From contig NZ_SMAF01000005.1 in assembly GCF_004343305.1 (NCBI RefSeq), positions 62,001-126,000 on the forward strand: DNA of 64,000 bases, written 5' to 3'. Shown here in pieces: positions 1-64,000 of the stretch. How positions within the stretch are numbered: the stretch's first letter is position 1; each line of letters begins with the position of its first letter. The position numbers and the translations under genes are program-made. The DNA comes from Pseudofulvimonas gallinarii (GTDB lineage: Bacteria; Pseudomonadota; Gammaproteobacteria; Xanthomonadales; UBA2363). The notes under the pieces are model-generated. The model did no database searches, was not told the origin of the DNA, and saw only the letters and a list, made by a program, of their open reading frames with translations.

Positions 1-527
1 TCGAAATACTCGTCGGCCGTCGCCGCCCAGGCGGTCGGGAAATCGATCACCGGCAGGCCGACCAGGGCGCGGAAGCCGTGCCGGCGATAGGTCGCCGCCA
101 TCACGTCGGGGAAGAAATAGTTCTCGTTGCAGCAGGTCGTGCCGCCACGCAGCATTTCCGCGATCGCCAGTTCGACGCCGTCACGCACGAACTCCGGGCC
201 GATGACGCGCGCCTCGGTGGGCCAGATGTGCTGGTTCAGCCACACCATCAACGGCGTGTCGTCGGCCAGGCCACGCAGCAGCGTCATCGGATTGTGGTTG
301 TGCGCATTGACCAGGCCTGGCATCAAGGCATGGCCGGCGAGACGGACATGTTCGTCGGCGTCATAGCGCGCCTGCGCATCTGTGGCGGGCAGCACCGCCA
401 CGATGGCGCCGTCGTGAACGGCGACCGCCTGGCCGGACAGGGCCGCGACCGACGGTTCCACCTGGATCAGCCATTCCGGTTCGACCAGCAGGTCGACGCG
501 GGTCTTCGGATCAGTCTGGTTTGTCAT
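1..527 (-). CDS. TRZ/ATZ-family amidohydrolase, N-terminal part (runs off left edge)
   Basis: The gene reads leftward and only its first 175 residues are in the window. After an N-terminal beta-sandwich half (about residues 10-65) comes the motif VNAHNHNPM, whose H76 and H78 form the first metal-binding His-x-His of the amidohydrolase superfamily. The following ENYFFPD and DEYFE stretches fit TRZ/ATZ hydrolases. Relatives of this type deaminate 5'-methylthioadenosine or S-adenosylhomocysteine (MtaD), so a purine-salvage role is likely, but the later catalytic residues are outside the window and the substrate cannot be fixed. The ATG at 525-527 is the only reasonable start. No gene is evident in the 291 bp between it and efp. 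Confidence 0.85.
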   Translation of the reverse strand, partial: MTNQTDPKTRVDLLVEPEWLIQVEPSVAALSGQAVAVHDGAIVAVLPATDAQARYDADEHVRLAGHALMPGLVNAHNHNPMTLLRGLADDTPLMVWLNQHIWPTEARVIGPEFVRDGVELAIAEMLRGGTTCCNENYFFPDVMAATYRRHGFRALVGLPVIDFPTAWAATADEYF

Positions 528-818
528 CGCGCAATTCTACGTGATGACCCGCAGGCTCGCCGGTCCGAAGCCGAACGGCGGCTGCATGAGGCGCCCACGG
601 CGAACGGAGACGCCGCGGCGATTCTTCGCGGACATGCCGCCCGTCCCACCCTGAGGTGTGGCGGCGGTTGCGGGTAATGATGCTCGCCCGTTGGGCCGTG
701 CCTGCTTAACGGGGCGCGCCACCCCGGCGCGCTGGACGTTCCGCTGGCGGCACCGTCCTTCGTCGCACCAGACGCGTGACCGCGCCCGATGCTGGTGAAC
801 CCGTTGTTCGCGGCGGGC

Positions 819-1388
819 TTACTTGCCGACGCGCGAGACGTAGGCACCCGTGCGGGTGTCGATCTTGATCATCTCGTTGTTCTCGACGAACAGCGGGACG
901 CGCACGGTGGCGCCGGTTTCCAGCTTGGCCGGCTTGCCGCCGCCGCTGGCGGTATCGCCACGCACGCCCGGATCGGTCTCGACGATCTGCAGTTCGACGA
1001 AATTCGGCGGCGTCACCGAGATCGGCACGCCGTTGTACAGCGTCACCACGCATTCTTCCTCGCCCTTCAGCCACTGCGCGGCTTCGCCCATGGCGGCGGC
1101 GTCGGCCTGGTACTGCTCGAAGGATTCCTGCTGCATGAAGTGCCAGTACTCGCCGTCGGAATACAGGTACTGCATGTCGGTGTCGATGACGTCGGCGCCC
1201 TCGACCGAGTCGCTGGACTTCATCGTCTTCTCGGTCGTGCGACCGTTCTTCAGGTTGCGGATCTTGATGCGGGTGAAGGCCTGGCCCTTGCCCGGCTTGA
1301 TGAAGTCCGCTTCGACGATGACATAGGGTTCGCCATCGACCAGGATCTTCAGTCCGGTCTTGACGTCGTTCAGGCCGTAGGTCGCCAT
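819..1388 (-). CDS. efp: Elongation factor P
   Basis: EF-P binds ribosomes stalled at polyproline stretches and helps form the peptide bond. The 189-residue protein has the usual length (188 in E. coli) and three beta-barrel domains. The loop KPGKGQAF carries K34, the lysine that EpmA/EpmB modify with beta-lysine in enterobacteria and relatives. A lysine here, rather than the arginine of the EarP system, agrees with epmB being the divergent neighbour. The start at 1388 is preceded by GGAG at about 6 nt, which decides against a TTG-type extension to 1478. The 77-bp gap to epmB must hold both promoters. Confidence 0.97.
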
Positions 1389-1432
1389 AGGTGCTCCAAT
1401 TGGAATCGAATGGGGTCGGGGCGGCCGGACGC

Positions 1433-1438
1433 TACAAT
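1433..1438 (+). promoter_or_regulatory. -10 element of epmB promoter (TACAAT)
   Basis: TACAAT matches the sigma70 -10 consensus at 5 of 6 positions and lies 28 bp before the epmB ATG, giving a leader of about 20 nt. No convincing -35 hexamer is seen. The same GGCTACAAT/GCTACAAT form recurs before tRNA-Lys at 55110. Confidence 0.45.
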
Positions 1439-1465
1439 GCGCCCCAGCCCGCCGCCAGACCGCCC

Positions 1466-2467
1466 ATGATACCTGCAAGCCCGTTCACCCCGCAGCCCGA
1501 CTGGCGGATTGCCTGGCGCAACGCCCTGACCGAACCGCTGCCGCTGCTGGAGAGGCTGGGCCTGGGCCATCTTGCCGGGCAACTGCTGCCCGCCGGCGAC
1601 ACCGGTTTTCCCATGCGGGTGCCGGAAAGCTACGTGCGCCGCATGCGCCATGGGGATCCGACCGATCCGCTGCTGCGCCAGGTGCTGCCCGGCGCCGCCG
1701 AGCTGGTCGACCGGACCGGATACGTCGATGACGCCGTCGGCGACCTCGCCGCCCGCCGCACGCCGGGCGTCATCCACAAGTACCACGGGCGCGTGCTGCT
1801 GATCGCCACCGGGGCCTGCGCCGTCAACTGCCGCTACTGTTTCCGCCGCCATTTTCCCTACAGCGAGGAACTGGCGGCACGCGAACGCTGGCGCGCGGCG
1901 CTCGACTACATCGCATCCGATGCGTCCATCGGCGAAGTCATCCTGTCCGGGGGTGACCCGCTGGCGCTGGGCACGGCGAAGCTCGCCGAGCTGACCGACG
2001 GACTGGCGCGCATCGGCCATGTCCGCCAGCTGCGGATCCACAGCCGGCTGCCCATCGTCCTGCCCGAGCGGGTCGACAACGGCCTGCTCGCCTGGCTTCG
2101 CGCCCTGCCGTGGCCGGTCGCCGTCGTCGTCCACGCCAACCATGGCAACGAGATCGACGACGAGGTCGGCGATGTGCTGCTGGCCCTGCGCCAGGCCGGC
2201 GCGACGATGCTCAACCAGGCGGTCCTGCTGGCTGGCGTCAACGACGACGCCGATGTCCTGGCCACGCTCAGCGAACGCCTGTACGGCGCCGGCACGCTGC
2301 CCTACTACCTGCACCTGCTGGACCGCGTGCGCGGCGTGGGGCATTTCGAGGTCGATGCCGGAACCGCGCGCCAGCTGCACGCCGCGCTCCTGGCGCGCCT
2401 GCCCGGCTACCTGGTTCCGCGCCTCGTCCGGGAAATTCCCGGCGAGCGCTCCAAGACACCATTGTGA
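1466..2467 (+). CDS. epmB: EF-P beta-lysylation protein EpmB (lysine 2,3-aminomutase-like)
   Basis: EpmB is a radical-SAM, PLP-dependent enzyme that converts (S)-alpha-lysine to (R)-beta-lysine for attachment to EF-P. The 333-residue product matches the short EpmB type (342 in E. coli), lacking the C-terminal extension of catabolic lysine 2,3-aminomutases. The cluster CAVNCRYC provides Cys118, Cys122 and Cys125 for the [4Fe-4S]-SAM centre, followed by RRHFPY as in EpmB proteins. The segment [13 protein letters not shown] is the SAM-binding region. The ATG at 1466 is chosen because WRIAWRNA begins the conserved part just after it. It is divergent from its substrate gene efp; epmA and epmC are not in the window. 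Confidence 0.93.
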
Positions 2468-2478
2468 CGGCCGTCACG
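2463..2478. promoter_or_regulatory. CRP/Clp-type binding site (TGTGA-N6-TCACG)
   Basis: TGTGA at 2463-2467 and TCACG at 2474-2478 are separated by six bases, matching 9 of 10 positions of the CRP/Clp consensus TGTGA-N6-TCACA. The core GTGACGGCCGTCAC is a perfect 14-bp palindrome. It overlaps the epmB stop codon and lies 131 bp before the fimX-like ATG, roughly 45 bp upstream of the start site predicted from the hexamers at 2481-2509. In Xanthomonas the CRP homologue Clp responds to cyclic di-GMP, which would fit the downstream gene. The identity of the regulator is inferred. Confidence 0.55.
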
Positions 2479-2480
2479 CA

Positions 2481-2509
2481 TTGTCGTGACTGGCTTTCCC
2501 AGACAAAAT
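2481..2509 (+). promoter_or_regulatory. Candidate sigma70 promoter of the fimX-like gene
   Basis: TTGTCG (2481-2486) and CAAAAT (2504-2509) are spaced by 17 bp and each match the consensus at 4 of 6 positions. A second A/T-rich alternative (CATACT, 2515-2520) lies just downstream. The weak hexamers fit activation from the CRP/Clp site immediately upstream. Confidence 0.4.
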
Positions 2510-2608
2510 CTGTACATACTGCGCATACCTGCGGCAGCGAAGGATGCGCTGGCCGATGATCGTGGCGGCTTGGCGCCACGATAAACCTGCCTGGGAGCCC
2601 ATGCCCTC

Positions 2609-4672
2609 ATGTCGACGACGCCTCTCCGCATCTGCTTCGTGGATGACCAGCTTGAGGACGCCGAACGCCTCGTCAGCGTGCTGCGCAACGCCGGGCTGGC
2701 CGTACGTCCCAACCACGCACGCGACAGCGAAACGCTGGCCGAACTGCTGGCCGGCGACGTTCCGGACATGATCCTCGCCGCCCTGCCCGGCCCGATCAGC
2801 CTGACGGAGATCACCGACCAGATCGGCAAGGCCGGCAAGGACATCGCCGTCATCGCGCTGACCGACAAGATGGACACCGACGTGCGCCTGCATGCGTTCG
2901 ACGAAGGCGCCATCGCCGTCGAGCTGCGCCAGCCGGCGCTGGTGGTGTCCGTCGTCAAACGCCAGTTCGAACAGCTGCGCACCCGCCGCGACGTCCGCCG
3001 GCTGGAAACGGCGCTGCGCGAGAGCGAACGCCGCTGCGACGCCCTGCTTGACAGCTCGCGCGATCCGATCGCCTACGTGCACGAAGGCATGCACATCCGT
3101 GCCAACCGCGCCTATCTGGAAATGTTCGGCTTCGAGGAATTCGAGGACATCGAAAGCCAGCCGCTGCTCGACCTGATCGCGCCGGCCGACGCCGACAAGT
3201 TCAAGCAGCTGCTCAAGCGCCTCGCAAAGGGCGAGCCGCCGCCGGACCACCTTGAACTGCACTTGCGGCAGCAGAACGGCGAGCTGTTTCCCGGCCGCAT
3301 GGAATTCTCCAGCGCCACCTATGCCGGCGAACACTGCCTGCAGCTGGTGATCCGCAAGCCGCAGGCCGACCCGGCGCTGGCTGCCGAGCTGACGCGCCTG
3401 AAGGAGCGCGACCTCGTCACCGAGCTGTTCAACCGCGTCTATTTCACCGGCCTGCTCGAAAAGGCCGCCGACGAGGCCGCCGGTGGCAAGCGCAACCATG
3501 GCGTCCTGCTGATCGAACCGGACAACTTCGCCAACGTGCTGGCCAATATCGGTGTCGGCCAGGGCGACCTGCTGCTCGCCGACCTTGCCAAGGCTGTGGT
3601 GAACATCCTCGACGGAAACGATGTCGCCGCACGCTTCGGCGACCACCAGTTCGCCGTGCTGACGCCGAGCGCCAACGTCGACACCGCCAAGGCGCTGGCC
3701 GAGCGCCTGCGCCAGCGCATCAGCGACCACATCTTCGAGGTCGGACAGAGCTCAGTGTCGCTGACCCTCAGCGTCGGTGGTGCCCTGCTGTGCGAAAAGC
3801 TCAATCGCGTGCCTGCCCTGCTCAACCAGGCTTCGTCCAGCCTGCGCACCGCGCTTGACGAAGGCGGCAACCGCGTCAATGTCCATGACCCGTATGCGGA
3901 GGAGCGCGCCGAATCGACGCGCAACGCGCACTGGCTGAAGCTGGTTAAGGAAGCACTGGCGCAGGAAGACGGCTTCGCGCTGTTCTTCCAGCCGGTGGTC
4001 TGCCTGCAGGGCGGCGTCGGTGATTACCATGAAGTCCTGCTGCGCATGAACAGCCCGCGTGGCGAGATCCTGCCCAGCTACTTCCTGCCGGCGGCGCAGC
4101 AGGCAGGCCTGATGGCGCAGATCGACCGCTGGGTGATCCTGCACGCGATACGCAAGCTGCTGACCTTCGGCAAGAAACCGCCGACACTGTTCGTCAGCCT
4201 GAGCAGCGACACGCTCGAGGACGAGACCTTCCCGGGTTGGCTGGCCGAGCAGATCAAGGTGCACCGGATTTCCGGTGACCGCCTGGTGCTGCAGCTCTCC
4301 GAGAGCGAGGCGGCGACCAGTGTCAAGCCGCTGAAGGCCCTGCTGCACCACCTCACGCAGCTGCGCATCGGCTTCGCGATCAAGGACTTCGGTGCCGGCC
4401 TGGCGTCCTACCAGTTGCTCAAGCACGTTCCGGCCCAGTACCTGAAGATCGACAAGAACTACCTGGCCGACTTCGCCGGCAACACCGAGTTCCAGAAGAA
4501 GGTCACGGAGATCTGCGAGAAGGCGCACGCCAGCAACATGATGGTCATCGCCCCGCACGTTGCCGACATGGCCAGCGTAAGCGTGCTCTACCAGTGCGGC
4601 GTGAACTTCGTCCAGGGCAATTTCCTGCACGAACCCGCCAAGGACACGCCGCAGGCGGTCAACGCCGCCTGA
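2609..4672 (+). CDS. fimX: FimX-like degenerate REC-PAS-GGDEF-EAL protein
   Basis: The 687-residue protein has FimX length (691 in Pseudomonas aeruginosa) and domain order: receiver-like (about 1-125), PAS (about 140-255), GGDEF (about 270-430), EAL (about 440-675). All catalytic signatures are degenerate. The receiver has PDMILAALPG with no acceptor aspartate, the GGDEF site reads FGDHQ (343-347), and the EAL site reads EVL (475-477), as in FimX. In FimX the EAL domain binds cyclic di-GMP without hydrolysing it and controls type IV pilus assembly through PilZ and PilB. The loop KDFGAGLASY and the C-terminal QGNFLHEP are retained. GGAG lies about 12 nt before the ATG. No pilus gene is in the window, so twitching control is inferred from architecture. 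Confidence 0.85.
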   Translation: MSTTPLRICFVDDQLEDAERLVSVLRNAGLAVRPNHARDSETLAELLAGDVPDMILAALPGPISLTEITDQIGKAGKDIAVIALTDKMDTDVRLHAFDEGAIAVELRQPALVVSVVKRQFEQLRTRRDVRRLETALRESERRCDALLDSSRDPIAYVHEGMHIRANRAYLEMFGFEEFEDIESQPLLDLIAPADADKFKQLLKRLAKGEPPPDHLELHLRQQNGELFPGRMEFSSATYAGEHCLQLVIRKPQADPALAAELTRLKERDLVTELFNRVYFTGLLEKAADEAAGGKRNHGVLLIEPDNFANVLANIGVGQGDLLLADLAKAVVNILDGNDVAARFGDHQFAVLTPSANVDTAKALAERLRQRISDHIFEVGQSSVSLTLSVGGALLCEKLNRVPALLNQASSSLRTALDEGGNRVNVHDPYAEERAESTRNAHWLKLVKEALAQEDGFALFFQPVVCLQGGVGDYHEVLLRMNSPRGEILPSYFLPAAQQAGLMAQIDRWVILHAIRKLLTFGKKPPTLFVSLSSDTLEDETFPGWLAEQIKVHRISGDRLVLQLSESEAATSVKPLKALLHHLTQLRIGFAIKDFGAGLASYQLLKHVPAQYLKIDKNYLADFAGNTEFQKKVTEICEKAHASNMMVIAPHVADMASVSVLYQCGVNFVQGNFLHEPAKDTPQAVNAA

Positions 4673-4695
4673 TTCCCCGGTTTTCCTTCCTGCGG

Positions 4696-4721
4696 CGCGC
4701 GGACCGGCAACGGTCCGCGCG
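4696..4721 (+). terminator. Strong hairpin after fimX-like gene, GCAA loop
   Basis: A perfect 11-bp GC-rich stem (4696-4706 with 4711-4721) closes a GCAA tetraloop 24 nt after the fimX-like stop codon. There is no T-run after it. It separates fimX from lptD and probably acts as a terminator or 3'-end stabiliser. Confidence 0.65.
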
Positions 4722-4736
4722 AAGCGGCCTGATTGA

Positions 4737-7058
4737 GTGCCCGCGGCCGCTGTGCCATCTTACGTCGCCCTGAGCCTGCCGACCCCGACCTTGCGCCGCC
4801 TCCACGACGTCTTCCCGCTGGCCACGCTGGCCGCCGCCATCGCCGTCTCCCTGGCTGCCCCGCAGGCCGTGGCACAGGACCTCTGCGCACCCGATGACGA
4901 GGATTGCAGGGTCGAGCGCCGCCGTTACGCGCTCTGCCGCGTCAATCGCCTGCTCGACTTCCATGTTCCCGGGCTGCCGCCGGCGGAGTTGCGCGAGCAG
5001 AGTGAAACGCTGATCGACGGCGCCCGCTTCGACATCAGCGATCGCGAGCGCGTGCGCATCGAGGGCGATGTAAAAGTCGAGCGCGCCGACCAGCTGCTGC
5101 GCACCGGCAGCCTGGAATACGACACCGCCACCGGCGCCTACAGCGTCGCTTCGCGCATGACCTACCAGGACAGCGGCCTGCTACTGTCGGCCGACAGCGG
5201 CAGCGGCAACCTGGAGACCAGCACCGCCGACCTCAACGGCGTGCGCTACCAGTTCCTCGGTTCGCGCGGAAACGGCCAGGCCGAGCGGATCCAGTTGCTG
5301 GATCCGGAACGCTCGCGCATGGAACAGATGCGCTTCTCGACCTGCGACATCGATGACCCGGACTGGGAGCTGCGTGCCCGCCGCATCGACATCGACCAGG
5401 AAAAGGGCATCGGTACGGCGCGCGGCGCCACGCTGCGTTTCCTCGGCGTGCCGCTCCTCTACATTCCCTATGGCCAGTTCCCGATCGACGAGCGCCGCAA
5501 GTCGGGTCTGCTGCTGCCGACGATCAGCCGTTCCAACAATGGCGGCGTCGACTTCATGCTGCCGTATTACCTGAACCTGGCGCCGAACTACGACCTGACG
5601 CTGTCGCCGCGCATCATCAGCGAGCGCGGCTACATGATGGGCGCGGAATTCCGCTACCTGATGGCACCCGGACACAACGGCCAGGTGTATGGAACCTACC
5701 TACCGGACGACGAGAAATACCGCGACAGCCGCGGTTATTTCGAATGGCGCCACCACAGCCGTCTCGGTCCGCAGTGGTGGTTCAACGCCGACATCCGACA
5801 GGTGTCCGATGACCGCTACTTCGAGGATTTCGGCGACTCGCTGAGCATTGCCGCGACCAGCGTGCTGCCCTCGCGCGCCGGCGTGTACGGACGCGGCAAC
5901 TGGTGGGACGCCGCCATCACGCTGGACGCCTACAAGATCACCGATCCGCTGATTCCGCGTTCCGCCGAACCGTATCGCCGCCTGCCGCGCATCACCTTCG
6001 ACGCCAGCGACCGATTCGCCGGAAACCTCGAAGCCGGCATCGACAGCGAACTGGTGCACTTCGACAAGAACGACGGCCCGCAGCAGGGCACGCGCCTTGA
6101 CCTGTATCCGTACATCGCCATGCCCGTCGAACGCGCCGGCTGGTTCGTGCGGCCGGAGCTGGGCTGGCGGCAGACGCATTACGACTACGACCTCGGCCAG
6201 GGCGGCCGCAGCGCCAGCCGCGGATTGCCGATCTTCAGCCTCGACAGCGGCCTGGTGTTCGAGCGACCGGTGGACTGGTTCGGCCGCGACTGGCTGCAGA
6301 CGCTGGAACCGCGCCTGTACTACCTCAACGTGCCCTACGAGGACCAGTCGCAACTGCCGGTCTTCGACACCCAGGCCCTGACCTTCGGCGTCGGCCAGCT
6401 GTTCCGGACCAACCGCTTCGTCGGCGCCGACCGCCAGGGCGACGCCAACCAGGCGACGCTGGCCGTTTCCAGCCGCCTGCTCGATGCCGGGGACGGACGC
6501 GAGCGCGTCAGCGCCACCCTGGGCCAGATCCGCTACTTCCGTGACCAGCGCGTGCAGTTGCCGAACGTGCCGGCCATCGACCATTCGGCGTCCGCCTATG
6601 TCGCCGAGGTGGACCTGCGCCTCAGCGACGACTGGTATGCCGCCGTCGGCACGCAATGGAATCCGGAAACCAGCCGCACCGACCTGTCGAGCTTCCGCCT
6701 GCAGAAGCGGCTGGGCGAGCGCGGCGTCGTCAACTTCGCCTACCGCTACCGCCGCAATTTCCTCGAGCAGGTCGATACCTCTGCCCTTTATGCGCTCAAC
6801 GACCGCTGGCGCCTCATCGGCCGCTGGAACTGGTCCATCCGCGACTCCGCCAGCCTTGAAGCGCTGGCTGGCGTGGAATACGAGAGCTGCTGCTACGCCG
6901 TGCGCCTGCTCGGCCGCCACTACGTCCGCAACGTCGAAGGCGATCGCAGCAACGCGATCTACCTGGAAGTCGAACTCAAGGGCCTGGGTGCGCTCGGCCG
7001 CAAGTCCGAGGACCTGCTGCGCCGTGCTATCTTGGGCTACAGCCGCTACGGCGAGTGA
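4737..7058 (+). CDS. lptD: LPS-assembly outer-membrane protein LptD
   Basis: LptD is the outer-membrane beta-barrel that, with LptE, inserts lipopolysaccharide into the outer leaflet. The 773-residue product has a signal peptide ending near AVAQ (about residue 47), an N-terminal beta-jellyroll starting around DGARFDISDRERV, and a C-terminal barrel. Cysteines in DLCAPDDEDC and the pair in YESCCYAV supply the inter-domain disulfides known for LptD. The GTG at 4737 is used because no in-frame ATG lies before the signal peptide; the true start could differ by a few codons. Downstream comes surA, whose product chaperones LptD folding, then pdxA and rsmA, the classical order. Confidence 0.93.
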   Translation: MPAAAVPSYVALSLPTPTLRRLHDVFPLATLAAAIAVSLAAPQAVAQDLCAPDDEDCRVERRRYALCRVNRLLDFHVPGLPPAELREQSETLIDGARFDISDRERVRIEGDVKVERADQLLRTGSLEYDTATGAYSVASRMTYQDSGLLLSADSGSGNLETSTADLNGVRYQFLGSRGNGQAERIQLLDPERSRMEQMRFSTCDIDDPDWELRARRIDIDQEKGIGTARGATLRFLGVPLLYIPYGQFPIDERRKSGLLLPTISRSNNGGVDFMLPYYLNLAPNYDLTLSPRIISERGYMMGAEFRYLMAPGHNGQVYGTYLPDDEKYRDSRGYFEWRHHSRLGPQWWFNADIRQVSDDRYFEDFGDSLSIAATSVLPSRAGVYGRGNWWDAAITLDAYKITDPLIPRSAEPYRRLPRITFDASDRFAGNLEAGIDSELVHFDKNDGPQQGTRLDLYPYIAMPVERAGWFVRPELGWRQTHYDYDLGQGGRSASRGLPIFSLDSGLVFERPVDWFGRDWLQTLEPRLYYLNVPYEDQSQLPVFDTQALTFGVGQLFRTNRFVGADRQGDANQATLAVSSRLLDAGDGRERVSATLGQIRYFRDQRVQLPNVPAIDHSASAYVAEVDLRLSDDWYAAVGTQWNPETSRTDLSSFRLQKRLGERGVVNFAYRYRRNFLEQVDTSALYALNDRWRLIGRWNWSIRDSASLEALAGVEYESCCYAVRLLGRHYVRNVEGDRSNAIYLEVELKGLGALGRKSEDLLRRAILGYSRYGE

Positions 7059-7074
7059 CGCCGGGAAACCGGCG
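7059..7074 (+). terminator. Intercistronic hairpin between lptD and surA, GAAA loop
   Basis: CGCCGG and CCGGCG form a perfect 6-bp stem around a GAAA tetraloop directly after the lptD stop codon. With no T-run it is more likely an attenuator or mRNA-stability element than a full terminator. Confidence 0.45.
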
Positions 7075-7128
7075 CTCCGGTAAGGTGCCGGCCACCCCGA
7101 CGCATCCATCCCCATACGTCAGCCACAC

Positions 7129-8451
7129 ATGATGACCATGAACGCCCTCAAACGCCTGCTGCTTCCGATCCTGCTGCTGGTCGGCACCAGCGTGTTCGCG
7201 CAAACGCTGGCCACCCAGTCGCTGGACCGCGTCATCGCGGTGGTTGACGACAGCGTGATCCTCCGCAGTGAACTGGACCGCGCGCTCAACAACATCCTCG
7301 CGCAATACAGCGGCCGCAGCGACCAGCTGCCCCCGCGCGATGTCCTCGAGCGCCAGGTGCTGGACCGCATCATCCTCATCAAGCTGCAGGCCACCCGCGC
7401 ACGCGAGACCGGCATCCGCATCAGCGAGGTCGAGGTCGACGGCGCGATCGGCAACGTCGCCAACCAGAACGGCATGACGCTCGACCAGCTGCGTTACTCG
7501 CTGGCGCAGGACGGCTTCAACTACAACGAATTCCGGGAAACCATGCGCGAGGAACTGCTGCTGCAGCGCCTGCGCAGCCGGTTCGTGCAGTCCCAGGTCG
7601 CGGTCAGCGAGAGCGAGATCGACAACCTGCTCGCCAGTGGCCAGCTGCAGCGCGGCGACGTGCACCTGGGCCACATCCTGATCTCGGTCCCGGACAGCGC
7701 CGACGCGGAGACCGTGCAGGTCGGCCGCGAAAAGGCCGAGGGCGTGCGCAAGCTGATCGAGGACGGCATGGATTTCAATGCCGCGGCGATCCGCTACTCG
7801 AATGCCCCGAACGCGCTCGAAGGCGGCGACCTGGGCTGGCGCGCGCTGACCGAGGTTCCGGTCGCGTTTTCGGAGATCGTCGAGCAGATGCGGCCCGGTG
7901 AGGTGACGCCCGCCATCCGCGGTCCCTCGGGCTTCCATATCCTCAAACTGTTCGATCGCCGCGCCCAGTCGCTGCGCATGGTCGAGGAGTTCAACGCCCG
8001 CCACATCATGATCCGCATCGACGAGCTCACGCCCGAGCCTGAAGCAAGGGCGGAGGCCGAGCGTCTGTATGGACTGCTGCAGAACGGCGCCGATTTCGCC
8101 GAACTGGCGCGTGAACATTCCAAGGACCACAACACCGCGCCCCTGGGCGGTGACATGGGCTGGTTCCCGATCGACGGCTATGGCACTGCCGTCGCACACG
8201 AGCTGGGCCATCTGACCGATGGGCAGATCTCGCAGCCGTTCCAGACCGATGTCGGCTGGCACATCCTGCAGCGCCTGGGCTCGCGCGAGCAGGACCGCAC
8301 CGAGGAGCTGATGCGGCGCCAGGCGTCGGAAATGATCCGCACCCGCAAGGCCGAGGAGGAGTACGACCGCTACCTCCGCCAGCTGCGCGGCGAGGCCTAC
8401 ATCGAAAACCGTCTGGCCCGCGGCGCTTCCGCTTCGGACAGCGAAAGCTGA
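7129..8451 (+). CDS. surA: Periplasmic chaperone / peptidyl-prolyl isomerase SurA
   Basis: SurA escorts outer-membrane proteins, LptD among them, across the periplasm. The 440-residue protein (428 in E. coli) starts with a signal peptide ending at SVFAQ. Residues about 25-170 form the N-terminal chaperone module (SLDRVIAVVDDSVILRSEL). Two parvulin domains follow, at about 175-275 (VHLGHILISVP ... GDLGWR) and 285-385 (FNARHIMIRI ... GGDMGWFP), and a C-terminal helix completes the fold. Both parvulin domains keep the His-Ile-(Leu/Met)-Ile core. The tandem start MMTM allows initiation at 7129, 7132 or 7138. pdxA begins 13 bp after the stop, indicating one transcript. Confidence 0.96.
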   Translation: MMTMNALKRLLLPILLLVGTSVFAQTLATQSLDRVIAVVDDSVILRSELDRALNNILAQYSGRSDQLPPRDVLERQVLDRIILIKLQATRARETGIRISEVEVDGAIGNVANQNGMTLDQLRYSLAQDGFNYNEFRETMREELLLQRLRSRFVQSQVAVSESEIDNLLASGQLQRGDVHLGHILISVPDSADAETVQVGREKAEGVRKLIEDGMDFNAAAIRYSNAPNALEGGDLGWRALTEVPVAFSEIVEQMRPGEVTPAIRGPSGFHILKLFDRRAQSLRMVEEFNARHIMIRIDELTPEPEARAEAERLYGLLQNGADFAELAREHSKDHNTAPLGGDMGWFPIDGYGTAVAHELGHLTDGQISQPFQTDVGWHILQRLGSREQDRTEELMRRQASEMIRTRKAEEEYDRYLRQLRGEAYIENRLARGASASDSES

Positions 8452-8464
8452 CCGGACCAGGCCG

Positions 8465-9454
8465 ATGGCGAAGCTGCCCCGCCTGGCGGTCACGCTGGGC
8501 GAACCCGCCGGCATCGGTCCCGAGCTGGCGGTCCGGCTTGCCCACAGCGACATCGCCGCCGATCTGGTCCTGATCGGCGACGCAGACCTGCTGGCGGCCA
8601 CCGCGACACACCTGGGCGAGCCGATCGACCTCACCGCCTACGATCCAGGCACCACCCTGTCGGCACGGGGAAGGGGCGCAGCCCGCCTGCTGGACCAGCG
8701 GCTGGCGGCGCCGGCCACCCCCGGTCGCGTCGACGCCGGCAATGGCCGCGCGGTGCTGGCGACGCTTGCGCGCGCGGCAGACGGCTGCCTGTCCGGCGAG
8801 TTCGATGCCGTGATGACGCTGCCGGTGCACAAGGGCGTCATCAACGACGCCGGAATCGCCTTCAGCGGCCACACCGAATTCTTTGCCGACCGCAGCGGCA
8901 GCGCCGTGCTCATGCTCCTGGTCGCGGGCGACCTGCGCGTGGCGCTTGCGACGACCCACCTGCCCCTGCGCAGCGTGCCCGACGCGATTTCACCCCCACG
9001 GCTGGCTGCGCGGCTGCGCCTGCTGCATGCCGGATTGCGCCGGGACTTCGGGATCGCGGCGCCGCGCATCGCGGTGCTCGGGCTGAATCCGCATGCCGGT
9101 GAAGGCGGCCATCTTGGCCGTGAGGAACTCGAGATCATCGCGCCCACCCTCGCGCGCCTTCGCGAGGAAGGCCTGGACCTGGACGGCCCGCTATCCGCCG
9201 ATACCGCCTTCGTACCGGAACGACGCGCCCGATACGACGCCTATTTCGCGATGTACCACGACCAGGGCCTGCCGGTGCTCAAGGCGCTGGGCTTCGGTGG
9301 CGGCGTGAACGTCAGCCTCGGGCTCCCCTTCGTGCGCACGTCGGTGGACCACGGCGTGGCCCTGGACATCGCCGGAACGGGCCGGGCCGAAGCCGGCAGC
9401 ACGCTGGCGGCGGCGCAGCTGGCCCTCGCGATCGCGGCACGCAGGCAACCATGA
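8465..9454 (+). CDS. pdxA: 4-hydroxythreonine-4-phosphate dehydrogenase
   Basis: PdxA oxidises 4-phosphohydroxy-L-threonine with NAD in the DXP-dependent route to pyridoxal 5'-phosphate. The 329-residue product has the family length and begins LAVTLGEPAGIGPEL. Metal-binding histidines lie in FSGHTEF, in MYHDQGLP and near the end in SVDHGVALDIAGTG, and the NAD-binding region is GLNPHAGEGG. The gene overlaps rsmA by four bases (ATGA), so the two are translationally coupled. pdxH at 13171-13776 supplies a later step of the same pathway on the other strand. Confidence 0.97.
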   Translation: MAKLPRLAVTLGEPAGIGPELAVRLAHSDIAADLVLIGDADLLAATATHLGEPIDLTAYDPGTTLSARGRGAARLLDQRLAAPATPGRVDAGNGRAVLATLARAADGCLSGEFDAVMTLPVHKGVINDAGIAFSGHTEFFADRSGSAVLMLLVAGDLRVALATTHLPLRSVPDAISPPRLAARLRLLHAGLRRDFGIAAPRIAVLGLNPHAGEGGHLGREELEIIAPTLARLREEGLDLDGPLSADTAFVPERRARYDAYFAMYHDQGLPVLKALGFGGGVNVSLGLPFVRTSVDHGVALDIAGTGRAEAGSTLAAAQLALAIAARRQP

Positions 9455-10254
9455 ACTCAGACGCCCACATTCCGCGCAAGCGTTTCGGCCAGCACTTCCT
9501 GCACGATCCGGGCGTGCTGCAGCGGATCGTTGCCGCGATTGCCCCGGTTCCGGGACAACCGCTGGTCGAGATCGGTCCCGGCGAAGGCGCGTTGACGAAT
9601 CCCCTGCTGGCGACCGGCGCCAACCTGCACGTCATCGAGCTGGACCGCGATCTGGCCGCGCGCCTGCGCGGGCGCAACGCTCCGCGACTGCGGGTGATCG
9701 AGTCGGACGTGCTCGACATCGACTTCCGCGCCCTTGCCGGGCGCCTCGGCGGCCCGCTGCGCCTGGTCGGCAACCTGCCCTACAACGTGTCGTCGCCGAT
9801 CCTGTTCCATGCCCTCGCGCACCTCGATGCCATCGTGGACATGCACTTCATGCTGCAGAAGGAAGTGGTGGACCGCATGGCGGCCGAACCGGGCGGCAAG
9901 GAGTACGGCCGGCTGAGCGTGATGCTGCAGGCCTGGTGCGAAGTCGAGTCGCTGTTCAACGTCGGGCCAGGCGCCTTCCGCCCGCCGCCGAAGGTCGATT
10001 CGGCAGTCGCGCGCCTGCGCCCGCGGCCGCCGGCGGAGGTGGCGATCGCCGATCCGAAGCGTTTCGCCGCCATCGTCAAGGCCGCGTTCGGCCAGCGTCG
10101 CAAGACGCTGCGCAACGCGCTGCAGGGCGTCGTGCCCGCGGAAGCCGTCGAAGCGGCCGGACTGGACCCCGGCGACCGTGCCGAACGCATCCCGGTGGAC
10201 GGATTCATCCGCCTGGCCAGCCTCTCGCCGGCGAATCCGCATCCGGGTGCCTAG
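9451..10254 (+). CDS. rsmA: 16S rRNA (A1518/A1519-N6)-dimethyltransferase RsmA (KsgA)
   Basis: RsmA dimethylates two adjacent adenosines near the 3' end of 16S rRNA late in 30S assembly. The 267-residue protein begins with PRKRFGQHFLHD, as the family does. VEIGPGEGALT is the SAM-binding motif and GNLPYNVSSPI is the catalytic NLPY motif that places the target adenine. The start overlaps the pdxA stop. Its own TAG stop shares the palindrome CTAG (10251-10254) with the stop of the convergent usp gene. apaG-apaH, which often follow rsmA in relatives, are absent here. Confidence 0.97.
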   Translation: MNSDAHIPRKRFGQHFLHDPGVLQRIVAAIAPVPGQPLVEIGPGEGALTNPLLATGANLHVIELDRDLAARLRGRNAPRLRVIESDVLDIDFRALAGRLGGPLRLVGNLPYNVSSPILFHALAHLDAIVDMHFMLQKEVVDRMAAEPGGKEYGRLSVMLQAWCEVESLFNVGPGAFRPPPKVDSAVARLRPRPPAEVAIADPKRFAAIVKAAFGQRRKTLRNALQGVVPAEAVEAAGLDPGDRAERIPVDGFIRLASLSPANPHPGA

Positions 10255-11120
10255 CGCAGCCCACCGGCGCCGCTTTTCACCACCAGCACGTCGGCATCGA
10301 CATCATCCAGCAGCCTGCGGACCGTCGAACCGATCAGCGCTTCGTACACCGCGCCGCGGCCCTGGCTGCCCAGCACCAGCACGTCCGCACCGAAACGGTG
10401 ATGGCATCGGGCCAGGTGCGTCTCGGGATCGCCGTATTCGGCGCGCAGCGTGAGCCGCGCGTGGTCCTCGGCTGACAGCCCGCTGGACGCCACGAACCCG
10501 CGGCATTCGACCATCGCCGCCTCGTACAGCTCCGCATGGCCTTGCTCGGAGACCGTGGTCGCGCTGGACATCGGTGGACGGTAGGCATGGAAGAGCAGCA
10601 CGGGCACGCCGGGAAACCAGGACAGCGCCGTCAGCAGCGCCTGTCGCGACGGCTCCGAAAGGTCCGTGCCGACCACGATCTGCCGATAGCCGATGCGCCC
10701 GCGACGACGCACGACGAGCACCGGCACCGGCGAATTGCGCAGCACGCGGTCGACCGTGCGCCCCAGCAGGATGCCGGCCAGCGGACTGCTGCGGGCGATG
10801 CCGGTCACGACCAGGCCGCTGCCTGCACCCGCCGCCATCGCCACGACCCGATCGCCCGGATCGCCTTCGTGCAGGCACACGTCCAATTCGACGTCATCGG
10901 CCTGCAGCTCTTCACGCAGGTCCGCCTGCACAGCGCGTTCGCTGGCGCTGCGCTGCGCCTCGCCGGCGAATCCCTCTTCGCTGACGACGGCGCACAGCAC
11001 GCTTGCCCGCCAGGACCGCGCGCAGGTGATCGCCCGGTCCAGGGCGCGATCGCAACGATGGCCCAGGTCGGTGGCAAGCAGGATGGATCGAGGCTGCGTC
11101 GGCGTCGCGCGCGGCTCCAT
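10251..11120 (-). CDS. Tandem-domain universal stress protein
   Basis: Two UspA folds are joined in 289 residues: about 10-145 and 150-285. The second keeps the ATP-binding signature G-x2-G-x9-G-S as GSQGRGAVYEALIGS. The first has TGIARSSPLAGILLGRT, in which the second glycine is replaced by arginine, so only the C-terminal half is likely to bind ATP. Such proteins support survival in starvation or oxygen limitation. The ATG at 11120 is chosen because the conserved strand SILLATDL starts 12 residues later. It lies 76 bp downstream of kup and may be cotranscribed with it. Confidence 0.9.
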   Translation of the reverse strand: MEPRATPTQPRSILLATDLGHRCDRALDRAITCARSWRASVLCAVVSEEGFAGEAQRSASERAVQADLREELQADDVELDVCLHEGDPGDRVVAMAAGAGSGLVVTGIARSSPLAGILLGRTVDRVLRNSPVPVLVVRRRGRIGYRQIVVGTDLSEPSRQALLTALSWFPGVPVLLFHAYRPPMSSATTVSEQGHAELYEAAMVECRGFVASSGLSAEDHARLTLRAEYGDPETHLARCHHRFGADVLVLGSQGRGAVYEALIGSTVRRLLDDVDADVLVVKSGAGGLR

Positions 11121-11196
11121 GGACGTCCTCCGAACGTTCGCGGTTGTTGCCGCCAGCGTAACGCAATCGTGCCGGCGGCCGCCGCCGGTCCAGCGA

Positions 11197-13134
11197 TCAG
11201 ATCTCGACCTGTGCGCCGAGCTCGACGACACGGTTCGGCGGAATGCGCAGGTATTCCATCGCCCGCGTGGCATTGCGCCACATCATGACGAAGACGCGCT
11301 CGCGCCATACCGGCATGCCTTCGCCCCGGGTGCACAGCAGGGTTTCGCGACCCAGGAAGAAGGTCGTATCCATCGGATCGAAGACGAGCCCGTGTGGCAC
11401 GCACAGTTCGAGCACGTGCGCGACATCGAGGTCTTCCATGAACCCGAAGCGCGCAACCACCCGGTACAGGCCCTCGCCCATGTCCTCGACCGTGATCTGC
11501 TCGTCGTCGGCGATGCGCGGCACCTCCTCGGTGACCAGTGTCATCAGCACCACGCGCTGGTGCAGCACCTTGTTGTGCTTGAGGTTGTGCAGCAGCGTCT
11601 GCGGAAGGCCTTCCGGGTCCGGCGTCAGGAAGATGGCGGTGCCCTCGACGCGGGTGATGCCATCGAGGTTGGAAAGGAACAGGTGCAGCGGGAAGGTGGC
11701 GTTGCGCATCTTGTCCTGAACCAGCCGGCGGCCCTGCCGCCAGGTCGTCATCAGGAAGAGGATGAACAGCGAGAGGACGATGGGAAGCCAGCCACCGGAC
11801 GGTATCTTCAGCGAGTTCGTGCCCAGGAACAGCAGGTCCACCACCAGGAACAGCGAGAACAGGACCATGCCGGCCCAGCCCCAGCGCCAGATCGTCCGCG
11901 CCACCACCATCGCCAGGATCGTTTCCACCACCATCGTCAGCGCCAGCGCGATACCGTAGGCGGCGACGATGCTCGACGACGACTGGAACGACAGCACCAG
12001 CCCGACGACACCCACCAGCAGGAAGCGGTTGACCATGGGCAGGTAGACCTGGCCCATCGCGCTGGCCGAGGTGTGTTCCACGTCCATGCGCGGGAGCAGG
12101 CCCAGCTGGATGGCCTGGCGGACCACGGAGAAGCTGCCGGTGATCACCGCCTGCGAGGCGATGACCGCCGCGAACGTCGCCAGCACGACCAGCGGCACCA
12201 GCGCCCATGACGGGGCCATCAGGTAGAACGGGTTCACCGCGGCCGTGGGATCGCGCAGCAGCAATGCCGCCTGGCCCAGGTAATTGAGCAGCAGGGCCGG
12301 CATGATCAGGCCGAACCAGGCATAGCGCATCGGCCGTCGCCCGAAGTGGCCGAGGTCGGTGTACAGCGCTTCGCCACCGGTGACGACCAGGAACACGGCG
12401 GACAGGACCACCAGGCCGGCGACGCGGTTTTCGACAAAGAACATCACCGCGTAGTGCGGGCTCAGCGCGCGCAGGACATCGGGGTTCTCCAGCATGCTGC
12501 CGACCCCGAGCGCGGCCAGGATCAGGAACCACAGCACCATCACCGGACCGAACAGACTGCCGACACGCGCGGTGCCGAAGCGCTGCACCGAGAACAGCGC
12601 GATCAGGATGCCCAGTGCGATCGGCACGACCCAGGCGTCGAAAACCGGCGTGACGATGTGCAGGCCCTCGACCGCCGAAAGCACCGTCAGCGACGGCGTG
12701 ATGAGGCCATCGCAGAGGAACAGCGTGGCACCGAAGACGCCCATGAGCGTGAGGATCCGTCGACTGCGCGTGCTGCCGTGCCAATGCCGGGTCGCCAGCG
12801 ACATCAGCGACAGGATGCCGCCTTCACCGCGATTGTCGGCGCGCAGGATGACGGTCAGGTATTTCAGGCAGATCACCAGCAGCATCGCCCAGAACAGCAG
12901 CGACACCACGCCGAGGATATTGGTCTCCGTCGGCGCCATGGCGAAGCGGCCGCTGAAGGCCTCGCGCATGGCATAGAGCGGGCTGGTGCCGATGTCGCCA
13001 TAGACGATGCCGATGGCGGCAATGGTCAATGGCAGCAGGGGCTGCGAAGGATGGTGGGGAGCTTCCACGAACGTGGCGGTGTCGAAGTGCGAGGCGGCCG
13101 GAAAAACCGGGGTGGGCAGGCGGCGAGGCACCAT
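11197..13134 (-). CDS. kup: KUP-family potassium uptake protein
   Basis: Kup transports potassium into the cell, probably with protons. The 645-residue protein begins its membrane part with LTIAAIGIVYGDIGTSPLYA, the hallmark first helix. About 12 membrane segments extend to residue 450, and a soluble domain of some 200 residues follows, as in the family. The ATG at 13134 is preceded by GGAGG at a good distance, so it is preferred to a TTG 24 bp upstream. The product ends with VELGAQVEI. No kdp or trk genes are visible nearby. Confidence 0.96.
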   Translation of the reverse strand: MVPRRLPTPVFPAASHFDTATFVEAPHHPSQPLLPLTIAAIGIVYGDIGTSPLYAMREAFSGRFAMAPTETNILGVVSLLFWAMLLVICLKYLTVILRADNRGEGGILSLMSLATRHWHGSTRSRRILTLMGVFGATLFLCDGLITPSLTVLSAVEGLHIVTPVFDAWVVPIALGILIALFSVQRFGTARVGSLFGPVMVLWFLILAALGVGSMLENPDVLRALSPHYAVMFFVENRVAGLVVLSAVFLVVTGGEALYTDLGHFGRRPMRYAWFGLIMPALLLNYLGQAALLLRDPTAAVNPFYLMAPSWALVPLVVLATFAAVIASQAVITGSFSVVRQAIQLGLLPRMDVEHTSASAMGQVYLPMVNRFLLVGVVGLVLSFQSSSSIVAAYGIALALTMVVETILAMVVARTIWRWGWAGMVLFSLFLVVDLLFLGTNSLKIPSGGWLPIVLSLFILFLMTTWRQGRRLVQDKMRNATFPLHLFLSNLDGITRVEGTAIFLTPDPEGLPQTLLHNLKHNKVLHQRVVLMTLVTEEVPRIADDEQITVEDMGEGLYRVVARFGFMEDLDVAHVLELCVPHGLVFDPMDTTFFLGRETLLCTRGEGMPVWRERVFVMMWRNATRAMEYLRIPPNRVVELGAQVEI

Positions 13135-13170
13135 ACGCCTCCGCCAGGTGGGATTCAAGCGCGGCAGGCC

Positions 13171-13776
13171 TCAGGGGAACAGGCGCTGCTCGTGCCATTC
13201 TCCGCCGTCGCAGGTGAACAGATGCCGGTCGTGCAGGCGGTATTCCCGACCGTGCCAGAACTCGACGCGATCCGGGCGCAGGCGGTACCCGGACCAGTGC
13301 GGCGGCCGCGTCACATCGGTGCCCTCGAAGCGGCTTTCGACCTCGGCGATGCGGCGTTCAAGCTCGTCCCGCGAGGCCAGCGGCTGCGACTGCAGCGATG
13401 CCCAGGCGCCGATCTGGCTGCCGCGCGGACGGCTGGCGAAATAGGCATCGGCCTCTTCCGGGCCGACCCGTTCGACCCGCCCTTCGGCCCGCACCTGGAC
13501 CTGCAGGTCCAGGTGCTTCCAGTGCAGGCAGACCGCCGCCCGCGGATTGGCAGCCAGTTGCCGGCCCTTGGCACTGAGCGTGTTGGTGTAGAACACGAAT
13601 CCGTCGGCATCGAGGTGCTTGAGCAGCACGACGCGCAGCGAGGGCCGGCCATCGGCATCGGCGGTCGCCACGCTCATCGCCGTGGGTTCGGGCTCACCGG
13701 CGGCGATCGCCCGCGCCAGCAGTTCATGGAAACGGTCGACCACGACCGCAGGCAGGGTCACCACGGTGGACTCCAT
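13171..13776 (-). CDS. pdxH: Pyridoxamine/pyridoxine 5'-phosphate oxidase
   Basis: PdxH is the FMN enzyme that makes pyridoxal 5'-phosphate, the last step of the pathway that also uses PdxA from this window. The 201-residue protein has the split-barrel fold. FMN and substrate residues lie in RVVLLKHLDADGFVFYTN and in the stretch from SAKGRQLAANP to CLHWK, and the C-terminal WHGREYRLHDR and ending EQRLFP are characteristic. The gene sits 36 bp upstream of kup on the same strand. It has no promoter-sized gap to the response regulator gene upstream (17 bp), suggesting a shared transcript. Confidence 0.96.
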   Translation of the reverse strand: MESTVVTLPAVVVDRFHELLARAIAAGEPEPTAMSVATADADGRPSLRVVLLKHLDADGFVFYTNTLSAKGRQLAANPRAAVCLHWKHLDLQVQVRAEGRVERVGPEEADAYFASRPRGSQIGAWASLQSQPLASRDELERRIAEVESRFEGTDVTRPPHWSGYRLRPDRVEFWHGREYRLHDRHLFTCDGGEWHEQRLFP

Positions 13777-13793
13777 CGAATCAGGCGCGGCGC

Positions 13794-14522
13794 TCAGGCG
13801 CGGTCGGCGGACAGCGCGTTGGGCACGAACTTCTCGAGGCGGTAACCGTGCTGGTACACCGCGACCAGTCGCCAGCCGAAGGCGCCATCCAGCTGCAGTT
13901 TCCGGCGCAGGCGGCTGATGTGCGTGTCGACGGTGCGCGTCGGCACGCTGGCGGCGATCTGCCAGACGCTTTCCAGCAGCGTTTCGCGGCGGATGATGCG
14001 GCCATGGCGACGGAACAGGTACACCGCCAGCTCGAATTCGCGCTGGGTCAGGTCGGTGTCCTCGCCATTGATCAGGATGCGCGCACGTTCGCTGTCGATG
14101 ACATACGGCCCCAGATCGATCTCGTCGCTGCCGGTGGTGAGCTGGGTGCGGCGCAGGACCGCGTCTATGCGCGCCAGCAGCACGCCGCGCTGCGCCGGCT
14201 TGACGATGTAGTCGTCGGCACCGCCGCGCAGCGCCTTGACGATGTCGTCCTCGTCGGCACGAACGGTCAGCATGATGATCGGCGTGGCGGCGGTGGCCGG
14301 ATCGGTCCGCACCTCGCTCAAAAGGGTGACGCCGTCGCTGTCCGGCAGTTCCCAGTCGAGCAGGATGAGATCCGCGGCATGGCGGCCGCGCCCACGACGG
14401 AACTCGCCGGCATTGGCGTAGTGGTTGCAGCGATACCCGGCCGCGTTCAGCCAGTGCATCGCCAGCGCGGCCTGATCGGGATCGTCCTCGACCAGGCCGA
14501 CAGTTACCGAACCATCACTCAC
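13794..14522 (-). CDS. OmpR-family response regulator without adjacent kinase
   Basis: This is a DNA-binding two-component regulator of 242 residues. The receiver domain (about 5-125) has the acidic pocket VEDD, the phosphoacceptor D56 in LILLDWELP, and the lysine of DDYIVKPA. A winged-helix domain (about 140-235) follows, with LTQREFELAVYLF and the recognition region VDTHISRLRRKL. No histidine kinase gene lies within the window, so the partner and target genes are unknown. It is followed at 17 bp by pdxH. Confidence 0.94.
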   Translation of the reverse strand: MSDGSVTVGLVEDDPDQAALAMHWLNAAGYRCNHYANAGEFRRGRGRHAADLILLDWELPDSDGVTLLSEVRTDPATAATPIIMLTVRADEDDIVKALRGGADDYIVKPAQRGVLLARIDAVLRRTQLTTGSDEIDLGPYVIDSERARILINGEDTDLTQREFELAVYLFRRHGRIIRRETLLESVWQIAASVPTRTVDTHISRLRRKLQLDGAFGWRLVAVYQHGYRLEKFVPNALSADRA

Positions 14523-14545
14523 AGCACCCCCTGTGGACGGATCAG

Positions 14546-14755
14546 TCAGTCAACAACGAAAGTGACCTTCAGGTTGACTCGCCACTCGGTGACCTTGCCA
14601 TCCGGACCGGTCACCACCTTGATTTCGTTGACCCACGCACCCTTGATGTTCTTGACGGACTGCGCGGCCTTTTCCAGACCCTTCTCGACGGCATCCTCGA
14701 TGCCTTTCGGGGAGGAGCAGTTGAGTTCGATGACTTTCGCGACCTGGGCCGACAT
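14546..14755 (-). CDS. Dodecin family flavin-binding protein
   Basis: The 69-residue product has the dodecin size and fold pattern beta-alpha-beta-beta. Dodecins assemble as hollow dodecamers that store or buffer flavins. Typical features are VAKVIELNCSSPKGIEDA, the helix with KAAQSVKNIKGAWV, and the last two strands with the conserved tryptophan of TEWRVNLKVTF. The start is fixed by a near-perfect Shine-Dalgarno (AGGAGGT) a few bases before the ATG at 14755. The upstream regulator of flavin genes, if any, is not visible. Confidence 0.9.
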   Translation of the reverse strand: MSAQVAKVIELNCSSPKGIEDAVEKGLEKAAQSVKNIKGAWVNEIKVVTGPDGKVTEWRVNLKVTFVVD

Positions 14756-14790
14756 CACTAAACCTCCTCTCTGAGACTGTCGTCGCAAGA

Positions 14791-15318
14791 CTAGCCCAAG
14801 CCGGCGGCCGAGGCCATAGCCTTGTCGGGTCCGTTTCCTCCCGGCCGCGGCGCGTACTTCAGCCAGATCAGCCAGAACAGCAGCGCCTCGAGGATCAGCA
14901 GTGCCTGCCAGATATAGAGATGGAACCACTGGAACGCCGTCAGGCTCCACTGGCCGAGATAGAACAGGCTGATGATCCGCACCACATTCAGGGCCTGGAT
15001 CGCGACGAAGCCCAGGCCGATCCCGAGCAGCTTGTGCCGCCACGTCGAAGGGAAAGCCAGCACCGCCGACGCCAGCACGATCATCGCCTCGACGCCGTTG
15101 CAGCCAGCCATGATCTCGATGGCGAAGCCGTTGCGCGTGCTCTGGATGACCTTGCCCCAGGTCGCCACCTCGGCGTCGAACAGCGACACCAGCGCCGTAC
15201 AGAAGCTGGCAAGCCCGGTGGTGAAGGGCTCGACGAACCAGCGCTGCCCCCAAGGGAGTTGGCTGAAGGTGAACAGCCCGACCAGCAGGGCGAGGAAAAC
15301 CAGGACGAATCGTTGCAT
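14791..15318 (-). CDS. xrtH: Exosortase H (XrtH)
   Basis: The 175-residue integral membrane protein has about five to six transmembrane segments and the exosortase catalytic triad: Cys73 in MAGCNGVEA, Arg114 in NVVRI and His133 in WFHLYIWQ. Its short length and these contexts fit the XrtH subgroup, which processes proteins ending in an IPTLxxWG-CTERM tail (Trp-Gly motif, membrane helix, basic cluster). None of the exported proteins in this window has such a tail, so its substrates must lie elsewhere. It is flanked by dodecin and the divergent aroK and looks like a lone gene. Confidence 0.8.
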   Translation of the reverse strand: MQRFVLVFLALLVGLFTFSQLPWGQRWFVEPFTTGLASFCTALVSLFDAEVATWGKVIQSTRNGFAIEIMAGCNGVEAMIVLASAVLAFPSTWRHKLLGIGLGFVAIQALNVVRIISLFYLGQWSLTAFQWFHLYIWQALLILEALLFWLIWLKYAPRPGGNGPDKAMASAAGLG

Positions 15319-15403
15319 GGCGGCATTCTAACCCCAGCGCTACGGGCGCGGACCCGCGGCGACGCCTGCTCGCGACGGCAGGCCGCTGGATTACCATTCG
15401 CGC

Positions 15404-15982
15404 ATGAGCGATCAGCGCCACATCGCCCTCATCGGACCGATGGGGGCCGGCAAGAGCAGCATCGGCCGCCACCTGGCCCAGTTGCTGTCGCGCCAGCTGA
15501 TCGACCTGGACCGCTGCATCGAGGAGAAAGCGGGCGCGGGCATCCCCTGGATCTTCGACAAGGAAGGCGAAGCCGGCTTCCGGCGGCGCGAGCGCGATGC
15601 GCTGTGCGTCGCACTGCAGGGCGGCGGCGCCGTCATCGCCTGTGGTGGCGGCGTGGTCCTCGACGCCGACAACCGGCGCGACCTGCGTCATCGCGCCTTC
15701 GTCGTCCATCTGGACGCGAGCATCGACGAGCTCGCCCAGCGCCTGGCGCGGGACCGCAACCGGCCGCTGCTGCAGACCGGGGACCGTCGGGCGCGGATGG
15801 AACAACTGGCGCGGGAGCGCGCCCCGCTCTACGCCGCCACCGCGGACCTGGTGTTCAGCGCCGACGGCTCGGGCCCCTGCGCGAGTGCGCGCAGGATCAT
15901 CGAACGCCTGCCAAACGACCTCGTACCGGCAACGAGGACCGGCGGCGGCGAATGCGCCGACGAACCGGCGGGTGAGGAATGA
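15404..15982 (+). CDS. aroK: Shikimate kinase
   Basis: AroK phosphorylates shikimate at the 3-OH in aromatic amino-acid synthesis. The P-loop is GPMGAGKSSIGR near the N-terminus, and the substrate-binding DLDRCIE, the conserved RRRERDAL and GGGVVL follow, with the lid arginines in LARDRNRPLL. The product is 192 residues, slightly longer than usual because of a Gly/Glu-rich C-terminal tail after about residue 172. It overlaps aroB by four bases. Confidence 0.96.
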   Translation: MSDQRHIALIGPMGAGKSSIGRHLAQLLSRQLIDLDRCIEEKAGAGIPWIFDKEGEAGFRRRERDALCVALQGGGAVIACGGGVVLDADNRRDLRHRAFVVHLDASIDELAQRLARDRNRPLLQTGDRRARMEQLARERAPLYAATADLVFSADGSGPCASARRIIERLPNDLVPATRTGGGECADEPAGEE

Positions 15983-17052
15983 GCGAACACATTGAAGTCG
16001 ACCTGGGGACGCGTACCTACATCGTGTCCGTCGGCGCCGGCCTGCTCGCCGACGACGCGCCATGGTCGGCGCTGCGCGCGTGCCGCCACCTTCTCGTGGT
16101 GACGGACGACAACGTCGGCCCGCTTTACCTGCCGGCCCTGCAGGCATTCGTGCCGGACCATCAGCTCCCGGTCGTGACGATTCCAGCGGGCGAAACCAGC
16201 AAGACGCTCGACCAGTGCACGCGCGTCTTCGAGGCGCTGGCGGCGATGCGCGCCGGCCGCGACGCCGGCATCATCGCGCTGGGTGGCGGCGTCATCGGCG
16301 ACCTGGCCGGGTTTGCCGCCGCCTGCTGGATGCGTGGCATCGGCTTCGTCCAGGTGCCGACGACCCTGCTGGCCATGGTGGACTCCTCTGTCGGCGGCAA
16401 GACCGGCGTGAACCTGCCGTTCGGCAAGAACCTCGTCGGCGCCTTCCACCAACCCGAAGCCGTGATCGCCGACATCGACACGCTGGCCACGTTGCCTGCA
16501 CGCGAGCGGGCGGCCGGCCTGGCCGAAGTGGTGAAGTACGGCGCCATCGGCGACGCGGCGTTTTTTGCCTGGCTGGAAGACCATGCCGGGGCACTGGTCG
16601 TGGGTGATCGCGAAGCGCTGGTGCATGCCATCGCCACCAGCGTGCGCCACAAGGCCGCGATCGTCGCCCGCGACGAGCGCGAGAGCGGCGAGCGGGCGCT
16701 GCTCAACTTCGGCCACACCTTCGGCCACGCGATCGAAACGGCCACCGGCTACCGGCGTTACCTGCACGGCGAAGCCGTTGCCATCGGCATGGTGCAGGCG
16801 GCACGGCTGAGCGAACGCCTCGGCCTGGCGCCACGCGGCGACGGCGACCGCATGGCCGCCCTCCTGGAACGCCTGGGCCTGCCGGTGCACCCGCCGGCCG
16901 GCCTCGATGCGATGCAGTTGCTGGACCTGATGCGGCTGGACAAGAAGGCGCTGTCCAGCGGCATGCGGTTCGTGGTCTGGCACGGCATCGGCAAGGCGGA
17001 ACTGCGGGCCGACATCGACGATGCGGAAGTGCTGGCCGTACTCGAAGCCTGA
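15979..17052 (+). CDS. aroB: 3-dehydroquinate synthase
   Basis: AroB converts DAHP to 3-dehydroquinate, using NAD and a divalent metal. The 357-residue product has the family length. The NAD-binding segment is GGGVIGDLAGFAAA. The active-site stretch VPTTLLAMVDSSVGGKTGVN follows, and the metal ligands include HTFGHAIE and LHGEAVAIGM. The gene is coupled to aroK by an ATGA overlap. It is convergent with the pirin gene, with only 29 bp between stops. Confidence 0.97.
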   Translation: MSEHIEVDLGTRTYIVSVGAGLLADDAPWSALRACRHLLVVTDDNVGPLYLPALQAFVPDHQLPVVTIPAGETSKTLDQCTRVFEALAAMRAGRDAGIIALGGGVIGDLAGFAAACWMRGIGFVQVPTTLLAMVDSSVGGKTGVNLPFGKNLVGAFHQPEAVIADIDTLATLPARERAAGLAEVVKYGAIGDAAFFAWLEDHAGALVVGDREALVHAIATSVRHKAAIVARDERESGERALLNFGHTFGHAIETATGYRRYLHGEAVAIGMVQAARLSERLGLAPRGDGDRMAALLERLGLPVHPPAGLDAMQLLDLMRLDKKALSSGMRFVVWHGIGKAELRADIDDAEVLAVLEA

Positions 17053-17081
17053 GGCCACCGGCCGTGCCGAGGACGCGTTCC

Positions 17082-17978
17082 TCAGCCGGGAAGCGGAATG
17101 AACTCGGTTTCCCCGGGCACCGGTGGGAACATCGTTGCATCCTGGCGCTGCCACGCGGCCGACGCCACGTCGATGCGGGCACGGTCCGAGGCGACGAAGT
17201 TCCAGCGCAGGTGACGGGGCTGCGTGGAGGAATTCTCCGGCCCCGGATCCAGCGGATCGCCACCCAGGACGACGGCCAGCGCCGGACCGTCGAGCGCACG
17301 CAAACTGGCCGGCCCGCTTTGCAGGGCCGCCATGCGGCCCGGCTCCAGCACGGCGTCGCCGAGCGCGAGGCGGCCACTCACGCAGTACACGGCGCGCTCG
17401 GCGTGGTTCTCCGGCAGCGCCAGCACCGCCTCACGGTCCAGGTTCACGGCGAGATACAGCGTCCGGCTGCGCACCGGCACCGGCGAGCGCAGGCCCCAGG
17501 CGTCGCCGGCAATGACGGCGACATCGGCGCCATCACCACGACGGCGAGGCACATCGGCGGCTGGCACGTGGACGAACTGCGGCGCCATCGCCTCGTCGGC
17601 CAGCGGCAGGCCGACCCAGGTCTGGATGCCGTGAAGTCGATGTCCCGCTTCGCGGACCCGCGGCGGCGAACGCTCCGAATGCACGATGCCGCGCCCGGCG
17701 ATCATCCAGTTCACGGCGCCAGGCTCGATGTCCAGCACGGTGCCCAGGCTGTCGCGATGCCGGATCGCGCCTTCGAACAGCCAGGTCACCGTCGCCAGGC
17801 CGATGTGCGGATGCGGACGCACGTCCAGTCCCTGCCCGGGCGTGAAATCCACCGGCCCCATGTGGTCGAAGAACACGAAAGGCCCGACGCTGCGCAGCGC
17901 AATATCGGGCAGCAGGCGGCGTACCCGGAAGCCGTCACCCAGGTCCTTGACATGCCCGTCCATCACCACTGTCACCAT
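17082..17978 (-). CDS. Pirin family protein
   Basis: This is a bicupin of the pirin family, 298 residues. The N-terminal cupin contains the metal ligands in RPHPHIGLATVTWLFEG and in HSERSP (pirin pattern His-x-His, later His and Glu). Members act as quercetinases or redox-sensing cofactors, and the biological substrate cannot be decided from sequence. The ATG at 17978 is chosen because GGAGG lies directly upstream and the protein starts at the conserved VVMDGHVKDLGDGF. It is divergent from the WGR gene across a 117-bp region containing a 9-bp inverted repeat. Confidence 0.9.
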   Translation of the reverse strand: MVTVVMDGHVKDLGDGFRVRRLLPDIALRSVGPFVFFDHMGPVDFTPGQGLDVRPHPHIGLATVTWLFEGAIRHRDSLGTVLDIEPGAVNWMIAGRGIVHSERSPPRVREAGHRLHGIQTWVGLPLADEAMAPQFVHVPAADVPRRRGDGADVAVIAGDAWGLRSPVPVRSRTLYLAVNLDREAVLALPENHAERAVYCVSGRLALGDAVLEPGRMAALQSGPASLRALDGPALAVVLGGDPLDPGPENSSTQPRHLRWNFVASDRARIDVASAAWQRQDATMFPPVPGETEFIPLPG

Positions 17979-18025
17979 GTCCGCCTCCGCCGGGCCGTCC
18001 GTGAAGTCTCCAGACTGCCACAAAC

Positions 18026-18067
18026 CTGCGACGCGACGGGGTGTCGGCGCCTTGCGATGCGTCGCAG
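18026..18067. repeat. Inverted repeat in the pirin/WGR divergent promoter region
   Basis: CTGCGACGC (18026-18034) and GCGTCGCAG (18059-18067) are perfect 9-bp inverted arms 24 bp apart, midway between the divergent starts at 17978 and 18096. The position suits an operator acting on both genes, but no regulator can be named. Confidence 0.4.
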
Positions 18068-18083
18068 CAGGCAAGGAGACAGG

Positions 18084-18089
18084 TAAACT
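18084..18089 (+). promoter_or_regulatory. -10 element at the WGR gene, leaderless arrangement
   Basis: TAAACT ends six bases before the ATG at 18096, so transcription would start at or next to the A of the start codon. The only Shine-Dalgarno-like string (AAGGAG, about 18073-18078) is too far away to serve this ATG. No clear -35 hexamer is present. Confidence 0.35.
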
Positions 18090-18095
18090 AGGCCC

Positions 18096-18356
18096 ATGCG
18101 CGTGTTCCTGCAGCAACCGCCGGCGGCCGGCGTACCGCCCCGCTTCTGCCAGCTCACCCTTCAGGGTGACCTGCTGGGCGGCTATGTGCTGCTGCGCGAA
18201 ACCGGCGAGATCGGCGGCCGCAGCCAGCTGCGGCGCAGCGTCCACCTGGATCGCGAGAGTGCCGTCGCCGCGTTCCAGGACGCCCGCGACCGCGAGATCA
18301 AGCGCGGCCTGCGGATCACCTTTGCCGAAGGCGCGCAACCGCCGCAGGCGGCCTGA
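18096..18356 (+). CDS. Small WGR-domain protein
   Basis: The 86-residue protein is essentially one WGR domain, a fold found in PARPs and in small bacterial proteins that may bind nucleic acid. Typical elements are [17 protein letters not shown], the strand [16 protein letters not shown] and the C-terminal [11 protein letters not shown]. The eponymous Trp-Gly-Arg is altered: the corresponding stretch reads [10 protein letters not shown], so the tryptophan is lost. The function is unknown. It precedes hemE by 56 bp and is divergent from pirin. Confidence 0.75.
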
Positions 18357-18412
18357 CGCGATTGCCCTTCAACCGCGGCGCCCCTGCGCGCCGCCCATGC
18401 CCGACATCGACC

Positions 18413-19483
18413 ATGACCGATACCCTGCTCAACGACCGCCTGCTGCGCGCCCTGCGCCGGCAACCCGTGGACCGCACGCCGGTGTGGATCATGCGCCAGG
18501 CGGGCCGCTACCTGCCGGAATACCGCGCCACCCGCGAACGCGCGGGCAGCTTCATGGCGCTGTGCCAGACGCCGGAGCTGGCCTGCGAGGTGACGATGCA
18601 GCCGCTGGCGCGCTTCCCGCTGGACGCAGCGATCCTGTTCTCCGACATCCTGACCATTCCCGATGCGATGGGCCTGGGTCTGAGCTTCGCGGAAGGTGAA
18701 GGACCTCGCTTCGCTCGCCCGCTGCGCACTGCCGCCGACATCGAACGCCTGGGCGTGCCGGACCCGGAGCGGGACCTCGGCTACGTCATGGATGCCGTGC
18801 GCGTGATCCGTCGCGAACTTGCCGGGCGCGTGCCGCTGATCGGATTCGCCGGCAGCCCCTGGACGCTGGCCTGCTACATGATCGAAGGCAAGGGCGGCGG
18901 TGATTTCCGCATCGCCAAGGCGATGCTGGCCGAACAGCCGGCGTTGATGCACAGGCTGCTCGACATCCTGACCGACGCAGTCATCGCCTACCTCGCGGCG
19001 CAGTACCGCGCCGGCGCCCAGGCGCTGATGGTCTTCGATTCCTGGGGTGGCGTGCTCGCACCGGCGCACTTCCGGGAATTCTCGCTGCGCTACCTGCAGC
19101 GCATCGCCGACGAACTGCCGCGCGGCGATGGCGACCAGCGTGCGCCGCTGGTGCTGTTCCCGAAGGGCGCCAACTGCCACCTCCCGGCCCTGGCCGACAC
19201 CGGCACCGATGCCATCGGCATCGACTGGACCATCGGCCTGGACCAGGCACGACGCCTGACCGGCGGTCGCGTGGCGCTGCAGGGCAATCTCGACCCGACC
19301 CTGCTGTACGCGAATCCGGACGCCATCCGCCGCGAAGTGGCGCGCGTGTTCGCCGAGTTCGGCCATGGCCCCGGCCATGTCTTCAACCTCGGCCATGGCA
19401 TCACGCCGGAAGTGCCGCCGGCGCACCTGGCCGCCGCCATCGCCGCGGTGCACGAACTCAGCCCGGCCTATCACGCGGACTAG
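18413..19483 (+). CDS. hemE: Uroporphyrinogen decarboxylase
   Basis: HemE removes four carboxyl groups from uroporphyrinogen III to give coproporphyrinogen III. The 356-residue product (354 in E. coli) begins its conserved part with [14 protein letters not shown], whose arginines bind the substrate carboxylates. The catalytic aspartate lies in [15 protein letters not shown], and [15 protein letters not shown] and [14 protein letters not shown] are further signatures. The ATG at 18413 gives family length. The last codons ([17 protein letters not shown]) are duplicated in altered form about 188 bp downstream. Haem made through this step supplies the cbb3 oxidase and Ccm system encoded later in the window. 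Confidence 0.97.
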
Positions 19484-19805
19484 TGCGCAACGGCCGCGGA
19501 CGCCAGGATCCGCAAGGATCCTGGTGCCCGCTCCCAAGGCGGACCCAACCCGGCCGCAAGACGCGGGCGCGCGTTGCGGAGAGCGACCATCGACACCTGG
19601 TCGCGCGTACATTCAGGGCAGCCGCCATCGCCGCGGTGCGCGAATCCGGGCCGGCCTATCACGCGGACTGATACGCAAGGAAGCGGACGCCAGGACCGGC
19701 CACGATCCGGGTGCCCGTTCCCAAGGCGGACCCGACCCGGCCGCAAGACGCGGGCGCGCGTCCCGGAGAGCCGCCGACCCCATCGGGTCGGGCGTACCAA
19801 CAGGG
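19433..19805 (+). repeat. Tandem ~187-bp imperfect duplication containing the 3' end of hemE
   Basis: Copy 1 (19433-19618) starts inside hemE; copy 2 (19621-19805) follows directly. Both contain the end of the hemE frame, reading [14 protein letters not shown]-stop in copy 1 and IAAVRESGPAYHAD-stop in copy 2. Both then run through a shared non-coding part that includes a 20-base identity CCGCAAGACGCGGGCGCGCG at 19554 and 19741. The copies are collinear with small indels (offset 187-188 bp). This is the only content seen between hemE and the gene ending at 19875; no separate gene is supported. Confidence 0.85.
19503..19524 (+). terminator. hemE hairpin, GCAA loop
   Basis: CCAGGATCC and GGATCCTGG form a perfect 9-bp stem around a GCAA tetraloop 20 nt after the hemE stop. 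No T-run follows. The corresponding place in the second repeat copy has lost the pairing. Confidence 0.55.
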
Positions 19806-19874
19806 ACGCGGCCCGCTGCAAGCGTGGCCGTCGGTGAACGCGACTTACCGGCGATGTGCCCGCTCACTGTACGA

Positions 19875-21176
19875 TCACTGCCCGATCACGACATTGTCCA
19901 AAGTCGGATATGTGCCGCTGCCCGGCTGCGTCGAGATGGTCAGCCACTGCACGGGCGCGTCGAACCGGAGCGCCCGGAAGTCGTCGCTGCCGCCCGGGTG
20001 GAACTTGAAGGATCTGCCGTCGTCCAGCGTGACCGTGACCGGTGCAGCGGCGAAGTTGAACGCGGCGTCGGTTGCCCACACGTTTGCCCCGAACGCCAAT
20101 ACCGGTGCCGCAATGAAATCGATCCGCAGCGCGTCCGAGGCGGAAGCCGTGGAAATGACGCCCGGTCCATTCCAGAGGCCCGAAGGCGGGCTGCCGGCGG
20201 CCGACACCGAGAAGGCGAACGTTCCCTGGCTGAACGTGAGCGACCCGGGATATCCACCTTGTGGAACCGCGCTGAATGCTTCGCTGTAGTAGCCGGGAGC
20301 CAGTTGCGCCAGCAGGGTCGCGCGGTCGTAGACGACACCCGGCGCACGGTCGCTCATCGAATAGGCACCGCAATCACCCGGGATCGTCGCCAGGTCACCG
20401 GTGACCACCAGGCGGTACTCGCCCGACACCAGTGCGGAGACATCCAGTACGCCGGAGTTTCCCGCGGCAATGGCTGCCACGGCCACCGGGGCCGTTGAAC
20501 AGCTGGTCGCCACCAGGACCTCCAGATCGAAGTCGGCTGCCTGGAAATACAACTGCCGGTCGGTCAGGTCGGCGGGATTGAAGCGATACACCTCCGCGCG
20601 GTTGTTCACGGCGAAACCGCCCATGGCCAGCGACAGCGGTGCCGCCGAACAGGTGTCTCCCGCGTAGCTTTGCCCCGAATGCAGCGGAATCGCATCCGGG
20701 CACGCGTCCGTCGGCATCGGCTTGCGGCTCACGGAATAGGTGCCGCACGATACCGGCGGGTCCGCCGGGTTGCCGGTGACGACCAGATAGCTGTCGGCCG
20801 AGGGTGACTTGGTCACGGTCAGGTTGGCCGCGCCCTGGGCGGGGATGTCGGTCACCGCCTGGATGTTGCCGCTGGTTCCACAGGGCTTGATGACAAAGGC
20901 GGTCAGGCTGCTGGACCCTGCCTGCAGGGCAATGAACTGGGTACCGTAACCGCGCGGGATGCGGTACACCGCATCGGGTTGCGGACTGGGGATCCCCTGC
21001 AGCGAGGGCAGGCTGTTCGTCAGCGCGCAGGTGTTTCCGGAGGCCCAGCCCACGGCCGGAAGCTCAAGCGGACTGGCGCAGGTCTGCGCGGCTGCAGGCT
21101 GCGCGAACGCAAACATCGCCGCCACGGCGGCGGCGCAGGCCAGTCCTGCAACGAAGGGGAAACTGCGTATTTTCAT
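19875..21176 (-). CDS. Exported protein with two pre-peptidase-like repeats and a C-terminal beta domain
   Basis: The 433-residue protein has a clear signal peptide (MKIRSFPFVAGLACAAAVAA ... ending AAAQ near residue 31). Two related modules of about 120 residues follow (about 32-155 and 158-275). Each begins with a cysteine-led CASP/CPDA stretch and ends YLVVTG or YRLVVTG, followed by CGTYSVS or CGAYSMS, resembling bacterial pre-peptidase C-terminal (PPC) domains with paired cysteines. A third domain (about 285-433) ends with LTISTQPGSGTYPTLDNVVI, a beta-sandwich pattern seen in other exported proteins. No enzyme motif is seen. AAGGA precedes the ATG at 21176, which lies inside the region divergent from scpA. 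Confidence 0.8.
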   Translation of the reverse strand: MKIRSFPFVAGLACAAAVAAMFAFAQPAAAQTCASPLELPAVGWASGNTCALTNSLPSLQGIPSPQPDAVYRIPRGYGTQFIALQAGSSSLTAFVIKPCGTSGNIQAVTDIPAQGAANLTVTKSPSADSYLVVTGNPADPPVSCGTYSVSRKPMPTDACPDAIPLHSGQSYAGDTCSAAPLSLAMGGFAVNNRAEVYRFNPADLTDRQLYFQAADFDLEVLVATSCSTAPVAVAAIAAGNSGVLDVSALVSGEYRLVVTGDLATIPGDCGAYSMSDRAPGVVYDRATLLAQLAPGYYSEAFSAVPQGGYPGSLTFSQGTFAFSVSAAGSPPSGLWNGPGVISTASASDALRIDFIAAPVLAFGANVWATDAAFNFAAAPVTVTLDDGRSFKFHPGGSDDFRALRFDAPVQWLTISTQPGSGTYPTLDNVVIGQ

Positions 21177-21789
21177 GTCGGGTGTCCTTGGGAGGCTGGG
21201 GTTGCCGGGAGTCGAAAACTGCCGCTTCGCCGGATGTGGCCTGATCGCCCCGCAAGGCGGTGGGGCCATCCCGGGATACGGCAAACCCGGCCGCGGGCCG
21301 ACAAGCCGGCACAGGCCGACGGCCGTTGTGGCCCCGCGTGGGTCGGCGCACAGCCGGGCAGGCGCGTGCGGCAGCGCCAACGATGAGGCGGGCACGGCGG
21401 AAACGGCGAAGGGGCGGTAATCCGTTGCGCCACGGTCCCGGCCAGCGGGCCCTGCCCGGATTCGCGGAAGGACGGCTGTCCGGCTGCGGGCGCTTCGTGT
21501 CGGGCACATCGCACTTGGCAACAGTCGGCGAAGCGTCCGGCGGCGGCGACGGTGGAAGCCGCCTGAACCCGCGCCGTGAGAGGCTTTGACAAGGCCCGGG
21601 CCTGCCCCTAGTCTAGGCGGCACAGCGTCGACCGTCCCACGCGGGATGCCCGCCATCTGGCGACGACGACGTCGCGGTCCGCGACCGGCGCAACGCGCCA
21701 ACGCCCTACTCGACACGCACCCACGCCGGCGCACGCGCAGCGCCTGCTGCCCGTTGCCAGCGCATTCCCGCAAGGCCGACCCGCTCCGG
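21177..21789. other. 613-bp divergent intergenic region before scpA
   Basis: No gene is supported here: the open frames lack a start with a ribosome site and show no protein-like composition. The region separates the exported protein gene (minus) from scpA (plus) and contains the promoter at 21586-21614. The scpA frame is open upstream of 21790 but has no conserved residues there. Confidence 0.6.
21586..21614 (+). promoter_or_regulatory. Sigma70 promoter of scpA
   Basis: TTGACA (21586-21591) is a perfect -35 hexamer. After a 17-bp spacer comes TAGTCT (21609-21614), matching the -10 consensus at T1, A2 and T6. It predicts a start near 21621, a leader of about 170 nt, and transcription of scpA-scpB-rluB. 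Confidence 0.55.
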
Positions 21790-22713
21790 ATGAGCACCGA
21801 TACGTCCACGCCCGATACGCCCGCCCCGCCGGCGACGACGCCGCAGCAGCAGGAAATGCCGCTGGCCGTCGTGCACGGGCAGCCGTTCGTGAAGATGCCG
21901 GAGGACCTCTACATCCCGCCGGATGCACTGGAAGTCATCCTCGAAGCCTTCGAAGGCCCGCTCGACCTGCTGCTCTACCTGATCCGGCGCCAGAACCTCG
22001 ACATCCTCGACATCCCGGTCGCCGAGATCACCCGGCAGTACACCGACTACATCGAGCTGATGCAGGACCTGAAGCTGGAACTGGCGGCCGAATACCTGGT
22101 GATGGCCGCCATCCTCGCCGAAATCAAGTCGCGCCTGCTGCTGCCGCGACCGCCCGAGGAAGAGGCCGTCGAAGAGGATCCGCGCGCCGAGCTGGTCCGT
22201 CGCCTGCAGGAATACGAGCGTTTCAAGAAGGCGGCGCAGGACATGGACGCGCTGCCGCGCCAGGAACGCGACTTCATGCCGGTGCGTATCGACCCCGGCG
22301 ACCACAAGGTGGTGCGCCTGCCGCCGCCGGTGGAACTGCGCGAACTGCTGCTGGCGCTCAAGGATGTCCTCAAGCGCGCCGACCTGCTCAGCCACCACGA
22401 GATCCAGCGCGACACGCTGTCCGTGCGCCAGCGCATGACCGACGTGCTGGCCTCGTTGTCCGATGGCGCCTTCCACCGCTTCGAATCGCTGTTCGAAGGC
22501 GCGACGACCCGTCGCGGCGTCGTCGTCACCTTCATGGCGATGCTGGAGCTGGCCAAGGAATTCCTGATCGAGATCGTGCAGGAGGAAACGCTCGGTCCGA
22601 TCTACCTGCGCAGCGCCGGCGGCCATCCGCAGGAATCCGTCGACGGGATTGACGACGGGTCCGAAGACATTTCCAACCAGACCAGCGACGGGACATGGAT
22701 ACCGAGCGCCTGA
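21790..22713 (+). CDS. scpA: Segregation and condensation protein A (kleisin)
   Basis: ScpA is the kleisin that bridges SMC heads together with ScpB in chromosome segregation. The 307-residue protein has the N-terminal SMC-binding helix bundle starting at LEAFEGPLDLLLYLIRRQNL, the family signature. The C-terminal winged helix that contacts the other SMC head (about 205-280, with VVVTFMAMLELAKE) follows. Before residue 38 there is a Pro/Thr-rich extension, and a short acidic tail follows residue 285. The ATG at 21790 is used because the family signature begins some 50 residues later. It overlaps scpB by 19 bp. No smc gene is in the window. Confidence 0.95.
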   Translation: MSTDTSTPDTPAPPATTPQQQEMPLAVVHGQPFVKMPEDLYIPPDALEVILEAFEGPLDLLLYLIRRQNLDILDIPVAEITRQYTDYIELMQDLKLELAAEYLVMAAILAEIKSRLLLPRPPEEEAVEEDPRAELVRRLQEYERFKKAAQDMDALPRQERDFMPVRIDPGDHKVVRLPPPVELRELLLALKDVLKRADLLSHHEIQRDTLSVRQRMTDVLASLSDGAFHRFESLFEGATTRRGVVVTFMAMLELAKEFLIEIVQEETLGPIYLRSAGGHPQESVDGIDDGSEDISNQTSDGTWIPSA

Positions 22714-23774
22714 AACCCATTATCGAAGCGGCCGTGCTCGCTTCCACTTCGCCGATCAGCATCGCGCGCCTCGCCGAGCTGTTCGACGAAGCCGAACGCC
22801 CGACGACCGACCAGATCGCCCAGGCGCTTCACGCATTGAGCGAGGACTGCGCGCAGCGCGGCATCGAACTCGTCGAAGTCGCGTCGGGTTTCCGCTTCCA
22901 GGTCAAGGCGGACGTGTTCCAGCACCTGACCGGCCTGTGGACGGAACGGCAGAGCCGCTATTCGCGCGCGCTGCTCGAAACCCTGTCCCTGATCGCCTAC
23001 CGGCAGCCGATCACGCGCGGCGAGATCGAGCAGATCCGCGGCGTCGCCGTCGCCACCAGCATCCTGCGCACGCTGGAAGAGCGCGAATGGGTGCGCGTCG
23101 TCGGCCATCGCGACGTACCCGGCAAGCCGGCGCTGTACGGCACGACGCGTGCGTTCCTGGACTATTTCCAGCTGCGCAGCCTCGACGAGCTGCCGCCGCT
23201 GTCGGCGCTGCGCGACCTCGAGAACCTCGAGCCGGAGCTGGCGCTCGACATCGATGCACCTCCGGTGCCGCGCACGCTGGAATTGCCGCCGGAAGACCTC
23301 GATCCGGAACAGGCTGCGCCGGAAGCCGGCCCGGACGCGCGCAGCGAAGACGATTCCGATGGCGCCGCTGTCGACGGCGACCCGTCTGATGCTTACGGCA
23401 ATGCCGGGAAGCCCGACCCCGCCTCCATCGACGCCCCGCACAACGCTGAAGACGACGACTCCGACGACGACGACTCCGACGACGACGACTCCGACGACGA
23501 TGACTCCGACGACGATGACTCCGACGACGATGACTCCGACGACGATGACTCCGACGACGATGACTCCGACGACGATGACTCCGATGACGATGACGCCGAC
23601 GAGGACGACGCCGACGAGGACGACGACGCCGATGACGACGACCCGGATGACGCCTCCGACGACGGCCGGGCACCAATCGAACACCACGCCCACGCCGACG
23701 GGACACCGGCTGCCGACCAGGCATCCGCGGACGGCGTCGATGACCAAGACGATGGCGACACGCCACGCAACTGA
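22695..23774 (+). CDS. scpB: Segregation and condensation protein B with acidic repeat tail
   Basis: ScpB dimerises and wraps the ScpA kleisin in the SMC condensin complex. Two winged-helix domains occupy residues about 1-180 (KPIIEAAVLAST near the start, LLETLSLIAYRQPITRGEIE in the middle, KPALYGTTRAFLDYF at the end), the normal extent of ScpB. The remaining 180 residues are an added tail that is low in complexity and strongly acidic, with nine serines spaced five apart as DDDDS (residues about 253-300). It is encoded by a 15-bp minisatellite. The next gene, rluB, follows after 11 bp and has the opposite, basic tail. Confidence 0.95.
   Translation: MDTERLKPIIEAAVLASTSPISIARLAELFDEAERPTTDQIAQALHALSEDCAQRGIELVEVASGFRFQVKADVFQHLTGLWTERQSRYSRALLETLSLIAYRQPITRGEIEQIRGVAVATSILRTLEEREWVRVVGHRDVPGKPALYGTTRAFLDYFQLRSLDELPPLSALRDLENLEPELALDIDAPPVPRTLELPPEDLDPEQAAPEAGPDARSEDDSDGAAVDGDPSDAYGNAGKPDPASIDAPHNAEDDDSDDDDSDDDDSDDDDSDDDDSDDDDSDDDDSDDDDSDDDDSDDDDADEDDADEDDDADDDDPDDASDDGRAPIEHHAHADGTPAADQASADGVDDQDDGDTPRN
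23451..23597 (+). repeat. 15-bp minisatellite inside scpB encoding Asp4-Ser
   Basis: Serine codons TCC recur every 15 bp from 23460 to 23580 (nine copies). Units after the first two serines are all GAC. The next six (23493-23582) are identical GACGACGATGACTCC copies, showing expansion of one variant unit. The frame is kept throughout because the period is a multiple of three. Confidence 0.95.
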
Positions 23775-23785
23775 ATGACCCACCC

Positions 23786-25477
23786 ATGACCACCGAACGC
23801 AAAGTCCTTTCACTGCGCCGCGACACGGCCGGCCTGCCGCAGATCACCGAACGCCTGCACAAGGTGCTCGCCAATGCCGGCCTGGGTTCGCGCCGCAGCA
23901 TCGAGGAGCGCATCGCCGCCGGCGAGATCCGCATCAACGGCGATGTCGCGCAGATCGGTGCACAGCTCAACAATGGCGACCGCGTCGAGATCGACGGCCG
24001 CCGGTTTGCGGCCGTGCCCTGCACGCCGGAAGAAGTCCGCGTCCTCGTCTACAACAAGCCGGAAGGACTGGTGACGACGCAGGACGACCCGGAAGGCCGT
24101 CCGACCGTCTTCGAGAAGCTGCCACGCCTGAAGGGTGCGCGCTGGGTCAGTGTCGGCCGCCTCGACATCAACACGACCGGCCTGCTGCTCCTCACCACCG
24201 ACGGTGAGCTGGCGAACGCGCTGATGCATCCGAGCAAGGCCGTCGAGCGCGAATATGTCTGCCGCGTGTTCGGCGAAGTCACCGATGAGCACCTCGCCCA
24301 GCTGAAGGCAGGCGTGCAGCTTGAGGACGGTCCGGCGGCATTCGACGACATCGTCGAGATCCACCGCGACGAACGCCATTCCTGGTTCCGCGTGCTGCTC
24401 AGCGAAGGCCGCAATCGCGAAGTCCGCCGCCTGTGGGAAGCGATGGGCCTGATGGTCAGCCGCCTCAAGCGCATCCGCTACGGCATCATAGAATTGCCGC
24501 GCGAACTTCGCCGCGGCCATTACCGCGCCCTCGATGCCGAACAGGTCCGCGCCCTGCGCCACAGCGTCGGCCTGGACGACGCGCCGCAGTCCCTGACGTT
24601 GGAACCCATCGTCGGCCAGCGTCGCGCGCCGGTGCGCCCGAGCAACGAATACCGCCCCGAGCCGAAGGCGCAGCGCGCCTGGACCGGCACCAGCATGGAC
24701 GAAGCGCGGGAACTGCGCGCCTTCGACCGTCCCTTGCTCGACGACGGTCTTGGCCGCCGCAAGAAGCGCGTGTCCGGTGCGCCGGGCAAGCGCGGCAAGC
24801 AGCGCCCTGCCGGAGCGCCGGGCCGTGGCAAGCCGGGTGCCGCAGGTGCCGGAGCCGGTCCGCGTGGCAAAGGCGCCGGCGCAGGCCGGGGTCGCGGCCG
24901 CACCGGTGGCGCGGCGGGCGCGGCGGGCGCGGCGGGCGCGGCGGGCGAACGCATCGAACGCGGCAACCGCGCCGAGCGTCCGGCGGGTAGTGGCGCACCG
25001 GTTCGCCGGCAGCGCAAGACACGCACGATGACAGGTCCGATGGACAGCAACGAAATGCTGTTCCGGACCTGGTACCCGGGCGACGCCGGCGGCAACGTCG
25101 CCTCGCCGGGCAACCGTTTCGATGACGATGACAACCGCGGCAACCGCATCGGCGATGCCGACGGCAACCGCGCCCCGTCGAAGCCGCGCCGCCAGCGGGC
25201 GGGCGCACCGGGCAACGGCAGTGGAAACGGCAACGGCAATGCCGCCCCGCGTGAAGGCAACAACGGCAACGTCGCGCCGCGCGCACCGGGAAACCGGGCC
25301 GGTCGCAACAAGCCGGGCAAGCCGCGTCCCGCACGCGCGCCGGGTGAAAACGCCGGCAATGCCGCGCCGGCTGCAGGTGAAGGCGACAACCGGCAGCGGC
25401 GTGGTCCTTTCGGCCGCGTGCGCAAGCGTCCCGGCAAGCGCCCCGAAGGCGGCGGCTCCTCGTCCGACGAGGGCTGA
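23786..25477 (+). CDS. rluB: 23S rRNA pseudouridine(2605) synthase RluB with long basic tail
   Basis: RluB makes pseudouridine 2605 in 23S rRNA. Residues about 20-65 form an S4 RNA-binding domain (RLHKVLANAGLGSRRSIEE). The RsuA-type catalytic domain follows, with the catalytic aspartate in VGRLDINTTGLLLLT and the closing REVRRLWEAMGLMVSRLKRI. The enzyme part ends near residue 270. The 290 remaining residues are disordered and rich in Gly, Ala, Pro, Arg, Lys and Asn, including a run of GAA repeats encoded by 9-bp units near 24915-24950. Basic tails of this sort are known in RluB of related bacteria and may help rRNA binding. The total of 563 residues is about double the core length. Confidence 0.94.
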   Translation: MTTERKVLSLRRDTAGLPQITERLHKVLANAGLGSRRSIEERIAAGEIRINGDVAQIGAQLNNGDRVEIDGRRFAAVPCTPEEVRVLVYNKPEGLVTTQDDPEGRPTVFEKLPRLKGARWVSVGRLDINTTGLLLLTTDGELANALMHPSKAVEREYVCRVFGEVTDEHLAQLKAGVQLEDGPAAFDDIVEIHRDERHSWFRVLLSEGRNREVRRLWEAMGLMVSRLKRIRYGIIELPRELRRGHYRALDAEQVRALRHSVGLDDAPQSLTLEPIVGQRRAPVRPSNEYRPEPKAQRAWTGTSMDEARELRAFDRPLLDDGLGRRKKRVSGAPGKRGKQRPAGAPGRGKPGAAGAGAGPRGKGAGAGRGRGRTGGAAGAAGAAGAAGERIERGNRAERPAGSGAPVRRQRKTRTMTGPMDSNEMLFRTWYPGDAGGNVASPGNRFDDDDNRGNRIGDADGNRAPSKPRRQRAGAPGNGSGNGNGNAAPREGNNGNVAPRAPGNRAGRNKPGKPRPARAPGENAGNAAPAAGEGDNRQRRGPFGRVRKRPGKRPEGGGSSSDEG

Positions 25478-25500
25478 TCACCAGGCCGCCGGTCGCACCG

Positions 25501-25989
25501 ATGCCCTGTCACGAACCGTCCGGTCGCCGCAGCCCTGCAGCGGCCGATGATCTGCTCACGGCCTATCTCGGAGCGGTGTACGAAGTACCCGGCGCCGCGG
25601 GCACGCTGCGCCTGGTTGCCGGTTCGCACCCGGATGTCGTCGCACCGCCCTGCGGCCGCGTGCACGCCGTCCTGACCGCCTGCAATCCCGGATCGGTCGC
25701 GCTCGACGACCACGAAAACGGCGCGCGGCAGGCGCGGCTGCACGCCGAACTCGATGCACGGGGCCTGCACTGGCGACCGGCCGTGAACCGCGCCCCCGGT
25801 GGTGGCTGGCTCGAACCCTCGTGCTGGATCACCGCCATCCCGTCGTCGCTGCTTGACGACCTGGCCGGAATGTTCGGGCAGAACGCCAGCGTCACGATCG
25901 CCGACGACGGCCTGTGCCGCCTGCGCATCCACCGCCTCCACTGGCTGCAGCCATCCGTCTGCGACAATCGACTGCAATGGCCGGATTGA
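25501..25989 (+). CDS. DUF3293-like protein
   Basis: The 162-residue cytoplasmic protein matches the pattern of DUF3293 proteins: an N-terminal LLTAYLGAVYEV, then VLTACNPGS with a following EN, ARQARLHAELDARGL, a central GGGWLEPSCW, and the closing FGQNASV. The function of this family is unknown. It begins 23 bp after rluB and its end overlaps the start of ccmA by 13 bp, so it links the scp-rlu transcript to ccmAB. Confidence 0.72.
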   Translation: MPCHEPSGRRSPAAADDLLTAYLGAVYEVPGAAGTLRLVAGSHPDVVAPPCGRVHAVLTACNPGSVALDDHENGARQARLHAELDARGLHWRPAVNRAPGGGWLEPSCWITAIPSSLLDDLAGMFGQNASVTIADDGLCRLRIHRLHWLQPSVCDNRLQWPD

Positions 25990-26618
25990 ACAGCGAACTC
26001 CCCCCCTTGCTGGTCACCCGCGGACTCGCGTTCGGTTACGACGAACACGGGATGTTCCGCGACCTCGACCTCTGCCTGCGCCCCGGAACCGGACTGGTCC
26101 TGTGCGGCAGCAACGGCAGTGGCAAGAGCACGCTGCTGCGCCTGCTGGCCGGCCTGCTCCTGCCCGACAGCGGAAGCATCGAGCGGGCCATCGAACACAC
26201 GACCGGTGAACCGGTCGCACTGGCCTGGCACGGACACCACCTCGGGCTGAAGACCGGCCTGAGCGTGATCGAAAACCTGCGCTGGAGCGGCGGAATGCAT
26301 GAACGCCGGCGCCGCATGACGCCGGCCAGCGCGCTGGAAACGGTCGGCCTGGACGGCTTTGAACACGTGCCGACGCGTGAACTGTCCGCCGGCCAGCGCA
26401 AGCGCGTGGCGCTGGCGCGCCTGCTGTTGTCGCCGGCACCGCTGTGGCTGCTCGACGAGCCCTACGCGAACCTCGATCCACGGGGCGCACAACTGGTCGA
26501 TCGCCTGATCGGCCACCACCTGCGCAACGGCGGCAGTGTCGTGCTCAGCGTCCACCGTCCGGACCAGGCCGCCTTCGAGGGTCCACGCCAGCTGCTCGAC
26601 CTGGATGCGCTGCCATGA
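25977..26618 (+). CDS. ccmA: Cytochrome c maturation ABC transporter ATPase CcmA
   Basis: CcmA is the ATPase that with CcmBCD frees haem-loaded CcmE for cytochrome c assembly. The 213-residue protein has Walker A GSNGSGKSTLLR, the signature LSAGQRKRVALAR and Walker B LWLLDEPYANLD, followed by the His switch in SVHRP. The ATG at 25977 sits inside the end of the DUF3293 gene. Its end overlaps ccmB. Unlike the other ccm genes it lies upstream of the candidate ANR promoter at 27291. Confidence 0.96.
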   Translation: MAGLNSELPPLLVTRGLAFGYDEHGMFRDLDLCLRPGTGLVLCGSNGSGKSTLLRLLAGLLLPDSGSIERAIEHTTGEPVALAWHGHHLGLKTGLSVIENLRWSGGMHERRRRMTPASALETVGLDGFEHVPTRELSAGQRKRVALARLLLSPAPLWLLDEPYANLDPRGAQLVDRLIGHHLRNGGSVVLSVHRPDQAAFEGPRQLLDLDALP

Positions 26619-27283
26619 TGCGTGCGTTCTTCGCCCTGCTCGGCCGCGACCTGAAGCTGGCCATGCGCCGCCGCTTCGATCTGCTGCAGCCCTTGTACTT
26701 CGCGCTGCTTGTGTGCCTGCTGACGACGCTGGCGATCGGCCCGGAACCGGCGCTGCTGGGACGACTGGCGGCGGCCGTGACCTGGATCGCCGTGCTGCTG
26801 GCGCTGCTGCTGGCGCTCGACGGCCTGTTCCGCCCTGATGCCGAAGACGGCAGCCTCGAACTCATGCTGACCGCACCCGCCCCGCTGCCGGTACTGGTTT
26901 TCGCCAAGGTGCTGGCGTTCTGGCTGGTGGTGATGCTGCCGCTGATCGTCTGCGCGCCGTTGTTCGCATCGATGCTGCACCTGCCGGGGACGCAGTGGCT
27001 GCCATTGCTGCTCACGCTGCTGCTGGCGACGCCCTGCCTGGCCTGGCTGGGCGCCATCTGTGCCGCACTGACCGTCCAGGCCCGCCGCGGCGGCGCGCTG
27101 CTGGCGCTGCTGCTGCTGCCCCTGACCGTGCCTGTGCTGATCGCGGCGATCGGCACCGTCGACGCGGCCTTGCAGGGCCTGCCGATGCGGTCGCCGCTGC
27201 TGCTGCTCGGCGCCGGCGCCATTGCCGCCTGCAGCATCGGCCCGTTCGCGTGCGCCGTGGCCCTTCGGCTGGGCCTGCGCTGA
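26615..27283 (+). CDS. ccmB: Haem exporter membrane protein CcmB
   Basis: CcmB is the membrane partner of CcmA. The 222-residue protein has six hydrophobic segments and the usual N-terminus FFALLGRDLKLAMRRR. The periplasmic/cytosolic loop motif DGSLELMLTAPAPLPVLV is diagnostic. The start ATGATG overlaps the ccmA stop, so initiation can be at 26615 or 26618. A 267-bp gap, which contains the candidate ANR promoter, separates it from ccmC. Confidence 0.95.
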   Translation: MMRAFFALLGRDLKLAMRRRFDLLQPLYFALLVCLLTTLAIGPEPALLGRLAAAVTWIAVLLALLLALDGLFRPDAEDGSLELMLTAPAPLPVLVFAKVLAFWLVVMLPLIVCAPLFASMLHLPGTQWLPLLLTLLLATPCLAWLGAICAALTVQARRGGALLALLLLPLTVPVLIAAIGTVDAALQGLPMRSPLLLLGAGAIAACSIGPFACAVALRLGLR

Positions 27284-27290
27284 CCGGGAT

Positions 27291-27332
27291 CTGACCTGGA
27301 TCAACCGGCGTGGCCCGCGCCTGTCCGACAAT
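27291..27332 (+). promoter_or_regulatory. Candidate ANR/FNR-dependent promoter of ccmC-ccmI
   Basis: CTGAC-CTGG-ATCAA (27291-27304) matches the FNR/ANR consensus TTGAT-N4-ATCAA at 8 of 10 bases. Exactly 22 bp later comes GACAAT (27327-27332), a -10 element, which puts the site at the class II position near -41.5. The same spacing and -10 are found before ompW and ccoN. A second possible -10 (TACACT, 27417-27422) lies closer to ccmC and could be a constitutive start. Confidence 0.6.
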
Positions 27333-27550
27333 GTGGCGGCCGCGATCCGTCCTGCCGTCTGCAGCATGGAGCCGGGCGTTCACCGTTCCGCCATCCGACC
27401 GGCAGGTGCAAACCGTTACACTAGCCCCCGACTTTCATCGACTTGCGGGCGCAACATCGTCCTGCGATCGATGCCGCCAGCCGGCAGGGGCGCCGTCACG
27501 GCCTGCCGCCCGCCCTGTTCCGCGGATTCCTGACAAGCCGCCCTGCACCG

Positions 27551-28303
27551 ATGAAACTGCCGCTCTGGTTCCACCGCCTCGGATCGCCCCCGACGTTCTA
27601 CCGCTTCGCCGGCCGCCTGATGCCATGGCTGTACGTGCTTGCCGCTGGCCTGACCTTGTGGGGCCTCTACGGCGGGCTGGTGCTGGCGCCGCCGGACTAC
27701 CAGCAGAGTGACGCCTTCCGGATCATCTACGTGCACGTCCCGGCCGCCTGGATGTCGATGGCCGGCTACGGGCTGATGGCCGTCTGCGCGTTCATCGCGC
27801 TGGTCTGGCGCATGAAACTGGCTGAAACCATGGTGCTGACCGCTGCGCCGATCGGGGCGGCCTTCACGCTGATGACGCTGGTCACCGGCTCGATCTGGGG
27901 CCGCCCCATGTGGGGCACCTGGTGGGACTGGGATCCGCGCCTGACCTCCGAACTGGTGCTGTTCTTCCTGTACCTGGGCGTGATCGCGCTGGCGCAGGCG
28001 TTCGAGGACCGCCGCGCCGGCGCGCGCGCGGCCTGCTTCCTGGCACTGGTCGGCATCGTCAACGTGCCCATCGTCCATTTCGCCGTGAAGTGGTGGAACT
28101 CGCTGCACCAGGGTTCCACCATCCGCGTCTTCAGCGAGTCGACCATCCACTCGTCGATGAAATGGCCGCTGCTGGTGCTGGCCATCGCCGCCTACCTCTA
28201 TTTCATCGCCAGCTGGATGGCGCGCACGCGCGTCGCGCTGCTGGAACAGCATGCCGGCACCGATTGGGTGCAGGCGCTCACGCAGGGAGATCGTCATGGC
28301 TGA
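27551..28303 (+). CDS. ccmC: Haem handling protein CcmC
   Basis: CcmC loads haem onto CcmE. The 250-residue protein has six membrane helices and the haem-handling tryptophan motif WGRPMWGTWWDWDPRLTSEL. Flanking histidines occur in IIYVHVPAAW and in STIHSSMKW. The ATG at 27551 starts MKLPLWFHRLGSP, as in homologues. ccmD overlaps its end by eight bases. Confidence 0.97.
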   Translation: MKLPLWFHRLGSPPTFYRFAGRLMPWLYVLAAGLTLWGLYGGLVLAPPDYQQSDAFRIIYVHVPAAWMSMAGYGLMAVCAFIALVWRMKLAETMVLTAAPIGAAFTLMTLVTGSIWGRPMWGTWWDWDPRLTSELVLFFLYLGVIALAQAFEDRRAGARAACFLALVGIVNVPIVHFAVKWWNSLHQGSTIRVFSESTIHSSMKWPLLVLAIAAYLYFIASWMARTRVALLEQHAGTDWVQALTQGDRHG

Positions 28304-28466
28304 GTGGTTTGCCATGGGCGGCTATGGCGGCTACGTCTGGGGCGCCTACCTGGCCAGCTTCATCGTCCTTGCCTGGGACATCGTCGCGCCCTGGCGCAAG
28401 CGCCGGGAGCTGCGCCGGCGCCGGCCGGCGCGCCCCTCCCGCCGCAGTGAACACACACCGACATGA
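28296..28466 (+). CDS. ccmD: Haem exporter subunit CcmD
   Basis: A 56-residue single-span membrane protein between ccmC and ccmE. It has the expected pattern of CcmD: an aromatic/glycine start (MGGYGGYVWGAY), one helix (LASFIVLAWDIV) and a strongly basic cytoplasmic tail. CcmD is needed to release haem-CcmE from CcmABC. The position and overlap on both sides support the call despite weak family conservation. Confidence 0.9.
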   Translation: MAEWFAMGGYGGYVWGAYLASFIVLAWDIVAPWRKRRELRRRRPARPSRRSEHTPT

Positions 28467-28948
28467 CACCGAAGCAGAAACGCCGCCTCATCGCCACGTC
28501 GCTGATCCTGGCCGGCGTCGCCGTCGCCGTCGCGCTGGCGCTGACGGCGCTGAGCGGCAACCTCAACTACCTGTACAGCCCGAGCACGATGATCGACGAG
28601 GGCCTGCAGCCCGGCCATCGTTTCCGCCTCGGTGGCGTGGTGCTGGAGAACAGCATCCGCCGCGTCGAAGGCTTGGACGTGCGCTTCACCGTGACCGACC
28701 GCGTGCATGATCGCGAAGTCGCCTACCGGGGCATCCTTCCCGACCTGTTCCGCGAGGGCCAGAGCGTCATCGCCCACGGCGAGCTGGGCGCCGACGGCGT
28801 CTTCGTCGCCAACAAGATCCTCGCCAAGCACGACGAAACCTACATGCCGCCGGAAGTGATGGAAGCGATGCGCAAGGCGCAGGAAAACCTGGACGGCGGC
28901 AGCGCCGAAGGCAGTGGCACCACGGGCTCCGAGGACAGCGGATCATGA
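28463..28948 (+). CDS. ccmE: Periplasmic haem chaperone CcmE
   Basis: CcmE binds haem covalently and hands it to CcmF. The 161-residue protein has an N-terminal membrane anchor (about 8-30) and an OB-fold. LAKHDETYMPPEV contains H123 for covalent haem attachment and Y127 for axial ligation, equivalent to H130 and Y134 of E. coli. The C-terminal tail is Gly/Ser-rich. It overlaps ccmD and ccmF by four bases each. Confidence 0.97.
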   Translation: MTPKQKRRLIATSLILAGVAVAVALALTALSGNLNYLYSPSTMIDEGLQPGHRFRLGGVVLENSIRRVEGLDVRFTVTDRVHDREVAYRGILPDLFREGQSVIAHGELGADGVFVANKILAKHDETYMPPEVMEAMRKAQENLDGGSAEGSGTTGSEDSGS

Positions 28949-30879
28949 TCCCCGAGCTTGGCCAGTTCGCCCTGGTGCTGGCGTTGCTGCTGGCGGCGGC
29001 GCAGGCGATTCCGCTGCTCGGCACGCTGCTGCGCCGGCCCGCCTGGCACGCGCTGGCGCGTCCGGCCGCGCTGGGCCAGTTCGTGTTCGTGCTGCTCGCT
29101 TTCCTGGTGCTCGCCTACGCGTTCGTCGTCCAGGATTTCTCGGTCGCCTACGTCGCCCACAATTCCAACCTCGACCTGCCGTGGTACTACCGCATCACCG
29201 CGGTATGGGGCGCTCACGAGGGTTCGCTGCTGCTCTGGGTGCTGGTGCTGTCGATCTGGTCGGTGGCGGTGGCCGCGCTGACGCGTCACCTGCCGGAGCG
29301 CTACACCAGCCATGTACTGGCGATCCTCGGCGTGATCAGCATCGGCTTCATCGCCTTCACCCTGTTCACGTCGAACCCGCTGGCGCGCATGCTGCCCGCG
29401 CCTCCGGACGGCGGCGACCTGAATCCGCTGCTGCAGGATTTCGGACTGATCGTGCATCCGCCGATGCTCTACACCGGCTACGTCGGCTTCGCCGTGGCAT
29501 TCGCCTTCGCGGTGGCCGCGCTGCTTGAACCCCGCATGGACCGGCAATGGGTGCGCTGGGCGCGACCCTGGACCAATGTTGCCTGGGCCTTCCTGACGCT
29601 GGGCATCGCACTGGGATCGTGGTGGGCCTACTACGAACTCGGCTGGGGCGGCTGGTGGTTCTGGGACCCGGTGGAAAACGCCTCCTTCATGCCGTGGCTG
29701 GTCGGCACCGCGCTCATCCATTCGCAGGCCGTGACCGACAAGCGCGGAAGCTTCATGGCCTGGACGCTGCTGCTGTCGATGGCGGCGTTCTCGCTGAGCC
29801 TCCTCGGCGCCTTCCTGGTGCGCTCGGGCATCATCACCAGCGTGCATGCCTTCGCCAGCGACCCCGAACGCGGCCTCTACGTGCTGGTGTTCCTCGGCAT
29901 CGCCGTCGGCGGCTCGCTGCTGCTGTACGCGCTGCGCGCACCGCGCATGGTCCAGGGCGAACCCTTTGCCGCGGCATCGCGCGAGACGCTGCTGCTGGTC
30001 AACAACGTGTTCCTCAGCGTCGCCTGCGCAATGGTGCTGATCGGTACGCTGGCGCCGCTGGTGCTGGAAATCTTCGGCCACAGCATTTCCGTCGGCCCGC
30101 CCTACTACGGCCTGATGTTCGTGCTGCTCACCGCACCGCTGGTGGCGCTGATCCCCTTCGGACCGCTGACGCGCTGGCGCGCCGAGCCCGTGTCCGGGCC
30201 GGTGAAGGCACTGATGCCCGCGGCGGCGGCAGCGATCGTACTGGCGCTGGTCGTCCTGCTGCTCGCCGGTGCGCCGCTGCGTTCGGCGGTCGGCGTCCTC
30301 GGCGGTGCCTGGGTGGTTGCTGGCACGCTGGTGTTCCTGTGGCGCCGGCACCGCGAAGGCAAGCTGTTCACGCGCGAAATGACCGGCATGGCAATGGCAC
30401 ACATCGGCATCGGCATCTTCGTGGTCGGCGTGCTGGTGACCGAATCCACCAGCATCGAACGCGACGTGGCGATGTCGCCGGGTGAAACGGTCGAGGTCGC
30501 CGGTTACAGCTTCCGCTTCGACGGCAGCCAGCATCGTGACGGCCCGAATTTCGCCGCCGAGCGTGGCACCGTCGTCGTCTCGCGCGGCAGCACCGTCGTC
30601 GCCGAGCTGCATCCGGAAAAGCGTCGTTACCGCCGAGGCGAAACCATGACCGAAGCCGCGATCGATCCCGGCTTCACCCGCGACGTCTACGTCGCCATGG
30701 GCGAACCGATCGACGACGCCGGCAGCTGGGCGCTGCGCATCTACCACAAGCCTTTCATCCGCTGGATCTGGCTGGGTGCGCTGCTGATGATGCTCGGTGG
30801 CTTCTGGGCCGCGGCCGACCGCCGCTATGCCATGAAGCGCCGTGACGCCGCCAATGCCGCCAACAGGGTGCCGGCATGA
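28945..30879 (+). CDS. ccmF: Cytochrome c haem lyase subunit CcmF
   Basis: CcmF takes haem from CcmE and, with CcmH, attaches it to apocytochrome c. The 644-residue protein has about 15 membrane helices. WGGWWFWDPVENASFMPWL is the haem-binding tryptophan signature. Conserved histidines occur near VHPPMLYTGYVG and IHSQAV. The large periplasmic domain before the last helix (about 500-600) is present. It is coupled to ccmE and ccmG by ATGA overlaps. Confidence 0.97.
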   Translation: MIPELGQFALVLALLLAAAQAIPLLGTLLRRPAWHALARPAALGQFVFVLLAFLVLAYAFVVQDFSVAYVAHNSNLDLPWYYRITAVWGAHEGSLLLWVLVLSIWSVAVAALTRHLPERYTSHVLAILGVISIGFIAFTLFTSNPLARMLPAPPDGGDLNPLLQDFGLIVHPPMLYTGYVGFAVAFAFAVAALLEPRMDRQWVRWARPWTNVAWAFLTLGIALGSWWAYYELGWGGWWFWDPVENASFMPWLVGTALIHSQAVTDKRGSFMAWTLLLSMAAFSLSLLGAFLVRSGIITSVHAFASDPERGLYVLVFLGIAVGGSLLLYALRAPRMVQGEPFAAASRETLLLVNNVFLSVACAMVLIGTLAPLVLEIFGHSISVGPPYYGLMFVLLTAPLVALIPFGPLTRWRAEPVSGPVKALMPAAAAAIVLALVVLLLAGAPLRSAVGVLGGAWVVAGTLVFLWRRHREGKLFTREMTGMAMAHIGIGIFVVGVLVTESTSIERDVAMSPGETVEVAGYSFRFDGSQHRDGPNFAAERGTVVVSRGSTVVAELHPEKRRYRRGETMTEAAIDPGFTRDVYVAMGEPIDDAGSWALRIYHKPFIRWIWLGALLMMLGGFWAAADRRYAMKRRDAANAANRVPA

Positions 30880-31424
30880 TCTGGCGCCTGGCTCCCCTGA
30901 TCGGATTCGTCCTGCTGGCGGTCGTATTGGCGTTCGGCATCCGGCTCAGCCGCGACCGTGTTCCGGGTGAACTGCCCTCGGTGCTGATCGGCAAGCCCGC
31001 GCCCGAATTCACGCTTGACGGACTGCGCGATGGCGAAGGACCGGTCAGCAGCACGCAGTTCCTCGGCAAGCCCTGGCTGCTCAATGTCTGGGCCAGCTGG
31101 TGCGCCGGCTGCCGCGTCGAGCATCCGGTGATCGAAGCGCTGGCCCGCAGGGGCGATATCACCGTGGTCGGCCTGAACTGGAAGGACGAACGCGGCGATG
31201 CGCTGCGCTGGCTGGCGCAGTTCGGTGACCCCTACCGGGCCATTGCCACCGATCCGGACAACCGGGTCGCGCTGCATTACGGCGTCTACGGCGCGCCGGA
31301 AACGTTCGTCATCGACGCCCGTGGCGTCATTCGCCACAAGTTCGTCGGGCCGGTGACCGAGCGCCACGTCCAGACCATCCTGTTGCCACTGCTGGCGACG
31401 CTGCGCGAGGAGGCCGGTTCATGA
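30876..31424 (+). CDS. ccmG: Thiol:disulfide oxidoreductase CcmG (DsbE)
   Basis: CcmG keeps the CxxCH cysteines of apocytochrome c reduced. The 182-residue protein has an N-terminal anchor helix (about 5-25) and a thioredoxin fold with active site WCAGC (C76 and C79). The spacer Ala-Gly differs from the Pro-Thr commonly seen in CcmG. The cis-proline region is GVYGAPETFVID. The gene lies between ccmF and ccmH with four-base overlaps on both sides. Confidence 0.95.
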   Translation: MIWRLAPLIGFVLLAVVLAFGIRLSRDRVPGELPSVLIGKPAPEFTLDGLRDGEGPVSSTQFLGKPWLLNVWASWCAGCRVEHPVIEALARRGDITVVGLNWKDERGDALRWLAQFGDPYRAIATDPDNRVALHYGVYGAPETFVIDARGVIRHKFVGPVTERHVQTILLPLLATLREEAGS

Positions 31425-31906
31425 AGCATCTGCCTGGCGCGCGTCCGGGTGGCGCGCGGTCGCATATCCCGCGGATGGCGCTGATGTTCATCGTTGCCCT
31501 GTTCAGCACCCTCGCCAGCGCCGCGATCGAACCGCTGCAGTTCGCCGACGATGGCGAGCGACGTCGCTTCAATGCGCTGGCCGCCGAACTGCGATGCCTG
31601 GTGTGCCAGAACCAGAGTCTCGCCGACTCGGACGCGCCACTGGCGAAGGACCTGCGGCGCGAACTGCACGAGCTGATGCGCAGCGGCCGCAGCGACGAGG
31701 AGATCAAGACCTACCTGACCGACCGCTACGGCGAGTTCGTGCTCTACCGTCCGCCCTTCGATGGGCGGACCTGGTGGCTCTGGATCGCACCCGGCGTACT
31801 GGTCGTCATCGCCCTCGCCGCCGTCGCCCTGATCGTCCGCCAGCGCCGGCGGCTGGCTGGCACCGACACCCGCGCTCTCGAACCCAAGGACGACGAGGAA
31901 TGGTGA
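31421..31906 (+). CDS. ccmH: Cytochrome c maturation protein CcmH
   Basis: CcmH binds apocytochrome c through a redox-active pair in LRCLVCQNQS, present here, ahead of a short three-helix bundle with LRRELHELMRSGRSDEEI. It has a signal/anchor near residues 19-35 and a single C-terminal membrane helix (about 118-140). The 161 residues match the short CcmH type, with the TPR part encoded separately as CcmI. The first 18 residues are basic and may be preceded by an internal start at M19. Confidence 0.95.
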   Translation: MKHLPGARPGGARSHIPRMALMFIVALFSTLASAAIEPLQFADDGERRRFNALAAELRCLVCQNQSLADSDAPLAKDLRRELHELMRSGRSDEEIKTYLTDRYGEFVLYRPPFDGRTWWLWIAPGVLVVIALAAVALIVRQRRRLAGTDTRALEPKDDEEW

Positions 31907-33162
31907 TTTTCGTCTTCTGGATCACGGCCATGCTGCTGTGCCTGGCCGCGCTGGCGTTGCTGCTGCCGCCGCTGCTTCGCCTTGGCGCCGCCGGGCGCCG
32001 GCATCGCGAGATCGAACGCCAGCTCTCTGACCTGAAGACGCGGCACGAGGCCGGCCTGGTCGACGCCGCGTCCTACACGCAGCAGCGCGACGTCCTGAGC
32101 CAGCGCCTCATCGAAGCCATCGAAACGCGCGGCCCGGCCCCGGCCAGCGGACTGGCCTTGACCCTGGCGCTGGCCTTGCCGGCCGCGGCGCTGGCGCTGT
32201 ATTTCACCGTCGGCCAGCCGCGCGCGTTGGATCCCGGCGCGGTTGCACGCGCTGCAGCAATGCCCGAGGGCATGCCGCGCGACCTCGACCAGGCCATCGC
32301 CGCGCTGGAACAACGCCTGCGCCAGAAGCCCGACGACATCGACGGCTGGCTGCTGCTGGCGCGCACCTACCGTTCGCTGGAGCGCTTCGACGACATGCTG
32401 CGCGCGACCTCCAGTGCCTACACGCTGTCGCCACAGACCCCGGACATCATGGCCGAGCACGCCGAGGCACTGACCCTGGCGGGCCCGAGCCGCCGTTTCG
32501 GACCGGAAGCGCGCCAGCTGCTCGAAACGGCGCTCGCCGCCGATCCGCAGCACCAGAAATCACTGTGGCTGCTCGGCGTCGCCGAACTGCAGGCGCAACG
32601 CGCGCCCGAAGCGGTCGCGTATTGGCGGCGCCTGCGCGCACTCATCCCTGACGAGGACCCGGTTGCCCTCAGCATCGACCAGCAGATCGCCAATGCGCTG
32701 GCCATGAATGCCGGCAACGGTCCGATGGCGGGTGCCTCGAGTCCCGTTCTACCAGCATCTCCATCCAACTCCGCTCCCGCTTCCGTTGATCCGGCGGCAC
32801 CGGACGAGGCTGCGGCCGGCCCACGCCTGGCGGTCACCGTCGAGCTTGACCCATCGCTGGCCGACGACGTGAAAGCGTCCGATACCTTGTTCGTGTTCGT
32901 CCGTGCGCCCACCGGTGGGCCGCCACTGGCCATCAGGCGCATCCCCGAACCGCTGTTCCCGCTTCGACTCACGCTGGGCACGGCCGACAGCATGATCGAC
33001 GGCCTCCACATGCAGGAAGGTGCCGAAGTCGCCCTCACCGCGCGCATCTCGCGCGCCGGCCAGGCCCAGGCGCAATCCGGCGACCTCGAATCCGAAGTCC
33101 GCATCCTGACGCTGGCCGGCGAGAACAGCGCGTCAATCCAGATAAACCGCCGCGTCGAATGA
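31900..33162 (+). CDS. ccmI: Cytochrome c maturation TPR protein CcmI
   Basis: CcmI captures the C-terminus of apocytochrome c for the CcmF-CcmH lyase. The 420-residue protein starts with two membrane helices (about 2-25 and 85-105) around a cytoplasmic coiled segment, then TPR repeats (about 125-265, for example GWLLLARTYRSLERFDDML). A Pro/Ala/Ser linker leads to a C-terminal beta domain (about 305-420) typical of the longer CcmI type. ATGGTG at 31900 overlaps the ccmH stop. It ends the ccm operon. Confidence 0.93.
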   Translation: MVIFVFWITAMLLCLAALALLLPPLLRLGAAGRRHREIERQLSDLKTRHEAGLVDAASYTQQRDVLSQRLIEAIETRGPAPASGLALTLALALPAAALALYFTVGQPRALDPGAVARAAAMPEGMPRDLDQAIAALEQRLRQKPDDIDGWLLLARTYRSLERFDDMLRATSSAYTLSPQTPDIMAEHAEALTLAGPSRRFGPEARQLLETALAADPQHQKSLWLLGVAELQAQRAPEAVAYWRRLRALIPDEDPVALSIDQQIANALAMNAGNGPMAGASSPVLPASPSNSAPASVDPAAPDEAAAGPRLAVTVELDPSLADDVKASDTLFVFVRAPTGGPPLAIRRIPEPLFPLRLTLGTADSMIDGLHMQEGAEVALTARISRAGQAQAQSGDLESEVRILTLAGENSASIQINRRVE

Positions 33163-33176
33163 CCGCGGCGGTGCCT

Positions 33177-33214
33177 GGCATGGCGTTGCCAGCCGACTGC
33201 TGGGACGCCATGCC
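33177..33214 (+). terminator. Inverted repeat ending the ccm operon
   Basis: GGCATGGCGT (33177-33186) and ACGCCATGCC (33205-33214) are perfect 10-bp arms with an 18-base loop, 15 nt after ccmI. No T-run follows, so it is a likely but not canonical terminator. Beyond it, up to 33459, no gene is visible. Confidence 0.5.
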
Positions 33215-33459
33215 CGCTTGAGCATGGACTTGCGCGCGCCGGAAGAATCCGGGAGCGCTATCCCGCATACCCCAACCGGCTCGATATCGCTGGATCGAAC
33301 CACTCGGGGCGGATCGACTACGCATGTCCTGTACAGGGGAAACACATGCACGGTTGCGACCAGGATCTTTCTAACCCCGCTTTCTCACCACGATGGCGGA
33401 AGCGATGCGGCCTGGCTCACCCGGCAGTCCAGCGCTCCGTCGTGTGGAGTCCCACGTCA

Positions 33460-34158
33460 TCAGCCCTGAACACACGTTTCGGACAACCTTTCCCAAGGCC
33501 CTTCGAGTTTGATTGACCTTATTACCGCGTCCCTGACTGCCTTGGCTCGACTCTCCCACCGAAGGACGTCTTGTACAGAGTATCTTTCGTCGACAGCGAG
33601 GATAGAGACATGAACAATCAGATATGCCTTTTCCGACACGGGAACCGCAAAACCATCCCGACGCCAGGTCGTTTCACGGTGGTACCTTAGCGCGCCTGAC
33701 CCACCAAATTGGGGGTCGGGGGCTATAACCATGGAAACAACTTGATTCGGATCCCCGCCCTTTGATGTGTGGTATCTACGATCCCCATCAAATTGAACTT
33801 CCAGGTAGCGCTGGAGGCCATCGATACAATCCAGTCGCGCCTCGTACTTGGGCCTGCGCACGTCGATTATGACCTGCATACTACCAATCGGCCCGCGCCA
33901 GAATTTTCCCGGCCAACCCCATAGATCCACAAAAATTATTTTTGTACCATGTATCGCCGCCACGTCGACGACGTTTTTTATCGGCATTCTCGGAACACGC
34001 TTGCTTAAACCGGTCCTCGGAACGATCAACTAGACGGTGCGCCCACCCATGTCGAATGTCAGTTCCGTCAGATATTCAGATGTCGGGGCAGATCGGGCTG
34101 CACCGTTTTCGGAAAAAACACACAAAAACGCCAAAGACATCCAAAGAACCACTCGCAT
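33460..34158 (-). pseudogene. Unknown exported protein gene interrupted by an in-frame amber codon
   Basis: Reading leftward from the ATG at 34158, a signal-peptide-like start (MRVVLWMSLAFLCVF) leads into YLTELTFDMGGRTV and then a TAG at 34030-34032. The same frame continues without a gap into LIVPRTGLSKRVP and a protein-like stretch of 190 residues to a TGA at 33460. Together they give about 231 sense codons with one stop. The base composition is visibly more AT-rich than the flanking genes, which suggests transfer. I do not recognise the family. The downstream half could be made alone from an internal TTG or ATG, but the simplest reading is a nonsense-inactivated gene; a sequencing error or amber readthrough is also possible. 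Confidence 0.6.
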
Positions 34159-34577
34159 GCTCATGGCGCACATCCTGTTGTCCCTGTACGCGGAAAGGTA
34201 ATGCATGGCGACCAGGTTTGCCCGGCCTGAACAGAGAAAACGGCGAAACGACTGATCCGACCATCCCCGGCGGGAGTCCCTATTGAATCCCATCCACCAG
34301 GCCGGCAAGGACTTTCCGGAAGAGGGCGCTGGTCATGTGGTTCGCACCGCCATGCAAGCCACCCCTTAGTTACCTCGCGGCCGCACCAGCATTCCATGTG
34401 CGTATCTTCCAGGGATCCAGGCAACCGCCCACGGTAATCATGGGCGACGGCTTGCCCGCTTGCCTGGATCAGGAACAGTCGTCAACAAGTCCTGCCAGTG
34501 TTCAACCTCGGGCGGCAAATGGCTCGCAGCGGGCGAGACTTCAGGTCGCGCTGCTGGCTAATCGGCAATCCTCTCCG
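34159..34577 (-). other. Non-coding stretch with a possible coding remnant
   Basis: Between the interrupted gene and rsmC no intact gene is seen. On the minus strand, 34280-34363 reads GGLHGGANHMTSALFRKVLA, continuing GLVDGIQ to a TAG, which looks like the genuine C-terminus of a lost protein. Its frame is closed by a TAA just upstream near 34365-34370. It may be the remnant of a partner gene for the interrupted exported protein. Confidence 0.35.
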
Positions 34578-35636
34578 TCAACGCCTCGGTTCGCGCGCGT
34601 GAAGGACCTTGAAGCCGTCGCGCTGCGCGGGCGTGGTGACTGTGCGGAACCGTTCGGCGAGCAGCGCTTCGTAGGGGAGATGGCGGTTGGCGACGAACCA
34701 GGCCTCGCCACGCGGTTCGAGTGCGGCGGCCGCCGTGGCGATGAAGGCGCGACCGAGCTCCGGCGCATCGGCCCGTCCTATATGGAAGGGTGGATTGCTG
34801 ACCACGACGTCGTAGCCGTCGGGCATGCCGGCGCTTATGTCCTGCCAGTGGACTTCGCAGTGCACATCGGGGCGCAGCGTGCACAGCGCCTCAAGGTTGC
34901 GCCGTGCCGGCTCGATCGCGGCGGCATTGGCCTCGTACAGATCGATGGCCGTCACACCCGGACAGGCGCGCAGGATGTGCATGGACAGGTAGCCCCAGCC
35001 GGCGCCCAGGTCCGCGACGCGCCCACCCAGCGTTGCAGGCAGCTGCGACGCCAGCAGCGCCGAGGCGGGATCGATGCGGTCCCAGGCGAACAACCCCGGA
35101 CGCGACCAGAAGGCGTTTTCTCCCTCGCCGACGCGGCAAGGCTCGGCCAGCGCCAGCCACTGCGCCAAAAGTCCGGCGTCCGGCTTATCCGCACCGACGA
35201 TGGCACGAACGACGCGGCTTTTGTGCTTGGAATCGGCGTGGACACTGCCAAACAGCGACCGCATGTCCGACTCCAGCGAGCGCGCCCCGTCATTGTTGCC
35301 GGCGGCAGCCACGACGATGCCGCCGGCCCGGGTCGCCCGTGCGGCCCGTGCGATCAGCGCGCGCGCGGCGTCGCGCTGTCGCGGCGGCAGGACGAGTGCC
35401 ACGGCCACGCCGGTCGCGTCGACCCGCGGTTGGGCATCGATGCCCTGCCCCTGCAGCGAGCGGGCGAAAGGCGCGAAAGGCTGCTCGCACAGCCAGCCGC
35501 CGGCAACAGCATTCCCGACCCAGTCACCGGGTACGGCGCCGAGGAACAGCCGCGGCCCGTCGGGCAGCGTCGCGCCCTCGCCATCGAGGAACCAGAACAG
35601 GGCGCGCAAAGCGCCGTCGTCAGCGGTGGACCACAT
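34578..35636 (-). CDS. rsmC: RsmC-like class I SAM methyltransferase (16S rRNA G1207-type)
   Basis: The 352-residue protein has the two-domain RsmC/RlmG layout. An N-terminal inactive methyltransferase-like half (about 1-165) is followed by a catalytic half with DLGAGWGYLS (SAM binding) and VVSNPPFH, the NPPF motif of guanine-N2 methyltransferases. RsmC methylates G1207 of 16S rRNA. The N-terminal half is divergent from E. coli RsmC, so RlmG remains an alternative. A single ATG at 35636 fits. It stands alone between the AT-richer island and the ompW leader. Confidence 0.82.
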   Translation of the reverse strand: MWSTADDGALRALFWFLDGEGATLPDGPRLFLGAVPGDWVGNAVAGGWLCEQPFAPFARSLQGQGIDAQPRVDATGVAVALVLPPRQRDAARALIARAARATRAGGIVVAAAGNNDGARSLESDMRSLFGSVHADSKHKSRVVRAIVGADKPDAGLLAQWLALAEPCRVGEGENAFWSRPGLFAWDRIDPASALLASQLPATLGGRVADLGAGWGYLSMHILRACPGVTAIDLYEANAAAIEPARRNLEALCTLRPDVHCEVHWQDISAGMPDGYDVVVSNPPFHIGRADAPELGRAFIATAAAALEPRGEAWFVANRHLPYEALLAERFRTVTTPAQRDGFKVLHAREPRR

Positions 35637-36166
35637 GGGCAGGTGTCGTCGTCATCGAAGGCGAAGCTTACCCCGATCAACCTGGGCTGCCTGGAAGAGC
35701 GGCATCCGGGAACAACCATCGGGCGCGTGCCTCATGCCGGTTGCGGATGCATGCCGCCTCGACATCGCTCGCGGCCCACCCGTGCAACGGTCCAGACGGA
35801 TGGCGCATCGGCCACCTGTCTCCATGAGAAAGCCGTCCGTCGCACGGCCGCGGACGGCATCCACTGCGAGGTCGACACCGTGAAGGCGAAACCGGCCGCC
35901 ACCAGGACACCTCTCCCGCCCACCGGTCGGCGAACGCGAGGGCGACAGGTACCGATCCCGCCTGGGCCGGGATCACCTTTCACCGCAAGGGGTTTTCGCG
36001 CACCGACCGTCGAGTACTGCCGCGCGATCCTGCTGGACGACAAACGCCACTTCGTCCGGTTTTCCCGCCCGCCGCGTGCGCAGGCGTGAATGTCGGGCGC
36101 AGCGCTCACGCAAGCTTTCAAAGCGCTGAACGGAAGGCATCCGGCATGAAGACGGCCCCGATGTGC
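35637..36166. other. 530-bp intergenic region without a supported gene
   Basis: Open frames here lack ribosome sites and protein-like composition. The region lies between the rsmC start (minus strand) and the ompW promoter. I see no strong terminator, repeat or RNA structure in it. Confidence 0.5.
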
Positions 36167-36208
36167 TTGACGCAAGTCAAGGGCACTATCGCGCGCGGTT
36201 TCGACAAT
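36167..36208 (+). promoter_or_regulatory. Candidate ANR/FNR-dependent promoter of ompW
   Basis: TTGAC-GCAA-GTCAA (36167-36180) is a perfect inverted repeat, 8 of 10 to the FNR/ANR consensus. It is followed after 22 bp by the -10 GACAAT (36203-36208). The centre lies 41.5 bp before a start predicted near 36215, the class II activator position. ompW is FNR-dependent in E. coli, which supports the assignment. Confidence 0.7.
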
Positions 36209-36247
36209 GCCGCTATTGAAAAACCCCAACTGCCTCTGGAGAACAAC

Positions 36248-36868
36248 ATGAAAACCGCCCTGACCCTGAGCGTCGCCATCGCCGCCGCGCTGGCCCTGCC
36301 GCTGTCCGCATCGGCCCACGAAGCCGGCGACCTCATCGTCCGCTTCGGCGCCCACAACGTCGCCCCGGATTCCGACAACGGCAGCCTGGCCGCCGGGACC
36401 CTGGAAGTGGACGTCGACAACAGCATCCGTCCGACCGTCATGCTGGAATACATGATCAACCGCAGCCTGGGCGTCGAAGTGATCGCCGCGCTCCCGTTCC
36501 AGCACGACATCAGCCTCAACGGCGCCCACGCCGGCAGTACCAAGCACCTGCCGCCGACCGTGTCGCTGCAGTGGCACTTCAACCCTGCCGGCAAGTTCCA
36601 GCCGTTCATCGGCGCCGGCCTGAACTACACCACCTTCTTCAGCGAGAAGTCGGCCGGTCCGATCGCCGGCACCGACCTGGAACTGGACGATTCCTGGGGT
36701 CTGGCCCTGCACGCCGGTTTTGACGTGAAGATCAACGACAAGTGGATGTGGGGCGCCGACGTGCGCTGGATCGACATCGACACCGACGTCTCGGTGAACG
36801 GCGCCGACGTCGGCACCGCCAACATCGACCCGATCGTCTACGGCGTGTTCGTCGGCTACCGCTTCTGA
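36248..36868 (+). CDS. ompW: OmpW family outer membrane protein
   Basis: OmpW is an eight-stranded outer-membrane barrel with a hydrophobic channel, linked to stress and to oxygen limitation. The 206-residue product has a signal peptide ending SASA near residue 21. The mature start HEAGDLIVRFGAHNVAP is typical, followed by alternating strands and PTVSLQWHFNP. The C-terminal GVFVGYRF ends in the phenylalanine needed for barrel insertion. GGAGA lies a few bases before the ATG. It is upstream of ccoN, with matching promoter signals. Confidence 0.95.
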   Translation: MKTALTLSVAIAAALALPLSASAHEAGDLIVRFGAHNVAPDSDNGSLAAGTLEVDVDNSIRPTVMLEYMINRSLGVEVIAALPFQHDISLNGAHAGSTKHLPPTVSLQWHFNPAGKFQPFIGAGLNYTTFFSEKSAGPIAGTDLELDDSWGLALHAGFDVKINDKWMWGADVRWIDIDTDVSVNGADVGTANIDPIVYGVFVGYRF

Positions 36869-36948
36869 TCTTAGGCGCGTGATCCGGCCGGCCGCGCCTT
36901 GCGCGAGGACGGCCGGTGACCCGCCCGTCCTGGCCGGCGGGGCCGGCC

Positions 36949-36993
36949 TTGATCCACGTCAAGGTCCGCGGCCCGCCGCCCTGCGACCATACT
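36949..36993 (+). promoter_or_regulatory. Candidate ANR/FNR-dependent promoter of the cco operon
   Basis: TTGAT-CCAC-GTCAA (36949-36962) matches the FNR/ANR consensus at 9 of 10 bases. After 22 bp comes GACCAT (36985-36990), overlapping the alternative -10 CATACT (36988-36993). The site would be near -41.5 and the leader about 20 nt. Regulation of cbb3 operons by ANR/FNR is well established in other proteobacteria. Confidence 0.75.
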
Positions 36994-37018
36994 CGACGGC
37001 CAAACCGGAGCTCATCGG

Positions 37019-38458
37019 ATGAGTACGCATACCCCCGTGGAAACCTACAACGACAAGGTAGTACGCCAGTTCGCGGTGGTGACCGTGATCTGGGGCATCA
37101 TCGGCATGGCGGTGGGCGTGCTCATCGCTGCCCAGCTTTACTGGCCGGACCTGTTCAACGGCATTTCCTGGCTGAGCTACGGGCGCCTGCGTCCGCTGCA
37201 CACCAATGCCGTGATCTTCGCCTTCGGCGGCAACGCCGTGTTCGCCGCCAGCTACTACGCGGTGCAGCGGACCAGCCACGTGCCGCTGTTCCTGCCGAAG
37301 CTCGCCGCCTTCACGTTCTGGGGCTGGCAGGCGGCCATCGTCGCCGCCGTGCTGACGTTGCCGCTGGGCATCACGTCCGGCAAGGAATACGCCGAGCTGG
37401 AATGGCCGATCGACATCCTGATCGCGCTGGTCTGGGTCGCCTACGGCGTCGTCTTCTTCGGCACCGTCATCAAGCGCCGCGTCAAGCACATCTACGTGGC
37501 CAACTGGTTCTTCGGCGCCTACATCATCGCCATCGCCCTGCTGCACATCTTCAACAGCCTGGCCATCCCGGCCGGCATGTGGAAGTCGTACCCGGTCTAC
37601 GCCGGCGCGGTCGACGCGATGGTGCAGTGGTGGTACGGCCACAACGCCGTGGGCTTTTTCCTGACCGTCAACTTCCTGGGCATGATGTATTACTTCGTGC
37701 CGAAGCAGGTCGGTCGCCCGATCTATTCCTACCGCCTGTCGATCGTGCACTTCTGGGCACTGATCGCGGTCTACATGTGGGCCGGCCCGCACCACCTGCA
37801 GTACACCGCGCTGCCTGACTGGGCGCAGTCGCTGGGCATGGTGTTCTCGCTGGTCCTGCTGGCTCCGAGCTGGGGTGGCGCCATCAACGGCGTCATGACG
37901 CTGTCGGGCGCCTGGCACAAGCTGCGCACCGATCCGGTGCTGAAGTTCATGATCGTCGCGCTGTCGTTCTACATGATCGCCACCTTCGAGGGGCCGATGA
38001 TGTCGATCAAGACGGTCAACTCGCTGTCGCACTACACCGACTGGACCGTCGGCCACGTCCACGCCGGTGCGCTCGGCTGGGTCGCCATGATCTCCATCGG
38101 CGCGCTGTACGCGCTGTTCCCGCGCCTGTACGGCACGGCGGGCATGTACTCGACGAAGTGGATCGACGTGCACTTCTGGGTGCACACCATCGGCGTGCTG
38201 CTGTACGCGGCGGCGATGTGGATCGCCGGCGTGATGCAGGGCCTGATGTGGCGGGCGTCGAATGCCGACGGCACGCTGACGTACACCTTCGCCGAGTCGG
38301 TGTCGGCCACGTATCCGTACTACCTGATCCGCATGCTGGGTGGCGTGCTGGTCGTCGCAGGCATGCTGCTGATGGCGGTCAACGTCTGGAAGACCCGGCA
38401 GATGAACCCGAATGCCGAACTGGCGCCCGTGCCGGTGCCCGCGCCTGCGCACGCCTGA
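37019..38458 (+). CDS. ccoN: cbb3-type cytochrome c oxidase subunit I (CcoN)
   Basis: CcoN is the catalytic subunit that reduces oxygen with high affinity and pumps protons. The 479-residue protein has 12 or more membrane helices. Haem and copper ligands are visible in [17 protein letters not shown], in [11 protein letters not shown] with the adjacent MMYYFVPK (cross-linked Tyr region of cbb3 enzymes), in WAGPHHLQY and in [16 protein letters not shown] precedes the ATG. ccoO, ccoQ and ccoP follow, 14 bp or less apart. Confidence 0.98.
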
Positions 38459-38472
38459 GGAAACGCCGAGCC

Positions 38473-39084
38473 ATGAACAACCACGAGAAAGTCGAGAAGA
38501 ACGTCGGCCTGATGATGGTGCTGGTCACCATCGCCATTTCCCTGGGCGGCCTGTCGCAGATCGTCCCGCTGATGTTCCAGGCCGAGGCGGTCGAACCGCT
38601 GCCGGGCGTGAAACCCTACCCGGCGCTGGAACTGGCCGGCCGTGACGTCTTCATCCGCGAAGGCTGCTACGGCTGCCACTCGCAGATGGTGCGCACGCTG
38701 CGCTTCGACTCCGAGCGCTACGGCCACTACTCGCTGGCCGGCGAGTCGGTGTATGACCGCCCGTTCCAGTGGGGCTCCAAGCGCACCGGACCGGACCTGG
38801 CGCGCGTCGGCGGCCGCTACAGCGACGAATGGCACCGCGTCCACCTGATCAACCCGCGGGACGTGGTGCCGGAGTCGAACATGCCACGCTATCCGTGGCT
38901 GGCCGACTCGACCATCAGCGGCAGCGACGTCGCCCGGCGCATGCGCACGCTGCGCTTCATGGGCCATCCGTACAGCGACGAGGAAATCGCCGCCGCACCG
39001 GATGCCGTGGCCGGCAAGACCGAGCTGGATGCGCTCATCGCCTACCTGCAGGGACTCGGACGCAATGCGCCGAGAACGAGGTGA
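38473..39084 (+). CDS. ccoO: cbb3-type oxidase mono-haem subunit CcoO
   Basis: CcoO is a membrane-anchored cytochrome c that passes electrons to CcoN. The 203-residue protein has one N-terminal helix (about 12-35) and a haem site C65-Y-G-C68-H69 within [15 protein letters not shown]. The axial methionine probably lies in [17 protein letters not shown] stands before the ATG at 38473. Its haem must be attached by the Ccm system encoded at 25977-33162. Confidence 0.98.
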
Positions 39085-39087
39085 TCC

Positions 39088-39240
39088 ATGAGCAGCGGAT
39101 TGTTCTCGGGCATCTTGACCGCGGTGCTGCTGGTGGCCTTCGTCGCCGGCGTGCTGTGGGCCTGGAGTAGCAGGCGTAGAAAGGATTTCGAGCAGGCTTC
39201 ACGCCTGCCGCTGGATGGGGATCAGGAGAAGCGTCCATGA
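39088..39240 (+). CDS. ccoQ: cbb3-type oxidase small subunit CcoQ
   Basis: A 50-residue single-helix protein (SGLFSGILTAVLLVAFVAGV) with a basic and then acidic tail, in the invariant place between ccoO and ccoP. CcoQ stabilises the oxidase complex. Its ATG lies three bases after the ccoO stop and its stop overlaps the ccoP start. Confidence 0.93.
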   Translation: MSSGLFSGILTAVLLVAFVAGVLWAWSSRRRKDFEQASRLPLDGDQEKRP

Positions 39241-40142
39241 GCAGTGCGTGGTCCATATTTGTCATCATCCTCACCGTGCTGATGATCGTCGGCTGCACCT
39301 GGCTGCTCTGGTCCACGTCGCGGCCGATCAAGGGCGAAGGCGAGACGACCGGCCATGTCTGGGACGGCGACATCCGCGAGTACAACAAGCCGTTGCCGCG
39401 CTGGTGGCTGTTCCTGTTCTACGCGACGATCATCTACGCCATCGGCTACCTCGCGTATTACCCGGGCCTGGGCAACTTCGCCGGTCTCAGCGGCTGGACC
39501 TCGGCCAAGGAGCATGACGCGCAGCGCGACGAGGCCGAAGCCCGGCTGGCGCCGCTGTTCGCCCGCTTCGAGAACATGCCCATCGAGCAGATCGCCCGCG
39601 ATCCCGACGGACTGCGCCTGGGTCGCTCGGTGTTCGGCAATTACTGCGCGATGTGCCATGGGTCCGACGCCCGTGGCGCCATCGGCTTCCCGAACCTGAC
39701 CGACTCCGACTGGCTGTGGGGCGGCACGCCCGACGACATCCTCGCCACGGTGCTGGATGGTCGCGAAGGCCTGATGCCACCGCTGGCCGCTGCGCTGGGT
39801 TCCGACCTGGCGGTGTCCGAAGTGGCGGTGTACGCGCAGAGCCTGTCCGGCCGCAAGGTCGATCCGGCCATGGCCGCCGCCGGCAAGCGTCGCTACGACA
39901 CCCTGTGCATCGCCTGCCACGGCGCCGACGGCACCGGCAACCAGGCCCTCGGCGCACCGAACCTGACCGACGACATCTGGGTGTACGGTGGCAGCCTCGA
40001 TGCCATCCGCAAGGCGATCAATGAAGGCCGTCACGGGCAGATGCCCGCGCACCGCGATATCATCGGTCCGGTTCGTGCCCGACTCGTCGCCGCATGGGTC
40101 TGGGCCCAGTCGCAACCCGAAGGAACGGCAGCAACGCCATGA
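39237..40142 (+). CDS. ccoP: cbb3-type oxidase di-haem subunit CcoP
   Basis: CcoP carries two c-type haems and feeds electrons to CcoO and CcoN. The 301-residue protein has two N-terminal membrane helices (about 7-25 and 58-78) around HVWDGDIREYNKPLPRWW, the CcoP signature. Haem sites follow at C137-A-M-C140-H141 and C224-I-A-C227-H228. Axial methionines fit GLMPPL and GQMPAHRD. It overlaps the following small membrane gene by four bases. Confidence 0.98.
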   Translation: MSSAWSIFVIILTVLMIVGCTWLLWSTSRPIKGEGETTGHVWDGDIREYNKPLPRWWLFLFYATIIYAIGYLAYYPGLGNFAGLSGWTSAKEHDAQRDEAEARLAPLFARFENMPIEQIARDPDGLRLGRSVFGNYCAMCHGSDARGAIGFPNLTDSDWLWGGTPDDILATVLDGREGLMPPLAAALGSDLAVSEVAVYAQSLSGRKVDPAMAAAGKRRYDTLCIACHGADGTGNQALGAPNLTDDIWVYGGSLDAIRKAINEGRHGQMPAHRDIIGPVRARLVAAWVWAQSQPEGTAATP

Positions 40143-40453
40143 CCGACCACAGGATCGCGCAAGACATAGACCATCCGCCGCGCCCGCTGGCGCAGCGGCT
40201 GGGCGCGATCCTGTGGCCAAGCTTCTTTGCCGCCGGCGTGTCGACGATGGTGTTCTTCGCCTTCGTCGACCCGATCGACCTGCGCGACATCAGCACCGTG
40301 GACTGGGCCGTCAGCCGCGAGGCGGGATACACCATCGGCTTCTTCATGTTCTGGCTGGCCACCGGCCTGTCCAGTCTGTTCACCTGGTGGCTGTTGCGGC
40401 CACGCAGCCGCTTCAACCGCGGACCCGGACGCGATATCGGCCGGTCATCCTGA
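40139..40453 (+). CDS. Small membrane protein in the cco operon
   Basis: The 104-residue product has two predicted membrane helices (about 24-42 and 65-88) separated by a short acidic loop (VDPIDLRDISTVDW) and ends in a basic tail. I do not recognise a named family. Its start overlaps the ccoP stop and ccoG begins 13 bp after its end. It is therefore made together with the oxidase and probably serves its assembly. Confidence 0.8.
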   Translation: MTDHRIAQDIDHPPRPLAQRLGAILWPSFFAAGVSTMVFFAFVDPIDLRDISTVDWAVSREAGYTIGFFMFWLATGLSSLFTWWLLRPRSRFNRGPGRDIGRSS

Positions 40454-40466
40454 TTCGGTCAAGACA

Positions 40467-42041
40467 ATGAGCAAGGCTATCGACGTCGTCCTGGAGAAGG
40501 ACGACTCGCCCTACGCCAGTGAAGGCAAGGTCTATCCGCGTGACGTGAGTGGTCGCTACCAGCGGCTGCGCGTGGCCGCGGTATTCTGGCTGCTGGGCAT
40601 GTTCTACGCATTCCCGTGGCTGTCCTGGGACGGCCGCCAGGCGGTGCTGTTCGACCTGCCGGCGCGCAAGTTCTACGTCTTCGGCCTCGCCTTCTGGCCG
40701 CAGGACTTCATCTACCTGGCGCTGCTGCTGGTGATGGCCGGCCTGTCGCTGTTCTTCTTCACCGCGCTCGCCGGACGCCTGTGGTGCGGCTACGCCTGCC
40801 CGCAGACGGTGTGGACGGAAGTGTTCCTGTGGATGGAACGCTGGACCGAAGGCGACCGCCGTGAGCGCATGAAGCTCGACGCCGGCCCGTGGAACCGCGA
40901 GAAGATCCTGCGCAAGGGCGCCAAGCACAGCCTGTGGGTAATCTTCGCGCTGTGGACGGGGTTCACCTTCGTCGGTTTCTTCACGCCCATCCGCGACCTC
41001 GGCGCGCGCCTGCTGCCGTTCGACTGGGGCGCCTGGGAAACCTTCTGGGTGCTGTTCTACGCCTTCGCCACGTGGGGCAATGCCGGTTTCCTGCGCGAGC
41101 AGGTCTGCAAGTACATGTGTCCCTACGCGCGTTTCCAGAGCGCGATGTTCGACCGCAACACGCTCATCATCGCCTATGACCCGATGCGCGGCGAACCGCG
41201 CGGCCCACGCAAGCGTGGCCTTGGCGACGTCTTTGCGCGTGGTCGCGGCCTGCTGCCGCTGGACAAGGCGATGGCCTGGGTGGTCGCCGCCTACGACAAG
41301 GCGCGCGCGAAATACGGCCGCGAAGGCGTGCGCCTGACCAGCGACTTCTTCGAACGTACCCTGGAAGACCAGCCCGATCTCGCCGCCGCGGCCCGCGAGG
41401 CGGAGCAGACCACGGTGCCGCCGGCCGAACTCGGCGACTGCATCGACTGCACGATCTGCGTCCAGGTCTGCCCTACCGGCATCGACATCCGCAATGGCCT
41501 GCAGTACGAGTGCATCGCCTGCGCCGCCTGCATCGACGCCTGCAACGAGGTGATGGACAAGGTCGGGTTCTCGCGCGGCCTGATCCGGCACACCACGCAG
41601 AACGCGCTCGACGGCAAGCCGACGCGCGTCCTGCGCCCGCGCATCCTCGTCTATGCCACGCTGCTGGTCGGCATCTTCACGGCCTGGGCGATCAGCATCA
41701 GCCAGCGCACGCCGCTGATCGTGGATGTGCTGCGCGACCGCAACGCGCTGTACCGGGTCGTGGAGGACCGCGTCGAGAACGCCTACACGGTGAAGATCTC
41801 CAACAAGGACGTGCAGCCGCGCAGCTTCCGCATCGAACTGGTCGGCGCCGACGGCGTCGAACTGGTTGGTGCGCCGCTGGAGCGCGAGATCGGCGCCGAG
41901 TCCACGCTTGAACTGCCGCTGACGCTGCAGGCCGACGCCGGCCGCGGCCAGGGTCGCACCGAAATCCTGCTGCGCGTCGTGCGCAGCGATGACGACGCCA
42001 TCAGCGTCGACCACACCACCGCCTTCTTCGCACCGCCATGA
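40467..42041 (+). CDS. ccoG: Cytochrome c oxidase accessory protein CcoG (FixG), with insertion
   Basis: CcoG is a membrane ferredoxin-like protein that reduces Cu(II) for cbb3 biogenesis. The 524-residue protein has four to five helices and the polyferredoxin signatures WCGYACPQTVW, DCIDCTICVQVCPTGID and CIACAACIDACN. A C-terminal immunoglobulin-like domain (about 430-524) follows the last helix. Between RGEPRGPRKRG and the first iron-sulfur site there are about 75 residues where homologues usually have about 10. This extra stretch is mostly helical and charged. Confidence 0.95.
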   Translation: MSKAIDVVLEKDDSPYASEGKVYPRDVSGRYQRLRVAAVFWLLGMFYAFPWLSWDGRQAVLFDLPARKFYVFGLAFWPQDFIYLALLLVMAGLSLFFFTALAGRLWCGYACPQTVWTEVFLWMERWTEGDRRERMKLDAGPWNREKILRKGAKHSLWVIFALWTGFTFVGFFTPIRDLGARLLPFDWGAWETFWVLFYAFATWGNAGFLREQVCKYMCPYARFQSAMFDRNTLIIAYDPMRGEPRGPRKRGLGDVFARGRGLLPLDKAMAWVVAAYDKARAKYGREGVRLTSDFFERTLEDQPDLAAAAREAEQTTVPPAELGDCIDCTICVQVCPTGIDIRNGLQYECIACAACIDACNEVMDKVGFSRGLIRHTTQNALDGKPTRVLRPRILVYATLLVGIFTAWAISISQRTPLIVDVLRDRNALYRVVEDRVENAYTVKISNKDVQPRSFRIELVGADGVELVGAPLEREIGAESTLELPLTLQADAGRGQGRTEILLRVVRSDDDAISVDHTTAFFAPP

Positions 42042-42550
42042 CTACAGGCAAGCGCTCCCGATTCCGCGATGCCGGCGTGCTCGCCTGGATGGTCGTCGTC
42101 CTGCCGCTGATGGCGGTGGTCGCCGGCGTCACCACGCTGTTCATCGCGCTCGGCTCCGGCAGCAGCGACGCCGTCATCGATCCGGTGAAACGCACGGCGC
42201 AGATCCAGGAACGCGACCTCGCCGCCGACCGCCGCACGCAGGCGTTCGGCCTGGCCGCCACACTGTCGCGGGGCACCGCCGATGGCGACAACGTGGTCGT
42301 GCGCGTCGAAGGCGCGCTGCCGCCCGTCGATGCGCTGACACTGACGCTGGCGCATCCCATCGCCGGCTCCATGGACCAGTCCATCGCGCTGGTACGCACG
42401 GACGACCGTGTCTTCAGCGCCGAAGCGATCATCGAGGCCAGCCACGACTGGAACGTGCAGCTGGCGCCCGCCGACGGCAGCTGGCGACTGGTGGGCCGTC
42501 TGGTGCAGGACCAGGACAGCGCCGACCTGCGACCCGCGCTGGGGCGGTGA
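42038..42550 (+). CDS. fixH: FixH family protein (CcoH)
   Basis: The 170-residue protein has one N-terminal membrane helix (about 15-40) and a periplasmic beta domain ending SHDWNVQLAP with the FixH-like sequence DGSWRLVGRL. FixH/CcoH is needed for stable assembly of the cbb3 complex. The region between residues 80 and 130 carries the family pattern of alternating strands. It overlaps ccoG by four bases and precedes ccoI by 40 bp. Confidence 0.88.
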   Translation: MTTGKRSRFRDAGVLAWMVVVLPLMAVVAGVTTLFIALGSGSSDAVIDPVKRTAQIQERDLAADRRTQAFGLAATLSRGTADGDNVVVRVEGALPPVDALTLTLAHPIAGSMDQSIALVRTDDRVFSAEAIIEASHDWNVQLAPADGSWRLVGRLVQDQDSADLRPALGR

Positions 42551-42590
42551 ACAGCCCGCGTTTCGCTGACTGGACCGCGCCCCGCCAGCC

Positions 42591-45059
42591 ATGAGCGCTA
42601 GCATGGCCGGCATGGATACGGCTTCCTGTTTCCATTGCGGCGAACCCTTGCCCGCTTCGCCGGTCGTCGTCCGCATCGGCGACCACGACCACCCGATGTG
42701 CTGCAGCGGCTGCGCCGCCGCCGCGAGCTGGATCAGCGACGCCGGGCTCGACGACTATTACCGCCTGCGCAGCGCCGACGGCCTGCGCGTCGACGTGGCG
42801 GACAGCGATTTCTCGGCCTGGGATCGTGCCGACGTCCTTGCCGCGCATGCGCGCGGCGACGAGCGCGAACGCGGGATCACCGTACTGGTCGAAGGCATCC
42901 GCTGCGCCGCCTGTGCCTGGCTGATCGGCCGCGCGCTGTCGCCGATGCCCGGCGTCGTCGAAGCCGAAGCCAACGCCGTCACCGGTCGCCTGCAGCTGCG
43001 CTGGCAGCCGGAAAAGACCGCGCTGAGCGTGCTGCTGCAGCGCCTGGCCAGCCTCGGCTACCGGCCGCACCTCGCCACCGGTGAAGCCACCGAACAGGCC
43101 CGCCGCGCCGAACGCCGCGACCTGCTCAAGCGCCTGCTGGTTGCCGGCCTGGGCACGGTGCAGGCGATGATGATGGCCGAGGCGCTGTACCTGGATTTCC
43201 ACAACACCATGCCGGTCGCCACCCGCGACTTCATGCGCTGGCTGTGTTTCGCCCTGTCGACGCCGGTGGTGTTCTATTCCGGGCAACCCTTCCTGCGCGG
43301 CATGGCCAACGAGCTGCGCCTGCGTCGCTTTGGCATGGATACGCTGATCGCCAGTTCGGTGCTCATCGCCTGGGCCGCCAGCGTGCTGGAAACGTTCCGC
43401 GGCGGACCGCACGTCTGGTACGACGCCGCGGTGATGTTCGTGCTGTTCCTGCTGGTCGCCCGCTACCTGGAGCGCATGGCGCGACAACGCGCGCAGGCGG
43501 CCGTCGACACGCTGGCACGCGCGCGTCCGGCGCTGGCCTGGCGGGAAACGCATGACGGCCAGAGTGAACAGGTGCCGCTGCACGCGCTGGCCATCGGCGA
43601 CATCGCCCGCGTGCGTGCCGGCGATACCGTACCGGCCGACGGCATCCTGCTCGAAGCGCCCGGCGAATTCGACGAGGCGCTGCTCAGCGGCGAATCACGG
43701 CCGGTGCTGCACCAGCCCGGTGACACCGTCCTCGCCGGCAGCCTGGCGGTGAACAGTCCGGCCCGACTTCGCGTCGAGCGCACCGGCCAGGACACGGTGC
43801 TGTCCGATCTTGTGCGACTGGTCGAACAGGCCCAGGCGCAGCGGCCGCAACTGGCGCGGGTCGCCGACGCCATCGCCAGCCGCTTCGTACTCGGACTTCT
43901 GCTCTCGGCGGTGGTGATTGCCGTCGCCTGGCGCTTCCACCAGCCCGATCGCGCGCTTGAGGTGACGCTGGCGCTGCTCATCATTTCCTGCCCCTGCGCG
44001 CTGTCGCTGGCGATTCCCGCCGCGCTGGCCGCCAGCCATGCGCGCCTGGCGTCCATGGGCGTGCTGGTGCTGGGCAACGAAGGGCTGGACACGCTGGCAC
44101 GCGCCGACATCATCGTGCTCGACAAGACGGGGACGCTGAGCACCGGCCGCCAGCGCATCGACGACATCGAAACGCGGGGCGATCTCGACGCGACGCAGGT
44201 GCAGGCGATCGCCGCCGCGCTGGAGCGGCACAGCAGCCACCCCATCGCTTCGGCCTTCACGTCCAACGCAGGCGCAACGCCGCTGCGTGCCGGCGACGTG
44301 ACGATCACGCCCGGCGCCGGCCTGGAAGGCCGCATTGCGGGCGTCCACTACCGCCTCGGCCGCGCCGATTTCGCACTGGGTCCGGCCGCACGCGTCGATG
44401 GCGACCGCATCTGGCTGTCGCGCATCGACAACGACGACACGCCGACGGCGCTGGCCGGCTTCCGTGTCGGCGACGACCTGCGTCCCTGCGCCGCCGACGC
44501 CATGGCACGACTTCGCGCGCAGCAGCTCGAACTGGTCATCCTCAGTGGTGACGGACCCGCCGCCGTCGCCGATGTCGGCGCGCGTCTCGGCATCGCCGAC
44601 CGGCGCGCGCGTCAGCGGCCGCAGGACAAGCTCGACGCCGTGCGTGCACTGCAGGACGAAGGCCACGTCGTCGCGATGCTAGGCGACGGTATCAACGATG
44701 CGCCGGTGCTGGCGGGCGCTGACGTCTCCATCGCCCTTGGCCACGGCGCGCCGAATGCACATCGCGCCGCCGACATCGTGCTGCTGGGTGATTCGCTGCT
44801 GCGCGTGCCGCAGACCATCGATATCGCCCGCCGTTGCCGCCGTGTCATCCGCCAGAATCTCGCCTGGGCCGCGGCCTACAACCTGATCGCCCTGCCCATC
44901 GCCGCGCTTGGCCTGGTGACGCCGTGGCTCGCCGCGCTGGGCATGGCCGCGTCGTCGCTGATCGTCACCGGCAACGCGCTGCGCCTGTCGCGTTCACCTG
45001 CGGTCACCATGGCGCGCCTACCATCGGGCCACGAAGCTACGGAGCGCGCCGCGGCATGA
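42591..45059 (+). CDS. ccoI: Copper-translocating P1B-type ATPase CcoI (FixI)
   Basis: CcoI delivers copper for the CcoN active site. The 822-residue protein begins with a cysteine-rich domain (CFHCGEPL, MCCSGCAAA) and a heavy-metal-associated domain with GIRCAACAW. About eight helices include the metal-selectivity motif C467-P-C469 in ISCPCALSLA. The phosphorylated aspartate is D511 in DKTGT, followed by HSSHPIA and GDGINDAPV. Two alternative starts exist (42591, 42603). It overlaps ccoS by four bases. Confidence 0.97.
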   Translation: MSASMAGMDTASCFHCGEPLPASPVVVRIGDHDHPMCCSGCAAAASWISDAGLDDYYRLRSADGLRVDVADSDFSAWDRADVLAAHARGDERERGITVLVEGIRCAACAWLIGRALSPMPGVVEAEANAVTGRLQLRWQPEKTALSVLLQRLASLGYRPHLATGEATEQARRAERRDLLKRLLVAGLGTVQAMMMAEALYLDFHNTMPVATRDFMRWLCFALSTPVVFYSGQPFLRGMANELRLRRFGMDTLIASSVLIAWAASVLETFRGGPHVWYDAAVMFVLFLLVARYLERMARQRAQAAVDTLARARPALAWRETHDGQSEQVPLHALAIGDIARVRAGDTVPADGILLEAPGEFDEALLSGESRPVLHQPGDTVLAGSLAVNSPARLRVERTGQDTVLSDLVRLVEQAQAQRPQLARVADAIASRFVLGLLLSAVVIAVAWRFHQPDRALEVTLALLIISCPCALSLAIPAALAASHARLASMGVLVLGNEGLDTLARADIIVLDKTGTLSTGRQRIDDIETRGDLDATQVQAIAAALERHSSHPIASAFTSNAGATPLRAGDVTITPGAGLEGRIAGVHYRLGRADFALGPAARVDGDRIWLSRIDNDDTPTALAGFRVGDDLRPCAADAMARLRAQQLELVILSGDGPAAVADVGARLGIADRRARQRPQDKLDAVRALQDEGHVVAMLGDGINDAPVLAGADVSIALGHGAPNAHRAADIVLLGDSLLRVPQTIDIARRCRRVIRQNLAWAAAYNLIALPIAALGLVTPWLAALGMAASSLIVTGNALRLSRSPAVTMARLPSGHEATERAAA

Positions 45060-45295
45060 ACATCCTGCTGGTGCTGATCCCGGTCAGCCTGCTTCTCATC
45101 GGCTTCGCCGTATGGGCGTTCTTCTGGGCAGTGAACCATGGCCAGTTCGATGATCTGGAAACCCCGGCGCTGCGCATTCTCGAAGAAGACCCGCCGCCGC
45201 TGGGCAGCGGCGCAATGCCCAAGCCGGGCGACGACGACGAACGCGCCAGCGGCGACAGCAGGCGCGATGGCCATGGCGCGCAGCGCGGCGACTGA
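45056..45295 (+). CDS. ccoS: cbb3-type oxidase assembly protein CcoS
   Basis: A 79-residue protein with one membrane helix (about 2-25) and the family ending of that segment: AFFWAVNHGQFDDLETPALR, followed by an acidic tail (LEEDPPP). CcoS is needed to insert haem b and copper in CcoN. It is coupled to ccoI by ATGA. Confidence 0.93.
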   Translation: MNILLVLIPVSLLLIGFAVWAFFWAVNHGQFDDLETPALRILEEDPPPLGSGAMPKPGDDDERASGDSRRDGHGAQRGD

Positions 45296-45298
45296 ACC

Positions 45299-46054
45299 GT
45301 GCCCATCGACCTCATCACCCTCGGCGCCGCGCTGCTTACCGGACTGATCGGCGGCGTGCACTGCCTGGTGATGTGTGGCGGCGTCGCCACCGGACTGGCC
45401 GCCGCCAGCCGCGCTCCAGGCGATGCGCCCGTCACCGGTCGCGCCGCCTTGAACGCGGCGCTGGCGCTGAACATCGGCCGCGTCATCGGCTATTCGATCG
45501 GCGGTCTGCTGGTCGGCGTGTTCGGCACCGTGCTGGTGCAAGGGCTGGACCTGCCGCGACTGATGTTCGCCCTGCGCCTGGCGGTCGGCCTGGTCCTGAT
45601 ACTCGTTGGCCTGCGCCTGCTCGGCGGCCGCGACCGACTGGGTGCCGTCGGCCGCATCGGTCGCGCGATCTGGCCGACGCTGCAGAAACTCGGCCGCGGC
45701 CTGCTGCCCGCCGACCGCGCCTGGAAGCGACTCGTCCTCGGCGCACTGTGGGGCTGGCTGCCCTGCGGCCTGTCATGGTCGATGCTGCTGGTGGCGCTGT
45801 TCACCGTCGATCCGCTCAACGCCACGCTGACCATGGCCGCCTTCGGCACCGGCACACTGCTGACCATGGTACCCGTCACCTGGGGCAGCGCCCGCCTCGC
45901 CCGCCGCCTCGCGCAACCACGCCTGCGCCGCAGCCTCGGTGCCCTGGTCATCGCCGCCGGCAGCCTCACCGTCTTCGCCCCCTGGCTGATTCACGTCCCG
46001 GCCCTGCACGACCTGCTCAGCGCCCTGGGTTGTCGCACCCTGCCCCCTTCCTGA
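45299..46054 (+). CDS. Sulfite exporter TauE/SafE-family membrane protein of the cco cluster
   Basis: The 251-residue protein has six to seven membrane helices. The N-terminal GGVHCLVMCGGVATGL and the later WGWLPCGLSWSML pair cysteines inside membrane segments, as in COG2836-type proteins (DsbD-like core) that commonly follow ccoS. A role in copper or electron handling for the oxidase is inferred. The start is GTG at 45299, only three bases after the ccoS stop; no closer ATG exists. Confidence 0.85.
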   Translation: MPIDLITLGAALLTGLIGGVHCLVMCGGVATGLAAASRAPGDAPVTGRAALNAALALNIGRVIGYSIGGLLVGVFGTVLVQGLDLPRLMFALRLAVGLVLILVGLRLLGGRDRLGAVGRIGRAIWPTLQKLGRGLLPADRAWKRLVLGALWGWLPCGLSWSMLLVALFTVDPLNATLTMAAFGTGTLLTMVPVTWGSARLARRLAQPRLRRSLGALVIAAGSLTVFAPWLIHVPALHDLLSALGCRTLPPS

Positions 46055-46096
46055 GTGACGGGCAGCCAATGGCTTGATCCAGTAGCCACCCGGTAG

Positions 46097-46106
46097 CATC
46101 ATGATG
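46097..46106. promoter_or_regulatory. Palindrome before the vapBC-like module
   Basis: CATCATGATG is a perfect 10-bp palindrome 26 bp before the antitoxin start, downstream of a TTGATC (46074-46079) that could be a -35 hexamer. Its place fits an autoregulatory operator bound by the antitoxin or toxin-antitoxin complex. Confidence 0.4.
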
Positions 46107-46132
46107 ATTCCGTTTTTGATGCCATTGCTGTC

Positions 46133-46384
46133 ATGCGAACCACAATCACTCTGGATCCGGATGTCGAAGCGCTGCTGAAACAGGCAATGCGCGAACAGGG
46201 CCGCCCGTTCAAGCAGGTGCTCAACGACGCGGTGCGGTCGGCACTGGCGACGCCCGCGAGTCCGCCACCGCCATTCCGGCAACAGGTGTTCTCCATGGGA
46301 CGTCCGCGAACCGACCTGACAAAAGCGTTGGCGCTGGCGGGAGAACTGGACGATCAGGACACCTTGGCGCGATACCGCCCATGA
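46133..46384 (+). CDS. vapB: VapB-type ribbon-helix-helix antitoxin
   Basis: The 83-residue protein starts MRTTITLDPDVEALLKQAM, a ribbon-helix-helix DNA-binding domain (about 1-42). A flexible tail follows (FSMGRPRTDLTKAL, then an acidic end) that would wrap the toxin. It overlaps the PIN-domain gene by four bases (ATGA), the standard antitoxin-toxin order. Confidence 0.85.
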   Translation: MRTTITLDPDVEALLKQAMREQGRPFKQVLNDAVRSALATPASPPPPFRQQVFSMGRPRTDLTKALALAGELDDQDTLARYRP

Positions 46385-46827
46385 GAACACCCGATGTCAA
46401 CATCCTGCTCTACGCCGTCAATGCCGACTGCGCACAGCAGGCCATCGCCACGCGCTGGCTTGAACAGGCCTACGACGAATCGGGCGGCATCGCGTTCGCC
46501 TGGGTCGCGCTGCTCGGCTTCGTGCGCATCGCGACACGGCGCGGGATCTACCCGAACCCGTTGTCGCTGGATCAGGCATTGGGCCAGGTGGATACATGGC
46601 TGCACCATCCACGCGCGCGTCTGCTGCATCCGACCGATCGTCATGCCGCGGTGCTGGCGCGCCTGCTGATCGGAGCTGGACGTGGCGGTGACCTGGTAAC
46701 CGATGCCCATCTGGCCGCACTGGCCATCGAGCACAGCGCGACGCTGGGCACTTTCGACCGCGACTTTGAACGCTTCCCCGGCCTGCGCGTGGATATCCTC
46801 GCGCACCCTGCCCTCCACGAGCGCTGA
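46381..46827 (+). CDS. vapC: VapC-type PIN-domain ribonuclease toxin
   Basis: The 148-residue PIN domain keeps the acidic triad: D5 in PDVNILLYA, an acidic pair in GDLVTDAHLAALA and D in LGTFDRDFERF. The pattern WVALLGFVRIATR is typical of the TA-system VapC subgroup. VapC toxins cleave tRNA or rRNA and are neutralised by VapB. The pair lies at the end of the cco cluster and before unknown minus-strand genes. Confidence 0.9.
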   Translation: MRTPDVNILLYAVNADCAQQAIATRWLEQAYDESGGIAFAWVALLGFVRIATRRGIYPNPLSLDQALGQVDTWLHHPRARLLHPTDRHAAVLARLLIGAGRGGDLVTDAHLAALAIEHSATLGTFDRDFERFPGLRVDILAHPALHER

Positions 46828-46963
46828 TCGCGCTGCGGGCATCCGGAAGTAGCCCGGGTAAGCGGAGCGCGCCCGGGACAGTTACATGCACCGCCGAAAA
46901 CGTAATCAACGCGACACGCTGACCCGCGCCAGGTAGTGAAACGGTGGTTTGATGTCGTCCGGC

Positions 46964-47320
46964 CTATGGCGCCTCGAGAATCGCAACCATCCGCCCGACA
47001 GCGGCGTCCAGAGCCTGCCCGGCGTCATCCTGACGATCCGGCTTGGCGAGCGCAAAGACCTCGGTCACCAATCTGCGAAAAGTCTCGGCAGCCACTCCAT
47101 CCGCCGTCACATCCAACTCCCCGCACAGCCAGCCCGATATGCGAAGCTTGATCAGTGGCGCATCCAGAACACCGTAGTCGTGCGGTGCGGACGTTGCATG
47201 CCGGATGCCTTCTGTAACCACCTTTACAAGATCGTTTGCCAATCGTGGGTTCAAATCGACCCCATGAATGATCTCGCCTTGGCCAGCGGGCGATGTGTCC
47301 GGCTCTGCTTCGCCCCGCAT
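46964..47320 (-). CDS. Unknown 118-residue protein
   Basis: I do not recognise this protein. It is soluble and acidic with mixed helix and strand (ADGVAAETFRRLVTEVFALA). The ATG at 47320 overlaps the stop of the preceding gene as TGATG, and GGAGAA stands about 8 nt before it, so translational coupling decides this start over the GTG at 47332. Composition is somewhat less GC-rich than the neighbours. Confidence 0.55.
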   Translation of the reverse strand: MRGEAEPDTSPAGQGEIIHGVDLNPRLANDLVKVVTEGIRHATSAPHDYGVLDAPLIKLRISGWLCGELDVTADGVAAETFRRLVTEVFALAKPDRQDDAGQALDAAVGRMVAILEAP

Positions 47321-47634
47321 CAGGTTCTCCACAATGCGCCGTCCAGCCTGACGATGAATAGCCGGTCATCGACCAGGCGATAACCCATGGCCTCCAGCGT
47401 ATTCGTGTGCATTCCGGTTATCGACAGTCGTGCATCGCCCGGAACGTGACTATCGATTGAGGCCTCAACCTTTGCCCAGGACCCGTCGTACCCGCTGCAC
47501 GGATTGATGCCCATGCCCAAGACTGGCCGGTTCTGACCAGCCGGTGGAGAAAGGACGCCTGCGCGTTTTGACGGCAACAATGCAACGACAACGACCCGAA
47601 CAAGCGCAATGGCGAACCCGGCAAGAAGCACCAC
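47320..47634 (-). CDS. Unknown 104-residue protein with N-terminal hydrophobic segment
   Basis: The product begins with a hydrophobic stretch (VLLAGFAIALVRVVVVALL) that is either a signal anchor or a signal peptide, then a polar domain with DGSWAKVEASIDSH and GYRLVDDRLFIVRLDG. No family is recognised. The start is GTG at 47634 with a modest AAGGG before it and could differ. It is coupled to the next gene by TGATG; both lie between vapC and the permease. Confidence 0.5.
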   Translation of the reverse strand: MVLLAGFAIALVRVVVVALLPSKRAGVLSPPAGQNRPVLGMGINPCSGYDGSWAKVEASIDSHVPGDARLSITGMHTNTLEAMGYRLVDDRLFIVRLDGALWRT

Positions 47635-47684
47635 CCTTCGAGGCGCAGCCGTTCCCGCTTATTGAGGCGGGCCGACATCGTGCA

Positions 47685-49121
47685 TCAGCCTTCGCGGTTG
47701 AGCTTGCTGTGGCGCATGCCGTAGCCGAAGTAGATGACCAGGCCGATCAGCAGCCAGATCCCGAAGCGCTCGTAGGTCTGCCACGGCAGGCCGGAGATCA
47801 GCCAGATCGAGAAGCCGATGCCGATGATCGGCACCAGCGGCACGAACGGCGTGCGGAAGCCGCGCTTCACGTCGGGACGCGTGCGACGCAGGACCATTAT
47901 GGCGCTGCAGATGACGATGAAGGCGGCCAGCACGCCGATGTTGACCAGTTCGGCCAGTTCACCCAGCGGCAGCGCACCGGCGACCAGCCCCGTGAGCACA
48001 CCCAGCAGCAGCGTCGGACGATACGGCGTGCCGTATTTCGGGTGAGTTTTTGCGAACCACGCCGGCAGCAGGCCGTCGCGCGCCAGCGCGAACCAGATGC
48101 GCGCCGCGGCAAGCATGAAGGCGAACACCACCGAGATGATGCCGGTGATGGCGGTAACCGAAATTGCCGCGCTCACCCATGTCAGCCCGATGGAGGTGAA
48201 GGCATTGGCGACCGGCGCATCGTTGCCCAGCGTCGAGTAGTGGGCGACACCGGTCAGCACCATGGAGATGGTCAGGTACAGCGCCATGGAGATGCCCAGC
48301 GACAGCAGGATCGCGCGCGGCAGGTCACGCTGCGGATCCTTGGCTTCCTCGGCCGCGGTCGTCAGCGTGTCGTAGCCGAATACGGCGAAGAACACCACGG
48401 CCGCAGCGGTGACGACACCGGAGAAACCATAGCGGCCGACGCCATCGGCATCGACGATGCGCTCGGGGATGAAGGGGACCCAGTTGTCCGGGTCGACATA
48501 GAACACGCCGACGCCGATGATCAGTGCCACGCCGATGATCTTGACGATCACGACCAGCGTGTTCAGGCGCGCGCCGATCTCGGTACGCATGGTCAGCAGC
48601 ACGGCGATCGCCATCGCCACGAATGCGGCGATCACGTTGAAGTACCGGCCTTCGCCAGTGCCATAGGCGCCCTGCGCCCAGACCGGCAGGCCCAGGCCGA
48701 CCCGCTCGAGGATGTCCTGCACGTAGCCGGACCAGCCGCTGGCGACGGCCGCGACGATCAGCCCGTACTCCAGCAGCAGGTCCCAGCCGATCAGCCAGGC
48801 GGCGAACTCGCCGAGCACGGCATAACCGTAGGTGTAGGCGCTGCCGGTGACCGGAATCATGCCGGCGAACTCGGCGTAGCACAGCGCCGCCGCGGCGCTG
48901 GCGATGCCCGCGATGATGAAGGCGAGGGCCACGGCCGGGCCGGCATTGGCTGCCGCCTGCTGGCCGGCCAGCACGAAGATGCCGACGCCGATGATGCCGC
49001 CCAGTCCGATGCTGGTGAGCTGCCAGAGGCCGAGCACGCGGCGGAAATCGCGGCGACCGCCAAGGTCCGCCTGCAACTGCTCAATCGTCTTGTGCCGGGT
49101 CAGTCTGGCCAGCATCCCCAT
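47685..49121 (-). CDS. APC-family amino acid permease
   Basis: The 478-residue protein has 12 membrane helices. TSIGLGGIIGVGIFVLAG near residues 36-53 is the first-helix signature of amino acid-polyamine-organocation transporters, and the N-terminal RHKTIEQLQAD resembles YfnA/cationic amino acid transporter-like permeases. GYDTLTTAAEEAKDPQRDLP is the conserved cytoplasmic loop. The substrate is not determined by sequence alone. The gene stands alone; upstream is a 248-bp gap to the RCC1 gene on the other strand. Confidence 0.92.
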   Translation of the reverse strand: MGMLARLTRHKTIEQLQADLGGRRDFRRVLGLWQLTSIGLGGIIGVGIFVLAGQQAAANAGPAVALAFIIAGIASAAAALCYAEFAGMIPVTGSAYTYGYAVLGEFAAWLIGWDLLLEYGLIVAAVASGWSGYVQDILERVGLGLPVWAQGAYGTGEGRYFNVIAAFVAMAIAVLLTMRTEIGARLNTLVVIVKIIGVALIIGVGVFYVDPDNWVPFIPERIVDADGVGRYGFSGVVTAAAVVFFAVFGYDTLTTAAEEAKDPQRDLPRAILLSLGISMALYLTISMVLTGVAHYSTLGNDAPVANAFTSIGLTWVSAAISVTAITGIISVVFAFMLAAARIWFALARDGLLPAWFAKTHPKYGTPYRPTLLLGVLTGLVAGALPLGELAELVNIGVLAAFIVICSAIMVLRRTRPDVKRGFRTPFVPLVPIIGIGFSIWLISGLPWQTYERFGIWLLIGLVIYFGYGMRHSKLNREG

Positions 49122-49369
49122 GTTTCGCTCTCCCTGTGCGGACGGCGGTGGCGCCCGATGACGCGGCGATCATAGCCCGGAAGCCGCAAGGCTGGCAGGA
49201 CGCGCGCGTCGCGCGGCGCCATCGTCCTGGCGCGCGCTGGCGTGTTGCGATGCAACGCCAGCAGCGGCTGGCTCCGGCAGGCCACGGATGATGGACGGTT
49301 GACGGTCACGCGTCGTTTTTTGCGTCTGGACTGGCATTGGCCGCCCGGCCGTCCACACAGGATGTTTCG

Positions 49370-50683
49370 ATGCGCCCGTCTCCTTCCAAGCCCGCGAAAC
49401 CCGGATTCCTGCGCAGCCTCGATGGCGGACGCCGGCAACCGCCGGGACGTCGCCTGCTGTCGCGCGTCGCCGCCGCCGTCACGTGGACCGCCGTGGCTGT
49501 CGCGGTGACCGTGGATGTGGATGCAGCCGAGTCGGATCCCTGGATGGATGCCGGACGCGGCCTCGTGCTGACGCCGCTGCGCAACGTCGAGGCGATGGCC
49601 ACCGGCGGCACGCACACCTGTGCCCGGCTATCCAGCGGTTCACTGGTCTGCTGGGGCAACAATGCCGCCGGCCAGGTCGGCGACGGCAGCGGCGCACCGA
49701 TGCAGCCGTTGCCGGCGCGCGTGCGTGCGCTGGGCGGCTTTGTCACCGCCTTCAGCGCGGGCGCCGATCACACCTGCGCGGTCATGGCGGGTGCGGCGTA
49801 CTGCTGGGGCCGGAACGCGTCCGGGCAGCTCGGCAACGGATCGACCTTCGACCAGGGCGAACCCGTTGCGGTCACCGGCCTCGGCAGCGGCATCGCGACT
49901 GTCAGTGCCGGCGCCTTCCACAGCTGCGCGCTGACCAGCGGCGGTGGCGTGAAATGCTGGGGCCTGAACAGCGACGGCCAACTTGGCGACAACACGCTGA
50001 CACTGCGACCGACACCGTCGAACGTGGCCTCGCTGTCCAGCGGCGTCAGCGCCATCACCACCGGTTCGTACCACAGCTGCGCAATGACGACGGGCGGTGG
50101 CGTCAAATGCTGGGGCCGCAACGATTTCGGCCAGCTCGGCGACGGTACGCAGACCCCTCGCACGTCACCCGTCGATGTCAGCGGCCTGTCCAGCGGCGTG
50201 CGCGCGATCAGCGCCGGTGGCCTGCACACCTGCGCCGTCCTGGTCGCGGGCGGCGTGCGTTGCTGGGGATACAACCAGGACGGCCAGCTCGGCGACGGCA
50301 GCACCACGTTGCGGCTCACGCCGGTGAATGTCAGCGGTTTCAGCAGCGGTGGCCGCCTCATCGCCAGCGGCCTGTTCCACACCTGTGCCGCGACGTCGAC
50401 CGGCGCGGTGCGCTGCTGGGGCCAGAACAACGCCGGCCAGCTCGGCGACACGACGACCACGATGCGCACCACGCCGGTGAACGTCGAAGGCCTGTCCAGC
50501 GGCGTGGCCGTGCTCGCAAGCAGCCACCACCACACCTGTGCCGACCGGCCCGACGGACAGATGCGCTGCTGGGGCGGCAACGGTTCGGGACAGCTCGGCG
50601 ACTACACCACCACCAACCGCACGGTGCCGGTCAACGTGCTGCAGCGGGATTCGATTTTCGAACACGGGTTCGAGGCGCCCTAG
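49370..50683 (+). CDS. Exported seven-repeat RCC1-like protein (copy 1)
   Basis: The 437-residue protein has an N-terminal basic region and hydrophobic segment (about 32-52) that would act as a signal peptide. It then carries seven repeats of about 50 residues, each with CWG followed by N-x2-GQ(L/V)GD/N, and H(T/S)CA about 40 residues apart, as in RCC1/regulator-of-chromosome-condensation repeats. Seven copies would make a complete seven-bladed propeller. Each blade has two cysteines that could form disulfides outside the cytoplasm. The C-terminus is IFEHGFEAP, similar to two other exported proteins here. Bacterial relatives have no settled function. CACAGGAT precedes the ATG at 49370. Confidence 0.9.
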   Translation: MRPSPSKPAKPGFLRSLDGGRRQPPGRRLLSRVAAAVTWTAVAVAVTVDVDAAESDPWMDAGRGLVLTPLRNVEAMATGGTHTCARLSSGSLVCWGNNAAGQVGDGSGAPMQPLPARVRALGGFVTAFSAGADHTCAVMAGAAYCWGRNASGQLGNGSTFDQGEPVAVTGLGSGIATVSAGAFHSCALTSGGGVKCWGLNSDGQLGDNTLTLRPTPSNVASLSSGVSAITTGSYHSCAMTTGGGVKCWGRNDFGQLGDGTQTPRTSPVDVSGLSSGVRAISAGGLHTCAVLVAGGVRCWGYNQDGQLGDGSTTLRLTPVNVSGFSSGGRLIASGLFHTCAATSTGAVRCWGQNNAGQLGDTTTTMRTTPVNVEGLSSGVAVLASSHHHTCADRPDGQMRCWGGNGSGQLGDYTTTNRTVPVNVLQRDSIFEHGFEAP

Positions 50684-51209
50684 CCGTGCATTGCCGGGTC
50701 CGCCTCCGCTTGAAGCGGGGCCAGCGGATTTCCACGACCGCTGGAGCATCAGGCGGAGGCGGCGCTGCCCTTGCGCCGCAGGGGCGGATCAACCCTGACC
50801 CCTGCCAGCGGGTGACGCTGACGGCCCTGATCGTCTGCGATGCGTTCGCAGGGTTGCCCCGTGCAGGTTGCATCGACCGTCATCCCGGCACCTTTCCCGG
50901 CACCTCGCCCGCCACCCGGTGCGGAAGCGTGTGATCGGCGCGATCCGCTGACGTGCAACCGGCGCAATATGGCGAGGACAGCCGTGCCAGGCGCTCGCAC
51001 GTACTGCTGAACACCCTGGTGGCACCGTACGCCACGTCGCGGGCTCGGCCGGGCGACACGCCACGTCGCGCCGCACTGGCCCGGGACGGCCCTGCCCGAA
51101 TCGCGCGCCCATCCCCGCACCTGTAAGCCACGCATGTCGCAGTCCGCACGCGCGCCGCGTTATCCGGAAGTGACCGTGCTCCGAGCACTTCCGCACAGGA
51201 TTGGCCGTC
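50684..51209. other. 526-bp gap between the RCC1-like genes
   Basis: No gene is supported. The region ends in the same CACAGGAT ribosome-site context found before copy 1, and no clear terminator or promoter hexamers stand out. Confidence 0.5.
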
Positions 51210-52547
51210 ATGCGCAGCAAGCATTCCGTTACCTTCCGCCTTTTCCAACCAACGCGCCGCAAGGCCGCCGCAACGGGCCCGCAGTCAACGGCGATGGAGG
51301 CTGGTCGCCGAGGATTCCGGCGCCCGGACGGCGTACGCGCGGTGCTTGCCGTTGCGGCGCTGCTCTGCGCCGGAACGGGTTTCGCATTCGACGGATCCGC
51401 ACCGTCGTCCCATGGCGCCGACCCGTTCGGCGGTGGGCCGGCGACACCGCTGCGCCATGTCGTGCGCATCACCACCGGCACCTTCCACAGCTGCGCCAGC
51501 CTCACTGGCGGCGCCATGCGTTGCTGGGGCGACAACATCTACAGCCAGCTCGGCAACGGCGACAGCTACGAGCAGCCGGTCGCGGTGCCGGTGATCGGTC
51601 TGGCCAGTGGCGTGCAATCGATCAGCGGTGGTGGCAGCCATACCTGCGCGGTCGCCAATGGCGCAGCGCGCTGCTGGGCCTACAACTATTTCGGACAGGT
51701 CGGAGACGGCACCGATACCGACCGCGACATTCCGACGCCGGTGATCGGCCTGGCCAGCGGAACGTCCGCCATCAGTGCCGGCATGAACCACAGTTGCGCG
51801 CTCACCAGCACGGGCGGCGTGAAGTGCTGGGGCGCCAATGGATTCGGCCAGCTCGGCGACGGTACGGACACGAACCGGCTGTCACCGGTGAATGTCAGCG
51901 GCCTCAGCAGCGGCGTGCAGGCGATCAGTGCCGGTGGCGAGCACACCTGTGCGCTGACCACCGCGGGTGGCGTGCGCTGCTGGGGCAACAACGACTACGG
52001 CCAGATCGGCGATGGCAGCACCACGCAGCGCTCGACGCCGGTGAACGTCAGTGGCCTCACCAGCGGCGTGCAGGCGATCAGTGCCGGCCGCTTCCATACC
52101 TGCGCGGTGCTGACCACCGGCGCGGTCCGATGCTGGGGCATCAACGAGGACGGCCAGCTGGGTGACGGAAGCACGATCGACCGCAGCACGCCGGTGAACG
52201 TCTCCGGTTTCAGCACTGGCGGGCACGCCGTTGCCGCCGGCGCCCTCCACACCTGTGCGGTCACCACCGGCGGCGCGGCGCGCTGCTGGGGCTACAACGG
52301 CTGGGGGCAGCTGGGCAATGGCACCACGACGAGCAGCCTGGTACCGGTCAATGTCACCGGCCTGTCGAGCGGCGTGCTCGCCATTGCCGCTGGCGGCTCG
52401 CATTCCTGTGCCGCGGGCACTGACGGCCGCGCCCGCTGCTGGGGCGGCAACGAATATGGCCAGCTCGGTGACGACACCTGGAACGACAGCACCACGCCCG
52501 TGTTCGTCCTGCAGGCGGACGGCATCTTCGCGCATCCGTTCGAATGA
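51210..52547 (+). CDS. Exported seven-repeat RCC1-like protein (copy 2)
   Basis: A paralogue of the preceding RCC1-like gene, 445 residues. A long basic N-region (about 1-40) is followed by a signal peptide (VRAVLAVAALLCAGTGFA, cleavage near residue 60). Seven repeats then carry the same CWG and HTCA pattern, with one blade reading CWA. At DNA level the repeats are about 150 bp long and closely alike, for example the VNVSGLSSGVQAISAGGEH unit. The C-terminus is DGIFAHPFE. The start is set by CACAGGAT 9 nt before the ATG, as in copy 1. Confidence 0.9.
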   Translation: MRSKHSVTFRLFQPTRRKAAATGPQSTAMEAGRRGFRRPDGVRAVLAVAALLCAGTGFAFDGSAPSSHGADPFGGGPATPLRHVVRITTGTFHSCASLTGGAMRCWGDNIYSQLGNGDSYEQPVAVPVIGLASGVQSISGGGSHTCAVANGAARCWAYNYFGQVGDGTDTDRDIPTPVIGLASGTSAISAGMNHSCALTSTGGVKCWGANGFGQLGDGTDTNRLSPVNVSGLSSGVQAISAGGEHTCALTTAGGVRCWGNNDYGQIGDGSTTQRSTPVNVSGLTSGVQAISAGRFHTCAVLTTGAVRCWGINEDGQLGDGSTIDRSTPVNVSGFSTGGHAVAAGALHTCAVTTGGAARCWGYNGWGQLGNGTTTSSLVPVNVTGLSSGVLAIAAGGSHSCAAGTDGRARCWGGNEYGQLGDDTWNDSTTPVFVLQADGIFAHPFE

Positions 52548-52575
52548 CGCCGGTCACGCGCTGCGTTACCGGCGT
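52547..52575. terminator. Hairpin between convergent RCC1 copy 2 and dioxygenase
   Basis: ACGCCGGT (52547-52554) and ACCGGCGT (52568-52575) pair over 8 bp around a 13-base loop, beginning at the last base of the RCC1 stop codon. It could act for both converging genes. There is no T-run. Confidence 0.45.
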
Positions 52576-52623
52576 CCCGGGGGCGATGTCCTGGCCGGAC
52601 GTCGCCGGATCGGATCAGGCGGA

Positions 52624-53565
52624 TCAGATCAGGCGGATCTCGCGCAGGCGCTCGAGCAGGTAGTCGTGCGCAGTGATCGGCTGCGGATAGCGGTCCGGAT
52701 TGTCCGGCGTGATGCATGACGGCAGCGTCTCGATCAGGAAATCCGGATTCGGGTGCAGGAAGAAGGGAATCGAATAGCGCGGTTTGCGGGCGGCGTCGCC
52801 CTTCGGGTTCACCACGCGGTGGGTGGTTGACGGATACACGTGGTTGGTCAGGCGCTGCAGCATGTCGCCGATGTTGACGACGATGGCGTCGCCCTGCGTG
52901 GTGATCGGCAGCCACTTGCCATCCTTGCCCAGCAGTTCCAGGCCGGCGGCGCTGGCACCGATCAGCAGGGTGATGAAGTTGATGTCCTCGTGCGCGCCGG
53001 CGCGCACGTTCGGCACGTCCTCGGTCTCGATCGGCGGATAGTGGATCGGCCGCAGAATGGAATTGCCGAAATTGATCTTGTCGTCGAACCAGTTTTCCGG
53101 CAGGCCGATGTACAGCGCCAGCGCACGCAACACGCGCGCCCCCAGCTGGTCCAGGGCCTCGTAGAGGCCGTAGCCGAATTCACGGAAGCCCTCGACCTCG
53201 GTCGGCCACAGGTTCGGCGGCATGACGTCGGCATACTTCGAATCCCGCGGAATCTCGCGACCGATGTGCCAGAACTCCTTCAGGTCCGGATGCTGCGAAT
53301 CCTTCGCGGTCTCGACCTTGAACGGCGTGTAGCCACGCGCGCCACCACCACCGGGTACGTGGTACTGCATCTTGACGTCGGTGGGCAGGGCGAAGAAGCG
53401 CTGGAACACGTCATAGACACCGTCCAGCAGCCCTGCCGACAGCCCATGGCCGCTGATGCCGCAGAAACCGAACTGTTCGTAGGCCTGGCCCAGCTCGCGC
53501 ACGAAGTTGTCGCGGTCGGTGTCAAAGCGGCGGATGTCCAGGGTGGGGACGTAGGCGGTGCTCAT
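52624..53565 (-). CDS. Isopenicillin N synthase-family 2-oxoglutarate/Fe(II) dioxygenase
   Basis: The 313-residue enzyme has the N-terminal domain LGQAYEQFGFCGISGHGL and a double-stranded beta-helix core. The iron ligands are His and Asp in AGAHEDINFITLL and the distal His in YPSTTHRVVNP; RYSIPFFLHPNPD carries the Arg-x-Ser that binds 2-oxoglutarate. The substrate is unknown. The family includes widespread bacterial oxidases beyond antibiotic synthesis. It lies 11 bp downstream of glmM on the same strand, so they are probably cotranscribed. Confidence 0.92.
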   Translation of the reverse strand: MSTAYVPTLDIRRFDTDRDNFVRELGQAYEQFGFCGISGHGLSAGLLDGVYDVFQRFFALPTDVKMQYHVPGGGGARGYTPFKVETAKDSQHPDLKEFWHIGREIPRDSKYADVMPPNLWPTEVEGFREFGYGLYEALDQLGARVLRALALYIGLPENWFDDKINFGNSILRPIHYPPIETEDVPNVRAGAHEDINFITLLIGASAAGLELLGKDGKWLPITTQGDAIVVNIGDMLQRLTNHVYPSTTHRVVNPKGDAARKPRYSIPFFLHPNPDFLIETLPSCITPDNPDRYPQPITAHDYLLERLREIRLI

Positions 53566-53576
53566 TGGAACGGTCC

Positions 53577-54917
53577 TCAGACAGCGGATTCGACGGCGGC
53601 CGCCAGCTCGGCGACCGCGGATTGGACGACGGCCGCGTCTTCGGCCTCGATGGTGACGCGGATGACCGGCTCGGTGCCGGACGGGCGCAGCACGACGCGG
53701 CCCAGCCCATCCAGGCGCGCCTCGACATGGCGACGGACGGCCTGTACGAGTTCCGATTCGACGATGGCGCGCGCGTTGCCGCTGACCGGCACGTTGACGG
53801 TGGTCTGTGGATAGCGACGCCAGCCGGCGCACGCCTGCGCCAGCGTCTGCCCACTGTCGGCCAGTGCTTCCAGCACCGCAAGCGCCGACACCAGCGCGTC
53901 GCCGGTGCTGGCACGGTCCAGGCACAGGATGTGGCCCGACGCTTCACCGCCCAGCCGTCCGCCGCGCTCCACCAGCATGCGATGGACGTAGCGATCGCCG
54001 ACCTGGGCGCGCAGGAACCCGATGCCCGCGCCGGCGAACGCCTGCTCCAGGCCGTAGTTGCTCATCAGCGTGCCGACGACCGGGCCGGTCAGGGTGCCGG
54101 CCTGGCGCCACTGCTTCGCCAGGATGTAGAGGATGTCGTCGCCATCGACGAGATGGCCATCGGCATCGACCATCTGCACACGGTCACCGTCGCCGTCGAA
54201 GGCGATGCCGAGGTCGGCGCCTTCGGCAAGGACCTTTTCGATCAACGCCTGCGGTCGCGTCGAGCCGACTTCGCGGTTGATGTTCAGGCCATCCGGCGCG
54301 TCGCCGAGGGTGACCAGCGTGGCGCCCAGCTCGCGCAGCACGCGCGGACCGGCGACGTAGTTCGCGCCATGCGCGCAGTCCAGCACGATGCGCAGCCCGC
54401 GCAGGCTCAGGTCGTCACGGACCGAACGCTTGACGAATTCGCAGTAGCGGCCGACCGCATCATCGACGCGGCGCGCACGACCCAGCCGTTCCGAATCCAC
54501 CGTCGTGAACGGCTGGTCCAGTTCCGCCTCGATGGCCGTCTCGACCTCGTCCGGCAGCTTCTCGCCGGCAGCGGAAAAGAACTTCACGCCGTTGTCGTAG
54601 AACGGGTTGTGCGAGGCCGAAATCACGATGCCGGCATCGGCGCGCAGCGACTGCGTGAGGTAGGCCACCGCCGGCGTCGGCACCGGACCGAGCAGGCGCA
54701 CGTCGGCCCCGGCTGCCACCAGGCCGGCTTCCAGCGCCGATTCGAACATGTAGCCGGAAATGCGCGTGTCCTTGCCGATCACGAAGACCGGCGAGCCGCC
54801 CCCGCGCGCGAGCACGCGACCGGCGGCCCAACCCAGCTTGAGCATGAACTCGGCGGTGACCGGCCACTTGCCGACGCGGCCGCGTATGCCGTCGGTGCCG
54901 AAATAACGTCGTGTCAT
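53577..54917 (-). CDS. glmM: Phosphoglucosamine mutase
   Basis: GlmM interconverts glucosamine-6- and glucosamine-1-phosphate for peptidoglycan and LPS. The 446-residue protein (445 in E. coli) starts [17 protein letters not shown]. The phosphoserine loop is [16 protein letters not shown], the metal loop [14 protein letters not shown] and the sugar loop [12 protein letters not shown]. The C-terminal phosphate-binding [14 protein letters not shown] completes the set. The ATG at 54917 is used because the conserved start is immediate; a longer frame upstream has no similarity. Confidence 0.97.
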
Positions 54918-54963
54918 GGCGGCAATGGTAGTGCCAGCGCCCGTCGGGCAGGGAGTACCGTGG

Positions 54964-54977
54964 TTGACCCATGTCAA
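54964..54977. promoter_or_regulatory. ANR/FNR-like palindrome upstream of glmM
   Basis: TTGAC-CCAT-GTCAA is 8 of 10 to the FNR/ANR consensus and lies 47 bp before glmM and about 215 bp before tRNA-Lys. Neither direction has a -10 element 22 bp away, unlike the three strong sites. It may be a chance match. Confidence 0.25.
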
Positions 54978-55109
54978 GCCGGCGCTCACCTGTCAGGCAC
55001 GCCGGATGGACGGATCGCGGCGCCGGCGCCCTGCCCTAGCTGCGATCGCTGGTCGACGACGACGTTCACGGGCCATCGTGCAAGGGTTCGTCGCCGGGGC
55101 GTTATCGGC

Positions 55110-55115
55110 TACAAT
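55110..55115 (+). promoter_or_regulatory. -10 element of the tRNA-Lys promoter (TACAAT)
   Basis: GGCTACAAT lies about 77 bp before the tRNA and would give a leader of about 70 nt. No clear -35 hexamer is at 16-18 bp. The same string form is seen before epmB. Confidence 0.45.
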
Positions 55116-55191
55116 CGCGCCCCTGTTCCCGGCGGCGGCCCGCACGCGGCCAGCGCGATTCTCTTCCGCCACGCCCGGAACGTCACCCGAT

Positions 55192-55267
55192 GGGCCGTTA
55201 GCTCAGCCGGTAGAGCAGTGGACTTTTAATCCATTGGTCGTTGGTTCGAATCCAACACGGCCCACCA
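55192..55267 (+). tRNA. tRNA-Lys (anticodon UUU)
   Basis: The 76-nt sequence folds as a cloverleaf. The acceptor stem GGGCCGT pairs with ACGGCCC, the D arm has GCTC/GAGC, the anticodon stem GTGGA/TCCAT encloses CTTTTAA with anticodon TTT (55225-55227), and the T arm contains GGTTCGAATCC. CCA is encoded. It is nearly identical in pattern to E. coli tRNA-Lys. A terminator follows at 55302. Confidence 0.98.
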
Positions 55268-55301
55268 TATGACGTTCCAGCCGATTCCATCGAGGTCCGT
55301 G

Positions 55302-55326
55302 AAGCGCGCTGGAAAGCGGGCTTTTT
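55302..55326 (+). terminator. Rho-independent terminator after tRNA-Lys
   Basis: AAGCGCGCT and AGCGGGCTT form a nine-pair stem with one G-G mismatch around a GGAA loop, followed by TTTTT (55322-55326), 35 nt after the tRNA. It is the only hairpin in the window with a proper T-run. Confidence 0.75.
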
Positions 55327-56004
55327 CGTGGCCGTCCGTGCCGATGCGTTCCAATGCGGCCCGTTCGATTCCAGGCGCGACGAGGTCGGCCAGTCAAAGG
55401 CACAGCGTGTCGATGCGGGGCACGTAACGGTTGGGCCGGCCAACCTCTGTCTGTCACGCCGCTCACGCCCTGGACGTCGCGACGAGCCGATCAGGCTCCT
55501 GACCTCACGCGGCATGTTTCATTGGCGGCAGGCCCGCCATCCCTGATGGTCCGGAATCATGCAGCCCGGCACCTTGGCACGATCCAGGTTCACCGAACGC
55601 CAAACCGCTGCTGGGACATACGGTGTGGCCGCAACTCATCCGCGGATCGGCGGCCCATGACTGCGGCCGTCTTCCTCGCATCGCACCGGACCCGGATACC
55701 GCCGGGTCATGATCACGACCCGATCATGATTCACTCATTATTGGATTACGCCGCATTTCATCACAGCGCTGAAATGGCGCGAATCGCGCCATCCACTCCG
55801 GCATGGCGGACGCCGTCGTTCGCCCATGCAACACGCTGATCCAGTGGGAATTGCGCCTGCTGCGCTCCCTTCGTTCTCCGGCATCCGTGTCTCGTCCTGC
55901 AGACCCGGAAACAGCAATCCGATACGCCGCCGCCTGTATTGCTGTTCAACACGGCACCCCTAGAATCCAGCCGTCGTCAAGAGCGATACAGGGGAAGCAG
56001 CTCG
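55327..56004. other. Intergenic region with interrupted palindrome and promoter
   Basis: No gene is supported between the tRNA terminator and 56005. At 55707-55729 TCATGATC and GATCATGA form an 8-bp inverted repeat with a 7-bp spacer, a possible operator. Around 55725-55760 the DNA is AT-rich. Confidence 0.45.
55939..55966 (+). promoter_or_regulatory. Sigma70 promoter of the delta-60 repeat gene
   Basis: TTGCTG (55939-55944) and TAGAAT (55961-55966, 5 of 6) are spaced 16 bp, giving a start near 55973 and a 32-nt leader with GGGGAAG as ribosome site. Confidence 0.5.
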
Positions 56005-57366
56005 ATGAACACCTCACATCTGGTGATGGCCATGTCCATGCTCGCCGCCAATGCATCGGCCGCAGGCGCGACACGCAACGGCGACCTGGACCCCAATTTC
56101 GCCGATGGCGGCATCCGGATGCTGGACACAACCATCATCTCGGCCTTCCAGCCCGCCTTCGAACGGCTGCCGGATGGCACCCTGGTTGTCGGTGCACGCA
56201 TGATGGTCCCGGAAGGTGGCAGCCGGTACACCGTGGCCAGGCTCGACAGCAATGGCCATCTGCAGACAGGCTTTGGCCACGGTGGACTTGCCAGGTTCGA
56301 CCTCGGCCCGGCCGTGAGCGAGGACGAACTGGCCACCATGAAAGTGGCGCCTGACGGCCGCATCGTGGCCTACGGAATGGCTTACACCGGCCGGTTCGAA
56401 CTGGCCATCGCCCGCCTGGAGGCCGACGGCACGCCCGACGTCGCCTTTGGCACCGATGGACTCAGCCTGCTCTATTCCGGCGCCTATCCCGAACCGGGCA
56501 GTGTGGCCGTGCTCGACAACCGCAAGATCCTGGTCACCTGGAGCCAGCTTGGTCCGGATGGCGACACGTTGATGGCCGCCCGCCTGCATTCCGATGGCGA
56601 GCTGGACATGTCCTTCGGACAGGCCGGCGTGGCGACTGTCGAATTCGGTGACGCCGCATTCCATTACTTCGAAAGAGCCAAAGGCATCGCGATAGACAGC
56701 CACGGCCGGATTCTCGTCGGTGCCGAGATCCAGCAGGCGGGGGGCGTCAATTTCGGCGTCGCGCGCCTGCTTGCCGATGGCCAGCAGGATCACACATTCG
56801 CCAACAAAGGCTACCAGCTCATCGACTTCGACCTCGGGCCTACTTCCGTTGCGAGGATGTACGGCGTGACGCCGGGAGTCGAAGACTCCATCACCCTGAT
56901 GGGTGGGGTTTCAGGCTCGCCGGCAGGACGCATTGCCTTGGTCCATCTGCAGGCGGATGGCTGGCCCTTGCCGGGCTTCGGCGATGGCTTGGGTCGGCTG
57001 GAGATTCCTGTCTTCGCGCCGGATGCCTACATGTCCACGGTGGCCGCCATGGGCGGTCAGTGGCACAACGGCCACCTCCTGCTGGCGGGATTCGGCTATG
57101 TCCACAAGAATGGAGAAAGACTGCCCTCTACCCTGCTCGCACAGCTGGATGCACGCGGCAACCTCGACCGGGCGTTCGGCGTGGACGGCCAACGGGTGCT
57201 GGCTGTGGAAACGGAACGCGGGCCGATCCATCCGACCGGGGTCCTCGTCGCCGGCGGCCGCGCCCTGCTTCCTTCGGCAACCAGCATGTATGACCCTTCA
57301 GGAGCGGTGGGCGTCCAGGCCATCATCCTGGACGTGCTCTTCGCCGATGGCCACGAGACCGACTGA
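56005..57366 (+). CDS. Exported delta-60 repeat protein
   Basis: The 453-residue protein starts with a short signal peptide (SHLVMAMSMLAANASA). It consists of repeats of about 55-60 residues bearing L/PD-x2-FG-x2-G, for example GDLDPNFADGGI, GTPDVAFGTDGL, GELDMSFGQAGV, GQQDHTFANKGY and GNLDRAFGVDGQ. This is the delta-60 repeat, which likely folds as a beta-propeller with unknown ligand. The C-terminus ILDVLFADGHETD resembles the IF-x2-GFE tails of the two RCC1-like proteins. The start at 56005 has GGGGAAG at about 7 nt. Confidence 0.85.
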   Translation: MNTSHLVMAMSMLAANASAAGATRNGDLDPNFADGGIRMLDTTIISAFQPAFERLPDGTLVVGARMMVPEGGSRYTVARLDSNGHLQTGFGHGGLARFDLGPAVSEDELATMKVAPDGRIVAYGMAYTGRFELAIARLEADGTPDVAFGTDGLSLLYSGAYPEPGSVAVLDNRKILVTWSQLGPDGDTLMAARLHSDGELDMSFGQAGVATVEFGDAAFHYFERAKGIAIDSHGRILVGAEIQQAGGVNFGVARLLADGQQDHTFANKGYQLIDFDLGPTSVARMYGVTPGVEDSITLMGGVSGSPAGRIALVHLQADGWPLPGFGDGLGRLEIPVFAPDAYMSTVAAMGGQWHNGHLLLAGFGYVHKNGERLPSTLLAQLDARGNLDRAFGVDGQRVLAVETERGPIHPTGVLVAGGRALLPSATSMYDPSGAVGVQAIILDVLFADGHETD

Positions 57367-58035
57367 GGTACCGGACCGTCGCTGCCGCCGCAAGCCCATC
57401 GTGGAGCGACGGCTCCCGGCTGTTGGGTTTCCCGATGATCGGCCGTCGGTTGCCGCCAGCGGCAGGTTGGACTTGAAGAAGCGCCCTACTCCAGGCAGGA
57501 CCACGGTTTTCCGTGCATAGCAGAATCAGTGTGGCCGATCAGGGAGCCTGTCGTCGCCACGACGTCGTTGAGGCGTCGTGGACGTTGTCCCGAAGCCGGT
57601 CCGATGGCAACGGCTTGTCCCACGCCATTCTGCTGCAGCAGTTGACTGCGGGAAATCACGGCTGACGAGGACGCCGGCGACGCGGATGCTCAAGAACGAG
57701 GCCATGACGGGGGCGCGGCGGACATGCGCCGGGCACGCCGACCTGTTGCGAGCGGCCGTGTTGCATTGTTGACAACGCCACGGACAAACGGCGAGCCGGC
57801 AGTCGTGCGCTTGAGCCCCTGCGCCTTCCGCCACCTGGGCGCGCCCGGTCCGCGGTCGAATTCCGCCAGAGAATCCCGGCACGGGCGCCGCGGCACCCCG
57901 CCATGGATTTCAGTCCCGCCTTGAAATCGCTACCTGGTGTATCGCAACCCGAAGGTCGCCACGGGATCGCCACCTCCTGCAGTTGGGGTAATGTTGCCAA
58001 CCGGGCGCGAGCCCATCTGCCAGGGAGCCATCGTG
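57367..58035. other. 669-bp gap before the M50 protease gene
   Basis: I find no gene with a ribosome site or protein-like composition on either strand, no clear terminator and no repeat. The protease frame stays open back to 57937 but conserved sequence begins only after 58036. Confidence 0.5.
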
Positions 58036-60270
58036 ATGGGGTTTGTCTCGCTGCTGGGCGTTGTCGCGCTGATCGCGGGAGTGGTGGTGGTACAGATGCT
58101 GCGCTCGGCACTGGCGTCGCCCTTCCCGGCGCGGGCGAGGTTGGCAGGAGTGATGCGGATGCAGCCACCCGCGTCGTTCGTGTCGCTGTTCGGGGATAGC
58201 GAGGCTTTGCTGGCGCCCCTGGGCTTCTCGCCGCTGGGCTGGGTGGTGGTGCAGCGGGAACCGGAAGGAACACCCGGTCCGCGCATGATGCGGCTGTATC
58301 TGAGCGAGGACCGCACCGTACTGGCGGAGGTGATCGCGTCCTTCTCCGCGCACGAACCCCACCACTGTCGCATCCACTTCGCCAGCCAGACCGGTGGAGG
58401 CCGGCTTCTGTTCACCGCACCGTGGATGCTGCAACCCCTTTCCGCCGGCCCGGACATCTGCATCACGCAGCTGGTGAACGAACCGTCGCTGGACGCGCGG
58501 CTGCGGGCGCATCACGAACTGCTGCGTTCCCAGGCCGGAACGATGCCGCCATGGACCGACCTGGCGGCCACGGTCGCCCGCCTGCAGGATTACGAGGAAG
58601 CGGTGCTGGCCAGCGGGTTGAAACGCGGGGAACTCAAGCCGCACGCGGACGGGGGTTTGAGATTGAGCCTGCGACGGGCACTGTCGCTGCTCGGCTCGGT
58701 GACCGCTTCGGCCGGCCAGGCAAAGGCGCCCGACAACGACGGAACCGTCCCGATCGCGCGGTCGGTGAGCTACTGGCGTCACCAGCGCGAGCTTGAACGC
58801 CACTCGCCACGGTCGATCGTGCAGTGGGGCTTTTTCCTGCTCAGTGCGCTGGGGTTCGCAGCACTGGGCGCCTGGTTCTGGTCCCCCGGCTTCGCGCTAC
58901 TGCTGCTGGCGGTGATCGCGTTCCATGAAGCCGGGCACTGGATGGCGATGCGCGCCTTCGGCTATCGCAATGTGCAGATGCTGATGCTGCCGATGGTCGG
59001 CGGCGTGACGATCGGACACGAACAGTCACCCTCGGCGCCTGCGCGCGCCTGGGTCAGCCTGCTCGGACCACTGCCGGGCGTGGTGCTGGGATGCCTGCTG
59101 TTGCTCACCGGATCGACGATGGCCGACGGCTGGGTGTTGCTGTCGGGCCTGGTGCTGCTGGCGATCAACCTGTTCAACCTGTTGCCGATCCTGCCGCTGG
59201 ACGGCGGCCATCTGCTGCACCTGCTGCTGCCGGAACGCGCGATCAGCGTGCGCAAGGTCTTCGACATACTCGCCATTGCCGCGCTGGCGGCCCTGGCCTG
59301 GCAGCTGGATGCCTGGTGGCTGTTGTTGCTGGCACTGGTGCCCTACGGCAACCTGCGCAACGCGACGCGCGACCATCGCCTTCTGAGTGCACTGCGCCAG
59401 GCGCGCACCGATACGCCGCCGCGCAGCGAAGCCGCGGAAATGGAGCAGGCATTGACCGTTGTGCGCGACGATGCCGCCGCGCCGCCCGCGTTGACTGCAC
59501 AGTTTTCGCTGGCCGAGCAGGCGTTGACGCAGGCCCGCGCAGTGCCGATGTCGCGGCGCAATGTGGTGCTGATCACCACGCTGTGGATCGGCAGCTTCGT
59601 GGCGGCCGCAGCCATTCCGATGGTGCGCGACGTCGTGACGGCCTTCGTGGCACCGTCGCACTCCACACCGGCGCTCCAGTACGGGTACGCCAAGGCGACC
59701 GCCGAAGCCAGACAGCTGTCGAACGACGCGTTGCTGTCCAGCCTCATCGCGAAGCTCGGAGAGGGAGAAACCCGGGAATCGGGAACGTCAGCCGCCGTCA
59801 TGGCTGATCTGGCGGGGCTGGAGCGCGAAGTCGGCCACGGCCTGCATCCGCTCTGGCACCAACTGTTGCTCTCCGGGGATGCCGCAATGCTGCGCGAGCA
59901 CCTGGGGATTCTTCCCGCCGGAGACTTGCACGCATTGGCAGGACGTCCAGACTGCCTTGCCCAGCTCACGTCGCACGCGCCCTCCTCGGCATTCGCGAAG
60001 GGCAAGCCGGTGCGATTCCAGACCTTCGACGCCCACACCGGCGCTGCAGGCGAGCGGCTCCTGGACCGCGGGCAGCTGGCAAGCTGGCTGGTACCCGGCG
60101 AATGCCAAGACGAAGGCAGGCTTCGTCTCGTCGAGGTGTCCGATCCCGACTGGCCGATATGGACGCTTTCGCTGGATCCGCCGATCGCAATCCTGCAGGG
60201 CGATCTTCGCGCACACATGGAAGCGTTGCACGCCGTTCTTGGCCTGGAATCCAGCTATCCCGTCGAGTAG
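58036..60270 (+). CDS. M50-family intramembrane metalloprotease with large flanking domains
   Basis: The 744-residue protein has the site-2 protease signature H297-E-A-G-H301 in AFHEAGHWMAM and the second motif LLPILPLDGGH with D389. Together these make the zinc site inside a bundle of about six helices (250-445). An N-terminal soluble part (about 25-240), anchored by one helix, precedes it. A last helix (about 510-530) leads to a C-terminal periplasmic or cytosolic domain of 200 residues with DWPIWTLSLDPPIAILQGD. M50 enzymes cleave membrane-bound regulators. Neither the flanking domains nor a substrate is recognised. The ATG at 58036 has GGGAG before it. Confidence 0.88.
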   Translation: MGFVSLLGVVALIAGVVVVQMLRSALASPFPARARLAGVMRMQPPASFVSLFGDSEALLAPLGFSPLGWVVVQREPEGTPGPRMMRLYLSEDRTVLAEVIASFSAHEPHHCRIHFASQTGGGRLLFTAPWMLQPLSAGPDICITQLVNEPSLDARLRAHHELLRSQAGTMPPWTDLAATVARLQDYEEAVLASGLKRGELKPHADGGLRLSLRRALSLLGSVTASAGQAKAPDNDGTVPIARSVSYWRHQRELERHSPRSIVQWGFFLLSALGFAALGAWFWSPGFALLLLAVIAFHEAGHWMAMRAFGYRNVQMLMLPMVGGVTIGHEQSPSAPARAWVSLLGPLPGVVLGCLLLLTGSTMADGWVLLSGLVLLAINLFNLLPILPLDGGHLLHLLLPERAISVRKVFDILAIAALAALAWQLDAWWLLLLALVPYGNLRNATRDHRLLSALRQARTDTPPRSEAAEMEQALTVVRDDAAAPPALTAQFSLAEQALTQARAVPMSRRNVVLITTLWIGSFVAAAAIPMVRDVVTAFVAPSHSTPALQYGYAKATAEARQLSNDALLSSLIAKLGEGETRESGTSAAVMADLAGLEREVGHGLHPLWHQLLLSGDAAMLREHLGILPAGDLHALAGRPDCLAQLTSHAPSSAFAKGKPVRFQTFDAHTGAAGERLLDRGQLASWLVPGECQDEGRLRLVEVSDPDWPIWTLSLDPPIAILQGDLRAHMEALHAVLGLESSYPVE

Positions 60271-60411
60271 TTCGCAGTGGACACCGGGCAACGCGGATCA
60301 AGGGCGGCCGTCTTGAGAATTCACAGGGCCCACGCGTAGGGGGCGGCGGCGACAACCTGCTGACGCCCTGCAGTCGCGGCGGCGCGCAATGAGCTTTGGA
60401 AGGCGCCTGCC

Positions 60412-62001
60412 CTATTCCGCCCACTCGATGTCGGGCAGCCTGTCGATGCCTTCGCGACGCTTGGCCTCGGCGACCATGGCGCGCACGTCCGCCAGCAATT
60501 GCCGCGCGTCATAGACGATGCCGTCCTTGACCGTGTAGCGCACGCCGCCGACGCGAACCGCGCGGTTGTCTTCGCTGACGCGCACGGCGCCGGTGCCGAG
60601 CAGCACCTTCAGGTCCTCGAGCGGATTCTCGGCAACGACGACCAGGTCCGCGAGCTTGCCGGCCTCGATGGAGCCGACCTGGTCGGCGACGCCCAGCGCT
60701 TCGGCGCCGGACAGCGTCGCCGCGCGGATCACTTCCAGCGGATGGAAACCGGCTTCGCGAAGCAGCTCCAGTTCCTCGATGTAGCCGAAGCCGTAGGTCT
60801 TGTAGATGTAGCCGGAATCCGAGCCGGTGGTGACGCGGCCGCCGTGGTTCTTGTAGTCCTCGACGAACGCCATCCACAGACGGTAATTGTCACGCCACGC
60901 ACTTTCCTGTTCGCTGCCCCAGCGGAACCAGAACGAGCCATGCGCCTTGCGGTTGGGCTGGTAGAAGCGCCACAGCGACGGCAGCGTGTAGTCCTGGTGC
61001 CATTCCGAGGTGCGCGCGCGCATGTAGTCGCGCGTGGCCTGGTAGATGGTGAAGGTCGGATCGAGCGTGAAGTCCAGTGCGATCAGCTCGTCGCGCACGG
61101 CGTTCCACTTCCCGCTGCCCGGTCGCGCGGCCTGCCGCCACAAGCGACCGGCATTCTCGAAGCGGTGCTGCTCGTCGCCGTAGTTGTAGTCGGCCGGATA
61201 GTCCTGCACGGTGCGGTCCTCGAACAGCGCTTCCGGCAGGCCGTACCAGTGCTCCATCGAGGTCAGGCCCCAGCGCGCGCTGGTCAGCACGTTGACGCGA
61301 CGCACGTCCATCTGCGCGTGGTGGGTCAGCGTGCGCAGGCCACGCTCGCGTGCTTCCTCGATCGCCGCCTGCATGATGTCCGGGCGATAGCCGAAGAACT
61401 TCACGCCTTCGCCGCCACGGCGCGCGACCTCGCGCACCCACTCGCGCGCCTGTTCCGGCGTCGTGAACGGCCCGTTGCGTCCCATGCCGAAAAACGCATA
61501 CGGATGGATGCGCGGCGCCGCGATGCGGTTGGCGTCGCTGCGCTTCTTCTCCGACACGCACCAGTCCAGGCCGTTGCCACAGCCCGGTTCGCGAACAGTG
61601 GTGACGCCGTGGCCCAGCCACAGCTTGTACACATACTCGGCCGGCGTGCCCTGCTGGGCGCCGCCGATGTGGCCATGCATGTCGACGAAACCCGGTAGCA
61701 CGTAGTGGCCTTCCAGGTCGATCTCGCGACCGCCGGGTTCCAGCTTGGGCCGGCTTTCCGGGTCGATGGGCACGCCGGGATAACCGACGCCGGCGATGCG
61801 CTCGATGCGATTGCCGCGGATCACGATGTCCAGCGGTCCATTTGCCGGCGCGCCGGTGCCGTTGATGACGGTGACACCGCGCAGGATCAGTTGCGGATAC
61901 GGGCCGTCGCCTTCGCCTTCACGGCGCTCCGGCGCCGGTTCGATCGCGGCGAAGGCGGCCGGGGCCAGCAAGCCCAGGGCCAGGGCGGTCAGTCGTTTCA
62001 T
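60412..62001 (-). CDS. Exported amidohydrolase-family protein
   Basis: The 529-residue protein has a signal peptide (LTALALGLLAPAAFAA) and the metal-dependent hydrolase barrel. DMHGHIGG carries the first metal-binding His pair, THHAQMDVRRVN a later His, HWYGLP another, and TGSDSGYIYKTYG the catalytic aspartate. The C-terminal composite half ends AGKLADLVVVAENPLEDL, typical of imidazolonepropionase- or prolidase-like members. The substrate is unknown; an exported peptidase or lactonase role is possible. It converges with the M50 gene (141-bp gap, no clear terminator). Confidence 0.9.
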   Translation of the reverse strand: MKRLTALALGLLAPAAFAAIEPAPERREGEGDGPYPQLILRGVTVINGTGAPANGPLDIVIRGNRIERIAGVGYPGVPIDPESRPKLEPGGREIDLEGHYVLPGFVDMHGHIGGAQQGTPAEYVYKLWLGHGVTTVREPGCGNGLDWCVSEKKRSDANRIAAPRIHPYAFFGMGRNGPFTTPEQAREWVREVARRGGEGVKFFGYRPDIMQAAIEEARERGLRTLTHHAQMDVRRVNVLTSARWGLTSMEHWYGLPEALFEDRTVQDYPADYNYGDEQHRFENAGRLWRQAARPGSGKWNAVRDELIALDFTLDPTFTIYQATRDYMRARTSEWHQDYTLPSLWRFYQPNRKAHGSFWFRWGSEQESAWRDNYRLWMAFVEDYKNHGGRVTTGSDSGYIYKTYGFGYIEELELLREAGFHPLEVIRAATLSGAEALGVADQVGSIEAGKLADLVVVAENPLEDLKVLLGTGAVRVSEDNRAVRVGGVRYTVKDGIVYDARQLLADVRAMVAEAKRREGIDRLPDIEWAE

Positions 62002-62190
62002 CACGGCATTCCCCTGCGTGGACGAGCCGCGAGTATCGCCGATGAGGGCGCGGCCGGACGGCGCGCTGCGGCAACCCGAGTGCCGCCGGCGACGGGCGAG
62101 CATGCGGACGGACCAGACGGCTCGGCCACCGGATGGACCGGTCTGACCGTGCCCCGCCGCCTTCCCGGCAGGCGCAGCCGTTCGACGTCC

Positions 62191-64000
62191 TCAGCCGGCG
62201 GGGTCGCGGGGCGCCTCGGGCGCTGGCAGCGAGCGGATGTTGATGTCCATCTGCGACGGCGACATCTGGATACCGCGCTCCCGCAGCAGCGATGTCAGGC
62301 GCAGCGCCAGTTCGCTGCGTGCAGGCACGCGGTCGCCCAGCGCCGCCAGGAACACCTTCAGCTCGAAGGTCATGACGTTGCCTTCGAAGCTCTTGAAGGC
62401 GCTGACCGGCGCCGGTTCGCGCAGCACGCGGGGATTCTCGCGCGCCGCCTGCAGCGCGACCTCGTGCACCACCGGGATGTCGCTGCCATAGGCGACGCCG
62501 TATTCGATGATCGCCGTCGTCGGGTTGTCGCTGAGCGACCAGTTGGTCAGCTCGCCGGTGATGAACGACTTGTTGGGGATGAAGATCTCGCGGCCTTCGC
62601 CGTCGCGCAGCGTGGTGGCACGCGTGCGGATGCGCGTGACCGTTCCGGTCTTGCCGCCGACGGTGATCGTGTCGCCGACGCGGAAGGGGCGCTCGAACAG
62701 CAGGATCAGGCCGGACACGAAGTTGGCGAAAATCTCCTGCAGGCCGAAACCCAGGCCGACGGTGAGCGCCGCGGCCATCCACTGCAGCTGGCTCCAGCGC
62801 AGGCCGAAAAGGCCGAGGCCGACCATCACGCCGACGATGACGATGGCGTAGCGGAACAGGCTGGTGATCGCATAGCGCGAGGCGGCGTCGATGCGACTGC
62901 GCGAGAGCAGGCCCAGTTCCATCAGGCCCGGCAGGTTGCGCGCGGCGATGGTGGTCAGTACCAGCACCAGCGCGCCACCCAGCAGCGCCAGCAGGCTGAC
63001 CGGCATGTCCACAACACCGCCGTCGCTGCCGGTCTGGTGGAAGCTCCAGACGGTGATGTCATCGAGACGGGCAAACGCCGGCAGGACATCGCTCCAGACC
63101 CAGACCAGGCCGACCCCAAGCAGGCTCAGGCGCAGCGCACGCAGGATGCGTCGCGTGTGCGCGTTGACGGTTTCCAGGGTGATGTCGGCTTCGGCCTCGA
63201 CCAGCAGCGCCTGCTCGTCGTCCTGGGCCTGGCGCTTCTGCTCGCGGCGATGCAGTGCCAACCGGCGCTCGCTGACCAGGAACCAGCGCCCGATGGTGGC
63301 GACGAGCGTGGCCACCAGCACGATCACGCTGATCGACGAGACCAGCGCACGCACCAGCACGGCGGCGGAATACACGTAGCCCAGCAGCGCCAGGCCGGCG
63401 ACGACCAGGCAGAGCGCCGGAAGCAGCAGCCGCGCGCCGCGCCGCAGCGGCGATGTCGAGGCATCGATGCCGCGCGGCGACCAGACCTGCTCCGCATCGA
63501 GTGCGCGCCAGCTCCACCCCGCGCCGAGCAGCGCCAGCAGGATGATCGCCAGGCGCGCCTGGACATCGATCGCCAGCGCCTGGTTTCGCGTGAATGCCAG
63601 TGCGATCACGAAGATCGCCACCAGTGCCAAAGGCGCGCTCCAGCGCAATCCCCCGCTGATCGCCTGGCGACGCGCGCGCGTCCAGCGGAAGTGTGCCTGG
63701 GCGACGCCCTTGTCGATCACCAGCCAGCGCAGCCAGGCGAACAGCAGCGCCGGCACCGAGGTCATCACCATCGCGATGCCCAGCGAGTCGCTGAACTTGC
63801 CGGCGGCGCCGACGTTCTGCAGCAGCTGGCCGAACAGGAACAGCGCCGCCGCCAGCGGCAATGCCGCCAGCAGCGTTACCGCCAGTGCGACCAGCGTGTA
63901 GCGGAAGCGGTCGGAACGCAGCTGGCGCGTATGCGCACCCAGTACCTCCAGGCGTGCCGGCGCGCTGCGGCGAAGCAGCAGCAGGACCAGTACCGCCACG
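62191..64000 (-). CDS. MscK/MscS-like mechanosensitive channel (5' end outside window)
   Basis: The 603 residues present, the C-terminal part, have about ten membrane helices and then the MscS core. The pore-lining helix reads TVGLGFGLQEIFANFVSGL, followed by the beta domain signature LLFERPFRVGDTITVGGKTG and IFIPNKSFITGELTNWS. The cytosolic vestibule domain ends near IQMSPSQMDINIRS. The multi-helix N-terminal part means it belongs with the large MscK/KefA or YbdG-like channels, which open on osmotic downshift. The frame stays open to the window edge, so the start is to the right. Confidence 0.92.
   Translation of the reverse strand, partial: VAVLVLLLLRRSAPARLEVLGAHTRQLRSDRFRYTLVALAVTLLAALPLAAALFLFGQLLQNVGAAGKFSDSLGIAMVMTSVPALLFAWLRWLVIDKGVAQAHFRWTRARRQAISGGLRWSAPLALVAIFVIALAFTRNQALAIDVQARLAIILLALLGAGWSWRALDAEQVWSPRGIDASTSPLRRGARLLLPALCLVVAGLALLGYVYSAAVLVRALVSSISVIVLVATLVATIGRWFLVSERRLALHRREQKRQAQDDEQALLVEAEADITLETVNAHTRRILRALRLSLLGVGLVWVWSDVLPAFARLDDITVWSFHQTGSDGGVVDMPVSLLALLGGALVLVLTTIAARNLPGLMELGLLSRSRIDAASRYAITSLFRYAIVIVGVMVGLGLFGLRWSQLQWMAAALTVGLGFGLQEIFANFVSGLILLFERPFRVGDTITVGGKTGTVTRIRTRATTLRDGEGREIFIPNKSFITGELTNWSLSDNPTTAIIEYGVAYGSDIPVVHEVALQAARENPRVLREPAPVSAFKSFEGNVMTFELKVFLAALGDRVPARSELALRLTSLLRERGIQMSPSQMDINIRSLPAPEAPRDPAG

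Follow-up and report, generated by a model that had tools for sequence, protein, structure and literature searches.

We analyzed a window of 64,000 nucleotides (positions 62001 to 126000 of contig C5 in genome G000, which is 3.45 Mb in size and assembled in 57 contigs). On the plus strand of the window, an open reading frame of 359 amino acids (22695..23774) carries a short tandem array. This array-bearing frame is scpB, the gene for the SMC-Scp complex subunit ScpB. In a profile search, residues 9 to 169 matched PF04079 with an E value of 1.7e-51 (174.5 bits compared to a cut-off of 27.4), and the NCBIfam model TIGR00281 was matched with 115.5 bits (cut-off, 89.2). The open frame directly upstream (21586..22713, plus strand; start position putative) corresponds to the kleisin gene scpA (PF02616; E value, 4.7e-30) and overlaps the start of scpB. 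Downstream, rluB (23786..25477, plus strand; NF007976, 304.8 bits against a cut-off of 290) follows after a gap of 11 bp. Two SMC_N matches were detected on contig C5, each in an open frame of 1,201 amino acids and 3.4 kb apart from end to end, and were read as one smc gene. A profile match above the cut-off and an adjoining scpA were thus found together with an Smc encoded elsewhere on the contig, and the protein resembles ScpB (PF04079), the kite subunit of Smc-ScpAB, in its shared core, its adjoining scpA, and the presence of an smc-sized SMC_N frame. The conserved core comprises about residues 1 to 182 (22695..23240, plus strand; the boundary is approximate), and the last invariant columns in an alignment of 29 ScpB sequences were P180 and L182. 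The core is followed by a C-terminal tail of 177 amino acids (23241..23771, plus strand), which was recognized as acidic and of low complexity by its composition.

The array lies within this tail and is in frame with scpB (23448..23597, plus strand; residues 252 to 301). Tandem Repeats Finder reported a period of 15 bp for 23451-23664 (score, 275). Read in the Asp4-Ser register, the array consists of EDDDS (23448-23462), eight DDDDS units (23463-23582), and a final DDDDA (23583-23597). A unit listing and a repeat scan showed that six successive units, GACGACGATGACTCC, are identical (23493..23582, plus strand), which confirmed both the count and the coordinates given by the initial annotation, including the shared GAT variant. 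The two DDDDS units that precede them read GACGACGACGACTCC. The longest perfect run of period 15 measured 98 bp (23487-23584) and was also the longest perfect tandem run in the window at any period from 4 to 60. On the 3′ side, the repeat scan revealed a degenerate flank that begins with DEDDADEDDDADDDDP (23598..23664, plus strand) and a further perfect run of period 15 (34 bp, 23592-23625). The array is thus uniform in the middle and degenerate at its edges, a pattern that fits a growth of the array from within. With units of at least 7 bp arranged head to tail beyond chance expectation and a period that is a multiple of three in the scpB frame, the array has the makeup of a coding minisatellite. 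All unit counts are those of the assembly, and a wrong number of units due to misassembly would be conceivable in a genome that is split into this many contigs, as tandem repeats are described as a known source of assembly error (PMC6868369). However, common reads are longer than the perfect run, the scpB frame stays open along the whole array, and distinct variants mark its edges, so that we consider such an artifact highly improbable.

Because peptide repeats in biased codons look repetitive at the DNA level anyway, the null model for unit identity kept the protein fixed. When synonymous codons were permuted within the tail, a run of 98 bp was reached in 3 out of 10,000 permutations (mean run, 40 bp; 95th percentile, 59 bp; maximum, 110 bp). 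Permuting the codons of the array alone resulted in 2 out of 10,000, and independent codon draws based on the usage of three neighboring gene stretches reached this length in 10 out of 100,000 cases. In these gene stretches, GAC accounts for 40 of the 50 Asp codons, so that codon bias explains part of the sameness of the units. As GAC already prevails among the Asp codons, the result obtained against synonymous shuffles is strong without being extreme. Codon bias hardly explains why six units in a row have GAT at the same position. The same type of test was applied to a total of 100 ScpB tails. For five of them, the perfect repeats exceeded those of nearly all synonymous shuffles (reached in no more than 2 of 200), while about one such tail would be expected by chance. 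The tail of the window contained the longest perfect tandem run of all 100 (83 matched positions compared to 37 in the next tail).

To place the array among relatives, 110 ScpB proteins were collected, namely, the protein of the window, 29 from the same genus or order, and, out of at least 507 relatives, the 80 named loci that were nearest to the query. Removal of four duplicates left 106 distinct proteins (that of the window, the 29 of the genus and order, and 76 named ones, which mostly carry Lysobacterales names and include one Rhizobium sp.). Out of 59 genomes with an ScpB match, the 29 without a locus were left out. Variable acidic tails proved to be common among these relatives as well, but the protein of the window was the only one of the 106 with an Asp4-Ser array, and DDDS did not occur in any of the other 105. 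Two congeners (G001 and G002) have ScpB cores that are 80% identical and acidic tails without Asp4-Ser, one of which contains DTDTDTDADADA and the other DADADAD. Within the genus, the array is accordingly present in one species and absent in two. The perfect repeats of these two tails were matched by 34 and 31 of 200 synonymous shuffles, respectively, and those of L021, an ScpB from another family of the order with an acidic stretch rich in Asp/Glu and Phe in its tail, by 86 of 200. As they lie within the codon-shuffle nulls, these repeats need not be recent. A common origin of the array and the L021 stretch is unlikely in view of the different family and of the different acidic tails in the same-genus loci L020 and L023.

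In the own genome, all nine overlapping matches to the repeat pattern (up to three mismatches) fall inside this array. Two adjacent DDDDS units with Ser encoded by TCN were detected in 3 of 398 genomes of the order, including the own genome. In the other two (L119 of G175 and L121 of G083), the single pattern match per genome lies in the tail of ribosomal protein S6, with a PF01250 match in both cases. These S6 tails share the peptide pair DDDDS-DDDDS and its position in an acidic C-terminal tail with the ScpB of the window, while the proteins are unrelated. We rejected common ancestry of the two types of tail, since the S6 proteins of the own genome and of the two congeners do not contain DDDDS-DDDDS. 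The simplest reading of this distribution is that the array arose in the present lineage after the split from the known congeners; loss of an existing array in both congeners would be less likely. Identity of the units beyond the synonymous shuffles, their restriction to a single array in the genome, and the absence of the array from the congeners therefore argue for a recent, lineage-specific expansion in frame. The earlier proposal of a recent expansion would have been contradicted by a shared unit number and codon pattern among the relatives; instead, synonymous-site identity exceeded chance and neither the congeners nor any other ScpB of the sample contained the motif.

The Asp4-Ser units could also be thought of as a serial phosphorylation platform, in which Hanks-type kinases act on the serines and thereby tune Smc-ScpAB. 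In the own 3.45-Mb genome, 30 Pkinase matches (PF00069) above the cut-off were counted. The congeners had 35 and 36 matches, and eight other genomes of the order contained between 4 and 73. In addition, the order of Ser and then Asp in the units presumably resembles CK2-type sites. However, the occurrence of DDDS in only 1 of the 106 ScpB proteins, which makes it private to this species within the sample, renders a conserved phosphosite of this kind unlikely, and for the same reason a conserved Asp4-Ser motif was dismissed. Moreover, comparable acidic tails have Phe or Ala between their acidic residues. In the literature searched, no title or beginning of an abstract linked the ScpB tail to phosphorylation. 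Taken together, we regard the phosphorylation platform as very unlikely.

Among the ScpB proteins compared, the tails ranged from 5 to 252 amino acids in length (median, 97). To follow length changes between close relatives, we turned to genus g38 (35 genomes with cores that are 96 to 100% identical to the query core), which we judged to be Xanthomonas, as its tails match those of named Xanthomonas loci. Five of the 35 genomes had no locus, and 1 of the remaining 30 loci was not parsed by the motif search. The 29 parsed tails measured 139 to 232 amino acids. Loci L183 and L184, whose core DNA is 99.2% identical, differ by a single gap in the tail, which corresponds to exactly one 6-bp GATGTC unit (three versus two copies). 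Out of the eight closest pairs of this genus that were aligned, this was the one clean unit change, while three pairs had no gaps and four displayed several gaps that did not correspond to units. Therefore, the gain or loss of repeat units is not the only mode by which the tails evolve. The initial annotation had assumed that the period allows the tail to vary in length without loss of function. This was supported between species, by the overall range of lengths, the range within g38, and the one clean unit difference; within the species of the window, such variation would be a prediction. All 29 parsed g38 tails end with SQTHE or SQTYE. The idea that the tail serves to present a conserved C-terminal peptide fits this one genus but was rejected, as no such shared ending was seen in the window and its congeners. 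The ScpB tail of L105 (Xanthomonas cissicola) diverges from that of its relative L106 downstream of DAGFDQQ, stops after 15 further residues, and lacks the conserved C terminus; we suspect a frame change, either real or caused by a sequencing error.

In contrast to sequence and length, the sign of the charge of the tails was found to be consistent. The tail of the window contains 84 acidic (D/E) and 5 basic (K/R) residues and thus carries a net charge of −79, compared to −28 and −20 for the tails of the congeners. All 99 complete tails of at least 30 amino acids, from this genome and its relatives, were net negative (six tails below 30 amino acids and one that was ended by a contig edge were excluded; tails were counted from about residue 182, and the start can be off by a few residues where the match began later). 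D and E together made up 28.8% of the pooled tails, whereas shuffling of the bases predicted 7.2% from base composition; for K and R, the values were 2.5% observed and 18.6% expected. For comparison, the ScpB core contains 15.1% D and E and 11.6% K and R. Since all long tails are negative while their sequence and length vary, it is the negative charge that is held. Long ScpB tails of conserved negative charge apparently extend beyond the order: in the 20 loci from outside the order that could be parsed by the motif search (out of 28, with 8 left unparsed; 30 phylum loci in all), all 16 tails of at least 30 amino acids were negative, and of the 4 shorter tails, 3 were negative and 1 was neutral.

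These statistics bear on the possibility that the tail is neutral clutter, i.e., that slippage occurs in an unconstrained C-terminal extension and that the acidity is a by-product of GC-rich codons. The free variation of tail length and sequence would be in line with neutrality, as would the finding that lineages have different repeats or none at all. However, shuffled bases yield basic tails, the opposite of what was observed in each of the 99 cases. Furthermore, the product of the adjoining rluB gene has a long tail that is encoded by GC-rich DNA as well (74.8% G+C compared to 67.6% for the ScpB tail), and this tail is basic, with 20% K/R and 9% D/E. Pure neutrality of the tail is thus disfavored by the charge statistics, and we rate it as unlikely. 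What deserves attention is that the ScpB proteins of this order keep a long acidic tail of maintained charge despite fast changes in its length and sequence. Among the matches listed by a literature search on ScpB and condensin tails, which covered few subscription journals, none dealt with acidic ScpB tails according to its title or the beginning of its abstract.

A further feature of the tails is a TTT motif, considered together with eight residues on either side, which was present in 34 of the 106 tails (4.6 expected from shuffling), mostly near the tail end. It occurs in L040, L048, L053, L055, and L087, among others, and takes the forms NAVETTTVP in Lysobacter, NAVATTTVAVDEAD in Xanthomonas, and NDTTTSDDVPE in Tahibacter. 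The motif was not found in the tails of the window and its congeners. We take it to resemble the ETTS motif of GarA/OdhI that is targeted by kinases.

The tail is predicted to be unstructured. ScpB chains in the PDB match at most residues 1 to 197 and hence end before the array. AlphaFold2 predicted neither helix nor strand beyond residue 174, with low pLDDT values in this part. The model was poor overall (mean pLDDT, 59), and the second half of the core was badly modeled as well, which may be due to a shallow alignment of 29 sequences. We therefore made use only of the missing secondary structure beyond residue 174. PDB chains related to Niemann-Pick type C1 were matched by residues 194 to 319 (E value, 3.4e-4), which was read as a low-complexity match.

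Taking the charge statistics and the repeat structure together, the array is probably a coding minisatellite that expanded through in-frame duplication in a disordered acidic tail of ScpB, and this tail would work by charge and reach. Units would be duplicated in tandem and in frame by replication slippage or unequal exchange. Each additional unit would add four negative charges, and the number of units would largely be tolerated. The acidity of the tail would be maintained by selection, and the tail would act through its charge and its reach, with its exact sequence being unimportant. Thus, we consider it most likely that slippage extends a disordered tail that is constrained mainly to remain acidic and in frame. 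On the ScpA-ScpB subcomplex, such a tail may form a flexible anionic brush that either repels DNA or competes with it for basic patches on the Smc heads and the kleisin. For eukaryotic DNA-binding proteins, D/E repeats are described in PMC10250230 to cause autoinhibition by covering basic surfaces; according to the same source, D/E tails can also speed up the target search by keeping the protein away from decoy sites. If ScpB behaved in a similar way, its acidic tail would limit nonspecific DNA contacts of the ScpA-ScpB-Smc head region. In a more far-reaching scenario, the slippage-prone repeats would constitute an electrostatic rheostat on condensin that is tunable in length, so that the gain of a unit increases the negative charge near the ScpA-Smc heads and shifts DNA loading, and lineages, perhaps even strains, adjust the folding of their chromosomes. 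We consider this quite unlikely. If the tail does tune Smc-ScpAB, the repeat number would represent a natural and cheap means to vary the chromosome-folding machine, and the natural series of tail lengths would offer ready-made test constructs.

The acidic stretch might instead act during translation by destabilizing the ribosome, which would lead to truncated ScpB and lower translation of rluB, to an extent tuned by the number of units. The spacing of just 11 bp between scpB and rluB would suit such an effect, and consecutive acidic residues, including internal stretches in a context-dependent manner, are described as able to abort bacterial translation (PMC9718836 and PMC11282234). However, as outlined in these sources, the effect is seen mainly near the N terminus, within about 30 to 40 residues, and most internal stretches are shielded by the nascent chain. 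The array starts only at residue 252, far beyond an acidic stretch within about the first 30 to 40 residues that would be typical of intrinsic ribosome destabilization. We regard a translational role as very unlikely.

Several known systems are related to the array and its tail. According to PMC6749651, coding satellites that keep the frame through periods divisible by three form a recognized prokaryotic class, and low-complexity regions, for which several roles have been proposed, are reported to occur in many prokaryotic proteins (PMC6821194). The array has the same short tandem layout, a unit that is a multiple of three, and the resulting amino acid repeats. Unlike the minisatellites presented in PMC6749651, it lies in a chromosome maintenance protein, and it is known here from one genome of the species. 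Taken by itself, the array is ordinary, since repeats that preserve the frame are familiar from disordered tails. The tail also resembles the D/E-repeat tails of HMGB1 and similar proteins, as portrayed in PMC10250230, in that it is C-terminal, highly acidic, predicted to be unstructured, and attached to a protein of a DNA-handling complex. In contrast to these tails, its acidic runs are broken by Ser or Ala and comprise five residues at most, compared to the 10 or more consecutive D/E residues of a strict D/E repeat. We rate the kept charge of the tail, more than the array, as the part worth testing.

The window contains additional repeats outside scpB. Within rluB, the part for the basic, Gly-rich tail contains 4.4 copies of a perfect 9-bp repeat, GGCGCGGCG (24908-24947). 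A tandem unit of 187 bp occurs in 1.8 copies with 86% matching positions (19429-19771). A 14-bp repeat, CGGATCAGATCAGG, whose period is not a multiple of three, is found in 2.4 copies (52606-52639). Repeats of 153 bp were detected at 50175-50506 and 51798-52202; judging from the appearance of their consensus, we presume that the translated units resemble RCC1-type repeats.
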